Source of the DNA: Chrysoperla carnea
Taxonomy: Eukaryota > Arthropoda > Insecta > Neuroptera > Chrysopidae
Direction of reading: 5' to 3'
Length of the DNA stretch: 64,000 nt
Assembly: GCF_905475395.1 (NCBI RefSeq)
Contig: NC_058338.1
Coordinates: 77,635,435-77,699,434, forward strand
Shown here piece after piece: positions 1 to 64,000 of this stretch; the first letter of the stretch is position 1; each line of letters starts with the position of its first letter. The translations under genes and the position numbers were made by a program. Under the pieces are notes generated by a model. It saw only the letters and a program-made list of their open reading frames with translations. It had not been told where the DNA came from and ran no database searches.

Positions 1-719
1 ATATATGAAATTGCAAAAGTGACTTGTATCGTGGCTTATCTGTTGTAGTTTATCTATTCAACTAAGAAACTCCCACTCTCCAAGCGTCTTACAATTATCT
101 CAACTCACATCGAAGCTTCAGCACATGTATATAATACCTCTCACTTAGATGCATTGTTTAACGCATGTATTCTGTCATACTCGTGATATTTATATGCTTA
201 GATGTAAATCGAACATTCTGTATATACTCTATGTAAAGCTATGTGTTTTCTTTTTGACACAGAGATACATTATTATTAGATCACAAATTCAAACAAATAT
301 TTTTACAAAGGATATAGAAAGATATTCGTGTTTGTCTTATACCCAGCCTGTGCAAGGGTAAGAGTGGCGAACTTTTATGTATCAACTCAAAACTCTTTAG
401 TTACCACCAAAACAAATACATTTTGCGCAGTCTCAGTTAATTAAAATTAAAATAATATAAGTGTGACTTCTGTTGTTACAGATTAAATGACAAATAACGT
501 ATAAGCGAGCTTTTGATGTTGTTCATCTCTGAAAATAATAACTCGCAGGCATAGGTAGATGAAATATGGTTAAAACAGCACGAGCCAACGTTCGTACTTC
601 ATAGTGTACTTTTTTATTGGTGGCGTGCCCAAAATATTGAATCACGTGCCATTGGTTCATCATTCCTGTACTAAATTGAAGTGTTATGTACTATTATTAA
701 AATTATTAGTATACTTAAA

Positions 720-1085
720 CATTATGAAATTTGTACTAATCTTGAGCTGAAATTGTAACGAATCCAAAGAGTTCGTGAAAAATATTACATACAAAAGTTT
801 GCTCTTCTTGTTATATTTACACGCATTTTTTATATTACCCGAACTGGAGAACCCAATTCTCCGATTTAGCTTATTTTCGATCACAAACTCTACACTATCT
901 TTAATCGTTTTTGAGATCGTGCTCATGATCAGACAAACGAACAAACGGAAATGGACTAATTAAATGATTTTATAAGTACTTATATCAAAATGTTGTGTTT
1001 ACCATAAATTTTTTTGAATGTTACATACTTTAGATTAAAGTTAATATACTCCTGTTTTATTTAATAAATACAAGGTATAAAAATT
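720..1085 (+). repeat. Decayed copy of dispersed repeat family A
   Basis: The 3' part (about 935-1085) reads as a diverged version of the 3' part of the copies at 20757-21147, 37123-37709 and 55521-56097. It shares the CGGAAATGGACTAATTA block, the AACTTAATATACT-like block and the closing GGTATAAAAA. It is the most degraded of the four copies. Confidence 0.6.
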
Positions 1086-1289
1086 GATTATGGGTAATAT
1101 GGACTGGTTTATCCTGAATTTGCAATTTTAATCATAACAGTTTAAAACAAACAAAAAATTAAATTAGGAAAATTACATTCAACTGTTTCACATATTCTGA
1201 ATATCTAAAAATAAGCGACCATATTCCGCTAAAAATATTTTAAATAAATCAATCATCAATGTCTTCTTAAAAATTTGACTATAATAGAC

Positions 1290-1435
1290 TATAAACCAAT
1301 AAGAAGATCTCGTTCGAGAAAAAGACAGCCTGACGCGCAGTATAAAGTACGCAACGACAGATAGGCGCAGTAAATTCAGCCACTGGCGCTTATAGCTCGG
1401 CATAGGAGGTTTCATTTCCTTATTATATATGTTCT
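1290..1435. repeat. Dispersed repeat, shared with 17640-17785
   Basis: The block GCGCTTATAGCTCGGCATAG, followed by GAGGTTTCAT, occurs here near 1385-1415 and again near 17728-17755, with partly matching flanks (AGATAGGCRC, GTAAATT). No ends are recognisable, so this is probably a fragment of a larger mobile element. Confidence 0.6.
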
Positions 1436-2003
1436 AGTTACTATAGATGCATTTCAAGATCATAAGGTATGATGTATGAGATCTTGGACTAGGTTCTTAA
1501 TATAGAAATGGTTTGTCTCCAAGTGCCCTATTAACGATATTTTTTAATCTAAAGAATATTAAGAACCATTTATCGTAATTTTTCGTAATTCAATCCATCT
1601 TAGGCCTATGATTAGCACAAATAAACATATATTCAAATCTAAAAAGTCTTTTAAATATATCGTATTGTAAGCTAATAAAAAATCTACGAAAAATATGAAG
1701 ATTATATACTCATTGTCAGTAATTTTATGTGTAGATTAGTGTTAAACGTGGGAAAACACCATTTTGGGAAATTAAAAAGTTGATGCGCACGCATATGATA
1801 TAACTCAAAATTGATAGTTTATGGTTTTGAGTTTTGCTTTTGACAGTCAATTGTTTTTATAACTTTTGTTTTCCTTTTTTTGTTTATTACAAAAATTAAA
1901 TCTTAATGATTGTTAGAAGAAAATTAATTACCAAAATAAGTTAATTAAACTAAGTTGAATAGTTTTATTGAAAGAAAAGTATGTTCTAAAAAAATTAATA
2001 AAA

Positions 2004-5000
2004 ATGGATAATTGTTTATCATTATACTGTCGGCTTTGTGCAGAAATAAAATCAAATGCCGATTTAATTGATACTGTTAATGATGATTTAGATTTAAAGT
2101 GTAAAATATACGATCTATTAGCAATCGAAATATCGGATGATATTGATTTACCAAAAACTATATGTAATGAATGTTTTAATAAAATAGTTCTGTGCTCAGA
2201 ATTTAAAGAACAATCACAGAAAGCGCAGACTACATTACGTGAAATTTTTATACTTAATAATAAAGTTAAAATTGAATTAAGTGTTATCGAAGAAAATATT
2301 GGACAGGAAGACAATAATTATAATGATTCAAATGATGATTCTTCTTCAGTTGATGAAAATCCAAATTCTGGTTGTGATGACACAAAAGAAGGTCAATTTA
2401 TATACTGTTTTTATAATATTGCTTGTGTACGATAAGGCTATTCGTATATACATATATACACAAGCGGATCTCTAGTGTGAATACTTTTTAGAATAAATTA
2501 TCTGAAAAGCTGGTATTTATCATTACGAGTTGGTTGGATTGAGTTTGTCGACTATAGAGGAATTAGTTGGGTTCTGAAGTTTTTCGCCCTTGTGTTGAAA
2601 AATAGGACACTATTACAGAAAACGGAAATATTATATTTACGCTAGAGACCCGCTTTTGCACGAATAGCTCCACCTAACAGTTATTTTATCGTATCGCATA
2701 TCTTACCAAGAATGCATTTTTTTTAGTTAACAATTTACTAAATATAAATTTTTTTATTTTAAATATTTTTCTTCCTTTGACTTATATATTTAGAGTACTA
2801 TAATTACTACATCTGTGATTTAGAGACATTTAATTACGAAAATTCCAGCATTATTGGATTTTAATGCTAAGAAAGACTCTATCTAGTGATAGAAAAAAGA
2901 ACTATTGCCAGGGCGCCAAATATAGCACAACTGCAGCACATTAAAATTTATAATAAAGCATATATCTCCTCTCTCTTTAATCATTGAAATAATCAGCTGA
3001 TTGTAACGAGAATGGTTTACATTTTGATACTCGTGGCGCTGACATCTTCAGCGTTAAAATCCAATACAGAACTAATTTGATATGAATCATAATTTTGAGC
3101 TATTGTCTGATAAAAGCCCATAATCCGATTATAATTTGTTACAAAAATATCAAAATTATAATAAGGAATATTCATGTATTTTTTAATTCATTGTTTACAC
3201 CGTCATAACAAGGTAAAAAATATAAATACTGCTTAAAAATGCCGTATATAAATGAAAAAATATTTAAAATACATTATAATTTTGAGATATTTAAGAGTTT
3301 TTTGATGCTCTCTATTGATGACGTATAAGTACGTGCTCTGTCAATTTTTAACAGTTCAATGTATAATTTACACTTTAAAAAAATGAATTTACACTCGTTA
3401 TTATTAAGTTTTCTAATAAAAAGCCGGAGAATAGTATAATTTAATGAAATACCATATAAAATGTAAGTAATTAATATCATACAGTATGTCAACAAATTTG
3501 ACAAGCTCGTACTTTGATGTCACGTCCGTATAAAAATTCGAATTTTCGTTTTAGAAATTTTTAAATGTCCTCACTGAATTTGTACTTTTATTAATTAATT
3601 TTAAGTAATTAAAAATATATTAATTACTAAAATAATGGTTTAGTTGAAATGTCCAGTCATTAAAGTTACGGAAGAAAAATATTTAAACCAAATTTAAATA
3701 ATAGCTCTTTTGAAGAAGATAATTTAACGTTAAGCTCCGAAATGGTATTTTTATGAAATTAATTTTATTACAGATCTTGCAGTTGTTAAAAATGAAATAA
3801 AAGTTGAATATTCTGAAATAAATGTAAGTAAAACAAGTAAGGCCTTATTCTCCTTTTTCATAATTTTATTATATGCATATTCTTATTTAGAATTTTGTTA
3901 CTTTTATAGAATGAGCGATGCAGGTCATCTAGAGATAATCGCAGTGATGATGTTAAGAAAAAACGTTGGAATCGTGAAGGTATTATATAATCTATCTCGT
4001 ATATCACAAACAATAATTTTAGATAAATCAGCAAGAAATATTTTCGTCTTGAGATTATTTAGAATCAAAATAATTTTAAGTATGTCAATTTAAATTGGAA
4101 CCCTAATAAATTTCTAGAGCAGTAAAAACTACACAAATAAAATTAAAAATCCGTTCGAAATGTTTACAGACTTAATTTACATTATTTTTATTCATCATCA
4201 AAATTTTACTTTTTATAGTATGGAAAAATTATAATTGGCGATGTAATGATTGTGATGAAACCATTAAATCATCAAAACATTTTCGTCAACATTGTGCTGA
4301 AGTTCATAACAAATTACCCGAATACGTGTGCTCAATATGTTCTAAAGTTTATCAACATAAACAATTTGGTGCATTTTATAAACATATTTATAAACATTTC
4401 AACGAGTATCAATATCGGTATGTATTCACACGAAACTGAAATTTTTTTTTTTGTCATTCAAATATAGACTCAGAAATTTCATATCATTGAACATTATACG
4501 TCCTTAACTTAAAAGAAATAATAATTTTGCATGCAAAATTGAAATGCAATTAAATTTTACATTAAATTTGATGGTCAATCAGGGACGGATCTAGTTATGG
4601 GCTTTTTGGGCTGTAACCCAGGGCCCCGTGGATACAAAAGATTCTCAATCTAAAATAAATAAAAAATCTATCATAAGGTTGGCAAATTTATTTTGCAATT
4701 TTGCAAAATTTCGTATAATTGCTGTTTGTATATGCAACCACTAAGTTATATTAAAAATAAATAAAAATTTTATTTTCCTAAAAAATAGTTTATTGACAAA
4801 ATGGCAATTGGTAGAGTTATTATCCCCCCCCCCCCCTGTGTTCAATACACCATAATTCTACTCCTTGCCATTTTTCTTCCCGATAAATTATTAAAGAGTG
4901 ACACAAAAATGATCCCTCGCAGATAATACGATTGTTATTTATTGAGAATATTTATAGCAGAAAGGTTATTCATATTTTTTTTTGTTTAAGATGGTTTGTT

Positions 5001-8000
5001 ACCCAAATCACTTAGTCAAATCAGCAATCATATTGTAATTGATAATAACACAATTAAATTTTTTATTCATCGAATTTAATACGCATTAATAATTGAAAAT
5101 CGTAAAATCATTTCTAAAAACTGAAAAATTTGTCGAGGTTTTTTTTAAATTTTGTAATTTTCACTTGTTTCTATGGATTCATTTAAGTATGATCTTTTCA
5201 ATAAATATGAAAAAATATGGGGTCAAGTTTAAGTGATTTGGGTAAGAAGCTTAATTTTTTTAATTGCTAGCAATAATGCAAAATAAAGTTCGTACGTCTG
5301 TCTTGTCTTCTACATATTCATTCATTTCAAATAGACATGGTTTCTACATTTTCTTAAGCAACTTGCATCAGTGGTACATTAGATCAAAAAACCTTTATAG
5401 GCTTTTCCGCATGAAACTTATCTTTGAGTGATTATTTTTGGACATTCTGTATAGTGATATTACAAAAATAAAATTTATAGTTGCGATATTTGTGGAAAAC
5501 TTTCATATAGACCAGATATACATGATCAACATGTACGAACGCATTCATCAGAATCATCAGAAGTGAAACATATATGTGCACAATGCGGAAAATTATTCAA
5601 GACTGCTCAATATTTACGAAGACATTCAATATTACATTTACCAAAAGAAAATCGTACATTATTCACATGTCCGACATGTAACAAACAATTTCAAACAATA
5701 TCGGCATTAAAATATCACACAACTATTCATACAGGTAATTTTTTTTAAATTCTCTTAAGTGTTAGCAATGAGTCTTAGTTTTCTCACCCAAATGTTATGC
5801 TTCTTGTAGATTTCTATAAATTTTTATTATCTCTTAGATTTATGGTATCTCCAAGTTGTTAAGATGATAGTTTAAAATTCAGGATAAAAATCCAACTTTA
5901 CCTGTCTTTTTATGGCATTTAATTATATGCTCTAAGATAATGATTACATCCTCCTCTCCCTTTCATAGTTCAGGTCTTTTCTCTCTTCAAGAGAGGTCAG
6001 CATAGTATTTTGGAATCGTGAATTTTAAGAAAATTACTTTTTTGGCCCATATTAATCTCTGGTCTTTTAATTATGCTTTTTAATTTTTCTAGGACAACGA
6101 GTTTTAATTTACTGTGAACAATGTGGTAAAAGTTTTACAACAAAATCGAATTTAGCATTGCACATAAAAACACAACATTCAGAAGAAAGACCTTATCATT
6201 GTGAACAATGTCCAAAACGGTACGTGTATTATAAACTTTCACTACAGGAAACATTCTTCAGGTTTTAACTTAGTTTTTTTTTTTATTTATATTTTTAGAT
6301 TTAAAAGTATACCAAATTTACATACGCATTTAAAGGTGCATCTAGGTTTAAAAAAGCATAAATGTAATGTATGTGGGAAACTGTTTGCAACAAAACCTTC
6401 ATTAAAGCGACATTCATCCACACATTCTGGCGTATTACCATTCGAATGTAGTTTTTGTAATAAACGATTTAGAATTGCACAATTTTTAAAGGTTTGTATA
6501 ATTTCTAAATTTCGATGTTGTTAATGATGTTCGAATATAATGAATTTAAAACATCCTCAAAACTGCTTTCAATACACATGAATCAATATGGTTTACTAAG
6601 AAAATACTAAATTAAATTAAACTATGAAAACAATAATGTTATTAAAAAAATGATGCATTAAATCAATATCCGATATGGTCTAGTGGCTAGGATACCTGGC
6701 TTTCACCCAGGAGGCTCGGGTTCGATTCCCGGTATCGGAATGTAAGTTTTTTTAAATAACATTCCTGTATAATTATTTTTAACCCCCGAACCAAAAAGGG
6801 GTGTTATAACTTTGACCGCTATGTGTTGTCTGTCTGGATCATCGTAACACCTAAACGAATGAACCGATTTTGATTTTTTTGTTTCATTTGAAAGTTAATT
6901 TAATGGAAAGTGTTCTTAGATACGTTTGAAATGCGAGTTTAGGGTTCAGTACCCGAAAAATTTTTCGGGAGTTTTTTAAATTTGGTTAATTTCACTTCTA
7001 TTTCAGTGTTAACGAAAATTTTTATAGTTAAGATAGTTTGTCTATAAACCAACTTTTCTTAAGATTTTAATGAAATTAAAATATAGTGTTAATTTAGGTT
7101 AATTTTATACTTTTTCAATCGATTGTGAAGCGTGATATTTATAATTAAAGTGCACATAATTACCATTCAACGGGCCGATAAAATATAAAAAAAGACAAGG
7201 CTTCGTGTACATTTTTAGAAATTTTGAAAAATATTAATATTTAATGAAACAAAGAATTAGGAAATTATAAATGAAAATAATTTTTTTATCGATTTATTGA
7301 AAAAGTAGGCAAACAAAAAAACAACTTTATAAATGCAGTCGTGTGTGTATTATATGTACCTTAAGAATATGTTCCGTTCGTTAATTTTACACATTGATTT
7401 TGTAGTTTATTTATATCAGGAGAACATAACAAACAAATTTTTGTTATCAATTGAAGAAATTAGTCAGTCAGTCGGTTTCACTTAAAAAAATCAATAATTT
7501 TATGATATTTTTCGTATTTTTATATCAGGAGAACATAATATATTTTTAATACTGACTTCAAAGAAAAAAATTTATTCCGATACCGGGAATCGAACCCGAG
7601 CCTCCTGGGTGAAAGCCAGGTATCCTAGCCACTAGACCATATCGGATTGATTAATTCAATAGTTTTAAATAAGCACACCCCTCTTCATCTTAAACAGTGA
7701 TTACCTTTTGTTTCGGACAGTTTTTGAAAAACTAATAGCTAAAATGAATAACAAATATCTGGTATCTTTGTCCAACTTATTACTGTCTGCCCAAAACAAT
7801 AATGAATCGTAATTGAAATGAAAAGGTCTACATAATAAAAATTCTTTTTTGTTTGTTTTTAGATACATGTTCGACAACATACAGGTGAAAGGCCATTCTC
7901 CTGTCAACAATGTAATCATCATTTTGCAAATTCATCAAATTATATCAAACATATGAAAGCAAGACACGGTGTTTTTAGTGTGGCTAAAGATCCGGTTAAT

Positions 8001-8048
8001 TGTAATGCCAAGTATTTAAAAACTATAACAACTGAAGCAACTACGTGA
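2004..8048 (+). CDS. ZAD-type C2H2 zinc-finger protein, 8 coding exons
   Basis: Probable sequence-specific DNA-binding nuclear protein of about 488 aa. Exons: 2004-2391, 3774-3823, 3910-3979, 4219-4417, 5481-5734, 6093-6219, 6299-6491 and 7863-8048. Every junction is GT-AG and the phases join without a break. The N-terminus is a ZAD domain with zinc ligands C9/C12 and C54/C57; in this insect family ZAD mediates dimerisation. Exons 2-3 encode a charged linker. About ten C2H2 fingers follow (residues about 178-462), most as C-x2-C-x12-H-x3/4-H with TGEKP-like linkers such as HTGERPF. The second finger has a longer C-to-H spacing and may be weak. The ATG at 2004 is chosen because the open frame upstream has no other ATG (its first codon at 1968 is TTG). 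The target DNA and orthologue cannot be told from sequence. AATAAA lies 23 bases past the stop. Intron 7 carries two tRNA genes. Confidence 0.9.
3012..3060 (+). repeat. Short dispersed repeat in intron 1
   Basis: TGGTTTACATTTTGATACTC is followed by GTGGCGCTGACATCTTCAGC. It matches 28299-28345 in a Sec16 intron with a few differences, including the shared GTGGCGCTGA and AGCGTTAAAA. Probably part of an old interspersed element. Confidence 0.6.
4583..4660 (+). repeat. Transposon end-like motif, intron 4
   Basis: CAGGGACGGATCTAGTTATG, followed by a GGGCC-rich patch, resembles 15396 (CAGTGGCGGATTTAAGG) and 20646 (CAGGGCCGGATTCACC). Such CAGNGNCGGAT termini are common at the ends of insect cut-and-paste transposons, possibly hAT. 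The partner end was not found, so the limits are approximate. Confidence 0.4.
4824..4836 (+). repeat. Poly(C) tract of 13
   Basis: Thirteen consecutive C in an otherwise AT-rich intron of the ZAD zinc-finger gene. A C10 run also occurs at 11413-11422 in a SUCLA2 intron. The length may be uncertain in the assembly. Confidence 0.8.
6669..6740 (+). tRNA. tRNA-Glu (anticodon UUC)
   Basis: A 72-nt cloverleaf. The acceptor arms TCCGATA and TATCGGA pair. The B box GGTTCGATTCC and the A box TGGTCTAGTGGCTAGGAT are intact, and the anticodon TTC sits at 6702-6704 in a normal seven-base loop. The body closely matches the usual insect tRNA-Glu. A run of seven T, a Pol III terminator, follows within ten bases. 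It lies in intron 7 of the ZAD zinc-finger gene, in the sense orientation. Confidence 0.97.
6778..6900 (-). repeat. Dispersed repeat, inverted relative to 55000-55135
   Basis: AACCCCCGAACCAAAAAGG, then TGTCTGTCTG and a GAACCGATTTTGATTTTTTT block, recur in reverse complement at about 55000-55135. This organisation (a CGGGGGTT-like end, a CAGACAGA stretch and a GATTTTGATT motif) is typical of a short interspersed or 3'-truncated element. It begins about 40 bases after the first tRNA-Glu gene. Confidence 0.65.
7575..7646 (-). tRNA. tRNA-Glu (anticodon UUC), inverted copy
   Basis: On the minus strand the 72-nt sequence is identical to the tRNA-Glu gene at 6669-6740, with the same A and B boxes, anticodon and acceptor stem. 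An AT-rich run beginning TAAATTTTTTT on the minus strand serves as terminator. It is antisense to the host zinc-finger gene, in the same intron. Confidence 0.97.
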
Positions 8049-8070
8049 TAATTATTATTTAAATATTTAC

Positions 8071-8076
8071 AATAAA
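8071..8076 (+). terminator. Polyadenylation signal AATAAA
   Basis: A canonical AATAAA hexamer 23 bases after the stop codon of the ZAD zinc-finger gene, followed by a T-rich stretch as expected for a cleavage site. Confidence 0.7.
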
Positions 8077-10059
8077 TATTATTGTTTTTTTGTTGAAAAC
8101 TGTTTTATAATTTACGAATTAAAAGATGTACTACCATTATTTATTTTTATCCTGTTATCCATAAATTCCGTCGTCACAAAATCTTTGTAAATTAGATGAC
8201 TTGCTACAGTGTGTTACAACAGCAGAGCATCAGATTGGATAATTAAATAAATAAAAAAAGAGCTCGTTTTTAATTAGTTTCTTGTTAATTAAATAAATAA
8301 TCATTGTGTTAGGAGAATATGATGTGAACTAAATTTATAAAATGTTAGAATTATTATTGAAATAAAAAACATACATTTTTGAATATTTGATTAGGAGAAC
8401 ATGAGCAAACAAATTTTTAAAAATATTTTATTTTTCTCAAAATTTGCTTAGTATGGGTGAATACCTACCTAGTGAATAGAATTCAGTATTTATGTTACTC
8501 GATTCGAATTAATATTTATTATTCCAATAAATATAAACATAAACAACGAGTTAGAATGTTAGTACACACATTTTGAATCGAGTAATGTAAACAAGGAAGT
8601 AGACCATTTGACTATGTTCGATTTAAAGTGACTAGGATATAGTTGAGATGGGTGGATCTTTTGTCAGAACAATGCCAGTGGAACTGGATTGAGCTCTTTA
8701 TTATTTGAGACATAGAATGTTTGGATCCGAAACGCATTGATTCTGGAAGAAACTTTCTAAGATAGGCTGTGGACTGTTCGTTGGTTTAAGTGGGAAGGAC
8801 CCGTTTTTAGTACCCCTGTTGTTATTATCATTATTATTACATAAGAAGCGAATTTCGTAATAAAACGATTGAAACTAACTGCTGAAACAATAAAACTTCT
8901 ATTTAAATTAAATGTCACTTCAAAAAAAATTAAATTTAAAAAAGTTAACGGACCCGTGGAAGCTGGATTACTTCATATTGAGGTGTTATATTCATTTTGT
9001 TCACAGAAACTCGTTTTGTAATTTTTTCGAACTGCATCTTAACTGGAAATAAGGATTATAAGGATCGCAAGGATATGAAGATCAAGGTTCGTTTTAAAGA
9101 TTGTACAAAAATATTTTTGTTTAATATAAAGTTTTAATAATTTAATAACTGTACAAGTCAATTGTACAATAATACATTGAAAATTGTTAGTTAACAATAT
9201 AGATGAGAGCCGATCATAGTTTTTCTATGTTTAATTATCTAGGGAACTTTAAAATTTTTGTGTTTTCAATTACGAGAGACACATAATTGGTTACAGGGTG
9301 TAAGGAAATAGTGACGTTAACAATTTACATATCCTAAGCTATGCTGAAATTAAGTCCTGAACACTCAGCTTATAATTTTAACTAATGAAAATTAAGACGA
9401 ATTTCATTACGATTTTAATGATTTTTAATGTTACTTTGATTTGTTAGCAAATTCTCTCACTTTCAAGTGGTCAACTTTGAATTTACCATGAAACCAGTCG
9501 ATAATGTTTTGAGAGCTCAATTTATTCTCATTTTGGAGGTCAATTTCTGAGGGCAGTGTTGGAAAATAAAATCAGATCGGTAACTCATAATTATCCTATC
9601 AATAGGGGGGAAAACAATAATTTAATGATATATGTTGTAACGCCACATTTTGAATAGAACAATTTTCAATTATAAATATAACTTTCTCGATAAAAATATT
9701 AAGAAATTTTCGATTAAAACTTTCTATTTTATTACATAGATAAAATACAAAATTTTTATAGAAAAAGTCTCTTCTCTTTAAAATTTTTAACTTAAATTTT
9801 AAAATTAGTACAATTTTTTTACCTGTATATAGGCAGATTAAACAATAAAGGTATCGTTTTTAATTTAACAGTTAATTATAAATTAATAAATTATATCCAT
9901 CAAAACGACTTGTGTGAACCATATATTAATCCTTTTTTTTTCGTAATAATATAATCAATTTATGTATTTTTTTGCATTTTCACTAGGTACACAAATTTTG
10001 TTGGAACAATTAATAATTATACACAATAACTTATGTTGAGTACACATTTTTTGTTTTGT
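8077..10059. other. Spacer between convergent genes
   Basis: AT-rich sequence between the converging ends of the zinc-finger gene and SUCLA2. I see no exon or RNA gene. Two copies of a short TTAGGAGAAYATG motif occur at about 8309 and 8391. The 3' UTR of SUCLA2 should occupy the right end, but I see no clear minus-strand AATAAA close to its stop. Confidence 0.55.
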
Positions 10060-13000
10060 TTAAATTGGCATTGTGAAATCAATATCCAATTTTTCAGACT
10101 TTGCAAGACTGACAATACTTGCTAATTTGACAACTAAGCGAGCGGCTTCATCTAAATTATCAACTGGTAAAATTTTAAGACCGGCTGATCCTATTAATAC
10201 TTTTGCTTCATCGACACTTGTACCCTAAAACAAATAAAAGTAAAATGTTTTAATACATTATTTTGATTGAAAAAAAAACTCACGAGCAGCAGAGCTCCAC
10301 CACTAAAGTTATATGTGTCCCTCATTATAACAGGTGAGCCATCTTTTATGTCGGTATGCAAACATTGAGTAACTTTGAAAAAAAAAACTTGATTTCTGTA
10401 TATGCGGTATTTTTATTCACTTTATTCCTTTATAATTTATTTTGAGTAGTCTTTGAATACACATCAATCAAGTGGCTGTCTCTATTGGCCAAAACCAAAT
10501 TTTCTTTTTTCCTACGTTTTCCTTTATCTTTTCGAGCATTTCGGGCGGTATAGCGATGATTTCGACACGAATTCTTGCCTTGATCTCGTTAATGGTCTTA
10601 AGTTTTCTGGCGTACACTTCGCTTTTAAAATAACTACACAAAAAGAAATTAACTCCGTAAAGTAGTTCTACGTACGCCAAACTGCTTAGCGCGGTGACGA
10701 TACACTTCTGGGCTCTGCGCAACGCCCTCTCTGACCACTTCAACCAGTTCATTGGAAAGGACAGAATTTGACACCAAACGACGAATAGTGCTGTCAGACG
10801 GTGCCTATTGGCTACGATATATGTATTTCGTCGCATTGTTTCAATGTGAAGCGATTTATGGTAAAAATCGTAAAAATTGTATTGAATTGGCGTTTCAAAA
10901 ACATGTCTAATCAACTTAATCGGTTGACAAATATGACAGTTATTTAATGTTTACATACCGAGATAAAATATGGCACACCCTGTATATTTCTTATTAATAA
11001 AAGAGATGCTTTTTATTAAAATGTGGTTAATGTATTTCCCAGTTTTTGAAAACATGCAATATCTACATAAAAAAGCTATTAGAGGCTGCTGGAAACTTGC
11101 GAGGCTTTTCATTAATTATGTAAGGATGATTTTGACGATTTTGGACAACACCTTCCACCATTTAAGGATATATAAGATTTTTCGAACCTTTCCTCCCTCT
11201 TCTTACGTGAGATTCTATCACGCTTTTCAGAATAATAAAATGTTGTAAGAAAAGGATCAGTTACACTAAAACTCACTTGAAATATCATTATAAAAGTAAA
11301 TTTTCAAATAATCTTAAAGTGAGCGAACCAAAAATTTTCAACCGAAATGACACTAGATTTCTTATATTAACTTTCGACTTACAAAATATTACGTAAGAAT
11401 GTGTTTTAAAGACCCCCCCCCCTCCCATCAAGATAAGGGCATGTAGGGATTTTTTAATCCCCTTCTTGGAGCCCTTGCATAATTGATGAATGACCACTTA
11501 ACACTCCCCAAAATATCCTTGAGTTTAACCCAACCTAGATATTGATTTTCAATTCTCTAGTTCAATTTAGGGAGACTGTATTGAAGATCAAAGCCATAAA
11601 ATGTGTTTTAGAGGTAATGAAATGGATTTATAGCTTACCTGTAATCTACAAACAATTGGTAACTTTAAGTTGAGTTCTTTTGCCGCAGCAATAATACCTT
11701 CAGCAATAATATCACACCGCATAATACCACCAAATATATTTACAAGGATAGCATGCACATTTTGATCAGCTGTAATGATTTTAAATGCTTCCTTTACAGC
11801 TTTAGCTGTAGCACCACCACCAACGTCAAGGAAATTAGCTGGTGAACCACCATGTAATTTAATGATATCCATTGTTGCCATAGCGAGGCCAGCACCATTT
11901 ACCAAACATCCAATACTGCCATCAAGTGCAATATAATTTAAATTAAATTGACTTGCCGCAACTTCTTTTGCATCTTCTTGCGTTAAATCACGGTATTTCC
12001 ATATATCGGGTTGACGATACTCGGCATTATCATCAAAACGGAATTTTGCGTCAAGACAGAAGACTAAAAATAAAAAATAAAAAAAAATTATTAGAAAATT
12101 TCGACCTTAAAATATTAATATGTTGATATACGACAATCCTTCTAAAGAAGACTATCTACCGATTTTAATTGGAACCTTTTTACAGGTCACTTTATAGATA
12201 AAGAATGTTATTCAGATGTAATATTTCGCCATAATTTTGGTTGTTAATTATATGCTATTTATAGTGATTACCGTACGTTAAATAATTTAGGTTAGCTATA
12301 TTTAGATATATTATTTTTGGTTTGTTTTGGCAACCAAATTTTTTTTTGAACATTACCTATACACGGTGCATTTTTAAGTTGGTTTATGCTTGAAACGAAA
12401 ACTATTAGTTTCAAAGGCACACATCTTATACCGGCATCGAATTTGATCTAAGTTTTCAGGTTCAATTAAAACCAATCAATTAACATTCGATGAACGCTTT
12501 ATATTAGAAAGTTGTTCATTATAAATTTTTTTTTTTTTTTTTGAATCATTTCTTTGTAAACCGAATAGATTAGACAGTAATTGATAGCAAAAATCTAGCT
12601 TTTTGTGCGTTTGTTCAGTCAATTTGAACAAAAATGTGGTCTTTATAAAAAACAAACATCTTTTATTGGATTTATTTTTTTCGAAGAGTGATTTAGAAAA
12701 AATTTTGGGTAAAATTTTTCGGTCCGTTTTTGCCTAAACTGTACGGTTTGCAGAAAAATGTTTCGAACAAAAAATGTTACTTTTTTAATCAATAACAACT
12801 TTCTTATTTAGAGTGTTCATCTATCGATTACCAGTTATGGAGTAGAGTGAACTATTCATTGAGCTTGAAAACCTAAATCAAGTTTAATATCCGCGTAAGA
12901 TATGCGCCTACACACCCAAAATTTTTGCTATATCGATAAAACTTATTTTTGAGTTTCAAGCATATGTTAACTTTAAAAAAACAGCCTGAATATGAAACTC

Positions 13001-16000
13001 ACTGTACGTCATTATCAAATTATATACAAACATTACTATTCATGAAAATAGTAAATATTTATGAGTTTATGCTTTAAAAATAATAAGTTTTAATATTATT
13101 TCTTTTCGATTCAGAGCCTAAGTTGATCATTAACTGTACAGACCAAGGCCAAATTTAAAGAAGGGAGATGTTCGTCTTCAAACTAAACAATTTGTGTCTG
13201 AATAAAATAATTCACCATGTAGAATGTACAATTAGAAATACGGAAATCCTTTTAATCGAGAATTTTAATGGAGCGCAATTTCGCCTGGTGGTAATAAAAG
13301 ACTACTGATACATCCAATAAGTATCACTATCAAAGATAATGAAATAATTGTTAAATTCATCAACGAAAATCTCGATTCTCAAATTATCTGAAAATATAGG
13401 AGAGAAAATAAACACAACTTACATTTATCTTCGCCCTCGTACGCGTACGGATTTACTTCAATTAAAAGTGCATCAGTTTTAATGAATAATTCGTACATTC
13501 TCATAATGTTATCAGCAGTTTGATCTTTGAATTTTGTTAAACCAATGGTCTCGGCTACTTTAACGGCTTGTTCCCGTTTTAATCCTTTGATGATGTCAAT
13601 TCTTTCATAAATAATTGCTTCAGGATTTTCTTTTGCAACATCTTCAATACTGACACCACCTTGAGAACTAGCAATTATTGCTGGACCCTAAATAAAATTA
13701 AAAATATTACAAACAAAAGAAAAAAATTGGTCTTAGATCAATTATTATATTCCCTCTGATCAACTAAACTATCAACGTCTTTCGGAGTACTGTACTTTTA
13801 AAATTCGAAATGCTTTATGTTTTGGACAAAAACATATGAAAAACTTACCCCAAAGGATCTGTCCATCATAATAGCTATGTAGTACTCTTTTCTTGGGAAT
13901 TTCCGTTCGGTAACCATTACTGAGTTACAAATACGACCTGCTTCACCAGTTTGTTTAGTGACTAAAAGTTGTCCAAGCATTTTATCGGCAACTTCAGCAG
14001 CCTCTTCTGGTGTTTCAACCATACGAACACCGCCTTTGAAACCATTCTTAAATTTGCCTAAGCCTCTACCGCCAGCAAGTACTTGTGCTTTTAGTACCAA
14101 ATTATTAGTATTTAAATCAGTTGCGATTTTTTTTGCTTCTTCTTTCGTTTTTGCAATGCCAAAAGGTGGTACTGGAATATTTGCTTCTTTAAGCAATGTA
14201 TAACTTACATATTCATGTACATTTAAATTCCGTTTTTGTTGATGTTGAATTTGCCAATTAGTTCCTAAAGCAGAACTTCCGATAATCTAAAAAAAAAATA
14301 TAAATAGGTTGTTATTGTTTTTAGTGTGTAAATTTTGGTTTGCAAAAAGCATTGGGAAATCTGCCAAAAGAATGGAAAATTATTCTGCTTTAGATTTTTA
14401 AATCAAGGTATATATATTTTATAAGAGTCACGTACGTGGCTGCGTTTTACCGATAGAGCATGCAGTAAACGATTGGGTGAGCTTCACATTATTTATTTAC
14501 TCTAAACCAAAGAGCATAGGATAGAGGAGAAGCAGCCCATATGAGCTAATGTAAAATCGTAGTATACGAGTTTCAGCGCCTCTACCGAGTCAGGCTTTCA
14601 AACTTAATAGTTAATAGTCACCCCCGCAAAGTAGTTAAACTTAATAGCCATACCCGCAAAGGCCTACAAACTTAATAGTTGATCGCCTCAGACTCCAGAT
14701 GTCACTTATAATTATACTTCTGCTTCTTGTCTATCCTATAGTCTTTGCTCTAAACCTCCTCTCGTGTGTATGCATAGACATTTTTGCGCTCAATATATCC
14801 ACACACAAAAAATTATGCAAATTTTTTTAAAATGCTTTGTACTCGTCTTGAAAAGCCCTTTCAAATAAAGCATACATCGATGCCCAATTTTATTTTAAAA
14901 AAAGGTACTAACTAGACGAGCGCTCCGACTAACAGGCGAGGAAATCATATTTACAATAACAGGTAACCGCCATTGGCACCGATTTTGTATAAACAAAATA
15001 AATCTATTAAATATTTAGGTATACTTATTATTAATATATTTATTTCGAAAAATACAACTTATTGTTCGAGTATAAATAAAAAACCAATCGTTTACAAAAT
15101 GAGTTTGAAATTTTAATTTTTATTACATATTTTAAATCTATCTTTAAATAAATATGACTTCATTATAAATACGTAATACTAATATAACAAATTATTATTA
15201 AAAATAGCGCCTTCGGCAAAACCACACCCGTGGTGAATTTCCGAAAAGGAAATTGGCGTCTTTTTTAGTGTTAATTTATGATAAAAATTGCACCTTAGAT
15301 TTAACAATTCATGTACATGATGGGTGAAAAATATGCCAATTTTACTAATCTGCTTTCATAAGGTTGAGGACCTATCAGACAATAACTAATACATCAGTGG
15401 CGGATTTAAGGGATGGTAAAGGAGCAGTTGTCCACTGGGCTCCCGAAATAAAATAACACAAGGGGACTGGGCTCCCGAAATAAAGCACCAAGTCCATTAA
15501 CAAAGACTTATTTAAAAAAAAGGGGTCCCCATTTATTCATTTATAGATTTTTCCCACAAAATTGTAAAAATCCACAGAGTTAAAAACTTCTTTCTATTAG
15601 CCTATATTTTTATTTTAAATAATACTTTACAAAGAATATTTGTAAAAAATCTTATCAATATTATTTCTATTGTTGGGGATTTAAAATCTGATTGAATTGG
15701 GTACATTAGGTACGAATTTCACATGTAGTCGAGCTTTCGTGAATTAAATCAGAAAATTTCTTTTTACCACTTTCCGTCTTAACTCTAGTGGTACATTATT
15801 ATATAAAGGAAAAGTATTCATTAATGAAATAATTTTATTAATATTGTTTCTATTGTTGGGAATTGAAAAAGCTGTCGTTACACCCAGTATTCATTTAACG
15901 TATTTTCCCAAATATTTGAACTGTATTATGTCATAATAATAAAGTACATTGTACCCAGAAACTAAAATTTTCAAGTATATGATACTTAAGATAAATTTTT

Positions 16001-16435
16001 TATTGAAAATAAAAGTTTAAAACATAGTTTATGTACATTTTTATTAGATTTTGAAAATATAAATTTTTGAATGAAATTAAATTTAACTAAAAGTAACTGT
16101 TAAATATTGTAAATATTTTTCAATATAACTACAAAGAAATGAATTTAAGGCAATTTTTAATACATGATTTAAAGTTTTAAGTTAATTATGATAAATTTTT
16201 ATGTCATAAATTGCATAATTGAAAATGAGGTATTTTTAATTATCTAAATTTGTTCTGAGCGCTGTTCTATGTATCTATTAAAATGACCCTGACGAATGAC
16301 ATCACGTCATTGTCAAGAAGAAATACGAAACAAATAGTACATAAAAAGACTTCATAAATTGGATTTTATACATACTTTTTGACTATTTCTTATAAGATGT
16401 TCAGCTAAACTTAATCTTCTTAATAAAGTTGCCAT
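10060..16435 (-). CDS. SUCLA2: Succinyl-CoA ligase [ADP-forming] subunit beta, mitochondrial
   Basis: The beta subunit of the citric-acid-cycle enzyme that makes succinate and ATP from succinyl-CoA, ADP and phosphate; it works with the alpha subunit in the mitochondrial matrix. Five coding exons in order: 16435-16376, 14286-13849, 13687-13423, 12063-11639 and 10224-10060, all GT-AG with matching phases, giving 450 aa (human SUCLA2 is about 463). Residues 1-20 ([20 protein letters not shown]) are a basic amphipathic presequence on their own exon. An ATP-grasp domain follows, with the AGGRG loop at residues 91-95. The C-terminal ligase domain carries [16 protein letters not shown] and [23 protein letters not shown] and RLQGT match the ADP-forming rather than the GTP-forming (SUCLG2) paralogue. 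Introns 3 and 4 contain transposon-derived sequence. I see no damage to the coding exons. Confidence 0.98.
10331..10982 (-). mobile_element. Internally deleted mariner-like (IS630/Tc1) element
   Basis: Imperfect terminal inverted repeats bound the element. The left end reads CAGGTGAGCCATCTTTTATG and the right end, reverse-complemented, reads CAGGGTGTGCCATATTTTAT; similarity continues inward through CGGTATG(C/T)AAACATT. TA lies next to both ends. It sits in SUCLA2 intron 4, on the same strand as the gene if judged by its transposase remnant. At about 650 bp it is shorter than an intact element, so it has lost internal sequence. Confidence 0.75.
10462..10915 (-). pseudogene. Transposase remnant, frame-broken
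   Basis: An open frame of 148 codons mixes fragments of a Tc1/mariner-like transposase. One frame gives an N-terminal helix-turn-helix piece ([19 protein letters not shown], then [16 protein letters not shown]). The next frame gives the C-terminal end ([19 protein letters not shown], then [14 protein letters not shown]). The catalytic DDE core between them is missing. The open frame is therefore an accident of decay, not a working gene. Confidence 0.75.
12362..12990. mobile_element. Foldback MITE in SUCLA2 intron 3
   Basis: Two inverted arms of roughly 200 bp with mismatches. The left arm TATGCTTGAAAC (near 12385) answers GTTTCAAGCATA (near 12953-12964), and GAACGCTTTATATTAGAAAG answers the reverse complement of CTTATTTAGAGTGTTC. 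The ends start near TA-CACGGTG and finish at CAGCCTG-AATA, close to the CAGGGTG ends of other foldbacks here. Closely related to 38480-39015. Confidence 0.75.
14501..14755. repeat. Inverted repeat with internal tandem units
   Basis: The arm at 14501-14536 (CTAAACCAAAGAGCATAGG, then ATAGAGGAGAAGCAG) is answered by its imperfect reverse complement at 14717-14755. Between them, about 14599-14690, a block beginning AAACTTAATAG recurs three times with CCCGCAAAG between copies. It lies in SUCLA2 intron 1. Its class is unknown. Confidence 0.65.
15396..15500 (+). repeat. Transposon end-like motif with 31-bp direct duplication
   Basis: CAGTGGCGGATTTAAGG resembles the motifs at 4583 and 20646. Just downstream ACTGGGCTCCCGAAATAAA occurs twice, about 31 bases apart. 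It lies in SUCLA2 intron 1. Likely the end of a cut-and-paste element; the other end was not identified. Confidence 0.45.
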
Positions 16436-17317
16436 TTTGAACAATAGTCAAAAACTGACAGATCGTTCCACTTTACAAATTAAAAAAAAAATCTATATAC
16501 GTTGTCTAAACTCTGTGTTATGTATACAGCAAAGTACAGTACACCATTAGAAAACAAAAGTATTTAGGTTTAGTTACAGTACTGTACTGTATTATTATTA
16601 TACACCACGGCCACTTCGTATGAACAGCGGTGTGTTCGAACTAAACGATTATTTTTTTTAAATTTACGTTCCAACATTAATTTTTTTTAAATATTCATAT
16701 TTTTTTGTCATCTAAAATAATACATATTTTTTTAAATATGTAAAATAATTTGTGTTAATGAAAACTGTTGAAATTTGAACTGTTGTTTTGTTTCTGTTGT
16801 TATCTCGGTTTTTTTATAAACAAATATTTAATTTAAATAAAAAAGTATTAAAACATCTTTCTTTGGTCAATGCCAATCACTTACTATCCATAGTTAATAT
16901 TCTTAGTTATTCTTATTACTCATTCATATTTTTGATTAATTCTTCTTGATTAAAATTTTTTTACTTCCTAATAATACAGGATGTCCCCATCTAAAATGAC
17001 ACAGATTTTTTTCATGAAGGTAAATGGAAAAGTGTACGATTTTTTTTGTACTATTATTAAGTAGATATTTTCAAGTTCCTGTTATCCTATTCAAATTCGG
17101 ATTTAGAACTGATTTGGAGGGGGGAATGAACTAGTTATAACTCATGAACTTATTTCATGGTAATATAAAATTTCAGTGGACCACGCCCTCGCTTGATTCT
17201 TTTGTTCTGAACAGAAACTTTGGTCTCGAGTCTTTTTATTTTAGCTTAATCATCACTTTATTGTACTGAATATGCCCATGTACGCGTTGCCCCTTATATA
17301 TTAAGATTTTGTTAGTT

Positions 17318-17423
17318 TATTGATGCCATCTAAGATGGTATCACAGTATGACGTCATCAATTTACATCTATCATTATAAATTGATGTAATCTTACAGTTA
17401 TACCATCTTAGATGGCATCAATA
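17318..17423. mobile_element. Small MITE with perfect 25-bp inverted ends
   Basis: The two ends are exact inverted copies over 25 bases. The outer 20 read TTATTGATGCCATCTAAGAT. The core is about 56 bp and AT-rich. The ends themselves contain the palindrome CCATCTAAGATGG. A short non-autonomous DNA transposon is the simplest reading; its superfamily is unclear. Confidence 0.75.
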
Positions 17424-17639
17424 AATAAAAAGAATCTAACTCTTTCAACCATAGACTTCTTATTATTAGATAGAAGTTCTTCTATATAAAAGTGTTGAAA
17501 TCGGTGCCCGTGATTGGGCTTGGCTAACCGTAGAATGCCATTATATGGATTTTAGAGGATAAGAGATAGAAGCTGGTTGTCACAAACTAAAAGGGACTTT
17601 ATCACAAACTCAAGAACATATATATGTATATAAAGACGG

Positions 17640-17785
17640 GAAATTCGAGTGGAGAGGGTAGCAGGACAAAAGATGCCTATCTCGTTGCATAAAAGACGCC
17701 AGATAGGCACCGTAAATTTACATGCGCTTATAGCTCGGCATAGGAGGTTTCATGTCCTTAATATATATGTTCTTGCACAATCTTT
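17640..17785. repeat. Dispersed repeat, shared with 1290-1435
   Basis: Shares GCGCTTATAGCTCGGCATAG plus GAGGTTTCAT and flanking matches with 1290-1435. It is slightly GC-richer than its surroundings. A 71-codon open frame over it looks incidental. Confidence 0.6.
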
Positions 17786-19179
17786 TTATTTTTTCTACTT
17801 TTGTCTTCCTTTAGAGACTAATATATTATTTTCTACTAGAATACCATGCATCTTAATCGTCTAAAGTAATTTAGTGTCTATAGTTTCAGGCTTCCGTATA
17901 AAATAGCTGTAACATAAATTATAACGGCTGGCAAATGCTTTCTTTAATTTAAGTATGTATTATGATAATTATTCAAATATTAATTATATTCTAATTAAAA
18001 TATTATACGAAATATATATAGCACGCAACAAAATTATTTATATTTATAAACAAAATAAGCAAAAAATTTCATTAATTGCAAAAATATGTTGATAGTAGTT
18101 TTAAAATTAATAGTTTTATGAACTTTCATATAAAGGATGTCTCGTAGGGCATTAAAAATTGAATTTTATTATCGCCTTTTATAATCTCGCTATAATAGTT
18201 AGTCACTTTTTATGAAACTATCTACATTTAAATTATATTTTGTATTTGTGAAAATAATGCTACAAATAATTCGATGAACATATTAATAAAAATTAATTAT
18301 TATAATCCTCTTAATGCCGTGCGTAGTAATTATTATTAATCCTCTTAAATCCTCTTAATTAATTATTATAATCGCCCTTATTGCAATTTTATGCAAGCAA
18401 GTGATTTCATAAATGTTTATTGCCTAGTCTAAACTTTAGTCGTCATAAGAGTACCTAAACAAAAATAATTGTTGATAAAAGATTTAAAAATCACGCTTTA
18501 TATTTTTCATTGTAAAATATTGAATTTTTTGTCCTGATGAGAAATTTGGGATCAAAGGTTTACGTACTATAACGATTATCAGATAAAGAACAAATTCATT
18601 TTGAATTGTTATGATAAAATAAATCAAAACAGTTAAAAACTAAAAATAAATAAGTTGTATTTTATTATACTTTGATATTTGAACTAAGAGTTAGTTCAAT
18701 TTGGCCATTTATCCATTTAGTGAATGCATTTCATAATATTAATATCCATAGATTTATATATTAATTAATTAATATCTTATGTTAGTACAATATTTAATTC
18801 ATTTATGCAGTGATGGAAAAATTCGACCTTTGTAATATTGAAATAAATTATTACTTAATTTATCTATTATGTATACGTTTATCATTAAAAAAATATTAAA
18901 TTATGATTTGTTTATATTTTTATAAAATGCACCTTAACAAAGGTGTGATAATTAAAATTTAATTAAACTTTTCATTATTACCTGTAGAACGTAGTCAGAG
19001 GGGGGCTCAGGGTGCTGAAGCCTATCGAAATTGGTATCAGTAGAAAGATAATTTAATTACGAAAATAATATTATAGGCTTGCCTGCAAAAAATCGTTCAT
19101 GGAGAAAATTAATTAGAATTAATTTAATTAAAAATAGCCATGAACACTTTTCGATAGGAATGTTTAAAAATCATAGATA

Positions 19180-19430
19180 TATAACCTATTAGATAGAGGA
19201 TCCTATGTATTGGTCTGAATTGGTGATATATAGATATATACTAGCGCCACAAAATCAGTGGCTAGAACTAAAAAAATATAGAGATCTCTATATGACAATT
19301 ATAATCGCGACTGCGTTGAATGGTTTTATTTAGTTCCCAGCCACTCATTCTGTGGTGCTCTTTTACGCCATAAATTTTATTTTACGCCATATAGATCCTT
19401 TATCCAGTTATATAGAGATCAAGGTTAAAA
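19180..19430. mobile_element. Imperfect inverted-repeat element
   Basis: AGCGCCACAAAATCAGTGGC (near 19244) pairs with the reverse complement of GCCACTCATTCTGTGGTGC (near 19341). Outer segments around GATAGAGGATCCTATG and ATAGATCCTTTATCC also pair. It looks like an old MITE with diverged arms. Confidence 0.55.
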
Positions 19431-20645
19431 ATTAATAAAATTTTCATAAAAAAGTATGTCTCATCTGTTTATTATGAGATGGGTGAAGATCGACCTTATA
19501 CCGTCTCTAAGACATTATAGATAGTAAGCTGTATGTTTACAACATAAAATTTTGTGTAGAAATTAGGAGAACATGGTTGTCAAAATTTGAAATACTTACT
19601 TATTTGAAATACACACCATCGCATCGATTTGCTTAAAAAAAATCATAAAATTTTGTGTAGTCTTATTAGAAACGTATGATGAACCAAATTTAAAAAAATG
19701 CTCTAAAAAAAACTTTATTAGGAAAAAAAAATTTTTTTTTATTAGGAGAACATGATTAACAAAATTTAAAATATATTATAAGTTTCTCTCCAAGTTTTAC
19801 TCAATTGCTGATTTGATATGCTGGACCACCCTATGGAGAGATTTGTTATATCTATTTTCTATTGTTATATTTTAAATTTTTTTAATAAATCCTCTGGCAA
19901 GGGCGCAATTTTCTATTGACAGAGATTCATCTAAGTTGAATGCATCCTAATTTTTTTGGCATAGGTATATAAACCAATTTCTTATTTTTATTTGATAATC
20001 AAATTTTTTGTTTATATTTCTATTTTTTAAACTATGTACTGTGTAAAATTTAGAATACGTCCCTGATTTTTTATATACGTATGTAACGATATCAGCAGAT
20101 TGACATGTGGCGAGCATGTGGTTTAGCTGTACATAAGATCAAATAAATTATATCAAAAACTAGTATTTATTTTAACTAGTTAGGCAACCGTTATTCCGAT
20201 TAAGTTATAATATTCTAACTCCTGCATATAATCATAATAATCCGTAAAAATTTACAAGCGGAAAATTTCCAAAAAAAAGCAATTAAGAACCATAACAACA
20301 TGTGAAGTCTTCTGAAATTTATTTTGCAAACTATTGGTAGTAATTAATATTTTTCGCATTGGGTTTTCGAAATATTAAATCTAGAACAGTTAAATATCCA
20401 TTATGTTTCGTTGGTCTTTGTGCAAATTAAATATTTTTATTTGTCTCTCTATTTTTGATTCTAAAAACAATATATTTATTAAATAGTAATAATATTTGTA
20501 AAATATAATGGATTTGAAAACATTTTGGTAATAACAATCGAATTAAGAAAGTCCGCATAATATGCTAATTGTACAACATATCTGTAATGAGTTGGTCTAT
20601 ATTAACTAACTTTTAAGAACAATTATAAAAAATTTTTTATTTAAT

Positions 20646-20700
20646 CAGGGCCGGATTCACCATGTTGGGGCCTTCAGGCAACGCAATATACGGGATCCCT
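20646..20700 (+). repeat. Transposon end-like motif
   Basis: CAGGGCCGGATTCACCATG, followed by a GGGGCC patch, resembles 4583 and 15396. It lies directly before a family A copy, so two elements may be nested or abutting. Confidence 0.4.
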
Positions 20701-20756
20701 TTTCAGTCGTTTGAAGATCATTTTCATAAAAATATTAAAAATTCAGAAAGTAATAG

Positions 20757-21147
20757 CATGTTTACGAAAAAACGTTTCAAACAAAAGTTGTTTATTTTTT
20801 GATAAGGAAGATTTTTTACATTTAAACTTTTGTTCTATCTCTAACGGTTTACAAGATGGGTCTTACGGACCCATAGGACAAGACCCAATAAACCGATGTT
20901 GCTCATTTACGAACTCGACCTCACTTTTTACGTCCTGACTACGCAGTAAAAATTTCAGGTTGATATCTTTTTTCGTTTTTGAGTTATCGTGCCCACAGAC
21001 TGACGGACGGGCAACCGGAAATGGACTAATTAGGTGATTTCATGAACCTATACCAAAATTTTGTTCGTAGCATCAATATTTTTAAGCGTTACAAACTTGG
21101 GACTAAACTTAATATACTATGCATATTACATATATACATGGTATAAA
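20757..21147 (+). repeat. Dispersed repeat family A, 5'-truncated copy
   Basis: Highly similar to 37123-37709 along its length, including TCTATCTCTAACGGTTTACA, CTCATTTACGAACT, a GACGGACGG stretch and GCGTTACAAACTTGGGAC, and ending ACATGGTATAAAAA. It lacks the first 170 or so bases present in the two longer copies. No terminal inverted repeats and no coding capacity are visible. Confidence 0.8.
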
Positions 21148-24079
21148 AATTATTTAAACTATGTGATGATTTGTTTCTTATTTCTGTTGAAACTTGACTT
21201 GTCATAGGCAGCTTCTATTTTCTACCACCAGACAGCTGTTTTGGATACAAAATAAAAATAAATTTTCTCTTTGTGAAATATTTTAATTTGGTTTAATTTG
21301 GCCCTGTATTTGATAATATTTTATCTGCCGTTTTTCATGAAGATTCGATCTCGTAGCTCTAATCAGCCTCCCATTCCTTAGAGAATTTGTCAACATGACT
21401 GCATCGCAAAACAAGGACCTATTTGTGACTTGACACTTAATTTCGCCCACCTTGCAGTTTTCAGTTTCTCTTATGATGGATAGAATTAATCGGTCATCTA
21501 TATCATTGCCAGGCAATTTGTTAGACCATTTGCATATCAAATTTCTTTTCATTACTCAATACAATGACGTTGCCAAGGGGGATACAAGAAGGGGTAGATA
21601 TATCTGTGACAAAATTCATCACTAACTCCTGATACTTTAAAAAATGATTGAAATTTTATGTCAGTATGTCCCTGTAATAAATACTACAATAAAAAAAAAT
21701 TGTGTCATATATTCCCAATGTCTTTATTATCATACATAATATAATAATAATAATCATAATAATCATAATCATAACTTGTAACAACTTGTAATTAAATTAA
21801 ACCTAATAAATATAATATTTATACACTACACAATTATAATATTTTATTATTTATTTATATATACAATCATAATCTTTATTTTAATTTTTTTTTAAACTGA
21901 CACACACTACATGTAAATTATTTCATATTTCTGTGTGCCTGTGATATCAATTTTATTTATACCTAAAAATTGTAGTCGCATCCAAATAAGTAGAACCCGA
22001 CATTCATTGTATCTACCTCTGAATACGAGTCTCATTCACTTAATTCACAGGTTCTACTATATATTAGCTTTTAGATTTTGTTATATAGGAAGCCCCAGAA
22101 TGATCGCAGATGAATAACACAAATGGCTTAAGGGAAAAAAATTCGAATCAGAAAAATCCTTAGAATTTTTTCTTTTTTCTGATATATCACTAATAAGTAA
22201 GGTATAACTTAATTAATTTTAAATAATCACATCAATAATGCGTTAACTAGCCATGTTCCGTCTCCATAGGTGGTACTCTTTAAATAAGAAAAGCTTTTTA
22301 TAAGCCACACTTATTTATACCAGGCAAGTACAGACAGGAGTGTCCCACGCAAGTACAGACAGAAGTATACCAGTAATTCTCTAGAGCATAGTTGAGAAAG
22401 GTGGCGGGACTCTTGACAGGACAGGAAATTAACATCTTTTTCGTGTTGCATCTTATCAAAAAATTTAAAGAATTTTTTTTCTTCATAGAATTTCAAACTT
22501 TATATCATTGTTTTGTCCTTGTGCGATCATTCTGCCATCCTTCATCACACAAATTATACCATAATAGAAGTTCTTTTTCGAATAGTAAAAAAGAAATGCG
22601 TGTTAAAAAATTGAGCAATATTACTCGTTAAATATTTATATAACACGCACGCACTAAAATTATAAAAAATGACTTAACAAATCTTTTACTAGCAATTAAT
22701 TTTTTATAGCTAAAATAAAAGTTCTCTAAATAAACAAAACCATTTCGAGAAAAAAATCCAATTCATTTAAATTAACCCAAAACAAGTCTCCTAACAAATT
22801 GTATTATTTAGAAAATATTCAACAAATAAAAGCTTTTAACGTTTTCGAATTGATCACAAATTAATGAAATCTAAATCACTCTTTCGACATCTTAAAATCA
22901 CTCTTTCGATGTCTTATAGCTAGAATATTTTCAAGTAAACATTTGAAATTTTTGAAATTTCATCCGCTAAACAATTAAAAATAACTATTCAATATAGTTT
23001 TTTTTTACTTTTATACGAATATTGTTCCCTGTTTTTCCTCACAAATATTACAAACCTCACTCTAAGTTGAAATGTGTTTGGGACTTTCGGTGCTTTTAAT
23101 TAAATTGAATAAGAAAATGCAAGACCTTTATCCAGCATCATCTAGCATCCAGGCATCACTTAACTTACGCAGTTTTTCAAACTGAATATAAATAAAATTT
23201 TATCTTTACAACAATTCGTATGTCTTTCAATAAATACTGAATTATAAATTATCAGTCTTACACAAGCCTGAGATATAGCCACAAGAGTTTAAAACCATTA
23301 CTAACCAAGTCAATGTTTATTACTGTAGGATAAACGAATTATGTATACTCTAAACTGAAATCAATTGGAATTATTTAGTCAATAAAGAAGATATTATGAA
23401 ATTTTTGAAAAAATGCAAAAATTTTCTGATTTATTTACATATCATTAGCATTTTGAAGTTTATATAAGGTACTCAGTAATACAACGAAAAAATTTAGCTT
23501 TTGAAAATTCTAAGATCTTTAGAAACACAAACGCCTTCACAAAAATTTGAGAAGTGTAAGAATTATAAAATTTTTGGCTGCTCCATAAAAAATTTGGCTA
23601 TCCAATTACATATTATTACATTAATCTATGCTCTTTAGTTAGAGCCTGCGATTTATTAGTAAATAATTTAACTTTATTTAAGAGAGGGGTGGAGCATTAT
23701 TTCAATTGTTCTCTCTGCTTTTCTGTTCTTTATTTAGAAATAGAATATTTGAATTTAAATTATACTAATAAACATAAATTTTGTCCCAGAAGCTTGAATT
23801 TACTTTTTTGAAAAGTTTTTGACATGCTGAGTACGAATCTAAGCGCAAAATTGCTTCAGTACGTCACATTTTCGAGAAATTCACCCCTTAAGGTGGAAAA
23901 AAAACTTGTTTCCTCCTAAATACGAAATCATGTTTCATCAATTAATAATTTTTTCTCACACAAAAATTTATGCCATCAGAAAATACCATTCAATAGCAAT
24001 TTTGAATTTCTTTTTAAAAACCTTTTTCCAGGAAATAGAATAAATAGGTAACAAATAAATATATAAGTAGAATTAATTA

Positions 24080-24240
24080 CAGTGGAAGCAAATTCGCGGT
24101 AACGAATAGCGGTATCACGAATTATTTAGACTTTGTAAGTCGAACAAAATGTTATTTCTAAGTCGAAATTTTATAAATTTAATCCTCTGTATCTCGAACT
24201 ACTTGTTAAGTCGAAAACTCATTATCTAGAATTCTTTTGC
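24080..24240 (-). mobile_element. Pogo-like MITE fragment
   Basis: TA-CAGTGGAAGC starts one end. In reverse complement the body (AGTAGTTCGAGATACAGAGG, then TTTCGACTTAGAAA) matches the element at 30440-30804. The CAGTGGAAC-type end with adjacent TA is typical of the pogo/Tigger branch of Tc1-mariner elements. Confidence 0.6.
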
Positions 24241-25527
24241 ATATATTTATATTAGTAGTATGTGTATTTTAACTAAAATTAATATCATATGATTTCTCGA
24301 AGAGCTTAAAAAACATATCGGAAAAATTAGAAACAAGTATTTTAAAGGAAGAGGGAAGGAAAAGGAAAGCCTCCAATTTCAATGTGAGAAAAAAATTACA
24401 CAGTGATGTTAAAAAATTTCAAATAGAACCGTAAAACGGATTTTTCTCTTTTTTAGATAAAAATATTTCAAAAACCTTGTGTATTAGAGAAATTCCGTAG
24501 CCGAATTCGAATTCAGTCTAAAAACTATAAAAAAATGTTCTATCTAGTACTAGTAAAACCTTGCAACTCACCATGACACGTGAATAAATCTTTATCTGAC
24601 ATACATTATTATTACATCTAATTATAATGCTTATGTTGTTTATACAGTGTGTTCTAATTTTATACACTGATATATAATTATAAATTTTAAAAAAATCTAC
24701 CTCGAATTTCATGACTAAATAATTTTTTGTTTTGACTAAATTAGTATAAAAATTCTATTCAAAAATTAAAATTAGAACAGAAACAACTTCTATTTATTAT
24801 AAACAAATTATAAGGGTTCCATATTTGCCATTTGGTAACAGAACCCTAAAAAGCACCATTTGATAATTGATAAACAATTTTTATTTTTTTTGTCATTAAA
24901 ATCCAAATATAATAATATCAGGTGAGATTTTTAGGAACTATTTAATAAATAGTTTTAGATTAACTGTTCGCTTGAATAATAATAATAATAATAAATCAGT
25001 TATTTTACTCAGACAGTGCCATTCTTGTTCATTTGCGAAGCAGAAAGTATCCCCTCTTTGCCAATTATTTTCTTATGATCAAGTTGTCATTAAATACAGC
25101 TTACTGAACTAATATAGAAGTTTTGAGAAAACCGTTTCTTAATATTTTCAAACGAATTAACAATTTATATTAACAACATAGCCCTTAGAGGGATTTAAAC
25201 GACTCAACTATTTGACGAAAATCATTGCGACTTGAGTTTGTAATAGACGGCCTATTTTGACACAATCTATCTACATTTTTATGGGAAGACTTTGTGTTCT
25301 GTTTGCAACGGCAAGTTGATATTAGGGTTTTTATAAGGAAAAGTATCATTTTTTTAGAATGCTATCTTCGGGAGTTCCCCTAAAGTCGGAATTGCGGATG
25401 AAATTCGAAAATAGAAATCAACGGAACCATATTTGTACAAGTGATCTTAACATTATGGAAAGGAAAGTGCACTTCGCTCCGTATTTGAGTAATATTCAAA
25501 TACGTAGAGATGCTTATGAACAAAAGC

Positions 25528-25600
25528 AGGGTCGTCTTAGGCATATTGGGCGCCGGGGTGGAAAATTCAGGCGGCGCCCCCTTACCAAATTTAACTGCAT
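25528..25600 (+). repeat. GC-richer fragment with transposon end-like motif
   Basis: CAGGGTCGTCTTAGGCATA, followed by GGGCGCCGGGG and GGCGGCGCCCCC, stands out from AT-rich surroundings. It resembles the GGGCC-rich terminal zones at 4583 and 20646. The other end was not found. Confidence 0.35.
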
Positions 25601-26956
25601 TTTTGTGTTCTATTTGTTTATTTAATACTTAGTTTATTTAATCACCACAATAATTACTATGTATGCCAAACTTTATGTTTTATTTGTGTTATTGAGTTTG
25701 TTGGTAGACTAGACAGTAGTGTGCACGCTCTAACTTTCAGCTGCAACTAACTTTCAGCACGCCACGCATCCTTTGCTTTACACTCCAGGATAAAGAAGGC
25801 CCTGAACAAAAAGTTTGTCATAAAAGAACCTTTTATTAAAAACAGAAATCTAAAAATTTTAAGGATCTGTACCAATTAAAAAGAGTCTCATCTATCGTTA
25901 CAGAACAATTTAAAACACAAAATCCTTCCACAATCCTTAATTATTTTTTTAAATAGTCTTAGTTGTAAATACAGCTTTTATAACAAGTCATAATAATAAA
26001 AAATTTCATGATATAAATATTTATTATTGGAGCTTAACACATTCATGATTTAGCGCGTGAGCACCATATTACCCTCGATGGTTATTAAGAATTTATTTCT
26101 ACGGACTGACGACTTGTTGATTCAATAGAGAAGATTAACAAAATCATTGCGACGCTCAACGTGATATATCTGTCAAGTTTACTTAAAATATTGACCTGGA
26201 AAATGGAGTAAGTTATAATAAAATATCTTATAAATAAAAAAAATTACATAAATGTATAATTGCACTGAAATATTAAACACAAGTTTTTTTATTCAGTAAT
26301 GAAAATTACTAAGCTGATCGAATCAAGAAATCAGCATATTTATTGAAACAATAACTGATCAATTATTATTATTATAAATTATTTATTGATAATCATTTTA
26401 ATTTCAGTAAAAAATATGTTCATCTGACTTAATTTTTTTTTTTTCATTTTAATATAAAATCATAATTAACTACTACAACAGAAGAAAAGCTTTTAATAAA
26501 TGTTTCCACAGTTTTTTTCTCTATTTTCAATAAGGCAATCTGTTAATTAATATTAAAATAATTAAAATTGTTTTTAAAAACTAATTGCCATTGATTTTAT
26601 TCGATATATTTTAAAATTTAATGAGGCGATAAATACGATTCAATATGAATGTTTTGTTTTCAATATAGACTTAACAGGAGAATGGGCGTTTGTAATTTTT
26701 AAAATTCGTTTTCCACGGTTTATCTGGAAAAAAAATTTTTATTTTTAGTTGATATTTTTCATTGCTAATAAATTAGTATAAGGATCAATGATGGAGCAAG
26801 TCTCAAGTCCTTGAAAATTCGACTGCAACGTAAAATAGCATATTTCCAATCTGTATATTTTATGAAGTAGAAGTATTCTCGCTTACCCCAATTTTCGATC
26901 TCTGTTTATTACACGCTCGAATTATTACACTTTCAGCATCTTCTTGGGCTCCCCTA

Positions 26957-27619
26957 CAGGTTAGGCCATTTTAATGTATACACCTAAATATCTCGTTTTG
27001 TAGTTAATCATGTTCTGACATCAGATTGGAAAAGTCAATTTAGATCCTAAACGGTAAAAGATAGAATATAACACTATAAAATAGAAATTTGATTCTCATA
27101 AAAAGCTAACAATTTTTGTTTAAAACATTTTTTCGAAAAACGTTAGCCTTCAGAGGAAAACTCATTTAAAAATATGTCATTATTCCATTTAATCGAAAGA
27201 AAATATGCTTTAAGTTTATCGGTAATTGTAGGTCAAAGTCATGGACACAGGTGAATGTCCTCTATTGCCCTTGCCAAGTATTTTTCCGTAGTTAGTGTGT
27301 TTTCTTTCGATTAAATGCATTAATTGCATAATTTTAAGTTGCATTTCCTTCAAAATCTAACGTTTTTCGAAAAAAAAGTTTAAACAATAATTGTTAGTTT
27401 TTTTATGAGAATCAACTTTCTAATTTAAAGTGTTCTTCTATCCTTTACCATTTAGAATCTAAATTGGTTATAAAATAAACCCGAAGAACTAGGTCCAATC
27501 TGATGTCAGAGCATGATGCCCTCCATCAAACTCTGCAACTTTTGTTAAAGTTGTTTTTTAATTGATTAACTACAAAACGAACTACTAATTACGTGTATAG
27601 ATTAAAATAGCCCACCCTG
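26957..27619. mobile_element. Foldback MITE, CAGGGTG family, TA flanks
   Basis: Flanked by TA on both sides. The ends read CAGGTTAGGCCATTTTAAT and, reversed from the right, CAGGGTGGGCTATTTTAATC. Arms of about 280-330 bp pair through TCTGACATCAGATTGGA, AACGGTAAAAGATAGAA and TCGAAAAACGTTAG; the left arm has lost about 65 bp. The unpaired centre includes GGACACAGGTGAATG. It shares arm sequence with 43216-43675 and lies just downstream of Sec16. Confidence 0.8.
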
Positions 27620-27752
27620 TATATCGATTAGTGGGGTAAAGAAATTTATACAAGAAATTATCTCGTTGAAATAAAAGTATAACAGACTCCGTAGTCCCAG
27701 ATATATTCCAATAAAATTACACAATTGTTGCATTAGTAATAGTAATTAACTT

Positions 27753-27758
27753 TTTATT
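27753..27758 (-). terminator. Polyadenylation signal of Sec16
   Basis: AATAAA on the minus strand 12 bases after the Sec16 stop codon. The closeness implies a very short 3' UTR, unless a later site is used. Confidence 0.6.
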
Positions 27759-27770
27759 TACCTTAATTAC

Positions 27771-30700
27771 CTACGTTTTATCATGATGTTCTGCATTACT
27801 ATGTAATTCAACTCCAGACGATGGTGATAGAAAATCAATTGGTGCATTCGGATCATTCACAGGTGCCGGTATAAAGAAATTATTACTTGGTGGTATCGTA
27901 GATGGGTTTAAAGAAGGTAGAGCTGATGTTGGATTAGTTGATTTTGCTGTGCCACCTGGATTAAAAACATCCACGTATGCTTTCTTTATACCTACAAAAA
28001 TACATACATTATTAAATCCAAAAAACAGACAATATTGTCAACGGAAACCATTTTGTACCAGGCTAAAATAGTGAGAAAACTAATTTTTGCATCGTTAGTT
28101 AGGTTTTTAGAAATAAAATAAAAGGAATATTTTTATTTTTATTTGGGTCACTAAGTACAAAGTTTAAATAAAAAACTGAGAAAATTATCGCAATTATAAA
28201 AGACTAGGGGAATATGGCAAATCAAATTAAAATATAAAATGAAGTAGGCATCTTTTGTCTTTTCATTCAATGAATAAACCAACTATGTCTAACAAGTATG
28301 GTTTACATATTTTTATTCGTGGCGCTGAAATCTTAGCGTTAAAAATCCCAAGCTTGACTTTCCACTATTTACGGTTGCCAGCTCAAGTTCCGGGAAGTCG
28401 GAAGGAAAATCGAAAAATCGAGAAATAGTGAAATTAACCTAATTATACCACCCAATTTTAATACTACTATACGATATTTTCGATGTTTTGTGTACTCAGT
28501 TTTAATATAATTAAAAATTTAAGTAAATATCCTTCAAGTAAATTAAAAAAAAGAGCTGCTCAGATTTTTCGAATTTACCTGAATATGAAACAAATAAACA
28601 CTAAAAACATCTTTTTTTACTGAAATCTAGAGAATTTATGTTGATATCAGGAGTCGGGAGAGACTAAACGATTTTAGAAGTGGCAACTATGCCAGCACTC
28701 CAAATTTCTAACGAAAAAATCAGGATAAATCTCAGTTGTCTCTCATAAATACTTTCAAACGTGACATGTTATAAATTGAAAGTGTTTTTATTTTTAAAAA
28801 CTTTTTATCGGTACAGAACATGATGAAAAGCCAGTATTTGCTAATAATATTAAAACATACAACGGAACACTAAATTTATGACACGTATTTGGTCAATTTT
28901 TACAATGAACCATTTTCCTGAAATTTACCTACTTACAATTACAAAGTAGGTAAAAATGTTCACAAAAATTGTTCACTGGGTAGGCGCTGGTATAACAAGT
29001 TTTCCATTATTATTTTTATAATTTTTAAAAATTCATATACTTAATTATCTGTTTCATTATGCTTACCTCGACCACGTTGCATTTTGAACATATTGGGTGC
29101 CGATGGTGGTTTAAATTGTGTATCATTCTCATCAACACCCACAGGTGGCAATGGTTGCTGTTGTTGAAGTTTCTGATTATTATTAATTGCATTATTATGT
29201 AATACTTGTGCTTGCTGCATTTGTTGCATTTGTAGTTGTTGTTGATTATTATTTGATTGTTGGTAACTATTTAATGATGGAGGTGGCATACCACCACCTG
29301 GTTTATTATGCAACAAATCTGTCATCTTTGGAGGTGGTTTTACTTCATTATTTGCTTCTTCACCATCTGCATCTAAATTCACCCATTTTTTCTTTTCTGG
29401 ATCCCATACGATCTACAAAAGAAAATTATAACATTATGTTAGGTTAAGCTGTAAGTTATTTGACGTGAGTCATACTTTAGGGTTAGGGTTAAGGTGCTTT
29501 AGGATTTGAAGAGAAAGGTACCTTGAGGCCTGTTTAAGAACAGCAAAAATGTTTTACTCAGAGATTATTTTCTCTGTTTCTCTATTACAGGTTATCAGAG
29601 TAGAATGATTTTAATGTAGCATATTTCCAAAAATGAAGATATCAGCGAGATATTACTCACCGTTGGATTTTTATCATCCGGTAAAATCATTTGATTTTTC
29701 GGTCGCAATGATAATTTATTCCATATACCACCAAACCAACCAGACGATGAACTGTTCCCTTGTTTATTACTCAACGCAGAAGACGATGACTTGGCTGGTT
29801 TATTCTCCGCATTACTTTTACGTTGATTATTATCTTGATCATAATCATATTGTCTACTATTTCCTAGTGAATTTGGCATTGTAATTTGTGGTTGCTGCTG
29901 CATCGGAGATGATGTCTGTTGTTGATACTGATCCTAACATGAAACATAAAACAAACGAGAGAAATATTATTCCAACAATCTGTTTTACATTAAAAAAATA
30001 CTTAACTTTTAATTACTTTTTTGATTTGTTAATTTATTTGAGAGTGCGCACTGACGATTTTTAATTTTTTTCATAAATATTGTTAAACACAAAATTTTTT
30101 CCCAGAAAATATACAAATATATATGAACACAAACTTTATTTTTCATATAGGTGTAAACACAATGCAAGCAAAATTTTAAGCACCGCCACCAGGCCAGTTG
30201 TGGTTGACAGTCATGAAATTTACAAATGGCTATGAGGAAACAATTTCTTTATGAGTAATGATTTTTAGACATTCCATCTTAAACCTTTTTACACAAGAGG
30301 CAATGGCCCTACCTTAAAAATATTTCAAAAGAAAATAATTTCCTATATCAGACATTCCCAAAAGCTCTTTTGCTCTGTAGAGATCTTTACCTGCCTATTA
30401 GTGAATTCTCTTTTCACAAAAAATTTGTATTTTTTAATACAGTGGAACCTCCGTAACTCGAACCTCAAGGAAAATGCAAAAAAATTTCGAGTTAATAAGT
30501 TTTTGACTTAAAAAGTAGTTCGAGATACAGAGGATTTAATTGCTAAAATTTCGACTTAGAAAGGCGCGAATGTATTTTAAAACTACGAATTCATTAAATT
30601 TTACTAATTACGACTTTCGGTATCTGCTTTTTGAAATCACATAGTATAAATAAGTACTATCAATATCTCGAACGAAAATAATATTTTGTTTGAATTACAA

Positions 30701-33700
30701 AGACTAAATAATTCTAGATACCGCGTATTTAGGGGATTAGTGGAAGGGAATGGCATTTTTTTCGACTTACTGAGGACTTAACGAGTTATTGAAGTTCCTT
30801 ACTAAAATTAAACGAATTTCATTATCATTTAATAAAATTTATGTTCACATTTAGAAAAACTTTTTTAATAAATAAATGAAGAAAGCATTTGATTTTTTTT
30901 TTTACAAAACTATTTATTTTAGATTTAGATATATACCTCCAGAGAAAAAGAAAACATCACAGAATAAATGAAATAATAATTAATAATACTAATATCTAAT
31001 AATCTTTTAATACTAACAATAATATAAATTTTTATGTGCAGTTCATATCTACAGAGTGTATCACAAAAAGGATGCCATACTAAAATCGATTAATGAACGA
31101 ATTTATTAAGCTGCAATGTCTAATCATGTTTTTTTAGATCAGTTAGTTTATTCTTAAATGAGCTTTCAAATACAAAATAATAATCGGAGACATGATCTAG
31201 GTTCGTTATAATTTAAATTTTTAATAATTTTGAGTAATATGAACATGGTCCCTAAAATATTTAATTTTCAAAGTATAACTCATAAAAATTTCGAGAGAAT
31301 TAAGATATTGAAAGGAGAAAGGAAAAACTTGTTTTTCTAATATCCCAAATAAAGCAGCTAAGAGCAAACTGTTTAATTTATTAAAAAAAAAAAGAAGCAT
31401 TTTCGGATCAATGTTTGTAAGAATTTTTATCCTTACTTTGAAAACCACTCATTATTTACTCTCTAAGTATGATACGGCCTTGTTTGTGATATTCTGTATA
31501 ATTAATTAATGATTGTATTTTAAAAATTTTGAATCCTTTTTAAAAATGGTATAACAATACATATTAACAATTAGTAACAATTTCAAATGAAATAAAAACA
31601 ATATTTATTGTAATCATAGATCACAATATGATTTGTAATTTAAATTAATCGACTTGTAACTACTTTTTAGTATCACATAGGATTTTTTAAGAAATAAAAA
31701 TACTTAGCAGTTTTACAACACTGGCTACAGAGACCTGTATGTAGTCATTCAATAGAGAGAAACAATTTTCTTGTTTAAAATAACTATTCGTGATTTAAGT
31801 AAAGACTCAAATCGATATTGCCACTGCGCATAAATGCCGTGATAAATGTTTAGCAACCCTTTTTGCATCAATTGTTGAAAGTATTATATTTTTATAATAG
31901 AAGCAGAGAAATAATACATTTTAAAATAACCATTAAGAAATTCAAATACGTTACCCAGATATTCATCATCAAATTCCTATCATAACTGGGAAAAGCGCTG
32001 AAGATTTTCATATGTAACATCAGATTTTCATTAAGCAAGACTGGGCACCATATCAACTAAACTTAAGGGGTTATATCCAGTTAAAATTTTCAAAAATTCG
32101 ATTTTTTTTTTGCATTTCCAAAATGTACATATATATAAGTATATTCTCCAAAAAGTTCAAGTTAATTTAAGAAATAAATATTCACGAAGTAAAACTCATT
32201 GAAAAAAATTTTTTAAACTGAATATAAACGTCTTTTGAAATTTTAAACGCGTTTTTCTCGAAACAGCGTTTTTAAAGTTGGTGAGCAAGATTTCTCCGAA
32301 ACGGCTCGACCGATCGGTTTCGAATTTTTACACAATATTCTTAGATATTTTCCCCAGGTATTAATCGGAGGAATAAGATTGAAAATTATTTTATTAATTA
32401 TTCTGAAAAGCGGGATTTTAAAATTAAAGGAATGTCCTATATGTATACGCTTTTTATATTTATGTAAAATAAATGGTCTTCCCAAAAATAACTGATGAAA
32501 AAACGTGTTTTTTGCGCTCGCATCTGGATATAACCCGTTAACATAGAAATAGACATAGACATACATTTTTTCGAGAACTTGGATGTCATAGACGATTTAA
32601 ATTTGTAACATCCTTATTTCTATTTCTACGGTTGTTAAATCAAAATACGTTCAAATAGAGTAGAAATTTTTACCGAGAAGTATTCAAAATAAACTATATT
32701 ATAAACTTGAGCAATTTTGTGGTGTCTGAAAAACTCTTTTTAAAGGAAACTTTCCAATGTGATACTAAAAATTAAATCGATTTCTAACAAAACTTTTTTT
32801 TTTTAATTTTCTAATAAAAATAGACTACATATCAAATTTATAATAATTTTCTACATCTATTTAGGCATTTTATATAAACAATTGACATTTTATGCGTGAT
32901 ATAAAAAAATCATATTTGTAATTATTAAATGCAAGAAAAACTTTAGAAAGCAAATCTTTTGCCAAATAAAACTTTTAAACTTCACTAAGTTTTCTTCGAA
33001 TTATTATTTGATGAATGTTAGTTTAGAAAGTTAAACTTTCATTTTTCATGATTTTATAGATTCGACTACACTTTACAAAAAATAAATGCTTGTGGAAACA
33101 AAATCCAATTTTTTCGAATTAAGTCAAGGAGATGTAATTCACTTAATAGATTCTCAAAATTCTACAATACCTCGATTTCTGCGTCATATTTTAAACAGGC
33201 AAATTTTGGGGTTTTTCCTCTTATGCTTGCTAATTTTATCGAGATATAAAACGATATTTTGGTAAAAATATCAACTAGTACTAATCAATGGGTGCATCAA
33301 TATCAAAAGTCCTTGGGGTTTCACTGCGTTGTCGATTAAAACATCTTCTCAAGTAAATATCTTCCTGATTATCATCCTCAATATCATCATTATATGCCAC
33401 TAAATCATCATCGTTCTCATCAAAATAAGATACTGGTGCATCGATTGGATACGTTCCACCAAACACCAACGGTTTATAATAACCACCCGAATATCTGTTA
33501 GTATGACCAAATAAACTATTTTTAAAGCTCGATAACATGTTTGAGGATGTTCTTGATGTGACCGCACGTGACGAAGATGCCCATGCATCCACCGTATTCG
33601 ATATAATATCGTGTTTTCGCTTATTACGCTCATATGTAGTTAATTTAAAAGTGGAAACATTTGCATCGTTTGAATCTAGCTCAAAATTTGAGATGGCTTT

Positions 33701-36700
33701 ATATTTAACAATTGACTTTTTTGGTTGTAATTTTTTATTATTTAATTTGGTTGTTATTGTTTTACCATTTTTAATTGATATTGAACTTTTCATTAATTGA
33801 TTATCTTTATAATATATTAATTGTGTATTATTCTGTTTTTTTAAATGTATTGTTGTGGCAGCATTCGTAGTTGGAGTTATTTTACATTTTTTATAAATAT
33901 CATTTGTATTATTCACACAGTATTGTTGTCCAGATGATAATTGTTCATTATTTTGATTTTTTAATTTTGTATTCATTACATAACGTTTACGTAATGTATT
34001 ATCAATAGCATTAAATTGCTGTTGTTTGTTAGACGATAATTGATAATGCATCATACTTACGTCATCCGTTTGTGTTGATTCTTTTGTTTCTGTGTTTGAT
34101 GGTAATTCAGTTTGCTGCGTCCAAATGGATAAATTCATATATTATTTATTAATGATGAAAATTAAAGACTTTACAATGTTTAAAGATTTTCCCAAATCAT
34201 GCCATTTTTTAAATCAACGATATTGGTAGCAGCGTGCAAGGAGTTCTTGCGCATTAGTGCCTAATAAGGCAGGCGATTAAGGGTTTTTCAATAAGGACTA
34301 TACACCCGAATAAGATAAAATTGATTCATAAACTAAATGCACTTGATCATTTGAAATGTTCCGTTCTTTTCTAAAATAGTAGCCAAGATAAAGCCATGTA
34401 GAGAGCATTTTTTTAATACTCCTCCTTCTCGGAACCCTTACGTAAGTACATAATGGCCCCTTAAGTGCAGGACAATAAATTTAAAAAAAAGTTGGCCAAT
34501 TATTTTAATTAATATCCAAAAACATTGCTTGAACTTTTAGAGAATAAAATAATATATATATTATTATAATTATTATCCCAAAGAATTGGGCAAATTTTTA
34601 TCTTCAAAATATATTTTTTAAAACTAGAAAATACAAATGACAATAATACTAATTAAATAACTTTACGTTATTATTGTTGTAATTTTCTTCGCAACTGTTT
34701 TAACATTCATATTTTTTATTTGTTTATTAAAATATTTCAACAATGTATTCAATTTGAAAGTATACTGTTTTTTAATTTAATGATTAATATTTTTCCGCAA
34801 TGAAAACGATAGGCGTGGGGATTGAGGACTTTGAATCACAATTGTTCTAAGAACACATTAAGTAAGAAAATAAGAATAGTTTTTTGGTAGAGAAAAATAC
34901 CAAAGCATTAAAATATGGGTTATTTACAAGCATTAAGAAACAAAAGCAAGAATAGTACGGATCACCCTTATTCACACAGCAAAAATGGAGTAAACAAAGA
35001 GATATTTTTTTATGATATTTCAATACACACGGATTAAATTGAAGTTGGTGGTTAAGTATGCAGATGCATATAAATCCAAATCAATAGAAATAAGCTTGAG
35101 TTTCGAGCGTATTTTCGCGAAAACTAGAATCTATTTTATAGCAAAAAAACTTTATTTTTAGCGGTACGTGTACACTGTAGTTAGAGTGAATTCAGCTAGA
35201 TTAATACACCACGTTTACACGTAATCAATAAAAAACATTATGAGATTTGTTCTAAAGCTAAATCTAGCAAACCTTCTAACTAGAGCTGTAAAAAGCTCTA
35301 CGTAGAGTGCTCTAGATAAGTTTTAGTGTAAGCTCGGCATAACTGTAGCTTTAGTTTATATGTCTTAGAGTCAGCAGGCAAACGTGGCTTTTATATATAG
35401 CTAGATTAACCCGTATACTCAGTACAGTATACACGTACCTTAATATTAAGGTAGTATAGTAGTATCGAAAGTCACAGTTAACTGCTATTTTTTAACATTT
35501 ATTCAAAATATCATAATTTCCTTAGTTAAGAAAAAAAATTAGAGATTTATATAACTTAAGAGATACGATTAATTAAAATTATGCAAAATTACATGGACTT
35601 TTATGAGTGTCTCTGTTTAATAACGCCGGAAACTGATGGTTTAAGAAAAATTGAAAAATTAAAAAACTCCAATTGATAGAACTATGTCTCAAAAGGTACG
35701 TTAATTTTAATTTATTATAAACTAGCTCTGAATTACCTGCTTCGATGGGTAACTTCAATTTTAAATACAAAGATTATTGTGTTACAACCTTCACTTCGTA
35801 AGCAGTCACTTACCCTCCTTTTGTTCAAAATTTCCTTTAACCTCTAAAATTATCTTAGTTTCTCTACTATATTATGCATATATTATACATAAAAACCTAT
35901 CTTGGGAATCACTCTATCTATTAGAAAAAAAACCGCATCAAAATTCGTCGCGTAGTTTTAAAGATGCGGGAAGCGACTTTGCTTTATACTATGTATTGGT
36001 TTTTTATATCATTAGTTGTAAAAAAACAATTCAAAAATGATTGTCGATTTGACTAAACTGTTTTACGTCTCGATACTGCTCTAATATCTTGTAAAGATAT
36101 TATTATTGATTGATTATTGTATATCTAGTCTGTGTAAAATGATACCATGGAGAACCAAATGATTTTATATGAGGACACTCAATTTTAATCAACATAAACA
36201 TAACCAATTTGATCAGTGTGTCTTGAAACCCCACCTTGCATTTTAGATAATATTTTCTAAATTTAAAAAACTTAAACCCAAAACGAATTTAAAAAAAATT
36301 AACTCACCTGAATATTATCTAAATAATTATTGTCTTGTAATTGTTGATGTTGTTGATTTGAATCGTGTTCAGTTATATTCCGATCTGTACTCCATTGTTG
36401 TTGATCCCAATATTGATTTTGTTGGTACTCATTACCAAATCTTCGATCGTCTTGTTGTGTTGTATGATAACTAATTGTTTGTTGTTGTTGTTTATTATTG
36501 ATGTCTGATTGTTGTTGTTGTTGTTGTTGTTGTTGAGATTGATATTGATTATCAGACCATGTTGTGGATGATAATGTGTTGTTGTCTGGTTGATTCTGTT
36601 GAGGTAAAAAGTTATCGGTTTGATAAAATTGTTGTGTTTGATCAATATTATGTTGTTGTTGTTGTTGTGTATGTTGTTGTTGTTGTTGTTGATTGTTCCA

Positions 36701-39700
36701 ATTAACAGATGATTGATCATACGTTTGATTCAGTTGTTGATGCTGTTGTTGTACAGCTGCAACGTCATCATGATGATCCGTTGGTGGAGTTAAACTTTGT
36801 GTAATGTCTAATTCTGATGATGCTAAATTACTCATTGATTGTCTTTCTTGTAATATACCCATCTAAAATGAAATTCACAATTTTACTTTAAGTCAAATCT
36901 CAATAATTCAAATCACACGAGGACCTATTTATCTATTGAGAAATAATCGAAGTTCGAAATATCAAGATATGAATTTACATACATGAGAATAAGATCTGGG
37001 CAGTTAGAATTTAAATTTTCCTAAAGAATATTCAATTCTATTAGTGAAATTCGACTTTAAATCGACAAAATAATTCCGATACTTAATGGTTAAAAAATCA
37101 GCACATGTAATCTTAATATATAAAACAAGTGAAAACAAACAATTGACTGAGTTAATTGTTGAAATACCATGTATAGACAGTGTTGATGCGCAATCGTTTG
37201 TTTTTTTGACGTCACGTAAATAACAAAAGATATTCACTTTTAAATAGACACACACACAACTGATATTCCTATATTAATACATACTATAAAATTTGCACCT
37301 AATTAACGCCCTCGTGGGTAAACAGTGATGTTTACAAAAAAATTCTTCAACCAAAGTTTTTTATTTTTTATAAGGAACATTTTTTACATTTAAACTTTTG
37401 TTCTATCTCTAACGGTTAACAAGATGGGTCCTACGGACCCAAGATCCAATTGACCTATGATGCTCATTTACGAACTTGACCTCACTTTTTACGTCCTGAG
37501 TACGCTGTAAAAATTTCAGCTCGATATATTTTTTCGTTTTTGAGTTATCGTGTCCACAGACGGACGGACGGACGGACAACCGGAAATGGATTAATTAGGT
37601 GATTATATGAACACCTATACCAAAATTTTTTTCGTAGCGTCAATATTTTTAAGCGTTACAAACTTGGGACGAAACTTAATATACTATGTATATTTCATAC
37701 ATGGTATAACAAGGTCAGGTTAGTTGGACCATTCATGACTCAAGAATGGCTAGACCGATTTAAATGATTTCTGATTTGGTGGATTTGTTTCCACCACAAA
37801 TAACAAAAAATAATTAGAATACAAACAAAAATAATAAATTAAAATAAAAAAAAACGACTAAATTGTTTGTTTCGTGCAAGCGTTATTAATAAATCTTGTT
37901 GTGTGAGTAAGATTACTATTGTTATGTAATAAAAAAAATATTGAACAAAAAACGCAACAACAACTGTCAAATCGATTTGTCTGCATCATTCCAGATCATT
38001 CGGTCAATCAGTCATCCTATCAGCATATAATCTATAAGTCGCGAAACGTTCCCAGGAAGCCGTAATGCAATTAGGTATCGAAATAATCAATTGTTCCGAA
38101 AATTGCGAATCAATCCATGAAAGAAGAACGAGAAATTGCACGCGAAAAGAGCAAAGTGAGGCAACCCGTGAAATGGCTATTTTAGAGATGAGTAATTGTC
38201 GAGCTTATCGCACAGATCAAAACGTTGTTATTCTGTATTCATTAAAATCGACAAAATTGACTTTGTAACAAGCGAAGATGAAGCCACTTACTATCCAACT
38301 GAATTTTTAAACTCATTGAATGTGCCTGAATTATCACCGCACAATTTACAACTGATGGTTGGCTCGGTAATCATGATGCTTCGAAATTTAAACCAACCTA
38401 AACTATGCAATTGAACGCGGTTGGCGATTTGAAAACCGATGATTAATGTGATTCACGTGACAATACTCAAAGGAACGAAAAGTTTTCAGGTTCAATTAAA
38501 ATCTCACTTTGATTCATAACTGACAAACATTAGATGAACGCTTTAAATTATAAAGTTGTTCTTTATAAACATGCAAAAATTTTTTTGTAAATCGAATAGT
38601 TTAGCCAGTAGCCAGTAACAAAAATCTAGCTTTTTTTGTGCATTTGTTCATTCAATTTGAACAAAAATGGTCGTTATAGACAAACAAACCATCTTTATTG
38701 GATTTATTGAATAATTTTTTCGAAGAGTGCCTAGATTCCGCAGAAACAATTATACGAAGTAACAATTTTGATACGAAAAACCACTTTCGGTAAAATATTT
38801 CAGTCCGTTTTTGCTTAAATCGTACGGTTTACGGAAAAATGTTTCGAACAAAATATGTTACTTTTTTTTATCAATAACAACTTTCTAATTTAAAGTGTTC
38901 ATGTATCGATTACCAATTATGGAGTAGAATGAGTTTTTCATCGAGCTTGAAAACCTAGGTCAAGTTTAATGTCTGCGTAAGACGTGCGCATACACACCCA
39001 ACATTTTTCGCTTGAAGCATTTTTATGGATAAAAGTTATTGTATATTATCCTAATAAACCATTGAACTTAATAAATTTTTTGTTTTCATTGAATTACATA
39101 TATAAAACCCTAAATCATGTTCAGCAAAACGGTAACGAGACATTCGTTGACTATTAGGCAGTATGAAGTTCGCCGGGTCAGCTATCATATGAATATATCA
39201 CAGATCTCAACTTCGACCTCCTTTGTAAATTGAGAGATTATTTAAGTAAAAGACTTCCCAATACTTACATTGTAATCATTTAAAACTGATTTTAAACTGC
39301 TAATCCACGATGAATTTATAAAATTATCATCCGTACTCTCATTTGCATCTAACTGAAATTCAGCCATTGCTGTAGGATCTCGTGCACATAAACGTTCCGC
39401 TAGTACAAGAATTTGATTGGCAAATACAGCATCATATCGTGTTGGATTTTGGGATATAATGGTACCAATACGTTCTGTATATAGCAATGCACGCTCGAAA
39501 AATCCACGTTCAGCTAATCTTGTTGCGATTAAATATTTATAAGGCTGAAAAAGAAAATTTTAAATTAAAATTAATTAAGCCAAAACGACGAAGAAACATT
39601 TTACTTCTAAATTTTCTGAACAAAATTACCTGGAATTCTGGAATTGTAAATGTTGTATCGCTTAAACTACACGCATATTCATATATTTCTGTCATAATGA

Positions 39701-42700
39701 TTGCTTCATTTGTGGCAAATTCACGGAATTCTTTTTGATGTGATGATCCCAATAATACTAAACGTCCCGCTTTGTAATTAAATCGTCCAAAACCAGTTTG
39801 TGCCATTAAATAACAAAAATGTGCAGCATATAATGAACCCCTAGCTTGTAATGTATCACCCAATGTAGTAATCGCTTTACGATCTAATTCTGGTCGTTGT
39901 GATGTATTCGATAGAATCATTGCAAGATGTGGTCTCCAATCACCCCATTTCTCATCCAAAACACACTGTAAATATTATTACCATTAAATACTTAAAATTC
40001 AGCCGTTCTGAAATGATTGCCAAATCCTACGTCTGATCCTAGATCTATATCGTGAATATTTTACTCACCGTTACAGCAGCAGGTTGTCGACCAGATAATA
40101 ATTGATATAAAGTTTGCAATGGATCATTTATTGTTAATCCATTAGCAAAACGCATCATAACATTTGCATAAGTTCGTTTATCTAATTTACTTGCCAAGAA
40201 TAATGCATGGCCCCATAAACCATGTTTCATAGCCCATTCTAATGCCTCTTTTCCAGATCCATAAATAAGATATTCCCTAAATTTATTTGTTAGATATGTT
40301 TCATTGAAAGCGTTTCCTTTCGAATTGGTTCCGTTGGTTTGTTTAAATGTAGACGATGTTGGAGGATTGTCATCGGTGTCTGGAACAGCCACCGATGGTA
40401 TTTCTTCGGGTAAACTACTAACTGATGATACTATTGATTCACGACGACTATTTGTTGATGCGTTTGAGTTTTGTCGTGAGGCATTTCTCATTAATAATTC
40501 TGCAATATCAGTGCCTACCACAACCTAAAAATACAAAACTGTTATGAAACTGCCTGAAATCGCACCGAGAAACAAACCATGCCTTCTTTGGGTTTTTTGG
40601 CTGCACCTCAAAAACTATTTGGGAGATATCTCTAATCCTCAAATGAATCCAATTCTTCTATTTTTTTAGTTTTATCGAAATTTTTTTCTCGATTTTTTGC
40701 AATTTTCTTAACGAATAGTTCTTAGGAAAAAATCGAACAAATGGCAAACATTTTTTTATTACAAAATTTGATAAAACTCGGCATATAGAGTAAATAATAC
40801 AAAAATTGGATTGATTTGACGGTTGGTCGAACTATTGATAATACTAGAACTACTCACAAAGTTCTCAAATGGAATGGATTTTGTATGTTTTTGGGGTCTT
40901 TTTGATCTTATATGCTCCGAAAATGAAAATCACAAAAAAGTTAAATATCTTGATGTTTTAAAAAAATAACATTAAGATAATAATTAATGGAAACCCCGAA
41001 AAAAATAAAAATCGATTTCTGTTAAACATTTTTCAAATTTTTGTTGTTGATACTTTTATGCTATATTTAATCACCAAAAGACTACAGGGAAAATGCAGGG
41101 AGGAAATATTTTCTACTTCATAAAACTGATAGACTTGGAATTAGCAACGAGAAGTCTGTAGGGTATAAAAAAGGAATGATTTATTAAAGTAAATACTTAC
41201 GCCATTTTGCCTTAATAACAAAATTAACAGTTCCCACATTAAAATATAAGATTCTTTATCATTAATATGTTGATTTGAAGTGAACGATTCAGCTTTTTTA
41301 ATTTTATTCTCACAATATTCGATTAATGTTTTCTTATGTGTAACGCCTTTAATTAATGGTCCAGGAAAATCAGCTAATTCTTGTTGTTCTGGATCATTTG
41401 CTAATAATAACTCATGCAATTCCATTATTTCAACTAATGGCGATTGTCCATCCATTGGATAATGTGGTAAAACACGAACTAAATGACCAGATGATATGCT
41501 TGCTTTTACATGAGCTGTTGAGAATTTTGTTGGTGTTAATCGTTGCACTGATACAGATGAATCTTCTAAATTTAACGATGATTCTGTACGATCCAATGGT
41601 CTACAAAATTTTCATTATTTAATGGGAAATCATAAATGTTATTGCATTTAATTTTTTTAATACCCTGACGTAATTAATACTTTTTATTACCATTTTTAGA
41701 AATTATAGTAAGTTATTGATAAGCACCCTGTACAAACCTTATTTCTCCGTCTTGGAAAGTTTTTATGCCTGTCTAAGTATTTTTTAACCTCTGATTTGTA
41801 ATCTAAAAACCTGTCACCGGACTTAGTGACCAATAAAACGTTTGATCGCCATCAGTTTTAATCGAATTCATCGAATAAAAAAAATTTGTACAGGGTTCTT
41901 AGATGTTATTGCTGCTTCCATAGTTTAATTGTTAAAGAGAGACTTTATTATTGAATAAGACTCTTTCAAAATACAACTTTACAGCTTTTATTTACCATAT
42001 TCTCATGGTCATTTATAAATTAGACATTGAGCGTCGAAAAATTTAATGGAAAATTCAATTTTTCCCAGAAATAATGTAATTAATGTTGGGGATAAAAAAA
42101 TTGTGTGTTAGCTTCGACGCACGACAGGAGTTTACTCCTTAAGTGTTGTATAGTGTAAGGTGTCCGTCAGGTTATTGTCAGTTTCAAACAATAGATGCTT
42201 TGTCTGTTATACGTACTATGAAGTATAATTTTTATATTGTAACCCTAAAAAAACCCGAAGACCTACGACGTACGTTGGTTGAGTAGCTATGTAGTTTCTT
42301 TGTATCGGTGGGTTATCTACACTGTGTGATGTGTCCTTTAAGTTATTGTCAGTTTCAAACAATAGAGGCTTTGTCTACAGTACACAAGTTGCGGAACAAA
42401 AACGTAACGAGGTCATTCGATCACTAGATTTTACTCCTCATATTTTTTTCAAACTGGGCGCTTTATATGAAAATCGAATTTTAAGGAGTAAACTCCAAAC
42501 AATATTTATTATTATACGATAATTTTGAATATTTTAAAAGAGTCTTACAAATTTTTATCAGTTATTAATGATAAACTATTAATAATTAAATTTTCTTGAG
42601 TTTGTGCTTTATTAATAACGACTTGGATAGTTAAAATAATTATAGACCTGAATTATATCGTGTTTTATAATATTGATCAACAGAAATGAAGTTTCAAAAA

Positions 42701-44750
42701 TTAAATATCTTTCAATATCGTTGTTGTGAAATAACCTTATTTTTTTCAAAATGATGTCAAATTCTTAAGTTAACCTAATTTAAGTATCAAAAATTTTTTT
42801 TTTATAAATATACAATTTTACAAATACACATCCAGGCGTACTTATGGCGATTTCAATCAAACATACGAACCAATAGATTCCAAATTGATAATATTTTCCA
42901 AGCACCATGATATCCATGAGCAAATTTCTATTAATAGCACAATAATTTTAAAAATATCCCAAATTTGATTTCCAACAAAAAAAATTCCTCGAAAATTCGT
43001 GTTTGCCTTTTACAACGAGATCCAAAAGTGCAATATCAATATGAAAATTGTTTTCTTAAATTGATTGAACTAGCACTTCCTAGTACGTGGTACACGATTT
43101 AGCGTAAATTTTTTTTATACTAAAAATTGCTTTGAATGTGAAAATAAATTTTTAAAATTACTGAACTAATATCAAACTAAATTAACTACTTCAAGCCCTT
43201 TCTACTTTAAGTATTCAGGGTGGACCATTTTAATAAATTATGGCTAATAGCTCGTTTTGTAGTAAATCAATCAAAAAATAACTCGAACAAAAGTTGCAGT
43301 TTGATGGGAGACATCATGTTCTGACATCAGATTGGACCTTGTTCTCTAGATTGTTTTAATAGTCAATTTAGATCGCAAAAGCTAAGAGATAGAATAACAC
43401 TTTAAATGAGAAAGTTGATCCTCATATGACATATTTTTTTAAGTCGCATTTCTTCCGAAAGCTAATGATTTTCAAAAAAATGTTTTCAATAAAAATATTT
43501 TTATTGAATCTAGATACTCTTTATGGAGTTTATTATTTTTGACTAGCAAACCGGAGAACTAGGTTCAATCTGATGTCAGATCATGATGTTTCCTATCAAA
43601 CTCTGAAACTTTTGTTTAGGCTATTTTTTGACTGGTTTACTACAAAACGAATTATTAGCCATGGTCCACCTTTTATGCCAAAGAAATTACTAACAAACTA
43701 AAAATTTGAATACAGTTTGATGCTAGGGACGATAAGTAATAATTCTCATCGATACCTAAGTCGTATATATATAAAAAAAGTTAAATACATAGAAAATCGC
43801 ATGAAATTGTTCTAGTGGAGGGAAAATAAATAGAAATACCCTTCTTTTAGTAAAGGCTGAATCTCTTTTTGGATAAAAGTAAATATAGTTTATCGTCCCA
43901 TTAATTCTTATTATGGGACAGGGGTAAAAATCGCCAATTTTTAAAACTCTTAAGTATTTATTATAACAAAGATTCGAAGGATCAAATACTTTGCGAATTT
44001 TCCGCGGTATAACTTCATTTCACTATAATATTTCGCTTCCTAAAAAGTGAAGTAGAAGACACAAAAACCATCACCTTGATTATTATTTAATATTATTATT
44101 CGTCGGAAGCTCACAAATGTAAAAAATGATAGATAAATTTTAACATGCGGCGATGATATCTTTTTATAAAATAAATTAATCGAATCTGTTGTATAAAAAA
44201 ATAATCGGCACACATTAAAATTGACACTTTGTCATTTTTGACTCTGCCACACTTTTGTAATTTCTATATTTAAAATGATTAAGAGCTTTATTGTATAAAT
44301 TTAAAGAATGGGGATTCTGAAAAGAAAATTTTTTCTTTTTTTTTTTTGATAAAAATGGAAAGATCATATTTATAACAAAACTGTTTTTATATTTTATTTT
44401 TTCATGATAATTTTAAAGTTACAGGCAGTTTTAAAAGAACTTTTCAAAAGAGAAACGAAAGCGCCCGACAAAAAAAATATTCGTAAAAGAATGTAGGGTG
44501 TAACGTCATAATGTTAATTAATAAATGTATACAGTGTAAACTATTGAATTGACATTATTACGTCACAACGATGTTTTACGAACATTCTTTTTGTCGGGCG
44601 TTTTCTTTTCTCTTTTGAAAAGTTCTTTTAAAACTGTCTGTAACTTTAAAATTATCATGAAAAAATAAAAACAGTTTTGTTATAAAACTTTCTTTCTTAC
44701 GATCTTTCCATTTTTGAAAAAAAAAAGGTTCAAAATTCCAATTATTGCTA

Positions 44751-44796
<46 letters not shown>

Positions 44797-47700
44797 ATTT
44801 ACATTTAGTAGAAAGGAAATTAAAGTTTTCCACCATTTATTTACAAAGCTGAAAATTAATAAAATAAATAATACATATTTTTACATACATTTAAAAGATT
44901 ATTATTAAGCGAGATTTACAAATTTTGTTTCTCCTAGATTTGCTAAACAGGACAATAATCTTTAATTTTAATTATTTGAAATATGAATCATAATTAATAA
45001 TAATCTTAAAATGTATGTATTATAAAAAACCAAAAACCAAAACAAATCAATAAAAACCAACACCAAAACAATCCAACATTAAAAACCCATGATATGTGTG
45101 TTAATAAGACAGAAAAATAGCATTGAATGTGTGTTATATATGAAATGTACGCTATTAGAGAGCTCACCTAGAATATTCTTGACTATAAGAATGAGTATGC
45201 GATTGTGAAAAATAACCACCCATATGGGATACTTCTGATGAACCACCTGAATAATATCTGTGACTTGTGCACCTAGATATAGTAGAACGGTACAAATAAT
45301 GGAGACATGTGATTTTTTTATTAAGCAAATAATAATTTAACATGTTCGTAAAAGCATGAATTTTTTATGCGTCGAGGGTTCCGTACTTACTACATACACA
45401 AGGTTTAAAATATACTCATATTTTTCGATCAAAATATACAAGGTTTCCCGTGACTCGATGAACATAGTTTAAGGGCGTATTGTTTGAACAATTTTAAGTC
45501 GAAAGTACCTTATATACTTTTGTCCAAAACCTAATAGTTAAGGAGTTATGGGAACTATTGAATTTAACCAATAAAGTAACGAAGTTGTTGAGTTAAGTAG
45601 TTCATTGTTTTGTTAATTAAAAATTTTTGTTTTGCTAACACGAGACAGCGGAGGAGACATTTTGAACAAAAACTTTAATACACATTTGTGTTAGCAAAAC
45701 AAAAGATTTTAATTAATAAAACAATAAACTACTTTACTTAACAATTTCGTTACTTTATTGGTTAAATTCAATAGTGCCTAAAACTCCTTAACTATTGCGT
45801 TTTGGACAAAAGTATATAAATCTACTTTCGACTTAAAATTATCTAAAGACTACGCTCTTAAACTATGCCCATCGAGTCACGGGACACCTTGTACATCCTT
45901 ATATGCAAACACAAGCTTTATGAAATGAATTTTGATACTTTCTTTCAAAAAATTTACATTAAAAAAAAGTCAATTTATTCTTAAGTATTTTGTTTTTTTT
46001 AAGTGCGAAAAAAACCCTACAAATATCGCTCAAAAAAGAAGGTTATGTTCATTTTTATAAATTCCTGATTTCGATTAAAACGTTTGGGTAAGAAAATCCG
46101 TCAATGAAGATCAAATTTACGTAGAAACAAGTCTTGACATAACAAGTCTTTGAAAATAAAATCGCCACTTACGAGATACTTGTTTGAAAAAACTGAATGC
46201 TAAATCGAAAAACGCTATAACTTAATTTAATGTAGCTATCAAATAAATATATAAACAAAATTTCGGCATTTTTTTTGACATATTTTATGGTACGGAACCC
46301 TAAGGACCCAATGAAACAAAATGATAAAAAAAATTCACAACAAATACAAAATTCAAAAAACAATATACACACTCGTCATCATCTTCAGCACACATGTATA
46401 ACAAAAGGTTAAAAAAAAAACAAAATTCATTTACAGCAGTCACCAATTACCTCTCTTTATGTAATTCATCGTTAGCTGAACTACGACCAGAATGTACGGA
46501 TGCTTTATCTTCATGGCCGCGAAAACCTTCAATGGATGTTGGCCCAGCTCCCATTGCACCATAACTTTGTAAATATTTACGATACCATTCAGCATATGCT
46601 GCAGGGTTAGTTCGACGTAAATTTTCATAATATTGATAATGTTGTTGATAGTGGGCCGCATAATATGGATCATAAGCACCCTTAAAAAGAAATCCATTTT
46701 ATAAGGATGAATTTTTGTTGATTTCGAGATATAATTATTCAAATAAATACTAACACGATACTCGAAATAAAATTGAATTTTACGTAAATTTATTTAAAAA
46801 TATAATTTTAAAAAATACAACAGACCAACCATCGTCAGTAGCTAAATTTATGCATATAACACATTACAAACATTCTTTAGAAAGTTAAAAATAAATATGT
46901 AAAATATTACCAACAATTATAGTAACACTTTCAAAAATAAATACAAAAAATTATCACAAAATCGAAAAAATAAATTTTTCAAGACCACCAAAGTTTTTGT
47001 AAATTATTTAGTGGCTAACCTAAAAATCTCTTTGTAAAGAATGTTTGTAATGTGTTATATGAATAAATTTAGCTACGGGCTATGGTTCCGTTGCAATCGA
47101 AATATCAATTAATATCTATATTAATATACAATTTTATTTCGAGTATCGTGGTATTTATTTCAATAACTAAATCCATTTTAGTTTCAAACCTCATTTTAAA
47201 TTGAAAATTTGGAGATTACCTGATAATATGAATTATATGGATCACGGGTTTTTCGATGATCCAAACGTTCACGATAATTTGAATCACTACGGCTTGATGG
47301 ACGTGAACTATGAAACAAAATAAAAAATTTAATTAAACCTAAGGGACCATTCATTAATTACGTCAAACATTAAGGGGAAGATTACTCTCCAAAGTCTACC
47401 GTACAATAAATTTTTTTAAATGATTGGAATCTTTTCTTAACGTAGTCAATAATTTATCGTTAACTTAATTAATCTTTTATTCTATTATTTAAATTATTGA
47501 CTTATGGGTTTTCTGCTTCAATAATAATTAACTTTAAAAAGGTTAATCATTTCAAGTTCCTAAAGTGATGCAAACCATTTTTATAGGGACTCTAAGTATG
47601 AAATGTCGGGATCTGTGGGAATAGGGGATTTTGATTTAATTTAATTTGAGGTTGAAGCTAACAGTCTATTGGAAAAATTTATAAGCCTTGCTTCCTCACA

Positions 47701-50700
47701 ATTGTGAAAGGGCACCATTCGTACCACCCAAGGGACATTACTAAATTATGTTTAACTTTTCATATAGCCTGGTGGTGTTTATAGTCTAAAACACAAATTA
47801 TTACTAACAGGGAGGCACTTTGAATTTAAGTTCAGAATATTTACGAAAATTATAAAAGAAACACAATACCAAATGAATTAATTTATTTAAATTTTAAACT
47901 GTAATCAAGACTCACCTTCGACTCTCTCGACCATAATAATCATCTTCATACCGTCGATCATAATAAAAATCATCACGTCTTTGTTCTCTACCGTCATATT
48001 CACTACCACGTTCACGTCCACGATCACGCTTACTACGTTCCACACGATGTTCACGATCGCGATCAACACCATCACGATCCATTTCACGACGTAATGTACT
48101 AATCATACGATCATATTCAGGACCCCGACCACCTTCTCGTTCAATCACACGTTTTAAACTATTATAAATTCTATCATACTCATCACGATTTGGTCGATTA
48201 TCTTTTAACCGTCTATCTTTACGTTCTTTATCACTAGAATAATCCGTATCTTCTTCATAAAATCGTGTATCACGATCACCGATACCAGTGCCACCTCCAC
48301 GTCGTCGACGATCATTTTTTCTATCCCAATAACGTTCTGGTGATGATTCGCGTTCTCGGTAATATTTTTTATCCTTTTCATATCTAGGTGTTGGTGACTT
48401 ATTTTTTCGTCTATCTACTGATGCTTCTCGAATTTCACGATCATCTTCAGAAGAATCAGTTCTTGTAGTAAGCCGATTTTGATCTTTTGCTGTATTATTA
48501 TCAGTTGTATTTTCTCCATCGGTTTGCGACCGTAATGTGGTTTGTACATCAATACGATCATGATTTTGAGAACCATTTCGGACTGATGTATCACTAGACA
48601 CTGGAACCGAATCCGATTGAGTGTCAGCCCCATCTACATTCGTTTCACGTACATCACTAGCTAAAACGTTTCGATTACGATTTAACGCGCTATCAGAGGA
48701 TTGAGTCGTAGGTGGTGTATCAGCTCCAATGGTTTCGGACCGTTGTGCAGGACGATGTGGTATATTACCCTCAATATTTTGTAATTCAGCTTCTGTATCG
48801 TCATCATCAAATGTATTCGATCGAAAATAAGCATTTGTGGCATTTGTTAACCATCGTGCATTCGATTCCGGTGAACTTGATTCACCAGGAACCATACGAT
48901 GTAATCCTGCTGGTAATTCATAGTTTCCTTCAGGTATTGAATTTGAATTTATACTCTGTGAATTCATAACATTTTCAGATTCACCGTCCACAACACGATC
49001 TAATCCTGTTAAAATTCTAGGTGTCGGATTTATCGATGACGAAGCAATTGATTCATTTTCAGTACGTCCAAGCACCATTCGTCTTAATCCTGGTGGCGGT
49101 TCTTCTGTATTCTGTTCAGAATCATTTTGTTGTATATCAGGGACATCGTTATCAGATAACTGTCCTGTTTCTAAATATTGGTTACGATCATTTTTCGGTG
49201 CTACTTCTAGATTTTCGACACCAGACGAAGATGACCATGGTTGATTATTTATTTTACGACTAGTATTATTTTGACATGTTAAATCGATTGGAATTTGATC
49301 AGGTCGTTCAACATTATCGGGAACTGTTTCTAAATTTGCAACTTGATTTACCTCCAACTGTGATTTTTTTTCAAGTAAATTAGGTTGCTGAATGAAATTT
49401 GATGAAAGAATGTTTTCTTGTGATGAACGCCCAGTATATAAATTTGATGCTACTCTTATCTTATAATTAGGTTTTCCTGATGATCGTTTATATGGATTTA
49501 CGCTATCTTCAACGTTAGAAGGACCAGGCGGTGGAGTAGTTAATGGCGGCGATGAAATTTTTACTGGATTTAGTGGAGGTGTGACATTTTTAGCAATATG
49601 TGTCTCTGGTGTTACAATTTCCTTATTTTCAAAAAGATTTTGATGTTGTAATGTTAAATTATTAATCGCTTGTGTAACATCGGAAATTTGTGTTGGTTCA
49701 AAATTGCTATCAGTCCAAGGGCTCATTGAAGGTGGTTCTTGTTTAATTTCTTCTTGATTCGTATAAGTTTGTTCACAATCTTGACTTGAATTTGGTAAGC
49801 TAGGGCATTGGCTAATTGTTGAACTTCGTGATAATTTATTACTTTCAGATGTTGGGAGCATATCATCGGACGAATCTTGGGATAGTTGTGATTCAATTGA
49901 CCATTGTGGAGTTAGAGTACTGTCATTTTGCTGCATACGACGGCCAGTGAATGTCGATGGTATTTGTTCCAGTGATACAACATTTTCTTTTGGCTCTTCC
50001 GTAGGTTTACCTTTGCAATAAAATTGATTTATATTGAATTTGAGTTCAGGCATAATTATTAAAATTAGTAATAAACTAAATACCACGTTTTTTGTAAAAA
50101 AAAAAGTGCTTGAAATTGATTGGGGAAATTGCTTTTCTTTTGTGAGATTTTGGGCAATATCTCAGAAACTGATCATCAAAATCACGTTATGCAGATACTT
50201 AGTTTTATCGAATTTGGAGATAAAAAATTTCTCCAGTTTTTGTAATTTTCTTTAGATGAACACTAGATTTCTAGAGTAATTTTGAACCAAAAAATACAAT
50301 AAGTAGCCACATTAATATCCTATTAGAAATATGATTGAATATGTACATCCTAAATGTAAATACCCTTTAAAAAAAGAACACTAGATACCTTTCTATTCAA
50401 TTATATAATATAATTAGCAATGGACCTACCATCCGAAATCTTATACATTTCGTTTAAGTTTTCGAATTCGTTTTGGATCGATGCTTCTATTCTTTGGAAG
50501 AAGTCTTAAATATTAAATTTAATAAATTCACTATCAGTTCTTGGTAATTCGAGCATCCGTAATAATATTATTATTATTTTTTTTTTATTTTAAACTCATT
50601 TACTTTGACACGCATCGTTAGTTTAGAAACTAGCAATGTTTTTTAATATGTATTTTGTTATAAGTTTTATATTGCATTAAAATATCGATTATGATTAATT

Positions 50701-53700
50701 TTATCTGTTGAGAGATTTTACATATATATGTATTATTTTACGCACAGATCCAACCTGTTGCTGGATGTTTGAATTTCTAATTTTTTTTATTTTATATCAT
50801 TGTAATTATTTATTATCATAGTATATGAGATATTTTTGACATATTCTATGCAAAGAATATTTGTATTTTGAATAAAGATGATAATGATTGTTATTATTAT
50901 TATCTATCTAGTCGTAAAATGAACAGGAATTTAGAGACAAAAAATGTTTGATTTCTTGATATTTTTCTAAGCATACCAAAAAAAACCGGAAAATCTGGTA
51001 TCGGTAAAACAAAATAAATAAACCGCGATCTGGCTAAATCCATTCGAAAATCGAATTATATACAGTCAATAAGTCGATAGTGGAAAAGTTGGAAAACAGG
51101 ACCGATTTTAAAGAAACTTTTTGTAACGTGTTATAGGACCGCAAGGAACATTCAGCCAACTTAACTGCGATGGGCATATGTGGCCCAAAATTTTGTTGAT
51201 GTCGGATTAGACGAATTCTGTCACCCAAAAATTGTGCCATTTTTGACCTGAAATTCGACTTTTTGGCATAGAAACGGCAACAAGTATTATCGTCCAAACT
51301 GTGCTCCAGTGGGTATTTTTGGTGGCTGAATGTGAATTCGATGTCAGATTACACGGATTTTGTCACGTGTTAGAAAATCGTGCCATTTTTGACCAAGAAT
51401 TTCACTTTTTCAGCCTTTTGAATTAGTATGGGTTGGCTTTTATTGTCTGTTAATGAAAAATAATAAACGTTTGTGTTTTATGTCAATATGTGATGAGCCG
51501 TGGGTTTTCTCTAAATATCAATTTTTAATCAAAACCTAAAGTTCTAATATAAATTTTTTGTTTCAAATATTATAGTATTTAATCTCTTATATAATTAGGT
51601 ATAATTACCTTGATGTTTTCCAGCTAATGGACCCATTTGTTCAAATAAAACCGATGGCGATTGTTCATCGAGTTTTGTTTCATTTTTCATTTGCTGTTTA
51701 CCAATTTCAGTCTTGTAACTATTACTCGTCGAACTCGAATTTGAATCTTCAACAGTCCAATTCCATGTATCATCTCCTTGATTAAAACTATCTTGTATGG
51801 TACTAAAATTTTGATTTACATTATTTTCATTAGTATTTCCACTATTATTTGTAGTAGACTCATCACCCCATCCCCAATCCCATGGATCACTTTCCGGATT
51901 ATTTTGATTTGTTAAACTAGTTGGCTGCTGTTGCTGTTGCTGTGTATAATTACTTTGATTAAAGTCATGTTGAGACTGTTGTACAGAACTTGGTCGTGGG
52001 GGTTGAGTTTGTCCAACATTTTGATGATAACCGGCATTTTGATAGTATTGTTGATTTTGTGATTGTAATAACAATGGTGGTGTGGGTGTTTGATATGGAT
52101 ATTGATTTGCATTAGTACCTGGTGCAATTACATTATTATAGGCTGATTGTTGTTGATCAGTCGTTTGCCAATAATTACCACTGCCTCCACCGATATTTTG
52201 TTGTGACGTTTGATTCCAGTTATAGTTTTGCTCTTGATTATTAGTAGGAACCGTTTGACCTTGAGTTTGATTATACCAATTGTTTGGTGGATATTGTGGG
52301 GGTAGTGATTGAGGTTGCTGAAATGTTTGTGGATTTTTATAGTTTTGCTGCCATTGTTGTTGATACTGTAGGTAGCGAAAAAAAAAAAAAAAAAAAACAC
52401 AATTAAAATTATGAATAATAAAAGCGTAAAGTTACTAATTTTAAGATATTTTTTAGCTATTATGAATTTTTGAATAAATATAATTTTCTTATTTTAAAAA
52501 GTTCAGTAAAAAATTTTAATTTGAACAATTCATTTAAAAAAAAATTGAAACAAACAGTTACTGCATTCATTTTGTAGCAGGTTAGTTTTTTAACTAAGTA
52601 AATTGAAAACCTCTCATTTGTATTTTAACAAATAAATAAGCAAATTATTTTAAGTCCCACATCGAAATAACGAGCCGAAATATACAATTACAATCGCGTG
52701 GTTGTAAGATTCATTGCTTATTCCAGTTACCGAAGCTAGATTATAACCGTCACAGCCGAATGCATGGCAGCATTTTGAATTATTTTAATTTCAAATTAAG
52801 TTCAATTCCGTCTTCCGGTAGGAAATAATAAAAAAAGAATGTTTAATTTTTTTAAATTTATTTTAAGTATAGTTGAGGAAGTAAGACTTTTGAGATCGGA
52901 ATTTAATAGTTAACCTCCAATTTTTACAGAACCGGGCGCAAACATTTCATAATGAGGATGTAGAAAAGTTAGTTCAGTCAGAAAGTGTCGCCTTTAAAAT
53001 TACTCACGTAAGCGCGCTTACAAGTTCGTAATAACAGGCAATCGTGCTGAAAACTCATGAAAAAAAAAAAACTGTATTTCATATTTTGAACTATTCTTAA
53101 TCAAAAAGGGTCCTTTGGTATTTTTTCTTAAACATGTTCAATAAATGGCACGATATGAATTTTTCATATTGGGTTGAGGTAAAAATGGGTTTGATGAGGA
53201 GGACCTTCCTATTAATATTAATATTTCATATTTGGAGATAATTTTCCAGAAGTGCATAGCAACCATTTTTTCGGTATCGAAAGTAAAAGAGAATATTCCA
53301 ATGTTTTGACCCATCCAAATGTAGATGCAAATTCACCCCCCTGAATGTAATCCTGCCGGCGCCCATGATAATACCTATACCTACTTTATTCCAAGATATT
53401 ATTATTCAAACTTCTTTAAAATAAATATTTTCGTATGCATACAACTGAAAACTCTTGGAGAAGTGTCAAAATTTATCATAGAACTTCTGATAAAATTAAG
53501 ACAACTGATATTTAATTAACAATCAAAATGTAATGTTTGCTGAGAAATCAAAAATACTTTCATATATTATTGCTGGTAACATTTATTTGAAATTCAAGCC
53601 AAAATATTTTAAAATATTTCTACGATAACATTTTTTTTAATACAATAAGAACCTTGGACCATTTTGTATGTTTCCTTTTGAGATAAAAAATTGACACTAA

Positions 53701-53851
53701 GCAAAATTACAATAAAAATAATTGAATTGAATAAAAAGTCATAATTAATTACCTGGGCAGGTTGATTTGTATTATATAGAGGAACTCCAGGTACACCAGC
53801 TGTTGTGTTTGACACTGGGGACGGTGTAGCTCTTTTTTTAATCCAAGACAT
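27771..53851 (-). CDS. Sec16: Sec16, ER exit site scaffold, 14 coding exons
   Basis: Peripheral ER-membrane protein that organises COPII budding sites. Exons: 53851-53753, 52365-51609, 50010-47916, 47307-47220, 46680-46451, 45272-45168, 41600-41201, 40524-40069, 39965-39630, 39544-39269, 36862-36308, 29933-29661, 29412-29067 and 27991-27771. All are GT-AG; phases agree throughout and the total is 6237 nt (2078 aa). The N-terminus starts [15 protein letters not shown]. Exon 2 is Q/N-rich. Exon 3 is long and ends in an R/D/E-rich stretch. The conserved [13 protein letters not shown] motif is in exon 5. The central ACE1-like domain that binds Sec13 spans exons 7-10 (about residues 1135-1614), with [12 protein letters not shown] and [18 protein letters not shown]. 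The C-terminal region has [13 protein letters not shown] and KAYVDVFNP. Exon 11 is a long polyglutamine segment. Introns total about 20 kb, are full of repeats, and one hosts an unrelated ORF. 5' non-coding exons are unknown. Confidence 0.96.
28299..28345 (+). repeat. Short dispersed repeat, partner of 3012-3060
   Basis: TGGTTTACATATTTTTATTC, then GTGGCGCTGAAATCTTAGCG and TTAAAA, match the copy in intron 1 of the ZAD zinc-finger gene. It lies in the last intron of Sec16. Confidence 0.55.
30440..30804. mobile_element. Pogo/Tigger-like MITE in Sec16 intron
   Basis: Begins TA-CAGTGGAACCTCCGTAACTC and ends with a decayed inverted copy (near TTGAAGTTCCTTACTA). The interior repeats short inverted blocks such as TCGAGTTAATAAG, GTTCGAGATACAGAGG and TTTCGACTTAGAAA. 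A second, shorter copy is at 24080-24240. No transposase remains. Confidence 0.7.
31052..31496. mobile_element. Tc1/mariner-type MITE with TA duplication
   Basis: The left end CAGAGTGTATCACAAAAAGG (continuing ATGCCATACT) and the right end, reversed, CAGAATATCACAAACAAGGC pair over about 30 bases. Both ends are flanked by TA, the Tc1/mariner target duplication. The 445 bp interior is AT-rich and non-coding. Confidence 0.75.
33281..34138 (-). CDS. Unrecognised 285-aa protein, intronless, nested in Sec16
   Basis: A single open frame from ATG 34138 to TAG 33281, inside the 6.4 kb Sec16 intron between 36308 and 29933 and on the same strand. An in-frame TAA lies 12 codons upstream of the ATG, so the start is secure and no longer exon is needed. 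No acceptor site precedes it, so it is not a Sec16 exon. The protein is polar: residues about 1-140 are rich in N, Q, K and T. The C-terminal third looks more ordered, with [19 protein letters not shown] followed by [12 protein letters not shown], then an acidic patch ([16 protein letters not shown]) and ending DIDAPID. I see no signal peptide, membrane segment, zinc finger or enzyme motif. It could be an insect nested gene, a lineage-specific gene or a retrocopy. I assign no function. No close AATAAA was found downstream. Confidence 0.65.
   Translation of the reverse strand: MNLSIWTQQTELPSNTETKESTQTDDVSMMHYQLSSNKQQQFNAIDNTLRKRYVMNTKLKNQNNEQLSSGQQYCVNNTNDIYKKCKITPTTNAATTIHLKKQNNTQLIYYKDNQLMKSSISIKNGKTITTKLNNKKLQPKKSIVKYKAISNFELDSNDANVSTFKLTTYERNKRKHDIISNTVDAWASSSRAVTSRTSSNMLSSFKNSLFGHTNRYSGGYYKPLVFGGTYPIDAPVSYFDENDDDLVAYNDDIEDDNQEDIYLRRCFNRQRSETPRTFDIDAPID
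36308..36862 (-). other. Sec16: Polyglutamine-rich Sec16 exon 11
   Basis: This 185-codon exon, phase 0 at both ends, is dominated by CAA codons. Runs of Q reach about nine (near 36517-36543) and six (near 36681-36698), with H and N interspersed. A shifted frame on the same strand is also open for 115 codons, but only because CAA repeats read as ACA or AAC. The region is likely disordered and variable in length between individuals. The minus-strand acceptor TTTTAG and donor GTGAGT are clear. Confidence 0.85.
37123..37709 (+). repeat. Dispersed repeat family A, near full-length copy
   Basis: About 587 bp. It starts with AAACAAGTGAAAACAAACAA, runs through TGACTGAGTTAATTGTTGAA, the TCTATCTCTAACGG block, a (GACG)n patch and GTTACAAACTTGGGAC, and ends CATACATGGTATAA. 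The same order and ends occur in reverse at 55521-56097, so both termini are defined. There are no terminal inverted repeats and no open frame. It lies in Sec16 intron 10. Confidence 0.85.
38065..38480 (+). pseudogene. Helitron helicase remnant
   Basis: The plus-strand frame at 38196-38414 and beyond reads [20 protein letters not shown], then [10 protein letters not shown] and [14 protein letters not shown], a stop codon, then TRLAI, a second stop, and [12 protein letters not shown]. This is the C-terminal part of the PIF1-like helicase of Helitron rolling-circle transposons (compare [16 protein letters not shown] and LLRN-NPPRLCNGTRL). An upstream charged piece with IHERRTRN may belong to the same protein. 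Two in-frame stops show it is dead. It is antisense to Sec16, in intron 10. Confidence 0.8.
38480..39015. mobile_element. Foldback MITE, related to 12362-12990
   Basis: GATGAACGCTTTAAATTATA pairs with the reverse complement of AATTTAAAGTGTTCATG downstream. The interior CAATTTGAACAAAAATGG, TTTTCGAAGAGTG and GTACGGTTTACGGAAAAATG matches 12362-12990 over most of its length. The left end merges with the Helitron remnant. Confidence 0.7.
42120..42500. repeat. Inverted-end element with internal direct duplication
   Basis: GGAGTTTACTCCTTAAG near 42128 pairs with TTAAGGAGTAAACTCC near 42480. Inside, TTATTGTCAGTTTCAAACAA followed by TAGANGCTTTGTCT occurs twice, about 170 bases apart (42172 and 42342). 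It lies in Sec16 intron 6. Class unknown. Confidence 0.6.
43216..43675. mobile_element. Foldback MITE, CAGGGTG family
   Basis: Starts CAGGGTGGACCATTTTAAT and ends with ATGGTCCACC. Arms of about 200 bp share TCATGTTCTGACATCAGATT, CTACAAAACGA and GATAGAATAACACTTTAAAT with 26957-27619. This copy keeps the arm segment that the other has lost on its left side. It lies in Sec16 intron 6. Confidence 0.75.
44351..44715. mobile_element. Long palindromic element, arms of about 165 bp
   Basis: AAAAATGGAAAGATC at the left end is answered by GATCTTTCCATTTTT at the right. Arms pair with few mismatches through ATGATAATTTTAAAGTTACA, AGAACTTTTCAAAAGAGAAA, GCGCCCGACAAAAA and GTAACGTCATAATGT. Only about 25 bases lie between the arms. 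It lies in Sec16 intron 6, close to a poly(A) run. Confidence 0.8.
44759..44789 (+). repeat. Poly(A) run of about 31
   Basis: An uninterrupted A tract in a Sec16 intron. It creates long lysine or phenylalanine open frames on the two strands that are not genes. Its true length may be uncertain in the assembly. Confidence 0.85.
45439..45891. mobile_element. Foldback MITE with TA flanks and about 200-bp arms
   Basis: TA-CAAGGTTTCCCGTGACTCG at the left and CGAGTCACGGGACACCTTG-TA at the right. Inner pairs include GGACAAAAGTATATAA, CCAATAAAGTAACGAA and TTTTGTTTTGCTAACAC. The loop is short, around GAGACAGCGGAGGAGAC. It sits between Sec16 exons 5 and 6. Confidence 0.85.
46731..47175. mobile_element. 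Inverted-repeat MITE next to Sec16 exon 5
   Basis: CACGATACTCGAAATAAAAT near 46754 pairs with ATTTTATTTCGAGTATCGTG near 47131. GTAGCTAAATTTATGCATAT pairs with GAATAAATTTAGCTAC, and AACATTCTTTAGAAAG with CTTTGTAAAGAATGTT. It lies in the intron between exons 4 and 5, beginning about 50 bases before the exon 5 acceptor and ending about 45 bases after exon 4. It therefore fills most of this intron. Confidence 0.75.
51198..51425. repeat. Direct duplication, period about 142 bp
   Basis: GATGTCGGATTAGACGAATT at 51198 and GATGTCAGATTACACGGATT at 51340 each lead into TCTGTCAC-like and GTGCCATTTTTGACC blocks and a CACTTTTT-like end. A tandem remnant of unknown origin in Sec16 intron 2, slightly GC-richer than its surroundings. 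Confidence 0.6.
52379..52397 (-). promoter_or_regulatory. Sec16: T19 tract by the Sec16 exon 2 acceptor
   Basis: On the minus strand a run of about 19 T lies just before CGCTACCTACAG, the acceptor of Sec16 exon 2 at 52365. It is an extreme polypyrimidine tract. Its length could vary and affect splicing. Confidence 0.5.
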
Positions 53852-54821
53852 TTTTATCTACAATAAATTTGATTTTTTTTAGAGAATACACTTAAGTATA
53901 ATCCTTGAATGCATTTTATGATAATATAGGCACTACACGTAAACAAGGTCAAATCCAAAATTTATAAACACTTTTTAATTGAAATTTGTTAACTAATTGA
54001 CATATGTTTTCTGACATATAACCATTACCAAAAAAAAATTTTATTTTAAAATGGCGTTCGATTTGCAAATTATATGGCTGAATACAATGAAAGATTTTGT
54101 GAATAGTCATAAATGAAAATTTTAACTTTTTTTTAGAATTGTGACTTACATTTTATTAAAAACATTTATGAAAAATTAAAAAATAAATAATTATATTTGA
54201 CACTAATCATTCTTCGTTGATCACAGTAGGCAACTGCTGTGTTGGAAGTTTTAGCTTACGAACTTCAGTTCACCTGTAAATTTTAATATAGAGCGCGCTT
54301 TACAAATATTTCAGCTATGTGCAGGCTTAACTTTTTTCCAAAGTCTTTATTTCAAATTTATATTTCCCATTTCGAAATTTTAACAAAAGTTTCGGGGGAT
54401 ATTATTAAGTATTTTTTATATACGCCAAATCATCCAATCAAATTGACATACATATCTTTCATGTATTAAAACAACTTTCTAAACAAAGTATTAATTTCCT
54501 CTTTTTAACTTTCATTTTTATCAATCTAAAAAATGTTTATATTCTTAAAGGTAATGCTTTTTTGAGATAAAGGAAAATTTGTAAATTTTTTTTAAAAAAT
54601 AGAACCACCTGTTTAAATTTTGAGGTTTTTGTTTTGAAAACCACGTACTGGAATTTTATTTGTTTTAATTTTTAAAGGCCCCGTAGAAAAAAATTAAGGA
54701 TCATAATTTTATCATATTAGAATAAACCGGTTTCTGTCGTATTTTCTAATAATACTTTAAGGGAATATAATAACTTATACAGGCCGTTTTTGTACCATCT
54801 AGGGATACCAATATCACTAGA

Positions 54822-54885
54822 ATGACAGAACACATGCGTTAAGCAATGCATCTAAGTGAGAGGTATTTTATATATATGTATATAA
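54822..54885 (-). repeat. Dispersed repeat, inverted copy of 121-185
   Basis: AATGACAGAACACATGCGTT, then AAGCAATGCATCTAAGTGAG and AGGTATT, are the reverse complement of 121-185 with only a few differences. It abuts the TA microsatellite. Confidence 0.75.
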
Positions 54886-54899
54886 TAAATCCGTTTTTG

Positions 54900-54953
<54 letters not shown>

Positions 54954-54968
54954 CAAAAACGGATTGTA
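54886..54968. repeat. (TA)n microsatellite inside a perfect short palindrome
   Basis: About 24 TA units lie between AATCCGTTTTTGTATTATA and its reverse complement TATAATACAAAAACGGATT. The whole unit is one palindrome, able to form a hairpin or cruciform. Confidence 0.85.
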
Positions 54969-54999
54969 TAATAATAATACTTTAAGGAAACGTGATATT

Positions 55000-55135
55000 C
55001 TCAAAAAAAAAATCAAAATTGGTTCATCCGTTTAAGCACTACGATGCCACAGACAGACAGACAGACAAACAGACACACATACATATGGCAGTCAAACTTA
55101 TAACTCCTTTTTTGGTTCGGGAGTTAAAAAAAGGG
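55000..55135 (+). repeat. Dispersed repeat, partner of 6778-6900
   Basis: Contains CAAAATTGGTTCATCCGTTT, a CAGACAGACAGACAGACAAA stretch and TTTTGGTTCGGGAGTTAAAA. These match 6778-6900 in reverse complement. Confidence 0.65.
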
Positions 55136-55463
55136 TAGTTAACTGTAATCCTAGATACTACCATACTACCTTAATAAAAATAACTTTTTGAATGGGATGT
55201 GCTCCATATCGGAAACGACACCCCTGCTTGGTTATTATGTGGTAGAGCGATAACAAACCGCGACAAATAATTATGTTATCAAACTTTTCTCAAACATTTC
55301 AAAATTTTGTATTATAATTTGTATTATTCCGAAAATCTACAAAAATTTTATTAATAATATATATAATTTCTGCAAAAGTTTTTGATTATTCTGTTTTGAT
55401 TTGAACTGATAAAGCTGTGTCAGCTTGTAATTCTATAACAACAAAAGTAGAAGATCGTAAAAT

Positions 55464-56838
55464 ATGAATACGTAAGTAAAAAAATTTCAATATTTATATA
55501 ATTTTTTTTTGTTTAGTCTTTTTATACCATGCATATATTATGTAATATGCAAGGTATACTAAGTTTAGTCCCAAGTTTGTAACGCTTAAAAATATTGATG
55601 CTAAGCAAAAAATTTTGGTATAGGTGTTCATAAAATCACCTAATTAGTTAATTTCTGGTTGTCTGTCTGTCTGTCGTCTGTATTCTGTCTGTCCGTCTGT
55701 CATCACGATTACTCAAAAACGAAAAGAGATACCAAGCTGAAATTTTTATAGTGTACTGAGACGTAAAAAGTGAAGTCAAGTTCGTAAATGAGCAACATAG
55801 ATCAATTGGGTTTGGGTCCGTAGGACCCATCTTGTAAACCGTTAGAGATAGAACAAAAGTTGACATGTAAAAAATATTCCTTATAAAAAAATAACCATCA
55901 CGAAACATTTTTTCGTAAATATCACTGTTTACCACTGAGGGCGCAAATTAGGCGTAAATTGTATAGTATGTAACTATGGGAATATCAGTCATGTGTGTGT
56001 GACATGTATGTTTGTGTAATGTGATAAGAGTCATCAACACTGTCTATGCATGGTATTTCAATAATTAACTCAGTCAATTGTTTGTTTCCACTTGTTTTTT
56101 GCCTGAATCTCGATTTTTTACCTAAAATTATCTTATGTAAAACGTATTTTTTATAGTTCCAAATCCTCCAGTGAAGAAAATGTTACATTGAAATCTGAAA
56201 CTATATCACAACCTTATAAAGAATCCTTAATTAAAGACGAAATATTAGTGGAAAATATCGATTCAGATAATCAACAAATTAGTAATACAGAAATAGTTTT
56301 TTCATCAAATCATACAGACGTAAATTTAAATATAAAGCCGCACACTGAAAAAACGTCATTTGCGTGTTTCATTTGTAATAAAAAATTCGAAAATAGAATA
56401 TCATTGAATATACATAAACTCCGTCACAAAGAAAAAAAACTTTACAGATGTGATATTTGTAGTCAAAAATTTTCAGTTGAATCGGAGTTATTTTCACATA
56501 AAACAACTCACAACGAAGATAATTCATTTTTGTGTAATATTTGTGATAAAAAATTTACTAAACTTGTTTGTTTAGAATTACATAAACGAAGACACATTGG
56601 TGAAAAACGTTTTTCATGTGATTTTTGTAATACAACTTTTTTCATGGTTGGCAACAGAGTAACCCATAAACGAATTCGTTCCAGTGAAACATCTTTTTCG
56701 TGCAATGTGTGTGAAAAAGTTTTTGCAAAACGAGATTATTTAGTTGTTCATCAACGCACACATGGTACAAGAAAAAGATTTGCATGTACCGCTTGTGAAA
56801 AAAAGACATTTAGCCAGCTAAGTAGTTTATCTATGTAG
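55464..56838 (+). CDS. Short C2H2 zinc-finger protein with truncated last finger
   Basis: Probable nucleic-acid-binding protein of 229 aa. Proposed exons are 55464-55471 (ATG AAT AC, donor GTAAGT) and 56157-56838 (acceptor TTTTTATAG). The 2-nt remainder joins in phase to give MNTSKSSSEENV. The tiny first exon is inferred only from its splice site and phase; a longer upstream exon is possible. A serine/acidic leader is followed by C2H2 fingers at about residues 70-90, 98-118, 126-146, 154-174 and 182-202. The fourth has THKRIRS where a second His is expected. A sixth starts CTACEKKTF but stops at SSLSM before either His, with one residue too many after the second Cys. There is no ZAD domain. 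The gene may be young, decaying or a fragment. A family A repeat fills most of the intron. Confidence 0.7.
55521..56097 (-). repeat. Dispersed repeat family A, near full-length, inverted
   Basis: Reverse complement of the 37123-37709 copy from end to end: TTATACCATG at one edge, TCAATTGTTTGTTTCCACTT at the other, with TTAGAGATAGAACAAAAGTT inside. It includes a (CTGT)n patch. It lies in the intron of the adjacent zinc-finger gene, ending about 60 bases before the acceptor. Confidence 0.85.
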
Positions 56839-58422
56839 TAGTTGGTGATTTACACAGAATATGGATGTAGTTCGACAAAAATGAATTCATGAAGCCAAAA
56901 ATCTTCACTATTAGTAATTTTAGAAAAAATTGCTAAATATATCTCATGTTAAAAGCAAATACATGCATGGAGAAGGTACTCTGAAAATTTTATTATAGCC
57001 AAAGATGAAATTGGGACGTAATTTCCGCACAATGAGAGGCGTACCAACATCTAAGGTAATTGATTAGGTCAGCTAGGGACATTTATCAAAAGAATATAGG
57101 GACATTTGTCAAAAAAACATATATTGAATGTAAAATTTTCATATCACAAAATGTTTTACATAAAACTTTTTGACTTAAAAAAATACTTATCACGTATCAC
57201 TTTACATTTTTTCTTATGAATCTACAATGGCAAGTATGACAACAATGCTTTGTTTTGACATTTCTACACCGCCGCTATGATGAATTTGACCTAAGAAATT
57301 ACCTCAGTTGTTGACAGTCTTAAAATCGTTTGACACTCAGTTTATATAGCTTAAAGGTCTAAGGTTTTGCGACAGTTTAAAAATCCATATTTGAATATTA
57401 TTATTATTATTATCTAACTGTCACGTTAAAGATATTATACGATACTTTGGGTGTGTTCCGTAATATTCACCAGTATACTGGCCAGTGCTAATGGCGCCAT
57501 AAACCGACGCCATACTGGTGAATCGTTCCGAAATATACTGGCCAGTGCGTGTATATATATTCTTATTATAATCGCCAATTACGAGTAAGTCTTTTTCAGA
57601 CTCTTTTATTCCTTCTTAGTGAACAATAAATAAATAAATTTCACTCGGTGAACACATGTACATTATCATGCCCGTTTTACCAGTACAATATGGCATCTAT
57701 TTCTGACGTCATGAGCACTGGCCAGTGTGCTGGTGAATATTACGGAACACACCCTTTATTTGTAAGAGAAAATAAGCAAATTGTAATTGTTCTAAAATGA
57801 TCTATTAGAAGAAGAAACATTATAATGTTAATATATTATGTTATATATTATTTCTCTAGCCTGTTTTTCTGTCACTCCGCGTTTTTTTCCTTATTCCTTT
57901 GTCAATTTCCATGATTTTCTTCTCATTTTAAAGCTTATCGTGCTGGCTAACGATGAAAACTAAACCCATGGTCTAAAAATTTACCGCATTGATTTGCTTA
58001 TTAAGATCTAATTTTGTTCAGTATGTAATTTGTATAACACATCTGTAACTAGAAATTTTTTTAACTAGGCACCATTTAAGTAATTGAATTTGTTTTGAGT
58101 TCTTCGCTTTTATTTATGGAATAGTGCAGCCCGTTACTCTGGAAATTAACCTGATGAAAATGCGTACATTTAACAAATAAATAACATAAAAATTTAATCA
58201 CCATCCGCCACAATGCCCTTAGAACATTATTTTTATTTAAATAACAATCTGATATTCCGAACAATATATACTTATAAAAAAGTAACGCTAACAATATTTA
58301 ATTATTAAATATAATAATTGAAATGTTTAGCCATAATAAAAAGGTATTTTTACTTAAATATTTTATCTTATAGTTAGGGTAAACACAACTAATTCAGTTA
58401 ATAATTAGTGTATGTTTGTCTC
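56839..58422. other. Spacer between convergent zinc-finger gene and SEC22
   Basis: Apart from the MITE at 57449-57754 I see only AT-rich sequence, with no exon. No AATAAA lies close after the zinc-finger stop. A minus-strand AATAAA for SEC22 is at about 58232-58237, roughly 190 bases after its stop. Confidence 0.55.
57449..57754. mobile_element. PIF/Harbinger-like MITE with TTT target duplication
   Basis: 306 bp with 41-bp terminal inverted repeats that agree at 39 positions. They begin GGGTGTGTTCCGTAATATTC and continue ACCAGTATACTGGCCAGTGC. TTT lies immediately outside each end (57446-57448 and 57755-57757). The G-N5-GTT start and 3-bp duplication fit PIF/Harbinger. An extra inverted internal copy of the terminus (CATACTGGTGAATCGTTCCG) starts near 57511, suggesting an internal rearrangement. 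Confidence 0.85.
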
Positions 58423-60891
58423 TTAAAGGATCCAAAAATATAAAAATAAAACAAATAGAATAATTCCACCAATCGCTGCTTTCACATAAAATGATTGTTG
58501 ATTTAAATATGTGGCATCTTTTTTATATTTTTGTGTTAACATTGAAAGATTTTGTGTTTTTGAATCCAATTCTGAAATAGAAAATAAATTTTGGCTATAG
58601 AAATCGTATTTCCAATAAGTTTTTGAAAAACTAATATGAAACATCATACAATTTTAAACGCGTACCAAACTAAAAAAAATTTCTAATTTAAAATGATTTT
58701 TTATCTCTTATCAGTTTTTAGTACCTGGATGACTGAGCTTGGCTCGTTAGTTTTTTTTTTTTTTTTTTTGATAATTTGTGTTTTTTGGAAATTATATTTA
58801 GATTTAGAAAACAAAAGGGAGAAAGACAAATTTGTACGGAAGGGTGCCAAAGATGTTTTACGAAGACTAACGAAGACCGATAATTGTATTGCCTATGGGT
58901 TCAAAAATGAGTTCATTCGGTCCTGATGGGCCCAACTATTTGAAAAAAGAAACAACTTGTTTAAACATTCTTTCATAAACTATAGATTCTATGTTATCTC
59001 CATGAGAAAATCCTTTTTTTCTGACATTTTAAAGGTTTTGTTTATCTCTCCAGCCCTTCTAAATTGAGCTATAGATTTTAGAAATTTATAAGTAGCTTGA
59101 ACATAGTGTCAAGGAAGTGTTTTTCGGGGGTATCAACTTCCCAACCCCCTTTTATTATGTTTTCTAATGGGTGAGAAATATGAATTTAGTGTTGGAACTT
59201 TGCTACTCTACAACATTTTATATTTCAGAAAAACTATTAGCTTTAGTGCCTCACTTTCAAAAATTTTCAAAGGTCTCAATAAATATGATAACAGCGCTGC
59301 TTAATATTAGAACAAATATTTACCTGATAGTACAGTGCCTCGTTGCAATACATCATCAATATTTTGAACCATAATACGTTGTACATCCTGTAATTGTGAA
59401 TTTAATGCATTCATATTTCTACGTGAACGTGAATCAGCAAATCCTTTTTTTGATTTTTGTAAATAATTTTCAAATTCAATAAAAGCATACGGTCGTATAA
59501 CAGATTTTACACGTTTACCATATTGTGAATAAAATTCTTGTGATATATCTTCCAAATAATTGTATGCTAAACGTTTTGAATAATTTCTTTCGCACAATAC
59601 TAAGTAACATATTTCATCTTCTATTAAATAACTGAAAACAAATTGTATTTCTTATTTATACATTAAAAAAACTTTTAACAAAAAGAAAACCGACTTCAAA
59701 AGAAAAACTTTTCCAAAATAAATGAATATGCACTAAAAAGTAAAAAAATAACGAAAATATAATGTAGTTAAAATTATTGTTATTTTTGGAGTCGGTGTCA
59801 GCCAAGGAAACAACTCTGACAGAACAGTTTGCTACATTAACTTGGCTGACACCGACTCCAAAAATAACAATAATTGTAACTACATTATATTTTCGTTATT
59901 TTTTTTACTTTTTAGTGCATATTCATTTATTTTGGAAAAGTTTTTCTTTTGAAGTCGGATTTCTTTTTGTTAAAAGTTTTTTTTATTTTGTGATTTTTAG
60001 TGAATCTGAAGTACACTAACTAATTTGTCACTAAAAAAAGAATCATCGAAATCGGTTGGCGTGATATTAAATTATTCGTCCTCTTACCGTGCATACTTAA
60101 TGCAAATTTGAGACTTTTATGCTTTTCTCATAGATGCCGTTCTATAACTAGAACAAAATGAAATTGGACCACACGGGAAGCACCAGCTTTCAAATAGATA
60201 AAGAATCATCAAAATCGATTCACCCAGTCAAAAGTTCTGAGGTAACAAACATAAAAAAAAAATATAGTCGAATTGAGAACCTCCTTTTTGAAGTCGGTTA
60301 AAAAGAACTAGTTTCTTTAACACTATTTTCCTGGATTTTACTTTAAAAACAAAACTTCGCCGTTTTTTTTTTTTTAATAACAAGACTGGATATTGAAAAT
60401 AAACTTTGAATCATCTGTAAATACTAACTGTCATACAAAATCAGACAAAGGTAATACCATTAATATATAATTTGTTTATTCTGATTTTGGTTTAATATTG
60501 CTCTATTTTTTTAGCCAGTTATTTATCGTTTAGAGGTATAATCGGTAACCGTATTATCTAAGAGCCAAAATTATAAAACAAATCTAGTAGATATTTTATA
60601 AAACTTTGATTTCAAAACAACTTTTGGTGTAAATACTTACTGGAATAAATATGGGCCAGTTTCTATACTGCATCTAGTGGGTGATTGTGGACCAAGTTTT
60701 CGGAATAACATTTTTGCTTGATTTTGATAATCCAATATACTTCTTCCAGACTGTTCATAACAATTAAAATAATTTTTTAATTATTTTCTACGGTAAATTA
60801 AATTAATGTCTATTACCTGTTCATCTTCTTGCATGGTAGCCGCTAATGGTAAGCCATCAGCTACCCTAGCTATCATTGTCATTAAAATCAT
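58423..60891 (-). CDS. SEC22: Vesicle-trafficking R-SNARE SEC22
   Basis: Tail-anchored R-SNARE for vesicle fusion between ER and Golgi. Four coding exons: 60891-60817, 60750-60641, 59631-59324 and 58571-58423, all GT-AG with matching phases, giving 213 aa (animal Sec22b about 215). The longin domain covers residues 1 to about 120, starting [19 protein letters not shown]. The SNARE helix starts near residue 134, with the zero-layer arginine at R159 in DDVLQRG. A hydrophobic C-terminal anchor (about 193-213) includes IIILF-like and FLYFWIL segments. It is full length with all hallmarks. Intron 2, 60640-59632, contains a near-perfect palindrome and a transposon tail. Sec16, another ER-export gene, is about 4.6 kb away on the same strand. 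Confidence 0.97.
59664..59983. mobile_element. Near-perfect palindrome, arms of about 143 bp
   Basis: The left arm, 59664-59806, and right arm, 59841-59983, are almost exact inverted copies. They run from ACTTTTAACAAAAAGAAA through CCGACTTCAAAAGAAAAAC to GGAGTCGGTGTCAGCCAAG, with a 34-base loop. The few differences suggest recent origin or gene conversion. It sits in SEC22 intron 2. It is followed by sequence of a known kind at insect transposon ends (see 60020-60305). Confidence 0.85.
60020..60305 (+). repeat. Transposon tail with GAAGTCGGTT end
   Basis: GAATCATCGAAATCGGTTGG and the later AGAATCATCAAAATCGATTC, then GTTCTGAGGTAACAAACATA, GAATTGAGAACCTCC and TTTTTGAAGTCGGTTAAAAA. This string of motifs is widespread at transposon ends in insect genomes. 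Its GAAGTCGG also matches the outer end of the preceding palindrome, so both may be one composite element (59664-60305). Confidence 0.6.
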
Positions 60892-61994
60892 CTTTAATTT
60901 TTATTTTATTTAAAAATTAATTAAAATCAATTTGTATAATTTTTTCTGATATAATTCATCAGGTTATGTACACGTCATTTCATTATTGTCAAAAGTAAAT
61001 GTGATGTGTAGAATTTTTTTATGTGGGATTATATTGGGTGCGTTCACCATGGTCAATATAAATACAAATTAAACGAATATTAAGAACTACTTAAAAAGCG
61101 GTCCACTTCCTGATTAATAGTACAAATTTTTATCGCCATTTCCCGGGATTTATCTGATTTGAATTTAAATATTTTTTAAGCCTTAAAAATGGTAAGTACA
61201 AGTATTGTCATCTGGTAGTCGAAATTGTAACTACTGAATTCGGATCTTCTGTTAATTAGTACGAATTATTATCGCCAGTTGATGAGTTCTAACTCCCAGT
61301 TATCAATAGGCCTTTTCATCATGTCATAAGCGCAAGTGCAGAGTTTATTTTTTCGTACTGACAGCAGTAGGACTAAGATAGAAGATATTTGTTATTCATT
61401 TTATCACATTGATTATAAATCATTTAGTATGAAAGGAATGTGAATCGTGATTTTAAAATGAAAAGCCCTATAAGCGGTCGTGTCAATGTGGCTCAACGAG
61501 AAAAATTTGAAATATTTTATTAAAACAAAATGGAAATACTTATAATCAGCAAAGTTTATAAGATAAGTTTTACTAATTTTTCGTGTGATTATGTTTTCTG
61601 TAAGCTAGTAAAATTGTGGAAAATAAATTTTACTACTATTTAACAAGGAAAGCCTCTAATGATTTTACTCACCACGGCTCGTAAAATTTTTTCCGCAAAT
61701 TTAATATCATTGGGCGGTATTAAATAAAAAATTTCAGACCTTGTTATTATGTTTTTCAAAATTTGTTAATATTTATACTCAAGGTCGATATATTTACATA
61801 TTTTGAACAATTAAATTAATTATAAAAGTGGGATCAAATTTGCCTACTGTTGAAAAATCACAGAATGATTATAAATTTTTTTATTAGTCATACGAGATTT
61901 ACAGGCAGGGCAAGCAATCCCCTGTTGCGGGATAATAAAAAAAAATCATACAAAAGTAAAAAAAAAAATTATTTATTTAATGTTTTGTTATTGT
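60892..61994. other. Spacer between TTC36 and SEC22
   Basis: Both neighbouring genes are on the minus strand, so the SEC22 promoter and the TTC36 3' UTR must lie here. A weak direct repeat (TAATAGTACAAATTTTTATC near 61115, TAATTAGTACGAATTATTAT near 61253) is the only structure I see. No exon is supported. Confidence 0.5.
61972..61977 (-). terminator. Polyadenylation signal of TTC36
   Basis: AATAAA on the minus strand 17 bases after the TTC36 stop codon. Confidence 0.65.
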
Positions 61995-63435
61995 TTAATA
62001 TTTTTCGAGTTGAAACACTTTCTTCAAAGTTGCATTACATAAAGTTGCATAAGGATTTAATTTCACCATCTATAAAAATAGAACAGAAAATAAACGAATT
62101 AATTCTGAAAACAACAATAGAACTTTCATTTTTATTCACATACATTTTTCCATTCCCGACTCTTGGTTAAATGATTTCCAAAAGCGTTCAATTACACTTT
62201 TAATATTATTAACCTATATTTATTCACATAATCAGAAATTTTGAAGCTTTTACATAAATTAGCTAACCATTTTTTTACTATAACTTTTTCACAAAAATGT
62301 TTAATGAGTAAACAAAAAATGAGACAAATTAAAACTTTCTAGTTTAAGCACTCTTCCTCGGGAGCCTAGTACATTTTCGTGCAGACGTACATCTCTCAAA
62401 AATGTTTCATCATGTTTTTTCGCATTTCATTTCGCGAAAGTTACAAACATTCTACGTTTAATTTTCCTTTCAGAAAGGATCATTTTTTATTAATAAGAAA
62501 TCGTACTATGTCAAACGTACCTGTTCTTTTGCAAATTGACTTCCTAAAGATGCAGCTTTTTGAAAATCTTCTATAGCTTCAGCGTCACGACGATGTTTAA
62601 AATGTAATATCCCACGTTGACAAAGTGCTTTACAATAAATATCACCTTTCGAATAACATAATTGAATTGCACTTTGTATATCTTCAAGTGCAGCTTCATC
62701 ATCATTTAAGAGACGATAAACTTGTGCTCTATTATTGTAAAGTGATGCATGATTTGGAGCAGTTTCAATTGCTTTTGTAAGTATGGCAATAGCTTCTTGT
62801 AGTTTACCATTTTCAGCTAAACGAATTCCTTGTACTTCTAATTGATTTGTTTCACTCAAATTTAAATTTTCATTTATTTCTTCACCTAAATTTTTGTCAT
62901 AAAATGAGAATTTATTTATTTAATAATAATAATATTAATAATAAAATATAAGAGGGGTACCGCAAATAGATATATAATACCTAGACCAGGATATCGTCTA
63001 TGCTCTCCTTGAGAACAACGTGTCACCCGAAGACGATACTTCTCCAGGTAAGAGAGGCTATTTTAAGCAGCTGAAGCTATAGATTCTGACGAGGTCAGAC
63101 GCCAGGATTAATGGATCCGAGATGTCGGTCCAAAACATTCTGAATCTGACTCCCTGCAGATTTCTGCAGGTGCAATTAATATGTACGGAGGTTTCATCGT
63201 CCTGAAGCATGTTATGAAGGTTGTAGTCGACAATGTCCTACTGTCTTTCTCAACTGTTCTCTAGCATTTATTTATACAAAATTAAATCAATTTATTTACC
63301 TATATGCTCTTCTTCTAAAGCAGATTCATGAAAACATGTATTAGAAAATGATATCGCTTCATTATTTTTACTAAAAATGCTATTTAAAATATCTTCATCA
63401 TTAGCACTTAACGTATTTTCATTTAATTCGGACAT
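61995..63435 (-). CDS. TTC36: Tetratricopeptide repeat protein 36
   Basis: Small helical TPR adaptor of about 191 aa; the vertebrate protein is about 189. Three coding exons: 63435-63300, 62885-62521 and 62069-61995, all GT-AG with matching phases. The N-terminal exon (MSELNENTLSANDEDILNS) is poorly conserved in kind. Exon 2 holds the TPR units, with LEVQGIRLAENGKLQEAI, PNHASLYNNRAQVYRLL and a third repeat with KALCQRGILHFKHRRD. The short last exon, MVKLNPYATLCNATLKKVF, matches the conserved end of the family and confirms the model even though it is too small to stand out by length. In vertebrates the protein is linked to HSP70 binding and tyrosine breakdown in liver; the insect role is unknown to me. 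Intron 1 contains a GC-richer island. Confidence 0.95.
62955..63265. other. GC-richer island in TTC36 intron 1
   Basis: About 310 bases of clearly less AT-rich sequence within an AT-rich intron. The plus strand has a short open stretch (DQDIVYALLENNVSPEDDTS) that ends after about 40 codons and includes a good donor-like CTCCAG-GTAAGAG. A second stretch (ILTRSDARINGSEMSVQN) follows in another frame. I do not recognise either. It could be a captured gene fragment, an old transposon or an exon of an antisense transcript. Confidence 0.4.
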
Positions 63436-64000
63436 TTTTAAGAAAGAAAAACAATGTTTTTCCGAATATTATAACTTATTAATTAATTTTCTAATGCGTA
63501 TATATTTAAATTATTTTAAAAATAATTTTATATTTAAAAAAATTAACAAATATCTCATTTGCATATTATGATAATATTTATAAAATTATTTAAAAAAACT
63601 TGTTTTAAAACCAGTTGAATATTTTATTAAATAACTTAATAAATTATTGTCATCAAAATGAAATGCATACTGCACTTACAGAAGTTTCTTAAAGTTGACG
63701 AACGCTATACTGAGATTGTACGAAGAAAATTTGATTATCCCAACATCTCTCTGTATTAGTCGTCAAGGGGATCCAGAAGTAGTGTGACGAAAAACTATTT
63801 AATCCATCGGGAACTTTTTTAAAATGGAGTGAAAAATAAGTTGTATCGGTTTTGATAATATTTTATCACTACATTTCTTTCGACGTTTCTTTTTCAGATT
63901 CCCACCTAACAGGGGTTGAAAAGGTAAAAATCAGTTCTTAGGATAGTTATGAATATAACCTTTTTGGTGCTTAATTTTGAGTCTGAAATATTTCGACATA
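63436..64000. other. Right flank, upstream of TTC36
   Basis: The promoter side of TTC36. AT-rich, with no exon or repeat that I can support. The open frame at 63377-63571 overlaps TTC36 exon 1 in antisense and looks incidental. Confidence 0.5.

Follow-up and report, generated by a model that had tools for sequence, protein, structure and literature searches.

Genes nested in the introns of other genes are common in insects. The locus described here lies in a 64,000-nucleotide stretch of DNA from chromosome 2 of the green lacewing Chrysoperla carnea in assembly inChrCarn1.1 (the window; positions are those of the window unless stated otherwise). It raises the question of what a long uninterrupted reading frame inside a large intron of Sec16 represents: a gene of its own, a part of Sec16, or no gene at all. 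A preliminary description made from the letters of the sequence had taken the frame for an intronless gene of unrecognised family. The frame, its host intron, the splice sites around it and the predicted protein were analysed computationally, and the possible explanations of the locus were weighed against each other.

Results

The frame is an ORF of 285 codons that runs from ATG to a TAG stop at 33281–34138 on the minus strand (genome position C2:77668718-77669572, minus strand, stop excluded). It is intact on that strand, as described earlier; when 33281–34138 is read on the plus strand, many stops are encountered. An in-frame TAA is located two codons 5′ of the ATG, in agreement with the secure start assigned to the frame before. 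The sequence context of this ATG is poor, with T at −3.

Minus-strand frames around the ORF match the Pfam family TPR_Sec16 (E-values of 3.5e-22 and 2.6e-12) and the Sec16 mid-region (1.7e-9). The junctions of the host intron were assigned by eye as CAG/GTGAGT at 36308/36307 and TTAG/GATCAG at 29934/29933, giving an intron of 6,374 bp (29934–36307, minus strand) that is in phase 0 on both sides. Directly upstream of it is a Q-rich Sec16 exon (36308–36862, minus strand), the frame of which continues to the donor CAG. The exon directly downstream (29661–29933, minus strand, also assigned by eye) has the donor GTGAGT at 29660, and the following Sec16 exon begins at 29412. The exon at 29661–29933, which gave no Pfam match at E ≤ 0.01, is one that we take to be typical of the C-terminal end of Sec16. 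The entire coding frame is contained within this single intron, on the same strand as Sec16. The Pfam matches to Sec16 and the intron junctions bear out the location in a same-strand Sec16 intron of about 6.4 kb that had been proposed.

The window DNA taken as non-coding served to train a fifth-order model, from which introns were simulated. Among 3,000 such introns, each 6,367 bp long, none had a stop-free run of 285 codons; the longest run was 207 codons and the 99th percentile was 147. About 0.05 open runs of 285 codons are expected per whole genome when both strands are considered. The earlier judgement that an open frame of such length is unlikely by chance is upheld by the simulation.

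Codon usage was learnt from 6,581 codons of kinase-domain matches in the C. carnea genome. Of 30 such loci, 28 were used, and L022 and L026 were excluded owing to in-frame stops. The codon log-likelihood was +27.2 bits for the frame and −42.9 and −68.3 bits for the other two frames. The score of the frame was not reached by any of 1,500 stop-free random frames, which had a mean of −75 and an s.d. of 14. When the frame was divided into thirds, the scores were 9.6, −0.3 and 17.9 bits, values equalled by 0, 5 and 0 of 3,000 null stretches, respectively. The middle third beats the null, yet it is only neutral in absolute score. The weakest coding signal is found at residues 96–190, and residues 151–285 score +20.8 bits. 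Seven Sec16 stretches scored in the same manner gave 25 to 234 bits, each of them above the frame per codon.

An empirical control consisted of 59 open stretches of at least 50 codons from DNA taken as non-coding. Their mean was −0.24 bits per codon, compared to +0.07 for the frame, and 2 of the 59 equal or exceed the per-codon score of the frame. One high control stretch, of 83 codons on the minus strand of 41700–47700, is possibly an unmasked Sec16 exon. The region 41700–47700 was treated as non-coding, though small Sec16 exons may be present there, and the resulting bias is therefore against a coding call.

A scan of both strands of the intron revealed one strong coding-like segment, at 33284–34114, with 70.8 bits. 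The next-best segment (18.1 bits) is on the opposite strand and lies inside the same region. The best segment begins exactly after a phase-0 CAG at codon 8, and the first 8 codons of the frame score −1.7 bits. By the tests of length and codon usage, the frame looks coding.

Reference splice sites (32 acceptors and 33 donors) were obtained by self-training from kinase and ABC loci, without transcript check; 41 of 51 loci were used, and 10 were left out because both orientations contained stops. Three Sec16 acceptors were added to give 35 reference acceptors, and leave-one-out scores were used. The statement in the preliminary description that the frame has no splice acceptor proved too strong. 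A phase-0 acceptor, CAG/CAA, is present at 34114 (codon 8/9). It is weak, with a score of 0.2, above 3 of the 35 references, and 80 of the 121 YAG sites in the host intron score as high or higher. Phase 0 is found both at this acceptor and at the host donor. A mid-strength acceptor, for which the first base after the site is 34370 (minus strand), lies 232 nt upstream of the ATG and scores 7.0, above 22 of the 35 references; among the other YAG sites of the intron three score higher and one about equal. With this acceptor a spliced 5′ UTR becomes possible. The word intronless is correct for the coding frame, and the transcript may have a spliced 5′ UTR. Within the frame, a donor GAC/GTAAGT at 34060 has a score of 6.5, in the range of the 33 reference donors, and 13 of 307 GT sites in the intron reach that score. 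This donor and the weak CAG/CAA acceptor delimit a possible 54-nt exon of phase 0-0 (34061–34114, minus strand), which contains a TQT-D motif.

In the 1,262 bases scanned upstream, TATAWAW words were found at 34558–34560, 35140 and 35395–35399, with no convincing promoter. The stretch TATATATAAAAG is located at 35399 and an AGG/GTAAGT donor at 35813. In a word scan, the first ATTAAA after the stop was at 32802–32807 (minus strand), 474 nt downstream, and the first AATAAA at 32395. The intron (taken as 36298–29932) holds 15 AATAAA and 21 ATTAAA words. The promoter and poly-A words carry no weight, because they are too frequent by chance.

The whole protein, compared with its own genome, had one match, itself, even at E up to 10, and is thus single copy. 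One further match was obtained with the C-terminal 109 residues (E 3.99, 38% over 42 aa) and was taken as chance. A similar multi-exon parent gene was not found in the C. carnea genome, and in the 680 nt examined downstream of the stop the sole A-run of 8 or more begins at 32804. Together, these two results give no sign of retroposition. The genome contains three other short matches to the upstream flank (34139–35300), which cover 44, 62 and 33 query bases. Downstream, beginning about 720 nt beyond the stop, there is a dispersed and abundant repeat, with at least 69 matches elsewhere in the genome (69 of the 70 matches listed, 40 of 455 candidates being scored).

Relatives were searched for in the own genome, Pfam, PHROGs, PDB, IMG/VR and prokaryotic contigs, none of which is a collection of other insect genomes or proteomes; absence of relatives from them consequently says little about insects. 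Nothing in Pfam was above the cut-off, the best being FHA with 14.6 bits against a cut-off of 20.7. PHROGs (viruses of bacteria and archaea) gave no match at E ≤ 1, and the best E among PDB sequences was 0.32, with a criterion of E < 0.001. With the C-terminal 109 residues there was no match in Pfam, and of six stretches in IMG/VR that fit a pattern none was confirmed. Six exact peptide words seeded each of the scans of IMG/VR and of prokaryotic contigs, and these scans can find only close relatives.

FHA and cupredoxin were rejected as the family of the protein, both being weak Pfam matches below the cut-off; with the N-terminal 83 residues, FHA had an E of 0.13. The PDB match at E 0.32 lies in the acidic region and falls short of significance. 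The single prokaryotic candidate, from a Clostridia MAG (35% identity in the best segment, residues 165–233), has the word NKRKHDII in common with the protein and was dismissed as a chance match. It falls in the first frame of a gene cluster, presumably hrcA-grpE-(hydrolase)-dnaK-dnaJ.

The family had gone unrecognised in the preliminary description, and no match in Pfam, PHROGs or PDB sequences was above the criteria here either. According to these analyses, the frame is unbroken, departs widely from random expectation, resembles coding sequence, occurs once in the genome and has no match in Pfam, PHROGs and PDB sequences. The protein counts as unassigned, not as demonstrably new, and it may well have insect orthologues, as the collections searched are not of insect genomes.

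The composition of the predicted protein is uneven. Residues 55–150 (33689–33976, minus strand) form a basic region, rich in K, N and T, with a net charge of +15 in 96 residues; it partly coincides with residues 96–190, where the coding signal is weakest. Residues 238–262 (33353–33427, minus strand) form an acidic stretch with a net charge of −12 in 25. In a charge-hydropathy analysis, 6 of 7 segments were on the disordered side, with 201–237 as the exception. The patch in 201–237 may represent a short element that is ordered or serves in binding. AlphaFold2 models built without relatives had a pLDDT of 33 for the whole protein and 50 for the last 101 residues, values that are weak evidence either way. 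The structured and conserved C-terminal module proposed earlier is not supported, and the patch in 201–237 is all that survives of its structured part.

At codons 22–25 (34064–34075, minus strand), motif comparison identified TQTD, a candidate core of the LC8/DYNLL type. The LC8 consensus in the available text of PMC3078936 is [DS]-K-x-[TVI]-Q-[TV]-[DE]. The lacewing motif agrees with it at −1, 0, +1 and +2 and departs from it at −4 ([DS]) and −3 (K). A single TQT occurs in the protein, against 0.16 expected by composition. From these features, the protein is most likely mostly disordered; its middle is basic, its tail is acidic, and it has one TQT-D (LC8-like) site.

Discussion

The locus is probably a separate protein-coding gene with a single-exon coding region, nested on the same strand in a phase-0 intron of Sec16. 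The weakness of the acceptor that a Sec16 exon would need speaks for a nested gene. Against it are the poor start context, the weak first 8 codons and the start of the best segment after the CAG of codon 8. Further points on that side are the neutral middle third, the per-codon score below that of the seven Sec16 stretches, the lack of a convincing promoter and the 2 of 59 controls that score as high.

Such a nested gene would have a promoter of its own within the Sec16 intron, and its transcript may carry a spliced 5′ leader with its end at 34370. Its mRNA would end inside the intron, possibly after the ATTAAA at 32807 or the AATAAA at 32395, and the whole nested unit would be removed by splicing from the Sec16 pre-mRNA. 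The product is envisaged as a mainly disordered protein acting via short motifs. Its basic middle might bind nucleic acid or importin, and the N-terminal TQT-D site might allow the LC8 dynein light chain to clamp the protein into a dimer. The short hydrophobic/aromatic patch and the acidic tail after it may serve in protein contacts. This molecular role is a guess, and a rather unlikely one.

In a refined version of the nested gene, the probability of which is part of that of the nested gene itself, a 5′ UTR exon situated higher in the intron would be spliced to 34370 and the last exon would hold the coding frame. This arrangement is conceivable and on the doubtful side. The standing of acceptor 34370 among the references, TATATATAAAAG and the AGG/GTAAGT donor favour it. 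However, chance alone will produce such sites in an AT-rich stretch of 6.4 kb, and the acceptor is surpassed by three YAG sites and about equalled by a fourth. The donor at 35813 is, moreover, upstream of the TATA word at 35399, and the two therefore do not fit one leader.

In the main rival to a nested gene, the frame would serve Sec16 as an alternative last exon. In-frame splicing from 36308 to 34114 would swap the usual C-terminus for 277 other residues, ending at 33281. The strand is the same and phase 0 is joined to phase 0; the best coding segment starts exactly at 34114, as an alternative exon predicts, and the low score of the first 8 codons fits as well. However, the acceptor is outscored by most of the references and matched or bettered by most YAG sites of the intron, the phase would match by chance about one time in three, and the frame stays open past the acceptor to an ATG. 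Judged by the acceptor and donor scores, a Sec16 last exon is possible but handicapped, and we consider it unlikely. Quite unlikely is a fuller version, a lacewing splice switch in which a disordered tail, acidic at its end and carrying one LC8-like site, would take the place of the usual COPII-binding C-terminus of Sec16. Dynein light chain would then dimerise or move this second form of Sec16, and translation from the ATG of the frame might also yield the stretch as a free protein. In a smaller variant, a 54-nt Sec16 cassette exon (34061–34114) would add the LC8-like site and the rest of the frame would be something else. Its donor is within the reference range, its length is divisible by three and both phases match; still, the acceptor is the same weak one and 259 further codons are left over, including the well-scoring residues 151–285. 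The cassette exon was set aside, as it leaves most of the frame unexplained, and is regarded as extremely improbable.

It is very unlikely that the frame is a chance open frame, a young functionless de novo frame or a decaying relic. The collections searched, with no other insect genomes among them, contained no relative, the start context is poor and the middle third is at −0.3 bits. On the other hand, the length and, in each third, the codon usage are far outside the null and the frame is intact; in a very young frame, codon usage should still resemble that of introns. An origin as a retrocopy, a transposon gene or a viral insertion would account for the intronless coding region and the repeat copies downstream, and is exceedingly unlikely. 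For a retrocopy, neither a source gene nor a nearby A-run was detected. Against a transposon are the single copy and the flanks next to the frame, which are nearly repeat-free. No viral relative was found in IMG/VR or PHROGs, scans that cover close relatives and bacterial and archaeal viruses and leave room for an insect virus.

If confirmed, the nested gene adds an unassigned gene to the lacewing and another case of same-strand nesting, in which the inner unit must end its own transcript without ending that of its host, here a gene of the secretory pathway. Should the frame be a Sec16 exon instead, it would represent an unusual way to change the COPII platform. Nothing in the finding as it stands needs a new principle: the nesting itself is commonplace, and it is the protein alone that could be assigned to no family. 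Among the literature matches listed, no paper dealt with both Sec16 and a nested gene.

The putative protein resembles the LC8/DYNLL clients Panoramix (PMC7861614) and ASCIZ (PMC5963919), as far as the available text of these papers describes them, in its probably disordered chain and in a TQT core followed by D. It differs in having one TQT only and in the consensus positions −4 and −3. Human Sec16, in the portion of PMC4980449 available, has alternatively spliced exons 29 and 30, which are also in the C-terminal region, and in-frame splicing is possible for the lacewing frame too. The human exons are part of a 211-residue region encoded by exons 26–32, whereas the lacewing frame has 285 codons, its own stop and a weak acceptor. 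For the nested gene, a parallel is found in nested intronic genes of insects such as 2mit in timeless2 of Drosophila. According to the accessible part of PMC3786989, 2mit has two exons on the opposite strand, in contrast to the one coding exon on the host's strand in the lacewing; in both cases a single intron of a larger, unrelated gene contains the whole coding sequence. The same part of that source puts about 6% of D. melanogaster genes in introns, and the nested arrangement at the lacewing Sec16 locus is thus of a known kind.

Bacterial genes at the end of chromosome 1

In the searched C. carnea genome (inChrCarn1.1), bacterial genes are present at the end of chromosome 1, at about 138.5–139.5 Mb (loci L032, L049, L069–L072). 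A stop-free frame for CtaD, cytochrome c oxidase subunit I, was matched above cut-off by NCBIfam TIGR02891; an MsbA-like ABC exporter piece, whose best match was under cut-off, and an integrase-like frame, recognised by eye, were also found at this end.

Base composition and open frames (≥150 codons) were sampled in 10-kb stretches. Four samples had a GC content of 0.33–0.35, the whole-chromosome value being 0.291 in PMC10116181, and open frames covered 43–64% of them; all samples came from this end of the chromosome. The two outer samples were unlike these four: GC was 0.265 with 77% open at 138.0 Mb, and 0.284 with 40% open at 139.9 Mb. The segment is probably either a scaffold-joined endosymbiont genome or an insertion of very large size.

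Fragments resembling COX1, broken and interrupted by stops, lie on chromosome 6 (6312573–6313197) and chromosome 2 (59569181–59569471) and are probably mitochondrial DNA inserted into the nuclear genome.

Surroundings of the nested frame

Downstream of the 285-codon frame within the Sec16 intron, window 32200–32557 is a portion of a dispersed repeat with at least 69 matches elsewhere in the genome (69–93% identical among the matches listed); it overlaps a 107-aa open frame (32243–32566). Zinc-finger gene pieces (zf-AD and C2H2) flank Sec16 on both sides, at window 1968–2435 (+) and 56188–56838 (+).

Comparison with known associations

Rickettsia in C. carnea is the subject of existing papers.
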